IMG/VR virus record: IMGVR_UViG_3300042539_001296
Location: 1-34,685 of that record
From: a virus
DNA length: 34,685 bases
Strand: one strand, 5' to 3'
The position numbers were made by a program, and so were the translations under genes. Shown piece after piece: positions 1 through 34,685 of the stretch. Below the pieces are notes generated by a model that did not search any database, was not told the DNA's origin, and saw only the letters and a program-made list of their open reading frames with translations. The number at the start of each line of letters is the position of its first letter. Within the stretch, counting starts at the first letter, position 1.

Positions 1-15
1 TAATTCTTCTGTCAT
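1..15 (-). CDS. 5' end of a minus-strand gene cut by the window edge
   Basis: An ATG at 15-13 reads MTEEL into the window edge. It is preceded by a strong ribosome-binding site (GGAGAGGAG read on the minus strand, 18-26) that overlaps the gap after the oxygenase-like gene. Only five codons are present, so nothing can be said of function, but it shows that the minus-strand operon continues to the left. Confidence 0.6.
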
Positions 16-28
16 GATTTCTCCTCTC

Positions 29-691
29 CTATACCAATGGAATCCAGTGCTGTTCCCACTCTGTTGGAATAAATCTAAGTGGTATTACATCGTAAGCAAT
101 TGTAATTCTTGGACCTTCCCAGTCCCAATCACCCATTGCATGAGGGTGCCCAGTTTCTGAAAGAATTGCACGATTATTTTTATTGATGTTTTGAATTTCT
201 TCATCAAAGACACGGTAGTGTGTTACAGATGGCTCTGCCTTAACGCAGTAGTATCCGTGAAAATGAGGTGCTCCGTTACCACCATGCTCGTGCCAATCTA
301 ACTTGCCAACGTGATTATAATTAATATTAAACCACCCCTGGACCATGAACTGCTCTTTAATAAAGTCTAGTTCGTAATACTCGCAAGCATCTTTAGCCAT
401 ATCTCTTACTGCACGAAACAGTGTGTGGATGTTGGAATCGTAAATTTGAAACACATTGTATTTGTTCCAATTCATAGTAGTGATGCTTCCAGATGCATCC
501 CATGGAGTATTTTCATTCTTAGGACCTTTGATTAGTCCTCCATTTTTGATTTGATCGTATGCAACATGAAGGGTTTTTTCAAGTTCTACCAAATCGTTTA
601 TATCAATCTGTCTTTCAAAGAACTGTTGAGGCTTTGTTGACAAACTGTTGCTCTTCATATTAGAGTCTCCGTATATTTGCTGCTCTTCCAT
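29..691 (-). CDS. 2OG-Fe(II) oxygenase-like protein (prolyl-hydroxylase type)
   Basis: A 220-residue protein that resembles the 2-oxoglutarate/Fe(II) oxygenases common in tail regions of marine and freshwater phages. Residues 132-136 (DWHEH) look like the H-x-D/H metal ligands, FHGYY at 144-148 fits the following core strand, GHPH at 181-184 could supply the distal histidine, and PRITIAYDV at 194-202 has the arginine expected to bind 2-oxoglutarate. The family hydroxylates proteins or small molecules, and the target here is unknown. The reading frame is open to 754, but I prefer the ATG at 691 because AAGGGG lies just upstream and the extra codons would run into the preceding gene. It is the last complete gene of the leftward tail operon and follows two paralogous unknowns. 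A second, different oxygenase-like gene lies at 11265-11840. Confidence 0.7.
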   Translation of the reverse strand: MEEQQIYGDSNMKSNSLSTKPQQFFERQIDINDLVELEKTLHVAYDQIKNGGLIKGPKNENTPWDASGSITTMNWNKYNVFQIYDSNIHTLFRAVRDMAKDACEYYELDFIKEQFMVQGWFNINYNHVGKLDWHEHGGNGAPHFHGYYCVKAEPSVTHYRVFDEEIQNINKNNRAILSETGHPHAMGDWDWEGPRITIAYDVIPLRFIPTEWEQHWIPLV

Positions 692-701
692 TTTTTTCCC
701 C

Positions 702-1463
702 TTATCTATATTTCTTTCTAACCCAACGGTGCTTCTTATAGAAACCATATACATAGTTTCTTTTTCTTTCTAGATCCCAACTTCCTTCGTTTTGAAGTTT
801 GTGGTCAACTTCCATCTGCCAATTTGCTCTTTTTATAGGGACCATAGACATAATTGGCGTTCCTTCAGGAATAACCCCTTCAAAATCTTTTCTTAAAAAG
901 AATGTAACTACATTGTTTGTAGACCATCTATCGGCATCTTGAATTGCTGTCATTGTTATGAATGGCAAATCCCATCTTCCAATTGGATGAGTAATCATTA
1001 GAGACCATCCATCTGGCAACTTTGTTCCCCATCTCATGTCCCAAACAAAGTGAATTGGGTAACATCCAGATGGAACGGGCAACTCAATGTGACCCCTCAT
1101 CTCGATTGGCCTTGGTCTATCTTCATCCCAAGTAATGTCTGGCTTGTTTGGATCGTCTGTCTTTTTAACAGTAATTGTTGTTGGTAAACTATAATGATAA
1201 CCTGCAGTTAGTGCGTCAAAATAAGGCATGCAATGCTTTACACTGATTGCTGCTGAATCAGCACCACGGTTATTCATGATAGATAATTTTTGTATATCAT
1301 CATTTATCTGGTATAAAGGTCTATCTTTCCACCACTTTGGTAAATTTTCAATTGCTGGGACAGGGCTTGGCGTGGTCTCAACATATGCGGTTGAAGTCCA
1401 AAACTTTACAGTTAAATCTTCTAGTGGTTCTGAATTCTTATACTTATCTGCGTGTAGGTCCAT
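702..1463 (-). CDS. Unknown phage protein, copy A of a tandem paralogue pair
   Basis: 253 residues. It shares a clear scaffold with its upstream neighbour: LPKWWKDRP near the N-terminus (LPVWWRKSQP in the neighbour), a C-P-x-x-D-x-L-T-x-G-Y block (KHCMPYFDALTAGY here), and F-x-G-V-I-x-x-G-T-P-I followed by P-x-x-R-x-x-W-x-x-E-V near the end. I recall a similar family from T4-like cyanophages, where it is uncharacterised. Start chosen at the ATG at 1463, one base after the neighbour's TAA, with AGAAGG upstream; the frame is open to 1514. The pair lies between an unknown and an oxygenase-like gene, which suggests virion modification or a tail accessory, but this is inference. Confidence 0.7.
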   Translation of the reverse strand: MDLHADKYKNSEPLEDLTVKFWTSTAYVETTPSPVPAIENLPKWWKDRPLYQINDDIQKLSIMNNRGADSAAISVKHCMPYFDALTAGYHYSLPTTITVKKTDDPNKPDITWDEDRPRPIEMRGHIELPVPSGCYPIHFVWDMRWGTKLPDGWSLMITHPIGRWDLPFITMTAIQDADRWSTNNVVTFFLRKDFEGVIPEGTPIMSMVPIKRANWQMEVDHKLQNEGSWDLERKRNYVYGFYKKHRWVRKKYR

Positions 1464-1464
1464 T

Positions 1465-2175
1465 TTACTTGAAAACCTTCTTTTCCCACATGATTGCTTT
1501 ATATGCCCCACCAAACTTATACTTAAGTTTTACACCAAGAGAATTTAAAACTTTAAGTAGTGGCTTTTCTAATACTTCAGCCTCCCACTCTTCTCTTCTA
1601 TATGGGATACATTGAATAATTGGAGTTCCTGCTTCTATTACTCCCTTAAACCCTCTTTTAATTCTAAAAGAAAATGGTCCATCAGAAACATACATATCTG
1701 TATCTATGATTGCTGGAACAGCCTCAAACGGAAGATCGTTATAAAATGATGGGTGAATAAATAAGGTGCTATATCCTTTAGGAGTTGAAACAACCCACAT
1801 AGGGTGAATTCTAAAAATATCATCCATAAAAAGTTCTCTATCAAAATCCCAAGACTCTACCTGATCTCTAGTATGCATAGATATAGACTGTCTATGAAGT
1901 TCTTGAACCTGAAACTCTACCTTTTCTCCTGTAGCATCAATATAAATGTCGCATGGAGTTTTTAGCATGTATCCAGTTGTAAGTAAGTCTAGAATTCCTG
2001 GACATTTCTTTACTGTTTCATTATATTGTCCATTGACAACCCTTTTTTCTCCACCAACATATGGCTGAGATTTTCTCCACCAAACTGGAAGATTTTTTGA
2101 CATAGGCTCAGGCTTTGGTGCATACTCAGTTACGTATTCATTTTTAGGAATAAATGTAATCTTTTTTCTATTCAA
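1465..2175 (-). CDS. Unknown phage protein, copy B of a tandem paralogue pair
   Basis: 236 residues from a TTG start. Landmarks are LPVWWRKSQP, the KKCPGILDLLTTGYMLKTPC block, and GFKGVIEAGTPI followed by PYRREEWEAEV; all three have counterparts in the gene directly downstream (702-1463), so the two arose by duplication. Start: a TTG at 2184 touches the GGAGG at 2185-2189 and is too close to it. The TTG at 2175 sits nine bases downstream of that GGAGG and is preferred. The gene overlaps the end of the preceding gene by eight bases. Function unknown. Confidence 0.7.
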   Translation of the reverse strand: MNRKKITFIPKNEYVTEYAPKPEPMSKNLPVWWRKSQPYVGGEKRVVNGQYNETVKKCPGILDLLTTGYMLKTPCDIYIDATGEKVEFQVQELHRQSISMHTRDQVESWDFDRELFMDDIFRIHPMWVVSTPKGYSTLFIHPSFYNDLPFEAVPAIIDTDMYVSDGPFSFRIKRGFKGVIEAGTPIIQCIPYRREEWEAEVLEKPLLKVLNSLGVKLKYKFGGAYKAIMWEKKVFK

Positions 2176-2902
2176 TTTCTTCAACCTCCATATACATTAT
2201 TAAAGAATCGTGCTTGATATAGGGCATGCTTAGTTTTAAGTCTGACTTAAAGTAAACTGGAACTTCTACATTTGCCACATCCTCATTACATTCTATCACA
2301 AATTTGTCTACCTTGCAATGCAAAGCCTTTTCTATTTCTGGTGTGCTATAAAATGTTAGCCTACATTTATTTTTTGGAAGCCACCTAATTACCCACTTAT
2401 AGGTTGCAGCACACCATTCATCATTGGCTAGATCCTCATAGTTAACGGTCTCCAACTGCTCTGGCCTATCTTTTATATATCTATAAAGTGTTCGGCTAAT
2501 AAAGGTATAGGCAATTGCTTCAACAACTTTTCCAGCGTAATTATACTTTCTAGGATAATCTTTTATATAAACATCAGCATCTAGATAAATAGCATAAACA
2601 TTATCTTTTACGTGAACTGGGCCACGCTGAACTTCGTGAGTCCATCTGTTTTCTGGAATAAAATAACTTTCTCCACTAAGATAGTGATCATACCAAGAGT
2701 CATCATGTATCTGTGCCATAACTTCATCTGATGGCATTTTTGCCTTTTCGCTAAACTGCTTTGTAAATTCCGCAATTTGTGGGCTGATAGAGTATGGGGT
2801 TGCTTTCCCAATCCTATCCTTGTTTAATGCAATAGTTGCATCAGGAATAGAGTATGGGTCATCCCATTCTTCAGGAAAATAACCTCTTCCTGGTTTTCTC
2901 AT
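2168..2902 (-). CDS. Conserved-looking phage protein of unknown function
   Basis: 244 residues, acidic and aromatic-rich, with no signal peptide or membrane segment. It begins MRKPGRGYFPEEWDDPYSIPD and contains a Trp/Tyr-rich middle (DDSWYDHYLSGESYF). It sits in the leftward operon 19 bases after the Hint-domain adhesin gene and overlaps the first paralogue. I do not recognise the family. Its position suggests a tail or virion-associated protein. The upstream sequence (AAGAGAAG) is only a weak ribosome-binding site. Confidence 0.65.
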   Translation of the reverse strand: MRKPGRGYFPEEWDDPYSIPDATIALNKDRIGKATPYSISPQIAEFTKQFSEKAKMPSDEVMAQIHDDSWYDHYLSGESYFIPENRWTHEVQRGPVHVKDNVYAIYLDADVYIKDYPRKYNYAGKVVEAIAYTFISRTLYRYIKDRPEQLETVNYEDLANDEWCAATYKWVIRWLPKNKCRLTFYSTPEIEKALHCKVDKFVIECNEDVANVEVPVYFKSDLKLSMPYIKHDSLIMYMEVEEIE

Positions 2903-2921
2903 GACTTCTCTTTTCTACTAG

Positions 2922-4016
2922 TTAGTTTCCAGTGCCGTTAGGGTAAATTGGATTACCTTCTGAATCAAGAATTGCATTACCATCATTATCTGTAAGCCAT
3001 GCAATAGAGTCGTGAGTTAACATATTCTGAGTAAAGAATATATCATATGGTTCGCAGTTAATGGTATAAACTTGTTCAATATAAGCAATTGTCTCTACTG
3101 ATGTTACTGGAACCCAGTCTCTAGCATCCAAGGACCAAACCTGATAATCTTCTGTAATCGTGTCAGACCTTACGAATGCAACAACACCATTTGAGTTCTT
3201 AGAAAGAATCAAGTGAGGAGATGTAAAAATGTCTCCATTAACAACTGTTGCAGAATCTGTTACGTATGAAGATACACCAACAACGGTTGTCTCTACTATC
3301 CCTAACGCCTCAAACTCTGATTCTGGAACATTAAAGTTTGGAATACCTTGAATTGTTGGATCTAGGTTTGCAATATCTAAAGAGTAAAGAACATCTCCAA
3401 CCTGAATTTCGCTAGCCTGTTTAATTCCATCTACTGTATGAACTCCAGTTGTTGCTCCAAGAGAAACGAATCCTGGATATCCAGGATAGATACCGTTCAT
3501 TGCAACAGTCCAGAAACTTCCATATCCGTGAGAGAAACTGTGATAGAATCCCGCATAGTGTCCAAATGATGCATAGTGTCCAAATGAGTGATAAAATCCG
3601 TGGTAGAATCCTGCGTAGTGTGCAAATGAGTGGTAGAACCCATGATAGAATCCTGCATAGTGTGCGAATGAGTGATAGAACCCGTGGTAGAATCCTGCGT
3701 AGTGATTAAATCCATGATAGAAACCATGATAAAAACCAGCGTAGTGTGCAAAGCCTGCATAGTGAGCAAAACCACTATAGACATACTGGTAATAGTTAAC
3801 GCTTACAGTTGAACCAATGTTTACCACTGTTCCTGCAGCAGTTCCCTGAGATATAATTGCCTGATCTAACCCTGCGTCGCCAGTTGTTGTTGATGACTCT
3901 GAGTATGTTAGGCCTACGGCAGTCAAAGCAGCCTGATATTGAGTTCTTGTCATTCCAGATAGATTTGGAACGCTTACCTTACGTATTCCTCTATCGCCAG
4001 TTCTTTGAATTGCCAT
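2922..4016 (-). CDS. PASTA-like / His-Tyr-Phe repeat / Hint-domain tail adhesin
   Basis: 364 residues with a three-part layout. Residues 13-76 look like one PASTA domain (VPNLSGMTRTQYQAALTAVGL and a VNIGSTVSVNY end). Residues 82-164 are near-perfect repeats of FYHGFYHSFAHYAG, made almost only of His, Tyr, Phe, Gly, Ala and Ser. Residues 185-337 fit a Hint (Hedgehog/intein) fold: S-L-G-A-T-T-G-V-H-T-V-D-G aligns to the block starting with the catalytic Cys, QVGDVLYSLD follows, a T-x-x-H motif is at 265-268, and VYTINCEPYDIFF...LTHDS ends it. The usual Cys1 is Ser185 and the usual terminal His-Asn is His-Asp. So self-cleavage, if any, would use Ser chemistry or be lost. A 27-residue tail follows. 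It lies between fibre genes and downstream operon genes, and a TATAAT box on the minus strand is at 4045-4050. Confidence 0.75.
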   Translation of the reverse strand: MAIQRTGDRGIRKVSVPNLSGMTRTQYQAALTAVGLTYSESSTTTGDAGLDQAIISQGTAAGTVVNIGSTVSVNYYQYVYSGFAHYAGFAHYAGFYHGFYHGFNHYAGFYHGFYHSFAHYAGFYHGFYHSFAHYAGFYHGFYHSFGHYASFGHYAGFYHSFSHGYGSFWTVAMNGIYPGYPGFVSLGATTGVHTVDGIKQASEIQVGDVLYSLDIANLDPTIQGIPNFNVPESEFEALGIVETTVVGVSSYVTDSATVVNGDIFTSPHLILSKNSNGVVAFVRSDTITEDYQVWSLDARDWVPVTSVETIAYIEQVYTINCEPYDIFFTQNMLTHDSIAWLTDNDGNAILDSEGNPIYPNGTGN

Positions 4017-4057
4017 ATTTTAAATCTCCCATTCCTATTTTTAAATTATACTGCTTT

Positions 4058-5791
4058 TTATGAAGATGCTAGGTCGCCAATCACAACGAATGTGTTTGCC
4101 GCTCTTTTAATAATTGTTGCACCAGACCACTGAGTTCTTGTTTTGGCGGTAGGAGTTCCATTTACTGTTACACCAGAACCACCGACAATAGTTACCTGAC
4201 CTGCAGCAACCTGAAGAACTTCCAGTCTCTGACCTACTGGCCAGAATGAGTTGTCTGCTGGAATTGTGAAGTTTGCACCAGAGGCTGAGTTAAACTCAAG
4301 AATCATATTAACATCTCCAGTAACAAAAGTGTATGCTCCTGACTTTGATGCAATGTCTGCTGTCTTATCTGCCTTTGTTGCCAATGTTGTTGAAAGTGCA
4401 GTTCCTCCTAGTGTTACAGATGATGCTGCAGGTAATGCAACAGTTCCTGTAAATGTTGGACCTGCAAGTGGTGCCTTTAGTGCAAGAGCATTGGTTACTG
4501 TAGTTGCATAGTTTGCATCATCACCAAGTGCTGCTGCAAGTTCATCAAGAGTATTTAGGGCTCCTGGTGCTGCTGCAATTACTGCGTCAACCTCTGCCTT
4601 AACAAATGCTGTTGTTGCAATCTGTGTTGTATTAGTTCCTACTGTTGCAGTTGGGGCAGTTGGAGTTCCAGTAAGTGCTGGTGATGCCAAAGGTGCCTTT
4701 GAAGCAACTGCTGAGTCAGCGTATGTATTTGCTGAGGCGATTGCATTTGTTCCTGCTGTATCCGCATAAGTCTTAGTTGCAAGGGCTGCAGTATCTGCAA
4801 TTCCGTGAACATTTGTTGTCTTTGCATCGTGAGCATTAAAGTTTGATGTAGTTGTTGAAAGTGTTGCTTCTGCTGTATCAAGATCACCTTGTAGTGTCGT
4901 GATATTACCTTCTGCAGTTGCTAAGTCTGATTGGATTGAAGAAATATCAGACTGTGCTGCTGATACATCTGACTCTATAGTTCCAATGCTTGCTGTGTGA
5001 CCACTTGTTAATGTTTCAAGTGTAGATACACTTGTCTCTACTGCTGTAACTCCTGATTGTAAGTTATCAATATCTAGTTCTGCTGCGTCAAGATCTGACT
5101 GCAAGGTTGTTATTTGTCCACCAATTGTTGAAATACTTGATGTGTGTGTTGACGTAGTAGTAGTAAGTGAATCAATATCGTTTTGCGCTGTAGTCATGTC
5201 TGATGTCAGTCCAGATGTAGTTGTTTCTAGGCCAGTGACATCACCTTCTGCTGCAGTCATTCTTGTTTCAAGATTTGAAATATCTACTGCTAAGCCATAA
5301 GCCTGGCCTTTAACAAAAGCAGTTGTAGCAATTTGTGTAGAGTTATCAGTTAATGTTGCTGTTGGTGCAAGTGGAGCACCCAATAGATGTGGACTTATAA
5401 GGTTTGCCTTATTTATAAGTTGTGATGTTACATATCCTACAAAGTTAGTGTCATCATTAATAGATGCTGCAATTTCATTTAGAGTATTTAGTGCTGCAGG
5501 TGCTCCATCGATGAGATTTCCAAGTTGTGAAAGTGGAACATTTCCTGTTGAGTCAAGTTCCGCTACTCCGTTTACCTGTCCCTTTGTTGTTACTGGAACA
5601 TAATCGTCAAGTGATCCACCTAGGTCTTCTAGGTTCTTGAAGTAGGAGAGGTCAGACCAGTTATTTACACCATCGCCCATTTTGAACTGGTTGGTATCAG
5701 TCTCAAACCCAATTTCTCCTGCTGCCAAAATTGGATCTGCATCTGTCCATTGCTGTGCAGTTCCTCTGCGCTGTTGCATTCTAGTTGCCAT
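4058..5791 (-). CDS. Tail fibre with Mtd-like N-terminal domain
   Basis: 577 residues. The N-terminus (RRGTAQQWTDADPILAAGEI then GFETDTNQFKMGDGVNNW) matches the N-terminal domain of phage major tropism determinants and many fibre proteins. Next come repeats typical of fibres (LNTLNEIAASINDDTN, TQIATTAFVK twice, SPALTGTPTAPTATV), and a long Ser/Thr-rich coiled-coil stretch around residues 170-320 with TTLQSDLDAAE heptad-like units. The last about 90 residues form a beta-rich tip. It should be a trimeric host-recognition fibre. The ribosome-binding site AAGGAG is close to the ATG, and a TATAAT box at 5833-5838 suggests its own promoter. Confidence 0.85.
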   Translation of the reverse strand: MATRMQQRRGTAQQWTDADPILAAGEIGFETDTNQFKMGDGVNNWSDLSYFKNLEDLGGSLDDYVPVTTKGQVNGVAELDSTGNVPLSQLGNLIDGAPAALNTLNEIAASINDDTNFVGYVTSQLINKANLISPHLLGAPLAPTATLTDNSTQIATTAFVKGQAYGLAVDISNLETRMTAAEGDVTGLETTTSGLTSDMTTAQNDIDSLTTTTSTHTSSISTIGGQITTLQSDLDAAELDIDNLQSGVTAVETSVSTLETLTSGHTASIGTIESDVSAAQSDISSIQSDLATAEGNITTLQGDLDTAEATLSTTTSNFNAHDAKTTNVHGIADTAALATKTYADTAGTNAIASANTYADSAVASKAPLASPALTGTPTAPTATVGTNTTQIATTAFVKAEVDAVIAAAPGALNTLDELAAALGDDANYATTVTNALALKAPLAGPTFTGTVALPAASSVTLGGTALSTTLATKADKTADIASKSGAYTFVTGDVNMILEFNSASGANFTIPADNSFWPVGQRLEVLQVAAGQVTIVGGSGVTVNGTPTAKTRTQWSGATIIKRAANTFVVIGDLASS

Positions 5792-5847
5792 TTATATCTC
5801 CTTAGTGGGGCTGCCACTTATTTTATAGTCTTATTATAACATCAATT

Positions 5848-6297
5848 TTAGTTGAAGTTATCTATTACAGTTCCTCCGTCAAAAACAACTGTCCAGGTTG
5901 TTGTAGACGGTCCACCAGCATCGATTCCTGATCCCTGTGGTGCATTAAATGTTGACCCATCATAGAATTGAGATACTATGAATCCAGTTCCATCAATTGC
6001 GGTATCGTGAATGTGCTGTGGAAGATTTTGCGTGTCGTCAATAGTTGCTTGGGTATACCAAGATCCGTTGTAATAAAAATTAACTCTATTTGTTAGAGTG
6101 TCTAACCACATTGTTCCATTAGTTGGTGAAGAAGGAGCAGTAGCGCCAACAGCCATTGATCTTGAGTCAACATACTCCTTGGTTGCTGCATGTGCTGCAA
6201 GAGTTGGTTCCCCGACTGTTACTGCACCGCCAAAAGAACCACCGTTTGCAACGATGAGTCCATTCTTGACCTTAAAGTCTTTTTCTACTGTTGCCAT
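5848..6297 (-). CDS. Short tail-fibre-like protein
   Basis: 149 residues. Its first residues (MATVEKDFKVKNGLIVANGG) match the start of the longer fibre encoded just upstream (MATVNKDFKIKYGLIVEGA), so both probably dock to the virion through the same module. The middle has HAATKEYVDS and a PTNGTMWLDTLTNRVNFYYN block common in phage fibres. It ends in a beta-rich, Gly/Asp-rich tip. The ribosome-binding site AAGGAG precedes the ATG. Probably a side fibre or fibre-assembly partner; exact role unknown. Confidence 0.75.
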   Translation of the reverse strand: MATVEKDFKVKNGLIVANGGSFGGAVTVGEPTLAAHAATKEYVDSRSMAVGATAPSSPTNGTMWLDTLTNRVNFYYNGSWYTQATIDDTQNLPQHIHDTAIDGTGFIVSQFYDGSTFNAPQGSGIDAGGPSTTTWTVVFDGGTVIDNFN

Positions 6298-6332
6298 TTA
6301 CTTCTCCTTCTTCCAACTATTTTTATTTTTTA

Positions 6333-7934
6333 TTACGCAAGCAATGTTCCAACAACTGTTACAACTGAAGTGTTGTTTGCTGTTGTTACACGAAGTCTTA
6401 CAGTGGTGCCAACTTCAACATAGTCTGCTGTTATTGTCATTAGGGAACCGTTAGTTCCAACCATTGCATATTCTGTGATTGATATATTGTTTGAAGAATC
6501 CATTGTTAGTAAAACTTCTGCAATATCTGTGTGTGAACCTTGTGCTGTCTTTACCAAGAACTTTGCTGAACGGTATTCTGTTCCAAGGAACTCATAGGCT
6601 GTTACCTGGCTTGCAGTTGCTACTGAAACTGTTGACGCAACCTGCTTAGCAATTGAGTTAATCTCAACTGCTGTAAAGTTTGGTGTTGTATCCTGAACTG
6701 CATCAATTGCTCTCTGATCTGTAAAGTAGAGGTTTGTTGAACCTTCTGTTAGATCATCAGTATCGGAATCTGCTACACCGTTTTCTGCGGTAATAGTAAG
6801 TCCTGCACCTGTTCCTGTGATTGTAATGTTTGTAAGATTTGCACCAGTCAAAAGATCTGCTGCTGAAGTCTTAGCACGAGAATCAGAGAAGTAAAGGTTT
6901 GTTGCACCCTCTTCAATATCGTCTGTGTCAAGATCATTAATTGCATTTGTAGCAAAAGATTCAGCATTAGTCTGTGCTGTTGAAGCAGAACCTGCTGCAT
7001 CGTAGTTGATTGCAAGGCCATCTGCGTAGTCTTCTGCTGCTTCTTGTGCTGCTGCTGCTGCACCATACATATCGTATGCTGCTGCTGTTGCTGCAAGTGC
7101 TGCTGTGTTGAAGTCTGATATATCTGCTGCATCAAGACCAGTTACGGAAATTGTTGCCCCTGTAATATCAATGTTTGAACCTGCAGTTAGTGCATCTTGC
7201 TTTCCTGCTGCAATACCCTGAAGATCAGAGATAACATCTGGGTTATCCTGAAGTGCTGCTGCCAACTCATTGAGTGTGTCAAGAAGTTCTGGTGCACCAT
7301 TTACTAGGTCTGCAACTGCCTGATCTGCATGATCCTCTGCTGCTTGCTGTGCAAGACCAATTTCTGTGCTTGTCTTGTATGCTGACCAAGCCTTATCTGT
7401 AGCAGTGCCATTTGCATCGCTAATCTTTGCATCTGCATAATCTTCTGCGTTAGACTGTGCTGTTGATGCTGAACCTGCTGGGTCATAGTTTGATGCAAGG
7501 CTATCTGCATAAGACTTAGCATCTGCCTCTGCTGTGTCAGCATATCCCTGATAAGCAGTTGTAATTGCTGTCTCACGAGTATCTGTGTAAGCCTTTGCAT
7601 CTGTCTCTGCTTGATCTGCGTATGCCTCGTAAGCAGTTGTAATTGCTGTCTCACGATTGTCTGTATAAGTGTTTGCTGCTGCTTGTGCTGATGAAGCAGA
7701 ACCTGCTGCATCATAATAAGCATCTACTGTAGCACGATCAATTGAAAGTTCTCCAGCACCGCTTACATCAAATTCATTTGAAACTGACTTTACAAGTGTT
7801 TCTCCGCCAATGAGATCAAGGATGTATTGATCTGATGCATCTTCTGTAAGAATCTGATTTCCGTTTACGGTTGCATTTGCACCTTCAACGATCAGGCCAT
7901 ACTTAATTTTAAAATCTTTATTTACTGTTGCCAT
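6333..7934 (-). CDS. Long tail fibre with Ala-rich helical repeats
   Basis: 533 residues. A docking-like N-terminus (MATVNKDFKIKYGLIVEGA) is followed by a shaft of repeated units: YDAAGSAS(T/S)AQ recurs several times and TRETAITTAYQGYADTAEAD recurs in tandem, giving alanine-rich helices or coiled coil over about residues 75-330. Then come ATNLYFSDSRAKT and STNLYFTDQRAIDAV, a paired fibre motif seen in cyanophage and other tail fibres. The C-terminal about 130 residues are beta-rich and probably form the tip. The ribosome-binding site AAGGAG lies before the ATG. A host-attachment role is inferred from layout. Confidence 0.8.
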   Translation of the reverse strand: MATVNKDFKIKYGLIVEGANATVNGNQILTEDASDQYILDLIGGETLVKSVSNEFDVSGAGELSIDRATVDAYYDAAGSASSAQAAANTYTDNRETAITTAYEAYADQAETDAKAYTDTRETAITTAYQGYADTAEADAKSYADSLASNYDPAGSASTAQSNAEDYADAKISDANGTATDKAWSAYKTSTEIGLAQQAAEDHADQAVADLVNGAPELLDTLNELAAALQDNPDVISDLQGIAAGKQDALTAGSNIDITGATISVTGLDAADISDFNTAALAATAAAYDMYGAAAAAQEAAEDYADGLAINYDAAGSASTAQTNAESFATNAINDLDTDDIEEGATNLYFSDSRAKTSAADLLTGANLTNITITGTGAGLTITAENGVADSDTDDLTEGSTNLYFTDQRAIDAVQDTTPNFTAVEINSIAKQVASTVSVATASQVTAYEFLGTEYRSAKFLVKTAQGSHTDIAEVLLTMDSSNNISITEYAMVGTNGSLMTITADYVEVGTTVRLRVTTANNTSVVTVVGTLLA

Positions 7935-7952
7935 TTTTTTATATCTCCTTAG

Positions 7953-8399
7953 TTATGCCTTAAGTCCAATACGAGCATATCGTGCTGTGACTGGCTTGAT
8001 CGCAGGATCTGGAGTGACTGTAATAGCCACGGTATTTCCAGTGCGAGAGACATTAATGGTGCCAATATTCCCATCATTGTCGATTGTTCCATACTCACTG
8101 ACAGAAACACCGTCTCCGTCAATAAGAATGGTCATTTCAGTTGCGTAGAACTTGTTGTCCCCTGCTGTAGTCTTTGATATTGAAATAATATACTTGACCA
8201 TACGCCAAACTGTAGCATCAAAGTTATCAATTACAGTTACGTTCTCAATACCGTTGATTGTATTTTCATTGTTACCATAAGAGCCAAGATCTGTTGCTTG
8301 TGCTGTTGCGGTATCAATTAAGTCTTCATAGTTTTCTTGAGTAGGTCTATCTCCTGTTTGGAATAGGCCCTTAACTCCTGGAATTGATATCTTTGCCAT
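7953..8399 (-). CDS. Small tail/fibre accessory protein, leaderless
   Basis: 148 residues, beginning MAKISIPGVKGLFQTGDRPT, with a C-terminal two-thirds rich in beta-branched residues. The segment YATEMTILIDGDGVSVSEYG resembles the C-terminal part of the 533-residue fibre (LLTMDSSNNISITEYAMVGT), so this may be a free-standing tip-like domain. A TATAAT box at 8406-8411 ends exactly six bases before the ATG, so transcription should start on the start codon and there is no ribosome-binding site. Function otherwise unknown. Confidence 0.7.
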   Translation of the reverse strand: MAKISIPGVKGLFQTGDRPTQENYEDLIDTATAQATDLGSYGNNENTINGIENVTVIDNFDATVWRMVKYIISISKTTAGDNKFYATEMTILIDGDGVSVSEYGTIDNDGNIGTINVSRTGNTVAITVTPDPAIKPVTARYARIGLKA

Positions 8400-8432
8400 G
8401 CTGTAATTATAACATCCCTTTTAATAAGACTA

Positions 8433-8657
8433 TTATAGAATGTAGTTGCTATATCCAATAACTTGAAGAGGTATACCTGGAGTATTTCCCAAACCAATAG
8501 CCTGAATTTGAATTGCTGAAAATCTAACTCTAAATGGCAATATTTCACTTATAACTGTTTTTCTTGTAAAATCTTCTATCTGAACTTCTGGATAGTCTAT
8601 TGGAAAGATTCGCTCTGTCTTGTTTTGTAGTTTGTCTAATAATACTGCTGTTGCCAT
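8433..8657 (-). CDS. Small structural-cluster protein, unknown
   Basis: 74 residues (MATAVLLDKLQNKTERIFPI...), no membrane segment. Its ATG overlaps the TAA of the upstream gene (TAATG at 8657), so it is probably translationally coupled to the BppU-like protein. The small size and its place among baseplate/fibre genes suggest a minor tail component. No family recognised. Confidence 0.65.
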   Translation of the reverse strand: MATAVLLDKLQNKTERIFPIDYPEVQIEDFTRKTVISEILPFRVRFSAIQIQAIGLGNTPGIPLQVIGYSNYIL

Positions 8658-9067
8658 TAATCTGTTACATCTTCAAGAATCTTCATGCTACCCTGGCAAA
8701 CTGTCCAGACTCTTGTTGGGTCGCTAACCTGAATATCAAAGATGTCTCCTGTCTGTAAGACATTGGATTCTTCTGCTGTAAGCCAAACTGTAAATTCTCC
8801 AACTAGATCATCTTCATCTGCAACTGGATGCAAGGCCATGACTGTTGTGGCATTGTCTGTAATAATCCCAGGGGTCGAAGTAGGTCTTTTAATCTTCATG
8901 GCAATATCCCATTCAGATCCAGGACCTTTTAAAATTAAAGGCTCTTGAGCATCATCTGTTACATAAACCTTGAAACCAGAGGTATCTCCACGAACGACAG
9001 TCCAAATAACTGTAGGAGGTTTATTTCCAATGTCGTATGATGTTTGAGATCCTCTTAAAGTTGCCAT
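8657..9067 (-). CDS. BppU-N-like baseplate/appendage protein
   Basis: 136 residues. The motif W-T-V-V-R-G-D-T-S-G-F-K-V-Y-V (about 22-36) and the following two-sheet pattern with IAMKIKRP resemble the N-terminal domain of baseplate upper proteins, where a VRGD(T/S) strand is typical. Two similar proteins occur further right (15352-15696 with YYRGDTLEF, 17064-17447 with VVRGDSSPL), so the phage has three members. A TATAAT box at 9073-9078 lies five bases before the ATG, so the transcript is probably leaderless. Role inferred: connector for fibres or receptor-binding proteins. Confidence 0.6.
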   Translation of the reverse strand: MATLRGSQTSYDIGNKPPTVIWTVVRGDTSGFKVYVTDDAQEPLILKGPGSEWDIAMKIKRPTSTPGIITDNATTVMALHPVADEDDLVGEFTVWLTAEESNVLQTGDIFDIQVSDPTRVWTVCQGSMKILEDVTD

Positions 9068-9084
9068 AGTTTATTATATCACTC

Positions 9085-9600
9085 TTAGGCTAGTCCAGCC
9101 TTGAGTGCCCCCCATGTCCCGTTGCCTTTTGCCTCAACAATAATAATTCCATTTGATACGGCAGAGGCTGCATGTGCAACAACTCCAACTGCTCCACCTG
9201 CCTGAACATTTGTTAGTCCTCCACCAGGTGCAACATATAACACATCTCCACTAATAAACGATGAGGTATTAACCCCTTCTAAAATTCCTGCAACAACTAC
9301 GATTCCTTCTGCATTATTTGCAATTGATGTTTTTGTTAATCCAAGTATTGGTTTTGTTGTAGATGGAAGAGATACTGCAATTGTTGTTTTTGTTGTATAT
9401 CCAGTTGCATAAACTGGTGTTGCTGCTCCAATTGCTGATCCTGAATTATTAATTACTTGAATCTCAAAGTATGAGACACCTAGGGGTGGTAAAACCACTT
9501 CTAGTTTATCCACAAGTTGCTTGATATCTCCATGAACATTAACTGGATTAGTATCTAGTGGGTATGGTAAATTAAATCTATTTGATGAGCCTGTTGCCAT
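9085..9600 (-). CDS. Beta-rich virion protein, unknown
   Basis: 171 residues, Gly/Ala/Val-rich (EGIVVVAGILEGVNTSSF, GDVLYVAPGGGLTNVQ, GVVAHAASAVSNGIIIVEAK). This pattern is like the capsid- or fibre-decoration beta domains seen in phage structural genes, but I do not recognise a named family. A TATAAT box at 9609-9614 lies eight bases before the ATG and the promoter is back-to-back with that of the plus-strand lysis gene. Confidence 0.6.
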   Translation of the reverse strand: MATGSSNRFNLPYPLDTNPVNVHGDIKQLVDKLEVVLPPLGVSYFEIQVINNSGSAIGAATPVYATGYTTKTTIAVSLPSTTKPILGLTKTSIANNAEGIVVVAGILEGVNTSSFISGDVLYVAPGGGLTNVQAGGAVGVVAHAASAVSNGIIIVEAKGNGTWGALKAGLA

Positions 9601-9627
9601 AATACTTTATTATACCACCTTTCAAAG

Positions 9628-9657
9628 TTGACTTTTGGGGAAAATACATGTTATACT
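9628..9657 (+). promoter_or_regulatory. Sigma70-type promoter of the lysis gene
   Basis: TTGACT at 9628-9633 and TATACT at 9652-9657 with an 18-bp spacer read toward the transglycosylase gene. It faces away from the minus-strand TATAAT at 9609-9614. Confidence 0.65.
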
Positions 9658-9704
9658 TGGTATAGACACCTACCAGGGTGTTATTGTTTTCTAAGGAGGA
9701 AACT

Positions 9705-10268
9705 ATGATTAAATTTATCGAAAGAAACAAAGAGATCATTAGCACACTCAGTATCGTAGCATTAGTAACGGTTTTGTCGAACGGAGCCAATGCTGATTCA
9801 GGTCTTGATACGAAGAACAATCTTAGCCTTGAACAGGCTCAGACAGTAGAACCCGCCTCGAAAGAGGTTTTTTTGGTTTCTAAGGCTAAAAGGTTAGAGA
9901 GTTTTGAGAATAAGGTTTCTCTGACTGATTTGGAACTAAAGGAACTGTTATCTCTGGTTGGCTTCAAGGGCAAAGACCTTGTTGTTGCCTGGGCGGTAGC
10001 AAAGAAAGAATCTAATGGGCGACCATTAGCATTTAACGGAAACCACAAGACTGGTGACTCATCTTATGGTATGTTCCAAATTAATATGATAGACAACCTT
10101 GGTCCTGATCGTAGAACCAAGTTTGATCTTGAGTCAAACGCTGAGTTGTTTAATCCCGTAAAGAATGCAGAGATTGCATACTATATGACAAACGGTGGAG
10201 AAGACTGGTCCTCATGGAAGGGCATCACTCCAAGAACCAAATACTGGATGGCTAAATTTCCTAAATAA
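9705..10268 (+). CDS. Secreted lysozyme-like transglycosylase (endolysin candidate)
   Basis: 187 residues from the ATG at 9705, which follows a strong AAGGAGG at 9693-9699 (an upstream GTG at 9678 is ignored for that reason). The N-terminus has a signal-like segment (KEIISTLSIVALVTVLSNGANADS). The C-terminal half fits the soluble lytic transglycosylase/lysozyme-like fold: VAWAVAKKESNGRPLAFNGN with the likely catalytic Glu in AKKES, then SSYGMFQINM, the hallmark G-x-x-Q-I block. It should cleave peptidoglycan glycan strands. It is the only plus-strand gene among leftward tail genes, with its own promoter and a terminator, so lysis or entry timing may be set separately. A signal sequence suggests export without a holin. 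A virion-associated wall-digesting role is also possible. Confidence 0.8.
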   Translation: MIKFIERNKEIISTLSIVALVTVLSNGANADSGLDTKNNLSLEQAQTVEPASKEVFLVSKAKRLESFENKVSLTDLELKELLSLVGFKGKDLVVAWAVAKKESNGRPLAFNGNHKTGDSSYGMFQINMIDNLGPDRRTKFDLESNAELFNPVKNAEIAYYMTNGGEDWSSWKGITPRTKYWMAKFPK

Positions 10269-10286
10269 TCTATAAAAAATAAATTA

Positions 10287-10316
10287 CCCCCTAGAAAAAT
10301 CTGGGGGGTTTTTATT
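10287..10316 (+). terminator. Bidirectional intrinsic terminator
   Basis: CCCCC at 10287-10291 pairs with GGGGG at 10303-10307 and AGA pairs with TCT inside, with one bulged T. It is followed by a T-run on the plus strand and preceded by an A-run, so it can stop both the plus-strand lysis gene and the converging minus-strand glycosyltransferase gene. Confidence 0.8.
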
Positions 10317-11265
10317 TGTCTTGTCTTGGTGGCATCCCCAATGCACGGTTTGGCACAATCGTGTGGGATGAATAGTTTGGTATAAATTTTAGGTAATCCT
10401 TTGAAATTCCAGTATGCACAAAAAACTCTTCAACCTTTTTCTTATCGACATCCAGTTGTCCAGACATCAAAAGGGATAGCCTATCTGTTGATTTTTCTAC
10501 GTGAGACCAATAATCTTCTTTTCTGTCGTCTGCCCAAGGCCTTAGATTAGCCCTAGTGACAGATCCATCCTTTTGCTTGTGTGAAGAATGATGAAAGACA
10601 TCTCTGGTTCCTATAGAGTATATTTCCCATCCTTTACCATATGTTCTTATTGATAGGCATATCTCCTCTGTATTAAAAGATTCTTCTCCAGATATTCCAA
10701 CTTCATCAACCCAGGCTTTTGGTGCCAATAAATAACAGCATGTAGCCCAAAAAGATCTTACAGACTCTTTATACTGTAAAGTTCTATATCCAGGAAACTT
10801 AAATCCTGGTATAAGCCCTGTGTAGTAGTCACCACACATTGAAATTGTGTTAGGTATATTAAAATCGATTGATCCGTCTTCTAATATTTCGTAGTTGGCT
10901 GGAGCATATGCAATTATAAATTTATCTGATTTTTTTTTCATATTTTCATATGCACTTAAACCTTTTATATCCCAGCCATATGTTCCATATGTATGTGAAT
11001 CAAACTGAATAAAAAAGTCATAATCAAAATCAACTTCAGTTGCTAAGTTTCTTGCCCAGCAGAGGCCACCACGGTAAATTGATGTGTCATAGTGTCTATA
11101 AACAATCTGTGATTCTGGAATAAAGGAAAAATCGTAAACCTGCGTGTCTTCAGACACTAAGGAAAAATATAGGCTGTTTTTATTTTTTGCTGTTTGCCAC
11201 AAAGATTTTACTGTTGAATAAAATTCTGGATCACAGTAATTAACTACGCTAACTAAAATTTTCAC
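10312..11265 (-). CDS. GlcNAc-transferase-like glycosyltransferase
   Basis: 317 residues. The N-terminal pattern ILVSVVNYCDPEFYSTVKSL, the RGGLCWARNLA block at 65-75 and FFIQFDSHTYGTYGWD at 84-99 match the [Skp1-protein]-hydroxyproline GlcNAc-transferase-like family, where DSH is the metal/nucleotide-sugar binding triad. Later blocks FWATCCYLLAPKAW and HHSSHKQKDG also fit. GTG start overlaps the TAG of the preceding gene (TAGTG at 11267-11263), so it is coupled to a 2OG-oxygenase-like gene. In eukaryotes this GT family attaches GlcNAc to hydroxyproline, which makes the pairing with an oxygenase notable. The likely target is a virion fibre; that is inference. Confidence 0.8.
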   Translation of the reverse strand: MKILVSVVNYCDPEFYSTVKSLWQTAKNKNSLYFSLVSEDTQVYDFSFIPESQIVYRHYDTSIYRGGLCWARNLATEVDFDYDFFIQFDSHTYGTYGWDIKGLSAYENMKKKSDKFIIAYAPANYEILEDGSIDFNIPNTISMCGDYYTGLIPGFKFPGYRTLQYKESVRSFWATCCYLLAPKAWVDEVGISGEESFNTEEICLSIRTYGKGWEIYSIGTRDVFHHSSHKQKDGSVTRANLRPWADDRKEDYWSHVEKSTDRLSLLMSGQLDVDKKKVEEFFVHTGISKDYLKFIPNYSSHTIVPNRALGMPPRQDK

Positions 11266-11840
11266 TACATAGAGTCCTTAGACTCTGGCTTTCTAATGTG
11301 TGTATATAGGTGTTGTGGACCCTCAGTAAAAAACCAGTGATCTGGTTCTGTATAAAAAAAGAATGCATTTGCAACTAGGTTATGCTCTGGATCTGGGAAT
11401 TCTTCTCTCCAATGTTCCTGGTCATTACCATATGATATAACTGCATCATTTTCTTCTGGCTGAAACCTTTCCCCCTCTACGTAAAAATCCCAGGGGGTCT
11501 TATGAAAAATTGTATAGTTAATGTGATATGTGCAAGCGTTATCATCTTTATGCTTCCATAGTCTTGCTTTTTCTGTTTCATATACGCTTATAAGGCACCA
11601 TGAAGGAACAAGGGTATCAGATTCAAACTCTTCTCGTGCTAATGGCAAAAGCATTTCGTGAAATTTTCTTAATGGCTCAACTTCTGGCCTATGTGTTCCG
11701 TCCCAAATTATCCACTGATGTCGACCAAAACTATTATCAAAGGTTGTCTTATCGTTTGCCCATAAAGACATTGTAAAGTTTTGAAGATCTTTATGGTCTT
11801 GTGGGGGTAGAACATTTTTTAACAAATAAGGATTTTTCAT
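11265..11840 (-). CDS. 2OG-Fe(II) oxygenase-like protein
   Basis: 191 residues. Candidate metal ligands are H97 and D99 in RLWKHKDDNA and H143 in NDQEHWREEF, on beta strands like the double-stranded beta-helix oxygenases. NAFFFYTEPDHWF follows where the 2-oxoglutarate-binding strand would be, but a clear binding arginine is not obvious. It is followed with a one-base overlap by a glycosyltransferase of the hydroxyproline-GlcNAc type, and preceded directly (TAA then ATG) by a zinc-ribbon protein. A hydroxylate-then-glycosylate pathway acting on a phage fibre is a reasonable inference. It is distinct from the oxygenase-like gene at 29-691. Confidence 0.65.
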   Translation of the reverse strand: MKNPYLLKNVLPPQDHKDLQNFTMSLWANDKTTFDNSFGRHQWIIWDGTHRPEVEPLRKFHEMLLPLAREEFESDTLVPSWCLISVYETEKARLWKHKDDNACTYHINYTIFHKTPWDFYVEGERFQPEENDAVISYGNDQEHWREEFPDPEHNLVANAFFFYTEPDHWFFTEGPQHLYTHIRKPESKDSM

Positions 11841-12089
11841 TTACCATTTACCTAACGGACAAGTTGCTAACTCTAGTGTTGTCTTTGCTTTCATAAAGCA
11901 TCCACATTTTTTGCATTGCTTCGTTAATTTAATTAATTCTGGGCATGACTTGCATATTTCATACCTTGCTAAGGCAACCTCATCTGAAGCCTTTGCAATT
12001 GAAGGATTTACAAGATCCCAAGGTCTTGTATCTCCAAGTTTTTCTTTATATTTTGCCCAATTACTCTGTGACACTGTATGCATCACCAA
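11841..12089 (-). CDS. Zinc-ribbon protein, paralogue of the 19052 gene
   Basis: 82 residues. The C-terminal half has C-x-x-C (CKSC), C-x-x-C-x-C (CKKCGC) and a final Cys in LATCPLGKW, a pattern for one or two Zn sites. The segment KCGCFMK-x-K-(S/T)-T-L-x-x-A-x-CP-x-x-KW is shared almost residue for residue with the plus-strand protein at 19052-19252. The gene overlaps the end of the preceding small gene by 29 bases and abuts the oxygenase-like gene. Such proteins are common small phage genes and their function is unknown. Confidence 0.75.
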   Translation of the reverse strand: MVMHTVSQSNWAKYKEKLGDTRPWDLVNPSIAKASDEVALARYEICKSCPELIKLTKQCKKCGCFMKAKTTLELATCPLGKW

Positions 12090-12243
12090 TTGCGAGTTGG
12101 TCTGGATTATTTGTAACGTCTACAAATATTGGATTACTTGTGTATAGAGCCCAGGTGTGCTCATCACACATAATGGTATCTACAACATTACCGTCAATTA
12201 CTACGGCTACTTTATAATTAACTACAACTTGATTTTCTGTCAT
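12061..12243 (-). CDS. Small phage protein, unknown
   Basis: 60 residues, all-beta in appearance (NYKVAVVIDGNVVDTIMCDE), no membrane segment. A strong AGGAGGA lies just upstream of the ATG. It overlaps the zinc-ribbon gene, consistent with coupled translation. This small 'YKVAVVIDGxVVD' protein type recurs in phage tail regions, but no function is known to me. Confidence 0.7.
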   Translation of the reverse strand: MTENQVVVNYKVAVVIDGNVVDTIMCDEHTWALYTSNPIFVDVTNNPDQLAIGDAYSVTE

Positions 12244-12277
12244 TTTATTCCTCCTATATATAGTCTATCATAAAAAG

Positions 12278-14206
12278 TTATGAGGCGCAACATGAGTAAT
12301 ACCACGTTCCAGAAGTATAGGCATACCAGGATACTGTTCCGCAAGCCCCATTGCTTACACTCTGATTAGATGGGCTGCTTACAGACTTGCTTCCACTATT
12401 AACGGTTGTTCCAGTGACGCAAGTTTGATAACTAGAAGCCAGGTCTGGACCTCTTGTAGTATATGTTGCACTAGCAGTTGGTGTAGGTGCTGGCGCTGTT
12501 GGGGTTGGTGCTGGCGCTGTTGGGGTTGGTGCTGGCGCTGTTGGGGTTGGTGCTGGCGCTGTTGGGGTTGGTGCTGGCGCTGTTGGGGTTGGTGCTGGCG
12601 CTGTTGGGGTTGGTGCTGGCGCTGTTGGTGTAGGTGCTGGCGCTGTTGGGGTTGGTGTGCTACATCCAAGACCTGTATAGAATGTAACTCCAGAAGATCC
12701 ATCAGAGCACTTATACCAATTTTGCTGGTAGTTTGTGCATCCTGGACATGACCCATCTGGACATGATCCACTGAAAACGGGACCTTGTGTTATTCCATAT
12801 GTATTATTTGCTGGACATATTGGCCCTGTAGGAGTAGGCGCTGTTGGTGTAGGTGCTGGCGCTGTTGGTGTAGGTGCTGGCGCTGTTGGTGTAGGTGCTG
12901 GCGCTGTTGGTGTAGGTGCTGGCGCTGTTGGTGTAGGAGCCGTTGGTGTTGGAGTTGGTGTGCAACCTGCATTTGAACAGTTTGGAAGAGTTGCCCCAGA
13001 TTCATCTACTCCTGAATTTGTGCAAAGGTTTGTTGAATAGTCTCTTAAGTAAACTCCATTTGAATTCTTAACTTGATAATTACACTTTCCGTCATAATAT
13101 ATAAATGTATATGTATTAACGTTAACTGGTCCAGGGGTAGTTAGAGTTGCTTGTGCTGACTGAGAAGATCCAGTTTGATTTGCTCCAGAATATACCGTAA
13201 TAGTTATATCATGAGTTGTGCTTGGGGTTAGTCCAGTTGCAGAAGCAAAGCCTGCAGTTGTTCCATTAAGACTGAAACCTGCTCCACCGCCTGCTGGAAC
13301 CACAGTTAGAGAAAATGATACCTGTCCAACTGAATCCCAAGAAATTCCTGCTGTTGATTCTCCAGTAACTATTGATGATAAATTAGAAACCGATAACGTA
13401 GGAGCCGTAGGCGTTGGTGCAGTTGGGGTTGGTGCTGGCGCTGTTGGTGTAGGTGCTGGCGCTGTTGGTGTAGGTGCTGGCGCTGTTGGTGTAGGTGCTG
13501 GCGCTGTTGGTGTAGGAGCCGTTGGTGTAGGCGCTGTTGGGGTTGGTGCCGTAGGTGTAGGCGCTGTTGGTGTAGGGGCAACATTTTCATATATGTCTCC
13601 AGACAAAGACCAAGTATTTGTGTCGAGTTTAATCAATGTTGCTTTTGAAAATTGACCATCTAAAGACATTACGTTGTTTTTGCTTTTTACTGATACTGAA
13701 ACACTCTCTGGAGAGATTGTGGTTGAGCCAGTTCCAAGTTGAATAATATCTACAGAATATCCAACTGGTATAGCAGTTGTTAAATTTGCGGGGACTGTAA
13801 TAGTTGTTGCTGATGAGGAATCAACCGTAATAACTCTTGAGTTATCTGCTGCAGCAAGCGTATAACTTGAGAGTTTAGATGTAATGGTCTTATATCCAGA
13901 AATATTTTGCCAGATAGTTCCATCAAAATATTGTAACTGATCAACCCTAACTGAATTTTCATTTTCAGCAATAAAGCAAACAAGACCTCTTACTGGCTGA
14001 GTTAAAACTTGATCTCTATGAGTTGGGTTATTAAAATTATTAACACCTGCTTTTGCATTAATGACATCATTTGTTGTGACAGGAGCACCGTATGTGTGTG
14101 TTCCACTCCATGTATAATTTAGGGCAGTGTTTGCAGCACCAGAAATTGCATACCAAGTTCCGTTTTGATAAATATATGCAGTTTTTCCAATGTTGTTAAT
14201 TGCCAC
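12278..14206 (-). CDS. Tail fibre with three Pro-Thr-Ala linkers and Cys-rich modules
   Basis: 642 residues from a GTG start that overlaps the preceding TAG (TAGTG). Residues 1-209 form an N-terminal fibre region with a repeated WYAISG/GTIWQNISG motif. Three linkers of PAPTPTA repeats lie at 210-269, 416-461 and 517-578. Between linkers 1 and 2 is an FN3-like domain (about 270-358) and a Cys-containing module (YYDGKCNYQV...STNLCTNSG). Between 2 and 3 is a compact module with eight cysteines (CPDGSCPGC...WYKCSDG...GLGCS). The C-terminal 60 residues hold four more cysteines and end CCAS. It reads as beads on stiff, probably glycosylatable, strings. The next genes downstream encode a glycosyltransferase and an oxygenase-like protein. 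Confidence 0.75.
   Translation of the reverse strand: MAINNIGKTAYIYQNGTWYAISGAANTALNYTWSGTHTYGAPVTTNDVINAKAGVNNFNNPTHRDQVLTQPVRGLVCFIAENENSVRVDQLQYFDGTIWQNISGYKTITSKLSSYTLAAADNSRVITVDSSSATTITVPANLTTAIPVGYSVDIIQLGTGSTTISPESVSVSVKSKNNVMSLDGQFSKATLIKLDTNTWSLSGDIYENVAPTPTAPTPTAPTPTAPTPTAPTPTAPAPTPTAPAPTPTAPAPTPTAPAPTPTAPTPTAPTLSVSNLSSIVTGESTAGISWDSVGQVSFSLTVVPAGGGAGFSLNGTTAGFASATGLTPSTTHDITITVYSGANQTGSSQSAQATLTTPGPVNVNTYTFIYYDGKCNYQVKNSNGVYLRDYSTNLCTNSGVDESGATLPNCSNAGCTPTPTPTAPTPTAPAPTPTAPAPTPTAPAPTPTAPAPTPTAPTPTGPICPANNTYGITQGPVFSGSCPDGSCPGCTNYQQNWYKCSDGSSGVTFYTGLGCSTPTPTAPAPTPTAPAPTPTAPAPTPTAPAPTPTAPAPTPTAPAPTPTAPAPTPTAPAPTPTASATYTTRGPDLASSYQTCVTGTTVNSGSKSVSSPSNQSVSNGACGTVSWYAYTSGTWYYSCCAS
12473..12658. 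repeat. 21-bp tandem repeat tract 3
   Basis: About nine near-identical 21-bp units (plus-strand core GGTGCTGGCGCTGTTGGGGTT) encode PAPTPTA on the minus strand, residues 517-578 of the fibre. The high DNA identity suggests recent expansion and possible copy-number variation. Confidence 0.9.
12824..12961. repeat. 21-bp tandem repeat tract 2
   Basis: About six units like tract 3, but most read GTTGGTGTAGGT where tract 3 has GTTGGGGTTGGT, so the tracts expanded independently or partly converted one another. Encodes residues 416-461. Confidence 0.85.
13400..13579. repeat. Tandem repeat tract 1 (15- and 21-bp units)
   Basis: Mixed units encode PTPTA (15 bp) and PAPTPTA (21 bp), residues 210-269. 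The ends are degenerate and the centre is near-identical, a common pattern for slippage-grown arrays. Confidence 0.85.
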
Positions 14207-14313
14207 TATTTAATTATCTCCAATGCCCTTAGTTCTGCCTCTGTTAATCCTAGAGAAAGAAGTTTGCCAATTGCTCTCTCTTTTAAAATTTCTTTTTCGC
14301 TTGTCTTTGGCAT
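14206..14313 (-). CDS. 35-residue helical micro-protein
   Basis: MPKTSEKEILKERAIGKLLS then LGLTEAELRALEIIK: a charged, amphipathic helix pair with an L-G-L-T-x-x-E turn. Its ATG overlaps the TAA of the preceding gene (TAATG) and its TAG overlaps the GTG of the fibre gene (TAGTG), so it is coupled on both sides, which strongly supports it as a gene. Small helical proteins in this position can be fibre chaperones or minor structural subunits; function unknown. Confidence 0.7.
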   Translation of the reverse strand: MPKTSEKEILKERAIGKLLSLGLTEAELRALEIIK

Positions 14314-14750
14314 TATGCACCAATCTCTCTCCACCCAAGAGTTGTATCATAAATATACATCTTAAGTGGTGTTGAGTTTTTGTCTACCCATAAAGTTCCC
14401 TCTGTGATAGTTCCTGTTGGTGCTAAATTTTGATAAATAGCATTAGGATATTCTGTTAATGATGCTCCGCTTTCTGAGTCTACCCAAATATATCCATTTG
14501 GAATATCTGATGGCTCAGTATCTGAATATTCCGATCCTGGACCATTGTCCTCAAGAACCTGAACACGTGTCTTTAAAGCCTTTAGGTGGCCTGCTACGGA
14601 ATCTGAAATTATATTTGACTCATTTGTAGTTGAGGTATCGTATGTAGATGAGCCGTAGTGGTATAGTCTTAGGGCTGCTTGAATATCCGCAGCATCCTCA
14701 TAACCAGGAATTTGAGTTTTAAAAAGTTGTCCTATTTCAATAGCAGCCAT
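14313..14750 (-). CDS. Small tail-appendage protein
   Basis: 145 residues. Residues 1-60 are helical (GYEDAADIQAALRLYHYGSS), followed by a linker (GPGSEYSDTEPSDIPNGYIW) and a repeat of W-V-D (YIWVDSESG, TLWVDKNST), then YIYDTTLGWREIGA. The WxD/WREIG pattern resembles attachment modules at the ends of phage fibres. AGGAG precedes the ATG, and a TATAAT box is at 14767-14772. It heads the fibre transcription unit. Confidence 0.7.
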   Translation of the reverse strand: MAAIEIGQLFKTQIPGYEDAADIQAALRLYHYGSSTYDTSTTNESNIISDSVAGHLKALKTRVQVLEDNGPGSEYSDTEPSDIPNGYIWVDSESGASLTEYPNAIYQNLAPTGTITEGTLWVDKNSTPLKMYIYDTTLGWREIGA

Positions 14751-14767
14751 AGTATCTCCTACTTAGA

Positions 14768-15352
14768 TTATACCACAGTAATCAATAAATGGACTGTTTT
14801 GGTTCCAGTTAAAGATCTCCAGGCCCCTTCGTGGAATTCAGAAGCATTAATAGTTATTGGAAGATTGATGATATCTGTTGTGTCAATAGGTAAAATATTA
14901 ATTGATGAGGCAGTTGGCGTAGAACCAATAATTTGGCATTGAACGCTAAAGTTTAGTTCTGAAATATTTGTGACCTCTGTGGTAGAAGAAAGAATATCAA
15001 AAATAGGGATGGTAATTGTTGCTAACCCCTCAACAAAACTTGTTGTTTTATTTGTTGCATATATTGATGGAGTTAACTTAAGTATATGCTGCCAAACTGG
15101 TCCTCCTGGCTCAGACTTATATTGATAAAGATATGAGAAATCTTCACTAGTATTTTGTAAATTAATATATAAGTCATTTACCTTCAGTGGAACGCTATTT
15201 CCAATCACTGTGCTTACACTGTTGGGGTTTCCATTACCTGCAAAAATATAACTACCACGATCACCCTGTGCACCCAGATCTACTGCTAAGTCTATTTTTT
15301 CTGGTCCGCCAATAATTGTAATTTCGTCTGTAGATAGTAATACTTCTGCCAT
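14768..15352 (-). CDS. Tail-appendage protein, unknown
   Basis: 194 residues, beta-rich, beginning MAEVLLSTDEITIIGGPEKI, with a short GAQGDRGSY segment reminiscent of the collagen-like neighbours. Its ATG overlaps the upstream stop codon at 15352. No named family recognised. Its place in a chain of BppU-like and collagen-like proteins suggests a baseplate or side-fibre role. Confidence 0.65.
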   Translation of the reverse strand: MAEVLLSTDEITIIGGPEKIDLAVDLGAQGDRGSYIFAGNGNPNSVSTVIGNSVPLKVNDLYINLQNTSEDFSYLYQYKSEPGGPVWQHILKLTPSIYATNKTTSFVEGLATITIPIFDILSSTTEVTNISELNFSVQCQIIGSTPTASSINILPIDTTDIINLPITINASEFHEGAWRSLTGTKTVHLLITVV

Positions 15353-15696
15353 TATGCTACCGTGATATCCTCTGTAACATTAATAACTCCAGTCAAAAGG
15401 GTATAAATTTTTGTTGCACCCTTTTTAACTTCTACGTCATAATAATAGGTTGTTCCTGCTATCAACTGTCTTCCAGTTGCAGGTAATATTGAGCAAGCAA
15501 CAAAAGAGTTATTGTCGCTAATAGAGGCTGTAGCAATTTTTGCGTTTGCACTTTGTCCTCTTGCCGTGTCTATTGTAAACTTTACTTCATAACCATCTAA
15601 ATCAAATGCGCTATTGTCATTTAGTTTTGGGTATATGTTAAACTCAAGAGTGTCACCTCTGTAATAATTAATATCATAAGTTGCTGGAAATGCCAT
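15352..15696 (-). CDS. BppU-N-like baseplate protein
   Basis: 114 residues from the ATG at 15696, which has GGAGG just upstream (15702-15706); the frame is open further. DINYYRGDTLEFNIYPKLND followed by FDLDGYEVKFTID is the typical start of the BppU N-terminal-like domain, and it ends with a strand YTLLTGVINVTEDIT. It is the second of three such proteins. A TATAAT box at 15712-15717 overlaps the stop of the upstream gene. Confidence 0.65.
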   Translation of the reverse strand: MAFPATYDINYYRGDTLEFNIYPKLNDNSAFDLDGYEVKFTIDTARGQSANAKIATASISDNNSFVACSILPATGRQLIAGTTYYYDVEVKKGATKIYTLLTGVINVTEDITVA

Positions 15697-15712
15697 AATT
15701 CCTCCTGTTTTA

Positions 15713-16441
15713 TTATACCATGCTGACATATATAGATTTAAGAATTACTGAAGCGTCATAGTCAGTTCTAATTTGTGGAACTGCTCCGTTACCCCAGACC
15801 TTCTGATTTTCTATAAAAACATGCTGTGTTACTGTTATTGGGTAAGTGTGTTGATATTTTAAAGACCCAATAAATTGAGAGACTTCTAAATCGCTGTTTT
15901 GCGAGTATGTTCTTATCCAAACCTCAGTATTGCTGCTATAGGTGGTTAGTTCAAAACTATATGTTATGAATACTTGAGCACCCTCTTCAAGTCCCCTAAA
16001 ATTAAAGGCCCTTGAGTGATCGTTCCATAATGGGGTGCATCCTTTAGGAAGATACTTTTCATTTGACAATCCATCAGATATTAAATATACTGTTGCCCAA
16101 CCGTCATCTCCTTCAGATATACCAAGTTTAAATGGTTTTTCAATTTTGTTGTGATAGGATGCCCACCCTGATTGTTGTCCTGAAGAGGATAAAGAACTAA
16201 GACCATCTTTACCTGCTGGTCCTGGTTGGCCTTTTGGTCCCGATTTTCCTTCTGGTCCTTGTGGCCCCTCTTTACCGTCTTTGCCATCCCTACCTGCAGG
16301 TCCTTGTGGTCCGACTGGACCAGGAACTGGAAGAAATGACAAAACATTGTCTTGTGTAAATGATGACTGGCTTTGTTCTACTTGCTCAGCATAAGATGTT
16401 TTTTTGTGGGCAGGAAAATCCATAGATTTAGAAACAGCCAT
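15713..16441 (-). CDS. Collagen-like tail protein
   Basis: 242 residues. Residues about 40-80 are Gly-X-Y triplets (GPVGPQGPAGRDGKDGKEGP and on), which form a triple-helical stalk in phage fibres. The C-terminal about 150 residues are a beta-rich head rich in aromatics (SGWASYHNKI, GDDGWATVYL) and may bind the receptor. Its partner gene at 16462-17064 is also collagen-like. A trimeric receptor-binding protein is likely. Confidence 0.75.
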   Translation of the reverse strand: MAVSKSMDFPAHKKTSYAEQVEQSQSSFTQDNVLSFLPVPGPVGPQGPAGRDGKDGKEGPQGPEGKSGPKGQPGPAGKDGLSSLSSSGQQSGWASYHNKIEKPFKLGISEGDDGWATVYLISDGLSNEKYLPKGCTPLWNDHSRAFNFRGLEEGAQVFITYSFELTTYSSNTEVWIRTYSQNSDLEVSQFIGSLKYQHTYPITVTQHVFIENQKVWGNGAVPQIRTDYDASVILKSIYVSMV

Positions 16442-16461
16442 GGATACATTATCTCACTATA

Positions 16462-17064
16462 TTAAGTCAATGACTCTATAGATGTAATGATTCCATTGAC
16501 TACTGAAACTATCTTACTATCTGATGTTTGGAATGTTCCTGTTGCTCCCGTTGGTAATTCAGCATCTGCACCTTTAGCAGAAACTAAAAGCCAACCATTT
16601 GCTGGTGGGGCGTATGATGAAAATTGTCCATTGGGATGATAGTAGGTAGATCCTTCAAATTCAACTACAGATCCAGGACCATAATCAATTCCATTTACCC
16701 ATGGACCAGTAAAGTTCCAAAGTGCATCTGCACCGTCAGCGCCGTTTGTTCCATCTGCACCATCTTCTCCTTTAGGAATAAATATATCCCACTGTAAAGG
16801 ATTAGCAACAGGACTTAATAGTCCGCCACTTGCTTTTGCAATATATAAATTATTGTCGGCGCCTTTCACAACTGCAATATTTGCAATGTATCCGTTACCT
16901 GAAACATAATCTCCCAAGTAAACAAGACCAGGACTTCCATCTGCACCGTTGGTTCCATTATTTCCTGCTGGTCCCTGCGGACCTGTGTTGCCAGTGTCAC
17001 CTTTAGGACCTTGTGGTCCAACTACTGCCACTCCAGGCATTGGAACAATCTTAATAACTGCCAT
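16462..17064 (-). CDS. Collagen-like protein with carbohydrate-binding-type module
   Basis: 200 residues. Gly-X-Y repeats at about 16-46 and a shorter set at about 98-112 flank a beta module. Residues about 115-160 (ALWNFTGPWVNGIDYGPGSV, then YYHPNGQFSSYAPPANGWLL) resemble the small chitin/carbohydrate-binding modules often found on phage fibres, with W-x-x-G-x-x-Y and a Pro-x-Asn-x-x-Trp end. It ends in a short segment repeated in form in other fibres. The ATG overlaps the previous stop at 17064. Binding to a host surface glycan is inferred. Confidence 0.75.
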   Translation of the reverse strand: MAVIKIVPMPGVAVVGPQGPKGDTGNTGPQGPAGNNGTNGADGSPGLVYLGDYVSGNGYIANIAVVKGADNNLYIAKASGGLLSPVANPLQWDIFIPKGEDGADGTNGADGADALWNFTGPWVNGIDYGPGSVVEFEGSTYYHPNGQFSSYAPPANGWLLVSAKGADAELPTGATGTFQTSDSKIVSVVNGIITSIESLT

Positions 17065-17447
17065 TATAAACTACCTCCTGTTACATCACCAGAAACTGAT
17101 ATAGTTCCAACTACTGGTGTCCAAACTGTATTGTTATCAATTGTTACTTGTAAATCAAACATCAGTTCCGCAACTGTCTGCCTGTATCCACTTCCCCAAT
17201 GTTGAGTGATGCTCGGTGATGCTAGAATCTCAACATATCCAGGATACGAGACTATGCTCAATGGATCTATAATGTCAGTTTTTGGATCATAACTTGTTGC
17301 CAGGTATGTCCAACTAGATGTGTCAAAAAATGTTATTTCGTCGTCTTCTAGAAATTCAATTCTTAACGGAGAAGAGTCGCCACGAACCACGTTCCATTTA
17401 ATTCGAACGGGATCTGCACCAAATATTTCGGGTCCACATAGAGTCAT
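17064..17447 (-). CDS. BppU-N-like baseplate protein, first gene of the leftward operon
   Basis: 127 residues with the VVRGDSSPLRIEF strand and DTSSWTYLAT, like the two other BppU-type proteins at 8657-9067 and 15352-15696. It is the rightmost minus-strand tail gene. A TATAAT box at 17456-17461 lies eight bases from the ATG with no ribosome-binding site in between, so the message has almost no leader. The hairpin at 17475-17521 is just upstream. Confidence 0.65.
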   Translation of the reverse strand: MTLCGPEIFGADPVRIKWNVVRGDSSPLRIEFLEDDEITFFDTSSWTYLATSYDPKTDIIDPLSIVSYPGYVEILASPSITQHWGSGYRQTVAELMFDLQVTIDNNTVWTPVVGTISVSGDVTGGSL

Positions 17448-17474
17448 AATAATTGATTATACCATAATAATAAT

Positions 17475-17521
17475 ACTGGCTCTCAGGTCGGTGGGTATAC
17501 GAGATAGGCCTGAGAACCAGT
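17475..17521. repeat. 13-bp inverted repeat with 21-nt loop
   Basis: ACTGGCTCTCAGG (17475-17487) and CCTGAGAACCAGT (17509-17521) pair with one mismatch around a G/C-richer loop. It sits in A/T-rich DNA just upstream of the first tail gene. It lacks a T-run, so I do not call it a terminator. It may be an operator, a 5' RNA element or a tRNA-derived fragment. Confidence 0.6.
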
Positions 17522-17744
17522 AAATAAAGTATATCATATTTGGACATTTAAGACATCAAGATAACGAAAAGTTATATAATGTTATTACAAAAAGTTATAA
17601 AGTAAATTGTTAGTAAATTGTTATAATCGACGGAAGTAAAAACTATAAAATCAAGGTCTTAATGGTGTATACTTAAATATATATAAGAGAAAAGAATATC
17701 TTTAAGTTAGGTTTTAATATATCTTATATATAGTATATAGTAAA
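17522..17744. other. A/T-rich intergenic region
   Basis: No credible ORF. It has a direct repeat of TAAATTGTTA (about 17600-17625) followed by TTATAATCG, and several TATATA-rich stretches. It separates the leftward tail operon from the leftward holin-like gene. It may hold promoters, but I cannot pick one with confidence. Confidence 0.4.
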
Positions 17745-18014
17745 TTACTTGTTATCAACTTTAGCAATATGCTCAATTAAAATCTTATACATTTGGTCAA
17801 GTTTTTTCTCTTGTCTTTCTCGTGACATTATAGAATCGACTCTTTGTTCGTCTAAAGCACTTTCTAATCTTGAAACCTGGTCTTTTAAACTTGATCCAGA
17901 ATTGGGCTTAAGTTCGCTTAAGTAGTGTCTAACTAACCACTTAATTGCAAAAGCAATAGATGATATAATTGTTAGTATTGCGACGATTAACGAGGCCCAG
18001 TCCTGAATTGTCAT
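17745..18014 (-). CDS. Holin-like small membrane protein with coiled coil
   Basis: 89 residues: one strong membrane segment at about 8-28 (SLIVAILTIISSIAFAIKWL), then a basic turn and a charged coiled coil (QVSRLESALDEQRVDSIMSR). This layout fits phage holins or their antagonists, though a single membrane span with a cytoplasmic coiled coil could also be a membrane-anchored spanin-like protein. A TATAAT box at 18024-18029 faces it, and it is divergent from the SGNH-like gene. Confidence 0.6.
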   Translation of the reverse strand: MTIQDWASLIVAILTIISSIAFAIKWLVRHYLSELKPNSGSSLKDQVSRLESALDEQRVDSIMSRERQEKKLDQMYKILIEHIAKVDNK

Positions 18015-18047
18015 AACTAGATTATTATAAGGGGAGTTTTTTAAAAT

Positions 18048-18926
18048 ATGAAACAGTGGGACTACTTGCTAGGGCAGAACAATAAGACCTTCATATCTTT
18101 AATAACAACCAACATGTTTGATCATAATATGGAGACATCAAAAGAGTATGACATGGCTTGTCAGGACTGCAACCACTCCAATTGTTCCGAATTTAATCCA
18201 GACAAAAAAGTCGATGTGTCCGACTTTTATCCAAACCACCCTATATCTTATAAAATTAATAATTTCGGTTTTAGGTCAGACGACATAACAAAAGAATCCG
18301 TAAAAGATAATTATGTATTTATAGGATGTTCGAATACCTTTGGTCTAGGGGTTCCCGTAGATCATATATGGTCATACCAATTAAACTCTTTTTTAGAAGG
18401 CAGTTCTTTTATAAATATGGGGACACGTGGTGGAAATGTTGAGGTTATGGCTTATAACTTTTTCTCTTTGGTAAAAAATTTTGGAAACCCAAAAGGTGTA
18501 TTTATTGATTTTTCAAATTTAAACAGGCAGACTGAGTTTAACGGAATTGGCAAAAACAAACATATAAGTATGACTTATGACAGAAATGTAGCCAATACAG
18601 ATTTAATGGTATTTAGCACCGCTACTTTGATTATGTCTATTGAGGAGTATTGTAGGCAAGCGCAGATACCTCTGATATGTTCATCTTGGGATCCAGAAAT
18701 GGCAAAAGTCTTGGATAGATTATGTGATAATGGAGATTTAAGCAGCAAGCACTTTTTTAATCAGTTTGATATCAAATTGTTACAGAGCGCAGCCTCAAAT
18801 AATAAACCAGATATCTCCAAAAGCAAGTATTGGGAAAAATCAAGAGACGGGCATAGAAATGGTTTGGAGCACTGGGTTACATATGAGATGTTCAAGACTA
18901 AGTTCGAAAAATCTTATGGCCTTTAA
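18048..18926 (+). CDS. SGNH-hydrolase-like protein
   Basis: 292 residues. Block I is FIGCSNTFGLG with S95 as the likely nucleophile. Block II is MGTRGGN (124-130) and the C-terminal block is SRDGHRNG (265-272) with candidate Asp267 and His269. These proteins de-O-acetylate or hydrolyse esters of glycans, and phages often carry them near fibres. A Cys cluster near 38-46 (CQDCNHSNC) is unusual and may bind a metal. The start follows AAGGGGAG. Predicted substrate, such as a cell-wall glycan or modified fibre sugar, is unknown. Confidence 0.65.
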   Translation: MKQWDYLLGQNNKTFISLITTNMFDHNMETSKEYDMACQDCNHSNCSEFNPDKKVDVSDFYPNHPISYKINNFGFRSDDITKESVKDNYVFIGCSNTFGLGVPVDHIWSYQLNSFLEGSSFINMGTRGGNVEVMAYNFFSLVKNFGNPKGVFIDFSNLNRQTEFNGIGKNKHISMTYDRNVANTDLMVFSTATLIMSIEEYCRQAQIPLICSSWDPEMAKVLDRLCDNGDLSSKHFFNQFDIKLLQSAASNNKPDISKSKYWEKSRDGHRNGLEHWVTYEMFKTKFEKSYGL

Positions 18927-18958
18927 TTCGACGGGATATAAGTCGTCGCCGAAATAGA

Positions 18959-19020
18959 GGCTTTCCAAACCCCCATAAAGACAATCTATGGGACAAAGCC
19001 CCAAACTGTCTGATAGGGGC
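18959..19020 (+). ncRNA. Candidate structured RNA with possible kissing loops
   Basis: Two perfect short stems, CCCATA/TATGGG (18972-18977 and 18987-18992) and GCCCC/GGGGC (18998-19002 and 19016-19020). Their loops contain complementary AGACA and TGTCT. GGCTTT at 18959 could instead pair with AAAGCC at 18995, which excludes the second stem, so two alternative folds exist. It lies between the SGNH-like gene and the promoter of the next operon and could simply be an elaborate terminator, since a T-run follows at about 19030. Confidence 0.4.
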
Positions 19021-19039
19021 CTTCAAACCTTTTTTAGGC

Positions 19040-19045
19040 TATAAT
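19040..19045 (+). promoter_or_regulatory. -10 box of a leaderless operon
   Basis: TATAAT is followed by six bases and then the ATG at 19052, so transcription is predicted to start on the start codon. No ribosome-binding site is present. Confidence 0.65.
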
Positions 19046-19051
19046 TAGAGT

Positions 19052-19252
19052 ATGCCAGATGATGTCAAATTTATAGATTTGTTTGATCCGAGTCAACCAC
19101 GAAGTGACAAAGATCTGATAGAATATAGGTTAGGCATTTGCAATGGTTGTGAATGGTTTAATAAGCGTTTAGTCAAGTGTAGGAAATGCGGATGTTTTAT
19201 GAAGTTAAAATCTACGCTCAAGCAGGCTAAATGCCCTATAGAGAAATGGTGA
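19052..19252 (+). CDS. Zinc-ribbon protein, paralogue of the 11841 gene
   Basis: 66 residues. CNGC, CRKCGC and CPIEKW give the same Cys pattern as the minus-strand protein at 11841-12089, including the shared KCGCFMK and final KW. Leaderless start predicted. It opens the operon that carries the methyltransferase. Function unknown; nucleic-acid binding is a guess. Confidence 0.75.
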   Translation: MPDDVKFIDLFDPSQPRSDKDLIEYRLGICNGCEWFNKRLVKCRKCGCFMKLKSTLKQAKCPIEKW

Positions 19253-19425
19253 GTATTATGGAGAAGAAAGATATTATTAATGCAGTTGTTGAAGTTGTAG
19301 AGAATCAGATGAAACTTGATGCCCCTGCAGAATTGACACAAGAACAAGTTGAAGCAGCCCTTTTATTGGGAAGACCTTCTTTGACTGAGACAGCAAGTAA
19401 GATTGCAGACAAGTTGTTAGGATGA
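19249..19425 (+). CDS. Small helical protein, unknown
   Basis: 58 residues if started at the GTG that overlaps the preceding TGA (GTGA), or 55 from the ATG at 19258. Sequence from the ATG is MEKKDIINAVVEVVENQMKL then DAPAELTQEQVEAALLLGRP. It is acidic and helical and has no membrane segment. The next gene starts within its stop (ATGA). I do not recognise it. Confidence 0.6.
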   Translation: MSIMEKKDIINAVVEVVENQMKLDAPAELTQEQVEAALLLGRPSLTETASKIADKLLG

Positions 19426-19589
19426 GTGATTTTAAAGATCCTTTTTGGCTTGAAGATGCATATGTCCATCAGAATATGTCCCCTTCGGAAATAGCCAAAT
19501 TGTGTAAAACCTCAGAATACGAAGTAAATTATCATTTGGAAATGTATGGCATTTCTAAAGAAGATTTAAGCGAAAACTTTTTTAAGTAA
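19422..19589 (+). CDS. Small helix-turn-helix protein A
   Basis: 55 residues. FWLEDAYVHQNMSPSEIAKL followed by CKTSEYEVNYHLEMYGI fits a helix-turn-helix: the entry helix W-L-E-x-x-Y-V, the turn, and a recognition helix. It is clearly related to the 57-residue protein at 20296-20469 (WLEEQYVDNEKSIDTLAQMC then NVDKKVIIYYLNEFRI). The two flank the methyltransferase and overlap or nearly touch it (TAATG at 19589). A DNA-specificity or regulatory partner is possible. Confidence 0.7.
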   Translation: MSDFKDPFWLEDAYVHQNMSPSEIAKLCKTSEYEVNYHLEMYGISKEDLSENFFK

Positions 19590-20293
19590 TGGATGCAGAG
19601 TTTTTCTGCAATGACGCTAGAACTAAATTTCTACAACCAAACAGTGTAGACATGTTCTTGTGTCATCCACCATATATTACAACTGATAAACAGGTATATG
19701 GCGGAGACGCAAATAGGCAAATTCAGAATCAGGAATATGATGATTACATCAAAGGTTATGTAGAGTCTATCAAGCATATTGAGTATGCGTTAAAGGATAC
19801 TGGATCTGCCCTCGTAATTTTGAAAAACCATGATTCCTCGTTTGATGTTATTTCAAAAATCAAAACCGAGACAAATTTAATTATTACAAAAACCTTAATT
19901 TGGGATTATTCAGATAGTAAGATTTTTGAAAATGTTAAAGAAAGAAATGGCGATGAGTTTGCCCTTATCCTGCTATTGCATAAACAGACAAACATTCCTA
20001 GATACGAAAAAATGAGAAACTTTATTATTAAGGCTCATTGGGACACTCAAGAAGAAGTTATTCAAAACCTTAAAGAATACCAGGATCGTGGATATGTATG
20101 GGATTGCTTTACTGAGGAAATTGCTGAGATCTTAATTGATAACTATTCGTTACCTGGTCAAGTTGTGGCAGATCTCTTTGGAGGCACTGGCACTACCGCC
20201 AAAGTTTCTCTTCGTATGGGCCGTAAAGCCATTTACAATGATGCTTCGCATCAACAGTATCTTATTGCCAAGAAAAGAGTATTACAATTGTAG
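19589..20293 (+). CDS. DNA methyltransferase (N4-cytosine/N6-adenine type, permuted order)
   Basis: 234 residues. The catalytic motif is HPPY at 26-29 where DPPY or SPPY is usual, and the AdoMet-binding motif DLFGGTGTT is at 195-203, so motif IV precedes motif I as in beta-class enzymes. The C-terminal GRKAIYNDAS-x-x-Q-Y-x-x-x-A-x-x-R matches the final motifs. It transfers methyl from AdoMet to a base in DNA, probably to hide phage DNA from host restriction. No cognate nuclease gene is seen, so it is likely an orphan. Its start overlaps the stop of the preceding helix-turn-helix gene and a sister helix-turn-helix gene follows 2 bases after its stop. The His in HPPY should be checked for activity. 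Confidence 0.85.
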   Translation: MDAEFFCNDARTKFLQPNSVDMFLCHPPYITTDKQVYGGDANRQIQNQEYDDYIKGYVESIKHIEYALKDTGSALVILKNHDSSFDVISKIKTETNLIITKTLIWDYSDSKIFENVKERNGDEFALILLLHKQTNIPRYEKMRNFIIKAHWDTQEEVIQNLKEYQDRGYVWDCFTEEIAEILIDNYSLPGQVVADLFGGTGTTAKVSLRMGRKAIYNDASHQQYLIAKKRVLQL

Positions 20294-20295
20294 CA

Positions 20296-20469
20296 ATGGG
20301 CAAATATAAAGATAAGAAGTGGCTCGAAGAGCAATATGTGGATAATGAGAAATCAATAGACACCTTAGCACAGATGTGCAATGTCGACAAAAAGGTTATT
20401 ATTTATTATCTAAACGAATTTAGGATCTATCGTAAATACAATCACGATAAACATCCTATGCGTTGGTAG
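20296..20469 (+). CDS. Small helix-turn-helix protein B
   Basis: 57 residues (MGKYKDKKWLEEQYVDNEKS...), paralogue of the 19422 gene by the W-L-E-x-x-Y-V entry helix, the I-x-x-L/I-A-x-x-C helix and the Y-(H/Y)-L-(E/N) recognition helix, then a basic tail (RIYRKYNHDKHPMRW). It lies 2 bases after the methyltransferase stop. Its last codons overlap the end of the oppositely oriented gene at 20456-20650. Confidence 0.65.
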   Translation: MGKYKDKKWLEEQYVDNEKSIDTLAQMCNVDKKVIIYYLNEFRIYRKYNHDKHPMRW

Positions 20470-20650
20470 AGCATTGGCAGTTATCACAGCATTGTTCTTT
20501 GAACATCTTTAGTGCCAAACCATCATTATCAGGACGACCTAGATCTTCCCAAAATTTCTCTCTACCCATAGCATCTGTCTCTACTAGTGGCTTTGACTCA
20601 AACAAGAAATCTTCATCCCAGGCATTTTCAAAATTGTCTAATATTCCCAT
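20456..20650 (-). CDS. Small acidic protein with C-terminal Cys motif, leaderless
   Basis: 64 residues, starting MGILDNFENAWDEDF and ending in a Cys cluster (CCDNCQC). The ATG at 20650 is six bases from a TATAAT box at 20657-20662, so a leaderless start is predicted; the open frame extends slightly upstream. Small proteins with an N-terminal MGILD-x-x-E-x-x-W-D pattern recur in actinophages, with unknown function. Confidence 0.65.
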   Translation of the reverse strand: MGILDNFENAWDEDFLFESKPLVETDAMGREKFWEDLGRPDNDGLALKMFKEQCCDNCQCSTNA

Positions 20651-20744
20651 GAATTCATTATACCCCAAATCTGAAAAAATTTGTAAAACTCAAATAGCCT
20701 AAAATCTGAATATTTTATCCAAGTGTATGATACAGGTTTATAAG

Positions 20745-20807
20745 AAAAATAAAGTAAAAATATAGTGAGCACATCATAGCGCAAACTTTTCTTCTTACTT
20801 TATTTTT
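20745..20807. repeat. A/T-rich 12-bp perfect inverted repeat
   Basis: AAAAATAAAGTA at 20745-20756 and TACTTTATTTTT at 20796-20807, with a 39-nt spacer. The arms extend to about 16 bp if one base is bulged. It lies between two minus-strand genes, in a 215-bp gap without a gene, just downstream of a G/C-rich hairpin. Confidence 0.6.
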
Positions 20808-20835
20808 TCTTTTATTGTTTTGTTAGTAGTGTAGT

Positions 20836-20864
20836 GGGTGGGTGATCTTTCACACCCCTACCCC
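20836..20864 (-). terminator. Likely terminator of the minus-strand cluster
   Basis: Read on the minus strand, a GGGTAGGGGTGTG arm and a CACCCACCC arm form an imperfect G/C-rich hairpin directly after the stop of the 20866-21156 gene. There is no long T-run, so strength is uncertain. Confidence 0.45.
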
Positions 20865-20865
20865 C

Positions 20866-21156
20866 TCACTTTGCTTTGGATATCATTGGCACCACTACCC
20901 TGTCGTAGTGTTTTCGTAATTGCTTAGTTTCGCTTACTGTATCTCTAGCGATTTTATCAAGACCTAAGTCTCTGACTACCTTGCTAGTTTCTACTACGAT
21001 AGTTTTAGCGAATGCAACACCTAATAATTTTAATCCAATAGGTATTGCAACAACCGCACCAATAGTTAGGACTACAATAACAATAGCCATAAAAATCAGT
21101 GAGTATTGGACTATATTAGCAAACCACTCAAAAGGGCTACTTAAAAAATCTAACAA
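20866..21156 (-). CDS. Small membrane protein
   Basis: 96 residues from a TTG start with GAGGAG upstream; that ribosome-binding site overlaps the stop of the preceding gene. A long hydrophobic stretch at about 16-50 (YSLIFMAIVIVVLTIGAVVA then IPIGLKLLGVAFA) forms one or two membrane helices. The rest is a charged, helical C-terminal tail (ETKQLRKHYDRVVVPMISKAK). It may be a phage superinfection-exclusion or membrane-anchoring protein, but nothing identifies it. Confidence 0.65.
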   Translation of the reverse strand: MLDFLSSPFEWFANIVQYSLIFMAIVIVVLTIGAVVAIPIGLKLLGVAFAKTIVVETSKVVRDLGLDKIARDTVSETKQLRKHYDRVVVPMISKAK

Positions 21157-21168
21157 TATAAAACTCCT

Positions 21169-21372
21169 CTAGTCTGATGTAGTGAATGATGATGTAGGTG
21201 TAAGTGAGTCTAGATATTCTTGACGCACCTTAGACATAACTCTATCTATCTGTGCGTATGCGTTAGCACACTTATAGCAATAGGTTTCTGTGTTAATGCC
21301 TAGCATAAAGGCATCTGTTCCACTATAAACTAGTTCTGTTGATTCACAGTTAATTACTTGACATGTTTTCAT
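21169..21372 (-). CDS. Small zinc-finger-like protein
   Basis: 67 residues. CQVINC and CYKC give two Cys pairs about 30 apart (C4/C9 and C32/C35), fitting a Zn ribbon. The C-terminal half is helical and rich in Ser/Thr at the end (TPTSSFTTSD). Belongs to a leftward micro-gene cluster. Function unknown. Confidence 0.6.
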   Translation of the reverse strand: MKTCQVINCESTELVYSGTDAFMLGINTETYCYKCANAYAQIDRVMSKVRQEYLDSLTPTSSFTTSD

Positions 21373-21376
21373 TTAT

Positions 21377-21481
21377 TTATCTCTTTTCTTTTGTGCATAA
21401 GCAGGGGTTGATTGTTATTTGTTTACCCTTTTGGGTAACGATTGCTAGTGTGCTACATTGTGAGCATAGGTATAAGTGCAT
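21377..21481 (-). CDS. 34-residue Cys-containing micro-protein
   Basis: MHLYLCSQCSTLAIVTQKGK then QITINPCLCTKEKR. C6-x-x-C9 and C28-x-C30 make a candidate Zn ribbon. The ATG overlaps the TAA of the upstream micro-gene (TAATG at 21483-21479), and its stop is four bases before the next gene, which supports translation. Confidence 0.55.
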   Translation of the reverse strand: MHLYLCSQCSTLAIVTQKGKQITINPCLCTKEKR

Positions 21482-21573
21482 TAGAATTCACTATCCTTAT
21501 CTAGTATGGTAGGGATAAGCGCTACTAGTGTTACCACTATGGCAGACGCAATAACGATAATGTAGAGGGTCAT
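21481..21573 (-). CDS. 30-residue membrane micro-protein
   Basis: MTLYIIVIASAIVVTLVALI then PTILDKDSEF: a single hydrophobic helix followed by an acidic end. It overlaps both neighbours by the TAATG pattern (21575-21571 and 21483-21479). The four overlapping genes form one translational chain. Confidence 0.6.
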   Translation of the reverse strand: MTLYIIVIASAIVVTLVALIPTILDKDSEF

Positions 21574-21779
21574 TAGTTATTTTCCTCTCTAGTTAGAATA
21601 AAGTCACGATTGTGCTTATTTAACTCAAAAATAGCACCATTAGAACAGATAACACGCATAGCGTTACCATTCCACTTTCTAATTTTAATAATGACCCCTG
21701 ATTTAACAAGGTTCATAGATGTAGGTAGGGTAATGGTATCTCCTACCTCAATGTTAGAGTAGTTACTTAATGTAGTCAT
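21573..21779 (-). CDS. Small beta-rich protein, unknown
   Basis: 68 residues (MTTLSNYSNIEVGDTITLPT...), with a VGDTI-x-L and GVIIKIRKW pattern like small SH3-like/beta-barrel proteins; KNHNRDF at the end. An AAAGGTGG ribosome-binding site precedes the ATG. First gene of the leftward micro-gene cluster that starts in the divergent control region. Confidence 0.6.
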   Translation of the reverse strand: MTTLSNYSNIEVGDTITLPTSMNLVKSGVIIKIRKWNGNAMRVICSNGAIFELNKHNRDFILTREENN

Positions 21780-21849
21780 TTATAGACCACCTTTCTTTTT
21801 AATGCGATATCTATTTGATACCTTTTTCCTTGCCTAGTGTTATTTGCTC

Positions 21850-22074
21850 TTATTTGCTACGCTCACCCTATTGCTAGGTTTATTTGGTAGGCTCAGAGGC
21901 TCAACTAGGATTTATCCTTATTTAATTTTTCTTACTATGTAAGTGTAACAGATAAATGTCATACTGTCTAGTATACTCACTAGTAGTCTCACTATGTGGA
22001 GCGTGGACTATGTGATTTAGGTCACTTATTCGCTAGGCTCATATAACAATTCGTTATCTTATTTGCTAGGCTCA
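21850..22074. repeat. Four dispersed copies of a 16-bp repeat
   Basis: TTATTTGCTAGGCTCA and close variants start at 21850, 21880, 22026 and 22059. Two reverse-orientation copies (TGAGCCT-A/T-AGCAAATAA) are at 23697 and 23732. Spacing within pairs is 30, 33 and 35 bp. Confidence 0.7.
22011..22026. promoter_or_regulatory. CRP/GlxR-like palindrome (weak)
   Basis: TGTGATTTAGGTCACT. One arm is degraded. Lies on the left side of the divergent region. Confidence 0.45.
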
Positions 22075-22075
22075 T
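22022..22075 (-). CDS. Possible 17-residue leader peptide
   Basis: MSLANKITNCYMSLANK, with AAAAAAGG a few bases upstream on the minus strand. The peptide repeats MSLANK because it is made of two copies of the 16-bp repeat. Too short to be sure; a coincidence of the repeat containing a start codon is the main alternative. Confidence 0.25.
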   Translation of the reverse strand: MSLANKITNCYMSLANK

Positions 22076-22162
22076 TGACCTTTTTTATCCCTATTTAATT
22101 TTCTATAAGAGAATAATAACATAGATAAGCCTAAAAGTCAAGTCCTAACACGGCGTGTCGTG

Positions 22163-22178
22163 TGTGATTCGCATCACA
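22163..22178. promoter_or_regulatory. CRP/GlxR-like palindrome
   Basis: TGTGATTCGCATCACA: perfect TGTGAT/ATCACA arms around four bases. Immediately right of a CGGCGTGTCG motif and left of the 26-bp array. Confidence 0.6.
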
Positions 22179-22192
22179 AGTGCCCGATGAAA

Positions 22193-22296
22193 ATGACCAT
22201 ACATGTGCGTATACGCCTATGATCAGTCATGGGTATATACGCCTATGACCATACATGGGTGGGGGTGCCTATGACCAGTCATATATACCTCGGCGA
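22193..22296. repeat. Iteron-like array, four units exactly 26 bp apart
   Basis: Unit starts at 22193, 22219, 22245 and 22271 with the head ATGA-C/T-CA and an ACAT or TCAT, then a TATACGCCT-like tail in the first two units. The constant 26-bp period puts each head on nearly the same face of the helix. Binding of a replication initiator or repressor is inferred. Confidence 0.75.
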
Positions 22297-22298
22297 AA

Positions 22299-22330
22299 TG
22301 TGTCCTACATCACATATGACCTACATCACA
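22299..22330. promoter_or_regulatory. Two overlapping CRP-like half-palindromes
   Basis: TGTGTCCTACATCACA (22299-22314) directly followed by TATGACCTACATCACA (22315-22330). Only the right arm, ATCACA, is intact in each. Their centres are about 85 and 70 bp upstream of the first TGTCAG promoter's predicted start. Confidence 0.4.
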
Positions 22331-22363
22331 ATGTCCGATTTACCCTATTTATACCCTCCAAAA

Positions 22364-22385
22364 TGTCAGACCCCCCTGCTATACT
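22364..22385 (+). promoter_or_regulatory. TGTCAG-N10-TATACT promoter 1
   Basis: TGTCAG at 22364 and TATACT at 22380-22385. Drives the genes from 22446. No TTGACA-like -35 at the normal spacing. Confidence 0.7.
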
Positions 22386-22445
22386 TACTAGTATAAAGAA
22401 AGTTAAATAAAGGTTATTTAACGAAAAAAGAAAGGTTAGGTCAAA

Positions 22446-22643
22446 ATGACTAACACTAAAAAAATAGACACAATGAGTTTCCTCATTGACAATGACATCT
22501 GCGTAATGGATAACATCTGCGTATTCTGCTCAATCCGTATGGATGGATGGGATAGGTTCTGCCGTAAGTGTAAAGACTATAAAGGCGTAATGGATGTCTA
22601 TCAAGCCGTAGAAAACTACGGAATAGAAATCCTAGGATTTTAA
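22446..22643 (+). CDS. Small zinc-ribbon protein
   Basis: 65 residues. CVFC at 25-28 and CRKC at 39-42 form a clear Zn ribbon, then a helical tail (VMDVYQAVENYGIEILGF). GAAAGG lies upstream of the ATG. First gene of the rightward micro-gene region. Function unknown; DNA or RNA binding is likely for such ribbons. Confidence 0.65.
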   Translation: MTNTKKIDTMSFLIDNDICVMDNICVFCSIRMDGWDRFCRKCKDYKGVMDVYQAVENYGIEILGF

Positions 22644-22711
22644 TAAAAACTTAATAAATAAAAAACTTAATAAAATAAATTTAACTAACAAAAAAAGAAA
22701 GGTTGTCAAAA

Positions 22712-22891
22712 ATGATAACACTAGAAAATAAAAAGTGCGTAGAGCACAATCCAATGAAATCTGCTATCTCAGAGGTTTCAGATACACAATACACTTTCTG
22801 CCAAGATTGTGAAAATAACATTGAGCGTTGGTATAACGATACTGACCCAGAGCGTCTACCTATGTGGACAGATTGGAAGGTTTCTAAATAA
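22712..22891 (+). CDS. Small Cys-containing protein
   Basis: 59 residues from the ATG at 22712 with AGAAAGG upstream; a TTG at 22703 is a less likely start. C9-x3-H and CQDC make a putative Zn site. Ends with PMWTDWKVSK. Next gene starts in its stop (TAATG). Confidence 0.6.
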   Translation: MITLENKKCVEHNPMKSAISEVSDTQYTFCQDCENNIERWYNDTDPERLPMWTDWKVSK

Positions 22892-23007
22892 TGAACCTTG
22901 ATGAATACAAAAAATTCGTAAATGATAAGCGTTTAATGTCAAAAATTGACGCTATGGCAATTCTTGCAAATACTAGAAAGAAAACTGAGGAAAACAATGA
23001 AAACTAA
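22891..23007 (+). CDS. 38-residue micro-protein
   Basis: MNLDEYKKFVNDKRLMSKID then AMAILANTRKKTEENNEN. Charged and helical. Coupled at its start by TAATG and overlapping the next gene by 11 bases. Confidence 0.55.
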   Translation: MNLDEYKKFVNDKRLMSKIDAMAILANTRKKTEENNEN

Positions 23008-23158
23008 TTTTGAGATTGCACAAGAAATAAATACTCTTGCTAAAAAACACTATGGTGAAATGGATTTAGCATTTTCTTGGGGTTGTGCCCAAGCATTGCT
23101 AACTGTAAAACAATTAGAGTTAATTCTTGGAATACTAAAAGAAAAAGAGGTTGCGTAA
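22997..23158 (+). CDS. Small helical protein, unknown
   Basis: 53 residues from the ATG at 22997 (GAGGAAAA upstream); the open frame reaches 22946 but would overlap the preceding gene more. MKTNFEIAQEINTLAKKHYG then EMDLAFSWGCAQ. Next gene coupled by TAATG. Confidence 0.55.
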   Translation: MKTNFEIAQEINTLAKKHYGEMDLAFSWGCAQALLTVKQLELILGILKEKEVA

Positions 23159-23250
23159 TGAAAGATTTACAAACTAAACTAGATTTGGTTGCTAAAGAGT
23201 TAGAACCAATACTTTGGGATTTACTAGATGAGATTGAGGAAAATAAATGA
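23158..23250 (+). CDS. 30-residue acidic micro-protein
   Basis: MKDLQTKLDLVAKELEPILW then DLLDEIEENK: an amphipathic, coiled-coil-like helix. Both ends overlap neighbours (TAATG at 23156-23160, ATGA at 23247-23250). Confidence 0.5.
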   Translation: MKDLQTKLDLVAKELEPILWDLLDEIEENK

Positions 23251-23336
23251 TTGACTTTTTTGTAAGCGGTAATGCTCTCTTTTGGTTTTCTATGATCTGT
23301 TTAATAAGTGGATTTTATTTATTCGTTACTGAATAA
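23247..23336 (+). CDS. 29-residue membrane micro-protein
   Basis: MIDFFVSGNALFWFSMICLI then SGFYLFVTE: a single membrane helix. Last gene of the operon; a hairpin follows eight bases later. Confidence 0.5.
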   Translation: MIDFFVSGNALFWFSMICLISGFYLFVTE

Positions 23337-23343
23337 ATTTTCC

Positions 23344-23359
23344 CCGAGATTTTCCTCGG
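23344..23359 (+). terminator. CCGAG/CTCGG hairpin
   Basis: CCGAG (23344-23348), loop ATTTTC, CTCGG (23355-23359). No T-run, so it may act through Rho or as an RNA end-protecting hairpin. The same hairpin recurs at 24628, 26145, 27477 and 29683. Confidence 0.5.
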
Positions 23360-23365
23360 CCCGTT

Positions 23366-23381
23366 TGTGGTGTAAATCACA
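23366..23381. promoter_or_regulatory. CRP/GlxR-like palindrome
   Basis: TGTGGTGTAAATCACA, centred about 74.5 bp upstream of the predicted start of the promoter at 23413-23441. Confidence 0.55.
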
Positions 23382-23412
23382 CTAAAAATGTCCGTTTTGT
23401 GCGTGTCTAAAC

Positions 23413-23441
23413 TTGACTTTTTGAGATTTCTCTGCTATACT
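23413..23441 (+). promoter_or_regulatory. Sigma70-type promoter
   Basis: TTGACT (23413-23418), 17-bp spacer, TATACT (23436-23441). Feeds the 34-residue gene at 23491. Confidence 0.7.
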
Positions 23442-23490
23442 TCTAGTATAAAGAAAATTGAGAAAGGTTCTCAAATTGAAAGGAGTCCAA

Positions 23491-23595
23491 ATGGACTATA
23501 ACGACTACTATGATGAAATTTACCTTGAAATTTATGAGGAGTTTGGCGCTGAAAGCGTTTCAGACCCAGCCTACGCTGAATCCCTAAAAAAGTGA
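23491..23595 (+). CDS. 34-residue acidic micro-protein
   Basis: MDYNDYYDEIYLEIYEEFGA then ESVSDPAYAESLKK, strongly acidic and Tyr-rich. AAAGGAG lies at the right distance before the ATG, and its own canonical promoter precedes it, so it is a monocistronic gene. Acidic Tyr-rich mini-proteins of phages can mimic DNA or bind host enzymes; this is a guess. Its stop codon is inside the next CRP-like site. Confidence 0.65.
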   Translation: MDYNDYYDEIYLEIYEEFGAESVSDPAYAESLKK

Positions 23596-23606
23596 TGTAA
23601 ATCACA
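23591..23606. promoter_or_regulatory. CRP/GlxR-like palindrome
   Basis: AGTGATGTAAATCACA. Central TA as in the GlxR consensus. Centre 64.5 bp upstream of the predicted start of the next promoter. Confidence 0.6.
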
Positions 23607-23627
23607 AAAACTAGACGGCGTGTCGTC

Positions 23628-23656
23628 TTGACTTTTTGCCCCTAGTGTGATAGTCT
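23628..23656 (+). promoter_or_regulatory. Sigma70-type promoter with no clear gene
   Basis: TTGACT (23628-23633), 17-bp spacer, TAGTCT (23651-23656). Its transcript would first meet only a five-codon frame (MSLSK at 23696), then the next promoter, so it may make a short leader RNA or feed the 23815 gene. Confidence 0.55.
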
Positions 23657-23696
23657 TACTACATAAGAAAAACTAAATAAAGGACAAATTGGCTAA

Positions 23697-23748
23697 TGAG
23701 CCTAAGCAAATAAATGTGATGTAAATCACAGTGAGCCTTAGCAAATAA
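23697..23748. repeat. Pair of TGAGCCTWAGCAAATAA repeats around a CRP-like site
   Basis: 17-bp copies at 23697-23713 and 23732-23748 flank the palindrome at 23715-23730 almost symmetrically. Each has a start codon overlapping its first base (ATG and GTG) and reads MSLSK then stop. The same repeat occurs four times, inverted, at 21850-22074. Confidence 0.7.
23715..23730. promoter_or_regulatory. CRP/GlxR-like palindrome (best match)
   Basis: TGTGATGTAAATCACA fits TGTGANNTANNTCACA exactly. Centre 64.5 bp upstream of the predicted start of TGTCAG promoter 2. Confidence 0.65.
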
Positions 23749-23758
23749 GTAGCCAAAA

Positions 23759-23780
23759 TGTCAGACCCCTGTGATAGGAT
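23759..23780 (+). promoter_or_regulatory. TGTCAG-N10-TAGGAT promoter 2
   Basis: TGTCAG at 23759, TAGGAT at 23775-23780. Drives the four-gene operon from 23815. Confidence 0.7.
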
Positions 23781-23814
23781 AGTCTTATCACTTAAAAAAA
23801 GAAAGGTGGTTCTA

Positions 23815-24012
23815 ATGAACTACATTGTAACGCTAGAAACCTTTAATGGTTCTACCAAAAAAATCAGCCTGCCCTCAAGAGGTGCGGTTGCTCAATTCAT
23901 CTCAACTTACCCAACACAATTACCTGTTGGCGTATCTGTAAAAGTCGCTTGCGACACTCTAGGAATTAGTGGCACACTTCGTGGCACTTCAAAACTCACT
24001 TACTCAAATTAA
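23815..24012 (+). CDS. Small phage protein, unknown
   Basis: 65 residues from the ATG at 23815, which has GAAAGGTGG upstream; the frame runs back through the promoter and is not used. MNYIVTLETFNGSTKKISLP, then a helix (GAVAQFISTYPTQ) and a strand-rich end. No membrane segment. Function unknown. Confidence 0.65.
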   Translation: MNYIVTLETFNGSTKKISLPSRGAVAQFISTYPTQLPVGVSVKVACDTLGISGTLRGTSKLTYSN

Positions 24013-24032
24013 AGAATAGGAAATAAATAAAA

Positions 24033-24239
24033 ATGATAAAAGTAGAACACGCACTTCGTTTCGTAACAGAGTTTGACGAAACTCATCCAGTGGCACAACA
24101 ATTCTTGCGCCTTGATGATGTTTCTCAAATTCATCTTTTAGAGTCAATGCTAAAGGATTTACTAACTCCAAAACTAAAGCCAGTAATTGATGAAATCAAT
24201 GAGCGAGGCACTTACGCAATTCTTAAGGTGGCAGAATAA
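24033..24239 (+). CDS. Small helical protein, unknown
   Basis: 68 residues (MIKVEHALRFVTEFDETHPV then AQQFLRLDDVSQIHLLESML), acidic and helical, without a membrane segment. Coupled to the next gene by TAATG. Confidence 0.6.
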   Translation: MIKVEHALRFVTEFDETHPVAQQFLRLDDVSQIHLLESMLKDLLTPKLKPVIDEINERGTYAILKVAE

Positions 24240-24424
24240 TGATGACACGAAAAGACTATGTGGCAACTGCTGAAATTCTAAAAAGTTATTCAGGTCTAAT
24301 TGACCAATTTACTTTTGAAGATTTAATCTATGATTTTTCAGATATGTTCTTATCAGATAACCCACGATTTAACCCACTCACTTTTAAAATTGCGTGTGGC
24401 GTAGATATGGAGATGGCTAAATGA
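24239..24424 (+). CDS. Small conserved-type phage protein
   Basis: 61 residues (MMTRKDYVATAEILKSYSGL...). The MTRKDY-x-x-x-A-x-x-(L/I) start and F-x-P-x-x-F-x-x-A-C end match a small protein that recurs in actinophages, of unknown function. Two adjacent ATGs are possible starts (24239 and 24242). Confidence 0.65.
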   Translation: MMTRKDYVATAEILKSYSGLIDQFTFEDLIYDFSDMFLSDNPRFNPLTFKIACGVDMEMAK

Positions 24425-24573
24425 CTTTAGACACTGGAGCAATTGTTTCAATTTTTATTGCGCTAACAATGTGTTGCGTTGTAATTATTTACTCAATGAA
24501 AAATCAAATGCGATTAGAAAAAGAAATTCGCAGATTACAAATTGCGTTGCGAACTGAGCGACTTAAAAAGTAA
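24421..24573 (+). CDS. 50-residue membrane protein with basic tail
   Basis: One membrane helix (AIVSIFIALTMCCVVIIYSM) then a basic, coiled-coil-like end (LEKEIRRLQIALRTERLKK). The ATG overlaps the preceding TGA (ATGA). Could anchor a complex to the membrane. Confidence 0.6.
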   Translation: MTLDTGAIVSIFIALTMCCVVIIYSMKNQMRLEKEIRRLQIALRTERLKK

Positions 24574-24587
24574 ATGAATAGGAATCC

Positions 24588-24610
24588 TGAGCAAGATCTA
24601 AAACTGCTCA
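24588..24610 (+). repeat. CCTGAGCA hairpin, copy a
   Basis: TGAGCA/TGCTCA around an 11-nt loop that ends AAAAC. One of four such elements (also 27957, 29653, 30891), each just after a gene. Confidence 0.65.
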
Positions 24611-24627
24611 AAGTTTCAACTAAAAAT

Positions 24628-24648
24628 CGCCGAAGATTTTCCTCGGCG
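24628..24648 (+). terminator. CGCCGA/TCGGCG hairpin
   Basis: Perfect six-base arms (24628-24633 and 24643-24648) around AGATTTTCC. Part of the recurrent hairpin class. Confidence 0.5.
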
Positions 24649-24672
24649 CATTCGGGCGTGTCGTCCACAGAC

Positions 24673-24681
24673 TTATCCACA
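24673..24681 (+). promoter_or_regulatory. DnaA box
   Basis: TTATCCACA, perfect match to the consensus DnaA box. Confidence 0.6.
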
Positions 24682-24691
24682 GGGCTATTCG

Positions 24692-24707
24692 TGTGAGATT
24701 TATCACA
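24692..24707. promoter_or_regulatory. CRP/GlxR-like palindrome
   Basis: TGTGAGATTTATCACA. Centre about 84.5 bp upstream of the predicted start for the promoter at 24749-24777. Confidence 0.55.
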
Positions 24708-24748
24708 TAGATTGAGCGTCTTACTATTTGGACTTACTGGCTAGTAAT

Positions 24749-24777
24749 TTGATATTTTCTGTCTAATAGGCTAGACT
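24749..24777 (+). promoter_or_regulatory. Sigma70-type promoter
   Basis: TTGATA (24749-24754), 17 bp, TAGACT (24772-24777). Followed by TACATAGTAAG, which also follows a TACACT on the minus strand at 21940-21957. Confidence 0.5.
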
Positions 24778-24830
24778 TACATAGTAAGTAAAAAAGAAAG
24801 TCTATTTACTTTGGGCGTGTCTAGCAGAAA

Positions 24831-24852
24831 TGTCAGACCCCTATGGTAGGAT
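24831..24852 (+). promoter_or_regulatory. TGTCAG-N10-TAGGAT promoter 3
   Basis: TGTCAG at 24831, TAGGAT at 24847-24852. Drives the six-gene operon from 24885. Confidence 0.7.
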
Positions 24853-24884
24853 AGAATTATCAACAAAAAGAAAGAGGTTGGCAA

Positions 24885-25088
24885 ATGTCAGCAAATGTCT
24901 ATACAATAGAACACCTACTAGTAGGAACACAGTATCGCTCCAAGACTTTAACTGGAGAAATTATCTCAGCAGAGATACACCCTAAAGCCGTATGGTATCA
25001 AGGTTGCGAAAGTTATCTAGTGGAAGTGCGCCCTAGTAATTTTGGAAAAGTCGTATGTCGCACAGTAGCAGTAAAGGTAGAGAATTAA
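24885..25088 (+). CDS. Small beta-rich protein, unknown
   Basis: 67 residues (MSANVYTIEHLLVGTQYRSK then TLTGEIISAEIHPKAVWYQG). All-beta in pattern, with a T-x-T-G-x-I core like small SH3-like folds, similar in build to the proteins at 21573 and 27720. GAAAGAGG precedes the ATG. Confidence 0.65.
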   Translation: MSANVYTIEHLLVGTQYRSKTLTGEIISAEIHPKAVWYQGCESYLVEVRPSNFGKVVCRTVAVKVEN

Positions 25089-25089
25089 A

Positions 25090-25242
25090 ATGGGAACAAT
25101 GAAAACACTATACACAGAAATAGAAAATTGCGAAAAATGCTATGGGCAAGGTTGGCAATTTTGGGCACAGGGTGAGGACTTTGATACAGAGTCTTGCGAT
25201 TGTAATCCACACCAATTATTTATCACTAAGGAGAATAACTAA
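25090..25242 (+). CDS. 50-residue Cys-containing protein
   Basis: C14-E-K-C17 and C36-D-C38 with a Trp/Phe-rich middle (GQGWQFWAQ) suggest a small Zn ribbon or rubredoxin-like knuckle. Coupled to the next gene (TAATG at 25242). Confidence 0.6.
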   Translation: MGTMKTLYTEIENCEKCYGQGWQFWAQGEDFDTESCDCNPHQLFITKENN

Positions 25243-25460
25243 TGAACGAATACCTATACGCAGTTACTAGCACTAATGATAGTGAGGCTCAGCCTAAATG
25301 GGTTGGTCGCTATTCTAACGCCCTTGACGCAGTAAATGTCTATAATTCTTTTATTGACCACGGATTTGCGTTAGAGTATCGCACAGTTAATTTATCTGAA
25401 CCTTCAGGTAAATTACACACAAAAATTCTTTATCGTAATGGAAAGGTTGGAGGTAAATAA
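25242..25460 (+). CDS. Small phage protein, unknown
   Basis: 72 residues (MNEYLYAVTSTNDSEAQPKW...), alternating strand and helix with YSNALDAVNVYNSF. Coupled at both ends (TAATG). No recognised family. Confidence 0.6.
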   Translation: MNEYLYAVTSTNDSEAQPKWVGRYSNALDAVNVYNSFIDHGFALEYRTVNLSEPSGKLHTKILYRNGKVGGK

Positions 25461-25600
25461 TGGAATTTTATTCTTTCAACACTTTCATAACTATCCAAGC
25501 AGAAAACTATGATGACGCAATAGATGTCTTTGACTATAAACTAGAAACAGGAATAAACAGAAGCGATGTCTATGTCGCAGAAATTGAGGAAATAAAATAA
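25460..25600 (+). CDS. 46-residue DpnD/PcfM-like small protein
   Basis: MEFYSFNTFITIQAENYDDA then IDVFDYKLETGINRSDVYVA. A strand-helix-strand with A-(E)-x-x-D-A as in the short DpnD/PcfM-type proteins; this match is weak. Coupled at both ends by TAATG. Confidence 0.55.
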   Translation: MEFYSFNTFITIQAENYDDAIDVFDYKLETGINRSDVYVAEIEEIK

Positions 25601-25887
25601 TGGGAAGCATAACAGCAATTGGATTAGCAGATAGCGTGTTAGATTTAGAAACACAATTAGCCTATCACTTACAGGGTAATCACTACCCACCCGTTCCACT
25701 ATCTATGGTTAAGCCTTGTATTGAGGCTATTGACGCTTACTATGATGAGGACTACAATAGATTTATTGCTATGCCTGAAGGCGTATTCTATAAGGGAATG
25801 AGCCACGCACCTGCCCACGCTATTGTAGACCAACACCACTTGTCTTGGTTTATTGACCCAGTAGATGAATATGAAGATGAGGAATAA
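25600..25887 (+). CDS. Small acidic protein, unknown
   Basis: 95 residues (MGSITAIGLADSVLDLETQL...), His- and Asp/Glu-rich, ending VDEYEDEE. No membrane segment or Cys motif. Next gene begins just after its stop. Confidence 0.6.
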   Translation: MGSITAIGLADSVLDLETQLAYHLQGNHYPPVPLSMVKPCIEAIDAYYDEDYNRFIAMPEGVFYKGMSHAPAHAIVDQHHLSWFIDPVDEYEDEE

Positions 25888-25888
25888 A

Positions 25889-26131
25889 ATGACTGCTACA
25901 ATGAATGCTATGGAATTAATACACGCAGATAATCTAACGCCAGATCAGTTAATGATTGGCGATTTAATAAAAACGGGAGATGACATTGTTGAGATTGTTT
26001 TTATTGAAAGTGATTCTACTGGCGATAACTACGCAATTGAAACGCAAAATGAATTTGGTGAAAAAGAAATAATTACTTTTTCTTACACTGATTTAATTTC
26101 TCTTTATGTTTTTTTATATGATGAAGAATAG
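25889..26131 (+). CDS. Small beta-rich protein, unknown
   Basis: 80 residues from the ATG at 25889 with GAGGAATAAA upstream; an earlier in-frame ATG at 25865 overlaps the preceding gene. LTPDQLMIGDLIKTGDDIVE followed by IVFIESDSTGDNYAIET gives a small beta barrel. Last gene of the operon. Confidence 0.6.
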   Translation: MTATMNAMELIHADNLTPDQLMIGDLIKTGDDIVEIVFIESDSTGDNYAIETQNEFGEKEIITFSYTDLISLYVFLYDEE

Positions 26132-26143
26132 TTAAAATTGGGG

Positions 26144-26164
26144 CCCGAGAAAATGCCTCGGCGC
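26144..26164 (+). terminator. CCCGAG/CCTCGG hairpin
   Basis: CCGAG (26145-26149) and CTCGG (26157-26161) around AAAATGC, with flanking G/C. Follows the last gene of the operon. Recurrent hairpin class. Confidence 0.5.
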
Positions 26165-26188
26165 TGATGGGCGTGTCTGTGGACAGAC

Positions 26189-26197
26189 TGTGGATAA
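26189..26197 (-). promoter_or_regulatory. DnaA box
   Basis: TGTGGATAA, the reverse complement of TTATCCACA. Adjacent to a GGGCGTGTC motif. Confidence 0.6.
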
Positions 26198-26285
26198 CTT
26201 TAGTCTACTCACCAGTAACCACTATAAAACTTCTTTAAGATGGCTCATTTTATTTTCCCAGATCCTGGGCGCAGAAAAATTTTTT

Positions 26286-26301
26286 TGTGATTTTAATCAC
26301 A
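26286..26301. promoter_or_regulatory. CRP/GlxR-like palindrome
   Basis: TGTGATTTTAATCACA. Centre 54.5 bp from the ATG at 26348, which is the predicted transcription start. Confidence 0.6.
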
Positions 26302-26311
26302 CGATTTGGAT

Positions 26312-26341
26312 TTGACATTTTTAGGATATGTGTGCTAGTAT
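26312..26341 (+). promoter_or_regulatory. Sigma70-type leaderless promoter
   Basis: TTGACA (26312-26317), 18-bp spacer, TAGTAT (26336-26341), then six bases to the ATG at 26348. Confidence 0.65.
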
Positions 26342-26347
26342 TACTAT

Positions 26348-26494
26348 ATGAAGAAAACAAATGAGGAATTACGCAGGCTTATGGAACTCCGTAGGTCTAA
26401 CGCTGCTTCTGCCGTTCCTTCTAAAAAGGCTTACAACCGTAAAAAATGTCAGTCCGCCCTGCTAGAATATAAATATCAACAAAAAGGAGAATAG
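26348..26494 (+). CDS. 48-residue basic protein, leaderless
   Basis: MKKTNEELRRLMELRRSNAA then SAVPSKKAYNRKKCQS. Very basic. The TSEELRRLM-x-LRRS-x-A pattern resembles small actinophage proteins I recall. Predicted leaderless start. Its 3' half contains TGTCAG promoter 4 for the next gene, so the same DNA encodes protein and a promoter. Confidence 0.65.
   Translation: MKKTNEELRRLMELRRSNAASAVPSKKAYNRKKCQSALLEYKYQQKGE
26447..26468 (+). promoter_or_regulatory. TGTCAG-N10-TAGAAT promoter 4 (inside a gene)
   Basis: TGTCAG at 26447, TAGAAT at 26463-26468, within the 26348-26494 gene. Drives the 26500 gene and probably the gp88-like gene. Confidence 0.65.
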
Positions 26495-26499
26495 CCCCT

Positions 26500-26676
26500 A
26501 TGGGAAATATCGCAGATGAATTCTATGATGAATACTACGCAACAACCTGTCCCTCTTGCCGTGAAAATGCGGTTGATGAATATGAAGAAAAGTGCACTCA
26601 TTGCTTACTAGAAGAAATGTCCGCAACCTATAATGAAGACATTGCTCTAGAAATGAGTCTAGGCCTTGACTACTAA
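26500..26676 (+). CDS. 58-residue zinc-ribbon protein
   Basis: CPSC and CTHC lie 15 residues apart and are flanked by acidic stretches (DEFYDEYYATTCPSC...DEYEEKCTHC). AAAAAGGAG precedes the ATG. It overlaps the start of the gp88-like gene by 11 bases, so the two are coupled. Confidence 0.7.
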   Translation: MGNIADEFYDEYYATTCPSCRENAVDEYEEKCTHCLLEEMSATYNEDIALEMSLGLDY

Positions 26677-27400
26677 TACACTTAAACTAAAACGTTCTAA
26701 CGATAGAAAGGTGGCTAACCTTGTCACAAAAAATGGAAAACAAGCAGCAATCGCAAATACATTCGGCCTACCTGCTGGAAAGGCTTTCTCGTGCCCTGGT
26801 GCCACTAGTGTTTGTGAAAGCGTTTGCTACGCAGGAAAACTTGAAAAACTCTTCAAGGGAGTAAGGGCTAACCTACTACACAATTGGGCCCTGCTCAAAG
26901 ACGCTGATCAATTAACTATGGAGACACTGTTAACTGATATGATTAATGACTTCAAGGCAGACTGTGTAAAGAAAGACGCACCTATGCTATTCCGCATTCA
27001 TTGGGACGGTGACTTCTTTAACGATGAGTATACCAACGCCTGGAAGAATGTAATCACTAACAATCCTGATATTCAATTCTGGGTATATACACGTGTTAAG
27101 GCTGCTGCTCTTATACTTAAGGATGTATCTAATCTATCATTGTATTTTTCTGCTGATAGTGAGAATGTTAAAACTGCCGTTGATCTAAAAATTAATAGCG
27201 GTGTTCGTATGGCATACCTTGCTAAGAATTTTGCTATAGGTCAAGCAGATGTAAAAGAAATGATTGGCCGTCCTGCTGCTAAGTGTCCTGAGAATAATAA
27301 ACAAATTCCACTTATCTCAACTAATGGTAGCGCTTGCGTTTCTTGCTCATTGTGTGTATACTCTAAGAGTGATATCATATTCAGTGCGAGTAAAAAATAA
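26666..27400 (+). CDS. gp88-like phage protein (possible Fe-S or zinc protein)
   Basis: 244 residues from a TTG start inside the preceding gene. FGLPAGKAFSCPGATSVCES then VCYAGK, a Phe-rich middle, and RIHWDGDFFNDEYTNAWKNV followed by I-x-x-N-P-x-I-x-F-W-V-Y-T-R fit the mycobacteriophage gene product 88 family as I remember it. Cysteines at 43, 50 and 54 and a C-terminal C-x-x-C-x-x-C (ACVSCSLC) could form an Fe-S cluster. The family is linked by some annotators to DNA metabolism, but its function is not established. An alternative start is unlikely because no ribosome-binding site suits other codons. Confidence 0.75.
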   Translation: MTTNTLKLKRSNDRKVANLVTKNGKQAAIANTFGLPAGKAFSCPGATSVCESVCYAGKLEKLFKGVRANLLHNWALLKDADQLTMETLLTDMINDFKADCVKKDAPMLFRIHWDGDFFNDEYTNAWKNVITNNPDIQFWVYTRVKAAALILKDVSNLSLYFSADSENVKTAVDLKINSGVRMAYLAKNFAIGQADVKEMIGRPAAKCPENNKQIPLISTNGSACVSCSLCVYSKSDIIFSASKK

Positions 27401-27472
27401 ATGAGCGATTGGTTCTACGTTGCAATGATTTTAATTGTAATGATTAGCATACTAGGAGGATCAGGGAACTAA
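27401..27472 (+). CDS. 23-residue membrane micro-peptide
   Basis: MSDWFYVAMILIVMISILGG then SGN. A single hydrophobic helix. The ATG directly follows the TAA of the gp88-like gene. Too short for certainty, but similar membrane micro-proteins end other operons here (23247). Confidence 0.45.
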   Translation: MSDWFYVAMILIVMISILGGSGN

Positions 27473-27476
27473 AAAT

Positions 27477-27496
27477 CCCCTGAAAATCCTCGGGGG
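27477..27496 (+). terminator. CCCC/GGGG hairpin
   Basis: CCCC (27477-27480) and GGGG (27492-27495) with TGAAAATCCTC between. Follows the micro-peptide gene directly. Recurrent hairpin class. Confidence 0.45.
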
Positions 27497-27537
27497 CCTG
27501 ACCAGTCATTTGTCAAGCCCAACACGCCCATTTACGA

Positions 27538-27553
27538 AGTGATATTTATCACA
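27538..27553. promoter_or_regulatory. CRP/GlxR-like palindrome
   Basis: AGTGATATTTATCACA. Overlaps a TTACGA motif (27533). Centre 63.5 bp upstream of the predicted start at 27609. Confidence 0.6.
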
Positions 27554-27573
27554 CCTGAATTACGAGATTGGAT

Positions 27574-27602
27574 TTGTATTTCTGGGATTTTTTTGCTATA
27601 AT
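27574..27602 (+). promoter_or_regulatory. Sigma70-type promoter
   Basis: TTGTAT (27574-27579), 17 bp, TATAAT (27597-27602). The predicted start is the A of an ATG at 27609, which opens a frame continuous with the 27720 gene. Confidence 0.55.
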
Positions 27603-27666
27603 TATAATATGAAGGAAAAAACCTACATAGTCCAAAATGTGAGATTTTTCTGGCATAATTTGTATT

Positions 27667-27688
27667 TGTCAGTAGGAAATGTTATACT
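27667..27688 (+). promoter_or_regulatory. TGTCAG-N10-TATACT promoter 5
   Basis: TGTCAG at 27667, TATACT at 27683-27688, spacing 10. Drives the 27720 gene. Confidence 0.7.
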
Positions 27689-27719
27689 TGGATTATCAAC
27701 TACAAAAAGGAGAAACAAA

Positions 27720-27887
27720 ATGACAGTAGCAACAAACACATACAAGGTGGGCGACCTCTACACTTCACAGAAGTCAAAGGTGACAGGAACTATCTTGGAA
27801 ATCAAGCCAAACATTGACGGACAGAGCGTTCGTGTTAAGTTAGATGTAAATGGCAACACACGCTGGACAACTTGGACAGCAAAGTAA
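27720..27887 (+). CDS. Small beta-rich protein, unknown (possible longer leaderless form)
   Basis: 55 residues from the ATG at 27720, after AAAAAGGAG. MTVATNTYKVGDLYTSQKSK followed by VTGTILEIKPNIDGQSVRVK is a compact beta barrel. The same frame is open from a leaderless ATG at 27609, giving a possible 92-residue form with a hydrophobic extra N-terminus (FFWHNLYLSVGNVILGL). Two promoters would then make two products. The short form is the safer call. Confidence 0.65.
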   Translation: MTVATNTYKVGDLYTSQKSKVTGTILEIKPNIDGQSVRVKLDVNGNTRWTTWTAK

Positions 27888-27956
27888 TTTAGCACAACGC
27901 TAAAGCAAAACACGCCCCACAGAAATGCGTGTCTAAATAAATAGAGTGGGACAACC

Positions 27957-27979
27957 TGAGCAAGTTGTGAAAAGGCTCA
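27957..27979 (+). repeat. CCTGAGCA hairpin, copy b
   Basis: TGAGC (27957-27961) and GCTCA (27975-27979), 13-nt loop containing GAAAA. Follows the 27720 gene and precedes promoter 6. Confidence 0.55.
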
Positions 27980-27990
27980 CCTAAGTAAAA

Positions 27991-28012
27991 TGTCAGACCC
28001 ACCCCCTATAAT
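27991..28012 (+). promoter_or_regulatory. TGTCAG-N10-TATAAT promoter 6
   Basis: TGTCAG at 27991, TATAAT at 28007-28012. Drives the 28048 gene alone. Confidence 0.7.
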
Positions 28013-28047
28013 AGAAACTAACCCACAAAAAGAAAAGAGAAAAACAA

Positions 28048-28470
28048 ATGGCAAGAGGAAAAGCAATCTCAGTAAAAATCCCTACTCAACGAGTAATCAC
28101 CGCACTAGAAACTAAGTTAGCAGAACTAGAGGCTAACTACAAAACACAAGACGAAAACGAAGCAAAGTATCAAGAGGCTTACAAGGCTTGGCAGAAAGAA
28201 CTAGCAGACTTCGCTATCGCACACTTCTCAAAGGCTGAGAACATCAGAACAAACTATCGTTCTTGGAACAAAACTCTCAATGTTGATTTTGACATTGTAG
28301 GTTCAGATAAGGACTTTCCTGCTGAGCCTGAGCGCAACTTTGAGCAAATCCATCAGCACAACTATCGTGAGCAGAAAGAGGAAATGTCTAACGCAATTCG
28401 TATCCTCAAAATGACAGATGAGGAAGTTGTAAATACTTCCACATACAATGCGGTTGCTCGCTATCTATAA
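28048..28470 (+). CDS. Coiled-coil protein, unknown
   Basis: 140 residues, charged and helical: VITALETKLAELEANYKTQD, then EAKYQEAYKAWQKELADFAI and a second helical half (QKEEMSNAIRILKMTDEEVV). No membrane segment. Similar helical proteins recur in actinophages with unknown role. GAAAAGAGAAAAAC before the ATG is only weakly complementary to 16S rRNA. Confidence 0.65.
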   Translation: MARGKAISVKIPTQRVITALETKLAELEANYKTQDENEAKYQEAYKAWQKELADFAIAHFSKAENIRTNYRSWNKTLNVDFDIVGSDKDFPAEPERNFEQIHQHNYREQKEEMSNAIRILKMTDEEVVNTSTYNAVARYL

Positions 28471-28551
28471 GTGAGATTGGGTGGGGTGTAAAAGCCCCAC
28501 TCACTATCCCCTGAGTTCCACGCTATTTATAGCAAGCGTCCCCTGGGGATC

Positions 28552-28596
28552 TGATAGGGGTGGGTTCCAGACTAACGGCCGTGCCTACCCCTATCA
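28552..28596 (+). repeat. 10-bp perfect inverted repeat upstream of promoter 7
   Basis: TGATAGGGGT (28552-28561) and ACCCCTATCA (28587-28596) around 25 nt. Just before it, a GTGGGG/CCCCAC hairpin (about 28481-28500) is a probable terminator of the 28048 gene and CTATTTATAG is an AT palindrome. The core CTGATAGGGG also occurs at 19010. Confidence 0.6.
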
Positions 28597-28603
28597 CCCA
28601 ATT

Positions 28604-28625
28604 TGTCAGACCCCTCTAGTATAAT
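28604..28625 (+). promoter_or_regulatory. TGTCAG-N10-TATAAT promoter 7
   Basis: TGTCAG at 28604, TATAAT at 28620-28625. Drives the 28656 gene. Confidence 0.7.
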
Positions 28626-28655
28626 TAAAAGAAACAAACAGAAAGAAGGCCCCCA

Positions 28656-29153
28656 ATGGGATTAGATATGTATCTAAACGCAAGAAAGCACCTAGCCAAG
28701 GTTAATTGGCAAGCACTACAGGCTAATGATGAATTAACTTATAACTCACCTGAAGCGGTATATCCTAAGTTTAATGACCTAATGGAAATAACACAACTTA
28801 CAGATGTCGCAACAGATATCTATGGAGCAAGCGTAGAAGTCACTTGTGCCTATTGGCGTAAGGCTAATCAGATACACTCTTGGTTCGTAAGAGAAGTCCA
28901 AAACGGTAATGATAACTGCGGTGAATACTATGTCTCACAAGATAAACTAACAGAACTAAAGGTTATCTGCGAACACGCACTTGAAACTAAGGACCCAAGC
29001 CTATTGCCACCACAAGAAGGATTTTTCTTTGGTGGAACAGATATTGATGAATGGTATTGGAACGACCTTACTAATACTATTAATCAGTTAGAGCGAATTT
29101 TTGCTCTGCCTGAAGTAGATAAGTTATCATTCTATTACTCATCATCTTGGTAA
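28656..29153 (+). CDS. MGLDMY-family phage protein, unknown function
   Basis: 165 residues. The MGLDMYL-x-x-RK start, AYWRKANQIHSWFVREVQNG then NDNCGEY, LPPQEGFFFGGTDIDEWYWN and the terminal YYSSSW are landmarks of a widely distributed phage family. Databases sometimes give it unsupported enzyme names. The conserved W-R-K-x-N-x-I-H and terminal S-S-W suggest a single globular fold, but I know of no assigned function. AGAAAGAAGG precedes the ATG. Confidence 0.8.
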   Translation: MGLDMYLNARKHLAKVNWQALQANDELTYNSPEAVYPKFNDLMEITQLTDVATDIYGASVEVTCAYWRKANQIHSWFVREVQNGNDNCGEYYVSQDKLTELKVICEHALETKDPSLLPPQEGFFFGGTDIDEWYWNDLTNTINQLERIFALPEVDKLSFYYSSSW

Positions 29154-29161
29154 TTGACATT

Positions 29162-29183
29162 TGTCAGTGCCCTGCGATACAAT
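29162..29183 (+). promoter_or_regulatory. TGTCAG-N10-TACAAT promoter 8
   Basis: TGTCAG at 29162, TACAAT at 29178-29183. This copy also has a TTGACA at 29154-29159, 18 bp from the -10, so it is a hybrid of both promoter types. Confidence 0.65.
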
Positions 29184-29215
29184 TAAATTAACCAACTAAC
29201 AGAAAGAGGCCCCCA

Positions 29216-29632
29216 ATGGACCAAAAAGTAACAGTAGTAAATGCGACAGAAGATTTTCTTCGTGATTCGCTAGCAAAAGCAACTCTTCGTGTTGCAGAAC
29301 TTGAAGAGCATATCTCAAAAGTAACTCAGCGCTCATACCTTGATTCTGCAGATAAGAATCGTATGGTTGAATCAATGCAAGAATGGACACTCAACGCATT
29401 AGAAGAGCGTGAGATATCAGAAACAAATGCAGAAGAAATTGCAGAAATTATGGGCTTTGAATTAACAAAAGAATTCGAAGTTGAAGTTACAGTTATGTAT
29501 TCTGTTACTGTTAATGCTCGCACTGAAGAAGACGCAACAAATGCAATTCACGATATTGATTTTGATACTGTTGATTACAATTCAGATTCAATTGCTTATT
29601 TGTCATCATCAATTGACAGAGTGGATATTTAG
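29216..29632 (+). CDS. Phage protein with DpnD/PcfM-like C-terminal domain
   Basis: 138 residues: a helical N-terminal part (LAKATLRVAELEEHISKVTQ, then EEREISETNAEEIAEIMGFE) and a C-terminal module FEVEVTVMYSVTVNARTEED followed by ATNAIHDIDFD that fits the small DpnD/PcfM-like fold. A related module is the whole of the 33320 protein. AGAAAGAGG precedes the ATG. Confidence 0.65.
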   Translation: MDQKVTVVNATEDFLRDSLAKATLRVAELEEHISKVTQRSYLDSADKNRMVESMQEWTLNALEEREISETNAEEIAEIMGFELTKEFEVEVTVMYSVTVNARTEEDATNAIHDIDFDTVDYNSDSIAYLSSSIDRVDI

Positions 29633-29652
29633 TAGGGGGCTACTAATAAACC

Positions 29653-29675
29653 TGAGCACGTTTAAAAACTGCTCA
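29653..29675 (+). repeat. CCTGAGCA hairpin, copy c
   Basis: TGAGCA (29653-29658) and TGCTCA (29670-29675), 11-nt loop ending AAAAAC. Confidence 0.65.
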
Positions 29676-29682
29676 CTCAGTT

Positions 29683-29702
29683 CCCCGCAAAAATCCTCGG
29701 GG
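29683..29702 (+). terminator. CCCCG/CGGGG hairpin
   Basis: Perfect five-base arms at 29683-29687 and 29698-29702 around CAAAAATCCT. Directly follows the CCTGAGCA hairpin, as at 24588. Confidence 0.5.
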
Positions 29703-29768
29703 CGCAGGCTTTGTTTGTCAAGTCGACACGCCGTAGCCTAGGGGGTGATCTTTTACGAAATGTCCATT

Positions 29769-29777
29769 TTATCCACA
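29769..29777 (+). promoter_or_regulatory. DnaA box
   Basis: TTATCCACA, third perfect copy. A TTACGA motif and a reverse CGGCGTGTCG (29724) are within 50 bp. Confidence 0.6.
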
Positions 29778-29799
29778 TCTAACTATCCTGATTTGCTTA

Positions 29800-29821
29800 T
29801 GTCAGTCAGTCCTGCTATACT
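29800..29821 (+). promoter_or_regulatory. TGTCAG-N10-TATACT promoter 9
   Basis: TGTCAG at 29800, TATACT at 29816-29821. Drives the DUF932-type gene. Confidence 0.7.
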
Positions 29822-29854
29822 TGAAATATCAACACAACAGAAAGAAGGAATATC

Positions 29855-30877
29855 GTGGCTCACGATTTAGAAACACAAAATGGCAAGACCTCATTCGCAT
29901 CATTCAGAGAACCTGCTTGGCACGGATTGGGAACTGTATTCACAGAAGAAAAAACAACAAGCGAAATGCTTGCTGCTGCTAATCTTAATGGGTGGAATGT
30001 TCGCCTTGAAGATTTAGAAACACCTACACACCTAACAAGCGACAAGGCATACCAATATGTTCTTCGCACAAATCCGACAGACAATTCACAGACAGACATT
30101 CTTGGTGTCGTAGGTGAGCGCTATCACGTTTTACAAAATGAAGATTTATTTTCATTTGGTGATAATATCCTAGACGGCGGTGGTCGTTGGGAAACTGCTG
30201 GCTCAATTAAAGGTGGGCGTGTAGTATTTGGCGCTCTTGCTTTAGAGCGTGAAACAATTCTTGACCCTAATGGTGTAAGTGATAAGGTAAAAACTTATTT
30301 GCTCATCAACACATCACACGATGGCTCAATCGCTATTCAAGCAAGCATTACACCTGTTCGTGTAGTGTGCGCTAATACTCTTAACCTTGCGCTTGGTGGC
30401 GTAGGTCGTAAGAAAAATAAGGGAATCAAGCAATCTTTCAAGATTCGCCACACACAGACCGCTAACGGCAAGGTTGCTATTGCTCGTGAAACTCTTGGTC
30501 TTGCTAATGCTTATATGGACGAATTTGATGTTATGGCTAAGGCTATGATTGAGAAAGAAGTTTCTGCTAAGCAATTCAACGACATCATTCTTGCTGCTTA
30601 TCCAAAGCCTGAAAAAGATGCTAAGGGTGCCGTAAAGAAATGGGAAAATAAAGTTGATACCATTAACGACATCTACACAGGTGAATTTAATGGAATGATT
30701 GCTGGTAATGCGTGGGGTGCGTTTAATGCGCTTACTGAACGCCTTGACTGGTATCGTTCTGCTCGTGGTGGTTCTAACGAATCTATTCTCGCAAGCGCAA
30801 GTGGTTTTGACCCTGCTATCAACGCAGAAAAAAATCGTTTGCTAAAAGTAGTTCAGAATGTTATGTCTTTAGCATAA
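29855..30877 (+). CDS. DUF932 / TIGR03299-type phage-plasmid protein
   Basis: 340 residues from a GTG start with AGAAGGA upstream. AWHGLGTVF near residue 25, NGWNVRLEDLETP, VLGVVGERYHVLQNEDLFSF and a central RVVCANTLNLALGG match the family found in many actinobacterial phages and plasmids. Its biochemical role is unknown; some members are linked to plasmid or phage replication by context only. It is the largest gene of the right half and follows a DnaA box, which is in line with a replication link but does not prove it. Confidence 0.8.
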   Translation: MAHDLETQNGKTSFASFREPAWHGLGTVFTEEKTTSEMLAAANLNGWNVRLEDLETPTHLTSDKAYQYVLRTNPTDNSQTDILGVVGERYHVLQNEDLFSFGDNILDGGGRWETAGSIKGGRVVFGALALERETILDPNGVSDKVKTYLLINTSHDGSIAIQASITPVRVVCANTLNLALGGVGRKKNKGIKQSFKIRHTQTANGKVAIARETLGLANAYMDEFDVMAKAMIEKEVSAKQFNDIILAAYPKPEKDAKGAVKKWENKVDTINDIYTGEFNGMIAGNAWGAFNALTERLDWYRSARGGSNESILASASGFDPAINAEKNRLLKVVQNVMSLA

Positions 30878-30890
30878 CAAAAAAAATTCC

Positions 30891-30912
30891 TGAGCAAGAA
30901 TTAAAACTGCTC
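30891..30912 (+). repeat. CCTGAGCA hairpin, copy d
   Basis: TGAGCA (30891-30896) and TGCTC (30908-30912), 11-nt loop ending AAAAC. It ends four bases before the tRNA, so it may affect tRNA 5' processing. Confidence 0.6.
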
Positions 30913-30916
30913 GCAA

Positions 30917-30990
30917 GGTTCCATAGATCAATTGGTTAGATCGCTACCCTGTCACGGTAGAGGCTACGGGTTCAAGTCCCGTTGGAATCG
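30917..30990 (+). tRNA. tRNA-Asp (anticodon GTC)
   Basis: The acceptor arms GGTTCCA and TGGAATC pair (one G-T) and the discriminator base is G as expected for Asp. The anticodon stem CTACC/GGTAG holds loop CTGTCAC with anticodon GTC at the centre, and the T arm is GGGTTCAAGTCCC. No CCA is encoded. It lies after the DUF932 gene without its own clear promoter, so it is probably cut from that transcript. It may support phage codon use. Confidence 0.95.
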
Positions 30991-31017
30991 CTGAGCGTGA
31001 ATGGGGCCCCGAGGAAA

Positions 31018-31033
31018 TGTGATGTGGGTCACA
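31018..31033. promoter_or_regulatory. CRP/GlxR-like palindrome
   Basis: TGTGATGTGGGTCACA. Centre about 109.5 bp upstream of the leaderless ATG at 31135, further than the other sites. Confidence 0.5.
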
Positions 31034-31055
31034 TAATATTTTTAATAAAATAATT

Positions 31056-31113
31056 TTACGAAGGAATGATATTTTTCCCCAAATTTCTTTACGATAGATT
31101 TGATTTTTTCCCC
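31056..31113 (+). repeat. Two TTACGA...TTTTTTCCCC repeats
   Basis: TTACGA at 31056 and 31089, CCCC at 31077 and 31110, so the unit is 33 bp. The first copy matches the third copy at the window end in 24 of 28 positions. The second copy overlaps the -35/-10 spacer of the next promoter, as an operator would. Confidence 0.65.
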
Positions 31114-31128
31114 AATCTTTGCTACAAT
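31100..31128 (+). promoter_or_regulatory. Sigma70-type leaderless promoter
   Basis: TTGATT (31100-31105), 17 bp, TACAAT (31123-31128), six bases, ATG at 31135. The spacer contains TTCCCCAA of the repeat. Confidence 0.65.
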
Positions 31129-31134
31129 TAATCT

Positions 31135-31302
31135 ATGACCCAAACAATGAATACGATAGACGACCTAATCAATGAAATATATGAAAGCAACTACTCTCAC
31201 CTAGAGTTTGAAGAAAATATGGGTGGAGAGGCTTGCGACTGCCACATACATACAACACTAAACACTATAGCATTTTATGCTGGAATAGAGGTAGGAGAAT
31301 AA
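31135..31302 (+). CDS. 55-residue protein, leaderless
   Basis: MTQTMNTIDDLINEIYESNY then SHLEFEENMGGEACDCHIHT. The C-D-C-H-x-H group may bind a metal. Leaderless start; it opens the long operon to 33869. Overlaps the next gene by TAATG at 31300-31304. Confidence 0.65.
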   Translation: MTQTMNTIDDLINEIYESNYSHLEFEENMGGEACDCHIHTTLNTIAFYAGIEVGE

Positions 31303-31463
31303 TGCCACTAGTAGGATATGAAGAAGTAGATGCACTAGATATGATCTTGGGAGTTCAGTCTGTTATGACTACTATTAACTCTGATGATGACCCTTGGCTT
31401 TACAATACCCTGTGGAAAACCAAAGACTTCCTTGAAGGACTAATGGCAGAGGGATACTTCTAA
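31302..31463 (+). CDS. 53-residue protein, unknown
   Basis: MPLVGYEEVDALDMILGVQS..., helical and acidic, with a conserved-looking DPWLYNTLWKTKDFL segment. Starts in the previous stop (TAATG). An earlier in-frame ATG at 31233 would overlap the preceding gene by 70 bases and has no ribosome-binding site. Confidence 0.6.
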   Translation: MPLVGYEEVDALDMILGVQSVMTTINSDDDPWLYNTLWKTKDFLEGLMAEGYF

Positions 31464-31693
31464 TGTGGATTAAGTATACATTTGTTTGTGACCCTGATGA
31501 GTGTGATGCCCTCGTTGAGTTTACTGCTAGGGATGGCTTTGGCTTTCCCCTGGGGGTTGTGGAAATGACCTGCCCATGTGGTAGGAAGTTAAACTATATT
31601 AGTTATGAAGATGCTTGGGAGCCTATCCTTGCAGATGTGACGAAGATCACACCCAGAGAAGTTGTAAAAATCAACACAAACCCCTATAATTAA
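31463..31693 (+). CDS. 76-residue Cys-containing protein
   Basis: MWIKYTFVCDPDECDALVEF... with C-x4-C near residues 9-14 and CPCG near 37, a probable Zn ribbon. Coupled to the previous gene by TAATG. It contains the CRP-like site and the promoter for the next gene in its last 60 bases. Confidence 0.65.
   Translation: MWIKYTFVCDPDECDALVEFTARDGFGFPLGVVEMTCPCGRKLNYISYEDAWEPILADVTKITPREVVKINTNPYN
31636..31651. promoter_or_regulatory. CRP/GlxR-like palindrome (inside a gene)
   Basis: TGTGACGAAGATCACA. Centre 53.5 bp upstream of the leaderless ATG at 31697. Occurring inside coding sequence makes chance somewhat more likely, but the position fits the others. Confidence 0.5.
31662..31690 (+). promoter_or_regulatory. 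Sigma70-type leaderless promoter
   Basis: TTGTAA (31662-31667), 17 bp, TATAAT (31685-31690), six bases, ATG at 31697. Confidence 0.6.
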
Positions 31694-31696
31694 TAT

Positions 31697-31915
31697 ATGA
31701 CGAAACAAGTAGCAATATATGAAATGAACTACTCCTGCTCTCCTGGTGGCGTTGACTGCTGGGAAGCAACTATTCAAGGCTATGGCAATAGCACTACCGC
31801 CTCTGACTTTAAGACTGCTGGAGAGGCCCTTACTTGGGTGCTTGACAGATACCCTGACGAAATGCTAGAATTAGTAGTAACATCCCACTCAGCCTACGAA
31901 AAGGAATATGTATGA
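31697..31915 (+). CDS. 72-residue protein, leaderless
   Basis: MTKQVAIYEMNYSCSPGGVD then CWEATIQGYGNSTTASDFKT. A strand-helix pattern with AGEALTWVLDRY, like small DpnD/HicB-type folds; not conclusive. Leaderless start, ATGA overlap with the next gene at 31912-31915. Confidence 0.6.
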   Translation: MTKQVAIYEMNYSCSPGGVDCWEATIQGYGNSTTASDFKTAGEALTWVLDRYPDEMLELVVTSHSAYEKEYV

Positions 31916-32145
31916 CAACCCAAACAATATCAGACCCAATGCTACAAGACTACTACTCTTGCGACCTTGCTATCTCTATTACAAATATCAAGGCTAAGAA
32001 TAAACACCACGCAGAAGCCGTTATGCAAACCTTCATAGATGAGATTGCCAAGATAATGACTGATGAACTTAGTTGGGATGACGCTCAATGGGATATAGAA
32101 GAAAATGTATTCCTACCTGAACTAGGAGAGTGGCACACAAAGTGA
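31912..32145 (+). CDS. 77-residue protein, DpnD-like pattern
   Basis: MTTQTISDPMLQDYYSCDLA then ISITNIKAKNKHHAEAVMQT. A strand (AISITNIKAKN) followed by a helix (HHAEAVMQTFIDEIAKIM) is compatible with a small ferredoxin-like fold. Coupled at both ends (ATGA and GTGA). Confidence 0.6.
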   Translation: MTTQTISDPMLQDYYSCDLAISITNIKAKNKHHAEAVMQTFIDEIAKIMTDELSWDDAQWDIEENVFLPELGEWHTK

Positions 32146-32303
32146 ACCTAGATACATTCAGAGAGTATTTAAAGATACATAAGATATCACTAGAGCAAGA
32201 CCAAGAAAAGATTGACTATGTTAACAGTCATCACTTCTACAGAGTCAAAGAGGCAGAGATTGCACTATGCAATCACTTACTAGGAGTATTGGATGAGCGA
32301 TAA
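32142..32303 (+). CDS. 53-residue helical protein
   Basis: MNLDTFREYLKIHKISLEQD then QEKIDYVNSHHFYRVKEAEI. GTG start overlapping the preceding TGA (GTGA at 32142-32145). Helical; the end overlaps the next gene by 11 bases. Unknown function. Confidence 0.6.
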   Translation: MNLDTFREYLKIHKISLEQDQEKIDYVNSHHFYRVKEAEIALCNHLLGVLDER

Positions 32304-32532
32304 GTATCCTTTTCTACCTGACTATCTAGAAAAAGGATTAGAGGATATCTCTATTCCATTAATCGATCTAATGCACGGTTATCTTAAGAATGAAATGCTT
32401 GATGTTGAGCAACTGCTTGACGGAGATAACGATGACAGATTTTTGCAGGGATATCTGCAGGCCTTGACAAACTGCTATGTCTTGACGTATAATTTATCTA
32501 TAGACAGAAAGCACCTAGAGGAGACCCAATGA
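32293..32532 (+). CDS. 79-residue acidic protein, unknown
   Basis: MSDKYPFLPDYLEKGLEDIS then IPLIDLMHGYLKNEMLDVEQ. Helical, acidic, ends ATG-coupled to the next gene. The DRFLQGYLQALTNCY segment resembles EAQGFVDGLSVAYHI in the gene at 32663, so the two may be distant paralogues. Confidence 0.6.
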   Translation: MSDKYPFLPDYLEKGLEDISIPLIDLMHGYLKNEMLDVEQLLDGDNDDRFLQGYLQALTNCYVLTYNLSIDRKHLEETQ

Positions 32533-32666
32533 ACGATGAATTAAGGAAACTACTTAATAGAGAAAAGCCTATCAAGGTAAAGAAATGTGTTGAGTGTGGA
32601 TACGTCTTAACTGATAAGGTTATTCCTGATAACTGCCCTCAATGTAAATTGGTGGTAATTAAATGA
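32529..32666 (+). CDS. 45-residue zinc-ribbon protein
   Basis: CVECGYVL and CPQCK, two C-x-x-C pairs 16 residues apart, with a basic N-terminus (LRKLLNREKPIKVKK). A short Zn ribbon that may bind nucleic acid. ATGA overlaps at both ends. Confidence 0.65.
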   Translation: MNDELRKLLNREKPIKVKKCVECGYVLTDKVIPDNCPQCKLVVIK

Positions 32667-32872
32667 AACCACAAGAAATGTTAGAGCAAATGATTGACAA
32701 GGCTACTTTAGATTTCTTAGCGATTGCTAAGGAGGAAGAAGACAATGACTATGGCGACGCAATGCAATCTATGGAGCGCACAGAGGCACAGGGATTTGTT
32801 GACGGTTTGTCAGTGGCATACCATATAATATTTGATAAGGAATACAACCCGCCCGTTTCACTGGAGGAATAA
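32663..32872 (+). CDS. 69-residue acidic helical protein
   Basis: MKPQEMLEQMIDKATLDFLA then IAKEEEDNDYGDAMQSMERT. See the similar segment in the gene at 32293. Coupled to the next gene by TAATG at 32870-32874. Confidence 0.6.
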   Translation: MKPQEMLEQMIDKATLDFLAIAKEEEDNDYGDAMQSMERTEAQGFVDGLSVAYHIIFDKEYNPPVSLEE

Positions 32873-33333
32873 TGATAGATAACTTTATTGAGATGGACTT
32901 TGATGAGTGGTGTGATACCTATAAGCCAATCGTTAATCATATAGACCCAAATGCCTCATTTGATAATGGGGATGGTGGCATTATGTTTGAGACATATGGC
33001 GATGAGGTAGAGTTTGTAAAAGCACAGGACGCTAACAAAATATGGATGTATGGAGATGGAGACGACGGTGGAAGTTATATCTGGTCTGGTTGGGGCTTTG
33101 TTAATAGGCTTGGTTATTTTATCACTGATAAACCTTGCCCAGATAATGTAACAATACAGGTTCGTGTTAGTTATAATTGGTTCTACTGTGAGAACTGTAG
33201 CGCTGAGTTTGAGGACCCTGATAATATAGTTAGAGATGCATTCGATGAGCACGATTTGGAAAAGTGCCCTGAATGTGCTACCCTTGAAGAGATAACCCTA
33301 GTAGGACTGGAGAATAGAAATGCCAATGTTTAA
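32872..33333 (+). CDS. 153-residue protein with C-terminal zinc ribbon
   Basis: The N-terminal 100 residues are rich in Asp and aromatics (FDEWCDTYKPIVNHIDPNAS, DGDDGGSYIWSGWGFVNRLG). The C-terminal part has CENC and CPEC 29 residues apart, with VSYNWFYCENCSAEF as an exposed strand. The layout suggests a globular domain followed by a Zn ribbon, possibly a nucleic-acid binder. Overlaps the next gene by 14 bases. Confidence 0.65.
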   Translation: MIDNFIEMDFDEWCDTYKPIVNHIDPNASFDNGDGGIMFETYGDEVEFVKAQDANKIWMYGDGDDGGSYIWSGWGFVNRLGYFITDKPCPDNVTIQVRVSYNWFYCENCSAEFEDPDNIVRDAFDEHDLEKCPECATLEEITLVGLENRNANV

Positions 33334-33502
33334 AATTGAGGCCACACGAGAAACACAATATGATTTTGAGATTGAGGCGGAGACTGAAGAAGATGCCCTT
33401 GCTGAGATCGAAAGAATCGAACGGGACGAAGATGTTGAAGTATATGCCATTGACTGGTATCCTTTAGAAATTCAATCAATTGAAGAAGAGGAAGAGGACT
33501 AA
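33320..33502 (+). CDS. DpnD/PcfM-like small protein
   Basis: 60 residues: MPMFKIEATRETQYDFEIEA then ETEEDALAEIERIERDEDVE. The K-(I/V)-x-A-x-x-x-x-x-Y-x-(F/V)-x-(I/V)-x-A-x-(T)-E-E-(D)-A pattern is shared with the C-terminal part of the 29216 protein and, more loosely, with 25460. Very acidic end (IEEEEED). Confidence 0.65.
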   Translation: MPMFKIEATRETQYDFEIEAETEEDALAEIERIERDEDVEVYAIDWYPLEIQSIEEEEED

Positions 33503-33503
33503 A

Positions 33504-33869
33504 ATGGGGGCACGTATTCATTTTGTATTCAAGGATGTTGAAGACGAGGCATCTGTAGTGCTGTATAGCCACTGGGGAGAGACAGAATGGCAGCGGGACC
33601 TAGCAATGGCCCTAGAGCATTCAAAGCCTAGGTGGAGCGATAACGCTTACTTTAACCGTATGATGATTAGTTATCTTATGCAAGATTCAATCTTGGATGA
33701 AACAGGATTTGGAATTTATGCTGTCAAGGGCACCAACTTTGATTTAGGTGACACCACTGTCATTATCGATGTGTCTAAAGAGACTATCATTGATGATAAT
33801 GGAAACGTTGTCAACTGGAGAGATTTTATTAATGCATATGCCCCAAAGGTTTTGGCTGAGCAAATCTAG
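33504..33869 (+). CDS. 121-residue phage protein, unknown
   Basis: Start at the ATG at 33504, with GAAGAGGA upstream; the frame is open earlier. MGARIHFVFKDVEDEASVVL, YSHWGETEWQRDLAMALEHS and RMMISYLMQDSILDETGFGI are the main blocks. Similar 'ARIHF.F' proteins with W-G-x-x-x-W occur in phages. Function unknown. Last gene of the operon begun at 31135. Confidence 0.65.
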   Translation: MGARIHFVFKDVEDEASVVLYSHWGETEWQRDLAMALEHSKPRWSDNAYFNRMMISYLMQDSILDETGFGIYAVKGTNFDLGDTTVIIDVSKETIIDDNGNVVNWRDFINAYAPKVLAEQI

Positions 33870-33896
33870 GGAGTGGGTCCCCTAGTAATAAAGGGT

Positions 33897-33937
33897 GGGG
33901 CGTGAGACCTGCAGTCTTGCGCTCCCCCTACTTTTTT
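33897..33937 (+). terminator. Intrinsic terminator overlapping a promoter
   Basis: GGGG-CGTGAGAC and GTCTTGCG-CT-CCCC form a stem with two G-U pairs and a two-base bulge, followed by CTTTTTTGG. The T-run is inside the spacer of the next promoter. Confidence 0.7.
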
Positions 33938-33945
33938 GGTATAAT
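33917..33945 (+). promoter_or_regulatory. Promoter of the last operon
   Basis: TTGCGC (33917-33922), 17 bp, TATAAT (33940-33945). Overlaps the terminator, so termination and initiation are packed together. Confidence 0.55.
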
Positions 33946-33962
33946 GAAAGAGAGGAGTAACT

Positions 33963-34208
33963 ATGGCTTATTCAATTAGACGAAGCGAAGCAAGCAAGAC
34001 AAAAGAAACACGAGCAGCAGAGCAGTTAGGCAGACTCCTTACCCAAGATTTTGCGGTTGATTTAGAAAGAGTAGGATTTTACTTAGTAAGAAACCTACCA
34101 CTAATAAATTACCACAGGTTTGAGGTAATGAGCCTCGCAGCAATGGAAGAGTATGATAAACTTATGTTAGAGATGAAAGGGACACACAATGGCACTACTC
34201 GCAGATAA
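33963..34208 (+). CDS. 81-residue helical protein, unknown
   Basis: MAYSIRRSEASKTKETRAAE then QLGRLLTQDFAVDLERVGFY. Basic start, helical body, with NLPLINYHRFEVMSLAAMEE. AGAGAGGAG precedes the ATG. It overlaps the next gene by 20 bases. Confidence 0.65.
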   Translation: MAYSIRRSEASKTKETRAAEQLGRLLTQDFAVDLERVGFYLVRNLPLINYHRFEVMSLAAMEEYDKLMLEMKGTHNGTTRR

Positions 34209-34500
34209 AGCAGGAATCCTAGGGCAACTATGGATCGAATTTAGAGAAGACCCAGACTTCAAGAATTTTGTGGAGTATAACGATATTGGTTTGCCAATGG
34301 CGTATATGATGGCGCAGGGTTTGGTTAAAGAGGCAACACCACTTGGAGAACAGTATATTGAAGAAACATTTGATATGCTTATCGGTTTGCTAAAGGTTGA
34401 AGAAGAAGAAGTAGATGAACTTGAAGAAATTGAATTAGGGTTTCTTTTACAATACGCATTCAACAAAAAGAAAACTTCTGAGGATACCCCAGACCTGTAA
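34189..34500 (+). CDS. 103-residue protein with very acidic helix, unknown
   Basis: MALLADKAGILGQLWIEFRE then DPDFKNFVEYNDIGLPMAYM. The acidic stretch VEEEEVDELEEIELG at about 67-81 is coiled-coil-like. The W-x-x-F-R-(E/D)-D-x-x-F-x-x-F-x-x-Y-N-D-I-G-L-P-x-A-(Y) pattern is the same as in small proteins found in actinophages, with unknown role. GATGAAAGG lies upstream. Confidence 0.65.
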   Translation: MALLADKAGILGQLWIEFREDPDFKNFVEYNDIGLPMAYMMAQGLVKEATPLGEQYIEETFDMLIGLLKVEEEEVDELEEIELGFLLQYAFNKKKTSEDTPDL

Positions 34501-34506
34501 AAAGGC

Positions 34507-34520
34507 TGGGGAAATCCCCG
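34507..34520 (+). terminator. GGGG/CCCC hairpin after the last gene
   Basis: CTGGGG (34507-34512), AAAT, CCCC (34516-34519). No T-run. Directly follows the stop codon of the 34189 gene. Confidence 0.45.
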
Positions 34521-34571
34521 AGGATTCAGACAAATCGGACATATCCAAACCATTACATTTTTTTGTCAACT

Positions 34572-34676
34572 ATATTACGAACGATCAAAAATTTTTCCCC
34601 AAACCTGGATATTACGATCAAACCTTTATTTTCCCCAAACCTATATTACGAAGGACAAATATTTTTCCCCAAACCT
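34572..34676 (+). repeat. Three-copy TTACGA...TTTTCCCCAAACC array at the window end
   Basis: ATATTACGA starts at 34572, 34609 and 34643; CCCC blocks start at 34597, 34633 and 34667. Spacing is 34-37 bp. Followed by TATACC at 34677 and the window edge, so the promoter and gene it would serve lie outside the window. Confidence 0.75.
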
Positions 34677-34685
34677 TATACCATA

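Follow-up and report, generated by a model that had tools for sequence, protein, structure and literature searches.

Does a phage that builds a proline- and threonine-rich tail fibre also encode the enzymes that modify it? The question is raised by a lake virus sequence of 34,685 bases and 38.6% G+C (IMG/VR record IMGVR_UViG_3300042539_001296; the whole stretch was analysed and is hereafter termed the window), in which a fibre gene with three Pro-Thr-Ala repeat tracts lies beside genes resembling a glycosyltransferase and an oxygenase. The fibre gene (12278..14206, minus strand, identified as an ORF with its translation) has a GTG start and encodes 642 amino acids arranged as a conserved N-terminal tail domain of ~205 residues, an fn3-like middle domain (a weak match, E 0.015), Cys-rich spacers and the three tracts; the protein matches the minor tail protein family phrog_8780 (E 8e-12) and also phrog_21978. 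The initial annotation had placed PAPTPTA/PTPTA tracts at residues 210–269, 416–461 and 517–578, built of near-identical 21-bp units whose spelling differs between the second and third tracts, and all of this was borne out. Tract 1 (13400..13579, minus strand) is composed of PTPTA and PAPTPTA units of mixed codon spelling, the unit of tract 2 (12824..12961, minus strand) is spelled CCTACACCAACAGCGCCAGCA and that of tract 3 (12473..12658, minus strand) CCAACCCCAACAGCGCCAGCA. TRF detected a 21-bp array in each: 13407–13516 in tract 1 (92% match, score 178), 12837–12937 in tract 2 (100% match, score 202) and 12477–12657 in tract 3 (96% match, score 334). Together the tracts amount to 168 residues and account for 70 of the fibre's 88 prolines and 55 of its 117 threonines. 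The densest 40 residues of the fibre contain 8 Thr-Pro pairs, against a mean of 3.5 and a maximum of 7 in 1000 same-residue shuffles.

The repeats vary between close relatives. A near-identical record (L003) aligned with the window over 10,000 bases with zero mismatches and one gap, which corresponds to seven residues, or one 21-bp unit, of tract 3, the window carrying the longer version. In the closest different relatives (L046–L048) the flanking domains are kept and the tracts are plain (TP)n, indicating that tract sequence turns over rapidly while tract position is largely retained.

Below the fibre gene, the same strand carries in order P (60 amino acids), O (82), N (191) and M (317). The stop codon of O directly abuts the start codon of N, and the GTG start of M overlaps the stop of N; these abutting and overlapping genes agree with the earlier proposal that the glycosyltransferase and oxygenase-like genes share the operon of the fibre. 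The 60-residue protein P (12061..12243, minus strand) has homologues only in close relatives, plus a weak match in L189. A strong terminator-like hairpin, ACCCCCTAGAAAAATCTGGGGGGT (10286..10309), lies between M and a convergent lysozyme/SLT-like gene (9678..10268, plus strand; PF18896, E 5e-16), which marks the end of the cassette in the window and most relatives and was present in 95 of 98 loci compared below. Just upstream of the fibre is the conserved structural gene Q (14313..14750, minus strand), whose relatives carry the motif DIQAALRLYHYG, used as an anchor. Further genes of the cluster are the conserved phrog_1084-like gene S (15352..15729, minus strand), which served as anchor for the control set, and T and U (15713..17064, minus strand), encoding two collagen-like structural proteins (PF01391, E 9.7e-8 and 3.7e-7).

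The product of N (11265..11840, minus strand) is a predicted Fe(II) oxygenase of prolyl-hydroxylase fold. Its AlphaFold model, built from 26 sequences, reached a pLDDT of 90.8 and a pTM of 0.87, and the best 19 Foldseek matches in the PDB were all prolyl hydroxylases, with the nucleic-acid demethylase AlkB and the amino-acid hydroxylase IDO of Bacillus at ranks 20–21. The top matches were human PHD2 (E 2.9e-7), Pseudomonas P4H, Dictyostelium PhyA (6t8m) and Trichoplax PHD, with E values of 2.9e-7 to 1.5e-6 at TM scores of only about 0.6; cyanophage proteins annotated as prolyl 4-hydroxylase were also matched in a viral library. The HxD...H iron triad (H97, D99 and H143) is invariant in close relatives and wherever it could be aligned in 30 distant N-like members. 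N lacks the basic residue that usually binds 2-oxoglutarate 9–10 positions beyond the last histidine of the triad; it has N154 at +11 and R145 at +2 from that histidine, suggesting an unusual contact with the co-substrate. In JmjC-type enzymes the 2-oxoglutarate lysine is likewise located elsewhere, and here R145, found in all members, or K114, found only in close members, may replace the usual Arg or Lys. In sequence searches, neither Pfam nor NCBIfam assigned N to an oxygenase family, PDB searches with N and M profiles returned nothing usable, and the best PHROG carries the label 'ferrochelatase', an identity that we rejected because both the fold and the triad are those expected of an Fe(II) oxygenase. 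The earlier oxygenase-like assignment is thus supported by the predicted fold and finds no confirmation in the family databases. Judged by its model, N looks like a prolyl-hydroxylase-type oxygenase.

The neighbouring gene M (10312..11265, minus strand) had been called a hydroxyproline-GlcNAc-type glycosyltransferase, and the glycosyltransferase call proved right: M matches PF11397, a GT60-type protein glycosyltransferase family, with an E value of 1.8e-21 and 77.4 bits (cut-off 21). The model (pLDDT 83) has a GT-A-like fold in which the DxH/DxD metal motif is present as DSH (D89-S90-H91), invariant in 21 relatives, and its best 22 PDB matches in Foldseek were polypeptide GalNAc-transferases. 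For the Trypanosoma cruzi polypeptide GlcNAc-transferase the acceptor is mucin threonine. This enzyme belongs to GT60 together with Gnt1, which requires hydroxyproline (PMC6939170). Between P and N, gene O (11841..12089, minus strand) encodes a zinc-ribbon-like protein of a ~80-residue, four-cysteine type (CxxC...CxxCGC), matching phrog_13558 (E 1.9e-15) and, below the cut-off, DUF6171 (E 1.5e-5). O usually lies just upstream of an oxygenase gene: among 151 cases, which were not de-duplicated, 73 preceded N and 27 a gene of a second, PF13640-type oxygenase family. In L042/L043 and L293 it is fused to the glycosyltransferase, which suggests that O works together with this enzyme.

Loci were then compared for the association of tract and enzyme. 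To avoid circularity, the neighbouring gene S or the motif immediately preceding the fibre gene served as bait; once the loci had been clustered, 98 of them spanned the whole interval between the anchor and the lysozyme or the K/J gene. To count as a tract, a stretch of 30 residues had to consist of 30% or more Pro and 85% or more P/T/A/S/V, a rule fixed before the control loci were fetched, and an oxygenase was counted if it belonged to the N or the PF13640-type family. The number of Thr-Pro pairs per 40 residues had been rejected as a tract measure, having placed L224 (Ala-Pro-Val tracts) and L222/L314 (FTPFGF repeats) in the wrong class. Of the 34 tract-bearing fibres in these de-duplicated loci, 29 were followed by an oxygenase, compared with 2 of the 64 others (Fisher p=1.8e-17) and with none of the 12 whose tracts, at the same place, were solely Phe-Pro (p=1.6e-7 against tract-bearing fibres). 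Plain Fisher tests are inflated here by shared descent, since the loci are linked genes of one phage group. In a tree built from three linked genes there were ~5.8 concordant and 0.5 discordant independent pairs (median p 0.06), a modest support that is consistent with the association. Among the five tract-positive exceptions, L123 carries its N gene at another place on the contig, L154 and L169 have a cupin gene where the oxygenase would lie, and L249 shows a weak match to P4H. As the second oxygenase HMM had been seeded from tract-positive loci, a general PF13640 model was applied to 86 records as a check; it gave few in-interval matches outside tract-positive loci, namely L120/L121, whose fibres have Ile-Asn-Thr repeats, and L164, with weaker matches in L139 and L314. 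The collagen-like genes were rejected as the target that the oxygenase follows, relatives of T being present in 90 of the 98 loci with or without oxygenase.

When tract DNA was the sole bait, an oxygenase gene was found within five genes in all 31 non-redundant loci of the phage group that had room downstream, in 6 of 8 other low-GC loci lacking the marker genes of the group, and in 0 of 9 loci outside the group with fewer than five units. The initial annotation had tied its reading to the conservation of both enzyme genes with the Pro-Thr fibre. For the oxygenase this is what both samplings yielded; the glycosyltransferase was less constant, its slot being occupied by PF11397 or GT61 members or a weak O-fucosyltransferase match, with epimerases and nucleotidyltransferase or sulfotransferase matches nearby. 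Its own subfamily behaved otherwise: when loci were fetched by this glycosyltransferase alone, an oxygenase lay upstream in 15 of 16, the window included, the exception (L004) having no qualifying tract. The oxygenase itself is also exchanged. In L122 and L160, which have no N, a PF13640 oxygenase with a canonical HxD...H...R pattern occupies the slot, and some loci have both types; where N is absent, a PF13640 enzyme usually fills its place, which looks like one enzyme replacing another in the same job.

Fibres rich in threonine and poor in proline, such as those with (TTTTAAP)n repeats (L149/L168), had a different complement: six of the seven loci carried a PF11397-type glycosyltransferase and none an oxygenase, from which it follows that threonine is possible as a sugar acceptor. 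Across the loci, PF11397-like glycosyltransferases accompanied 11 of 16 Thr-rich tracts and 3 of 82 other fibres (p=1.2e-8; tree-corrected median p 0.016), and those on Thr-rich fibres are distant from the subfamily profile of the window (E 1e-9 to 1e-24). The glycosyltransferase thus tracks threonine and the oxygenase tracks proline next to small residues, so that a strict order of hydroxylation and then glycosylation of the same proline is only a possibility; the near-obligate coupling of the window's glycosyltransferase subfamily to an oxygenase argues for hydroxyproline as acceptor. The self-modified fibre first proposed is thus supported in part: the conservation of the oxygenase with the tract stands, and the order of the two steps on one proline is one of two possible schemes.

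Several observations bear on the host. A WhiB protein is encoded by 13 of 13 long relatives, contigs of 102–119 kb with the same structural cluster, and the WhiB model matched 1 of 14 control genomes, namely Corynebacterium. WhiB has been described as exclusive to Actinobacteriota and a key indicator of actinophages (PMC10202952). None was found in the 34,685-base window, so the assignment depends on the relatives, whose WhiB genes point to Actinobacteria as the host of the group. No relatives of N or S were found in GTDB genomes, and binned contigs consequently yield no host; terminase PF03237 was not detected in the long relatives. The cluster DNA had zero matches in 50,697 cultured phage records, and in protein searches of cultured phages N matched only the S-SM1 'ferrochelatase' (29%), M matched only XacN1 (22%) and S had no match. 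In phages of freshwater Actinobacteria the tail-fibre regions are variable islands, which in isolated Nanopelagicales phages comprise part of the tail fibre and two collagen-like proteins (PMC10202952).

Given that the hydroxylase accompanies proline tracts across dozens of related viruses, which suggests that the fibres are hydroxylated and glycosylated by the phages that encode them, we consider it probable (about 0.68) that at this locus a freshwater actinobacterial phage carries a cassette for modifying the Pro-Thr-Ala stalks of its own tail fibre. The enzyme activities, substrate, sugar, order of steps and benefit that we infer would be the following. In the infected cell, one operon would provide a fibre with three extended Pro-Thr-Ala stalks together with its modifying enzymes. 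N would hydroxylate stalk prolines using Fe(II), O2 and probably 2-oxoglutarate, and M would then glycosylate the new hydroxyproline or a neighbouring threonine, probably by transferring GlcNAc or GalNAc from a UDP-sugar, with the zinc-ribbon-like O probably steering M towards its substrate. Between its binding domains the fibre would then have a stalk that is stiff, hydrophilic and resistant to proteases, mucin- or arabinogalactan-like in nature. If the tracts are modified, hydroxyproline appears slightly favoured over threonine as the sugar acceptor. We further propose, tentatively and at a little under even odds, that actinobacterial phages have a modular hydroxyproline glycoprotein pathway for their own fibre stalks, with enzymes matched to the repeats (an oxygenase for Thr/Ala/Val-Pro, a transferase alone for Thr-rich and neither for most Phe-Pro tracts) and swapped between lineages.

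Other readings divide over what the enzymes act on. M might glycosylate tract threonines directly while N separately hydroxylates prolines for stiffness, the two steps being independent, as the enzyme content of the Thr-rich fibres, the Thr/Ser GalNAc-transferases that are the structural neighbours of M, and the membership of both the T. cruzi enzyme and Gnt1 in GT60 (PMC6939170) would allow. The glycosyltransferases of those fibres are, however, only distant relatives of the window's subfamily, whose coupling to an oxygenase (15 of 16 loci) is more in line with hydroxyproline as acceptor, and we regard independent steps as possible though unlikely. This scheme coincides with the threonine branch of the preferred explanation and is set against the strict hydroxyproline order. 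Rather improbable in our estimation is that the enzymes have some other target, for instance glycans of the host surface, phage DNA or a small molecule, and lie beside the fibre only because this is a variable host-interaction region: the variability of freshwater actinophage tail-fibre regions and the DNA or cell-wall glycosylation proposed by the authors for a Nanopelagicales phage glycosyltransferase (PMC10202952) speak for it, as do the epimerases and further sugar enzymes in the cassettes, but location does not account for an oxygenase that tracks tract make-up (29/34 against 0/12 for Phe-Pro) and that recurs in 6 of 8 low-GC loci without the marker genes of the group.

N could instead hydroxylate another residue, such as Lys or Asn, of the fibre or of the collagen-like T and U rather than tract proline. 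Collagens are classical substrates of prolyl hydroxylases, T and U belong to the same cluster, and PF13640 oxygenases occur beside Ile-Asn-Thr repeat fibres (L120); yet most of the 90 loci with T relatives are oxygenase-free and collagen-like repeats, unlike proline tracts, do not predict the enzyme, which makes this option more doubtful still. The least credible reading, to which we give very little weight, takes the tracts as plain slippage-prone linkers and the adjoining genes as unrelated. Near-perfect 21-bp arrays do change by whole units and flexible Pro-Thr linkers are common in nature, but the linkage statistics and the fit of enzyme type to tract type would then be coincidence.

Among known systems, the nearest to the cassette is the Skp1 pathway of Dictyostelium and Toxoplasma, in which the PHD-type hydroxylase PhyA and the GT60/PF11397-type transferase Gnt1 act in the cytoplasm, as they would here. 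The likeness lies in the match of the N model to Dictyostelium PhyA (6t8m) and of M to PF11397, and a possible pairing of the two on one substrate would agree with the adjacency of N and M, with the oxygenase upstream of the glycosyltransferase subfamily (15/16) and with its occurrence with tracts (29/34). The Skp1 enzymes modify a single proline of a folded protein (PMC6939170), whereas the presumed target here is the long repeat tracts of a fibre; sequence identity to N and M is very low, and the activity of the phage pair is a prediction. A viral prolyl hydroxylase, as predicted for our phage, is reported for Chlorella virus PBCV-1, a eukaryotic algal virus whose prolyl 4-hydroxylase reportedly acts on Pro-Ala-Pro-Lys repeats. 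This enzyme, and evidence of hydroxyproline in viral proteins, are attributed to Eriksson 1999 in PMC9301287 and PMC7019647, and we found no report of the PBCV-1 hydroxylase in an operon with a substrate fibre and a hydroxyproline-type transferase. In a Baltic Sea virus study, P4HA was among the abundant viral genes and its viral use was called cryptic (PMC9301287).

Virion glycosylation and repeat stalks each have precedents in phages. Mycobacteriophage virion glycans are the work of phage-encoded glycosyltransferases. These glycans, seen on virion proteins of actinobacterial phages, are attached to the C-terminal ends of capsid and tail-tube subunits (Freeman et al. 2023, as cited in PMC12619734); the citing text mentions neither a hydroxylase nor Pro-Thr fibre tracts. 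Collagen-like phage tail proteins (PMC3368898) also form low-complexity repeat stalks, and two such genes lie beside the fibre, but their repeats are Gly-X-Y rather than Pro-Thr and are not predictive of the oxygenase in these phages. The M model is nearest to the folds of mucin-type GalNAc-transferases (GT27), and (Ala/Thr-Pro)n tracts resemble both mucin repeats and the hydroxyproline glycomodules of plant arabinogalactan proteins. GT27 and arabinogalactan enzymes belong to the eukaryotic secretory pathway, whereas the phage enzymes would work in the bacterial cytoplasm. A literature search that covered few subscription journals found no report of phage hydroxyproline or of a fibre cassette combining hydroxylase and transferase.

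Hydroxyproline glycoproteins have so far been tied mainly to eukaryotes and their viruses. If the proposed reading is true, phages would form them in the bacterial cytoplasm, each fibre being encoded beside its modifying enzymes, and the cassette would be a source of compact enzymes with which bacteria could produce hydroxyproline or mucin-like polymers. It would also account for part of the variable island in freshwater actinophages, and for the many unexplained phage 2OG oxygenases it would suggest a substrate that can be tested, namely the tract encoded by the adjacent gene.

Across 10 kb, the window and the related virus locus L003 differ solely by one 21-bp repeat unit in the third Pro-Thr-Ala tract of the fibre gene (12473-12658), a difference that may stem from assembly collapse. 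Variants were also observed in the putative modification genes of relatives: in L042 (96-1304; identical protein in L043) and L293 (6252-7439) the glycosyltransferase carries the small cysteine protein O as an N-terminal fusion, and the predicted oxygenase N of L094 (995-1579) carries, when compared to that of L074, an in-frame duplication of the 11-residue segment IFHKTPWDFY(V/A).

Elsewhere in the window, a structural-looking PASTA-domain protein (2922-4016, minus strand) displays a Tyr/His-rich tandem repeat region (FYHGFYH / HYAGF), with 42/84-bp DNA repeats at 3570-3752 of its gene, and a weakly Hint/intein-like C-terminal half; similar C-termini end the fibres of several relatives (L120, L180, L222). 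Two related-looking genes next to each other, B and C (702-2184, minus strand), share LPKWW/LPVWW motifs and have relatives in the tail regions of other phages (L016, L039). The ~6 kb between 20300 and 26600 hold only very short ORFs, and many of those that are plausible lie on the plus strand, opposite the tail operon; beyond lies a single tRNA-Asp gene (30917-30991), and a tandem array of 3.1 copies of a ~34-bp unit occupies the contig end (34570-34676).

Fibres with other repeat types were found in several relatives. In L149 (11556-15971), L168 and L191, a (TTTTAAP)n fibre is followed by a radical-SAM/SPASM protein and a PF11397 glycosyltransferase, with an epimerase also present in L149, where this was checked; this gene set is possibly another, oxygenase-free, fibre-modifying cassette. 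Two PF13640 oxygenases lie downstream of a fibre with long (INT)n repeats in L120 (8808-10262) and L121, and Asn, Ile or Thr repeats may be their further substrates. Finally, L124, L134, L152, L167, L171 and L172 carry long (PPFFPFF)n fibre tracts at an unchanged position, with neither an oxygenase nor a PF11397 transferase adjoining; these loci are of use as natural controls.
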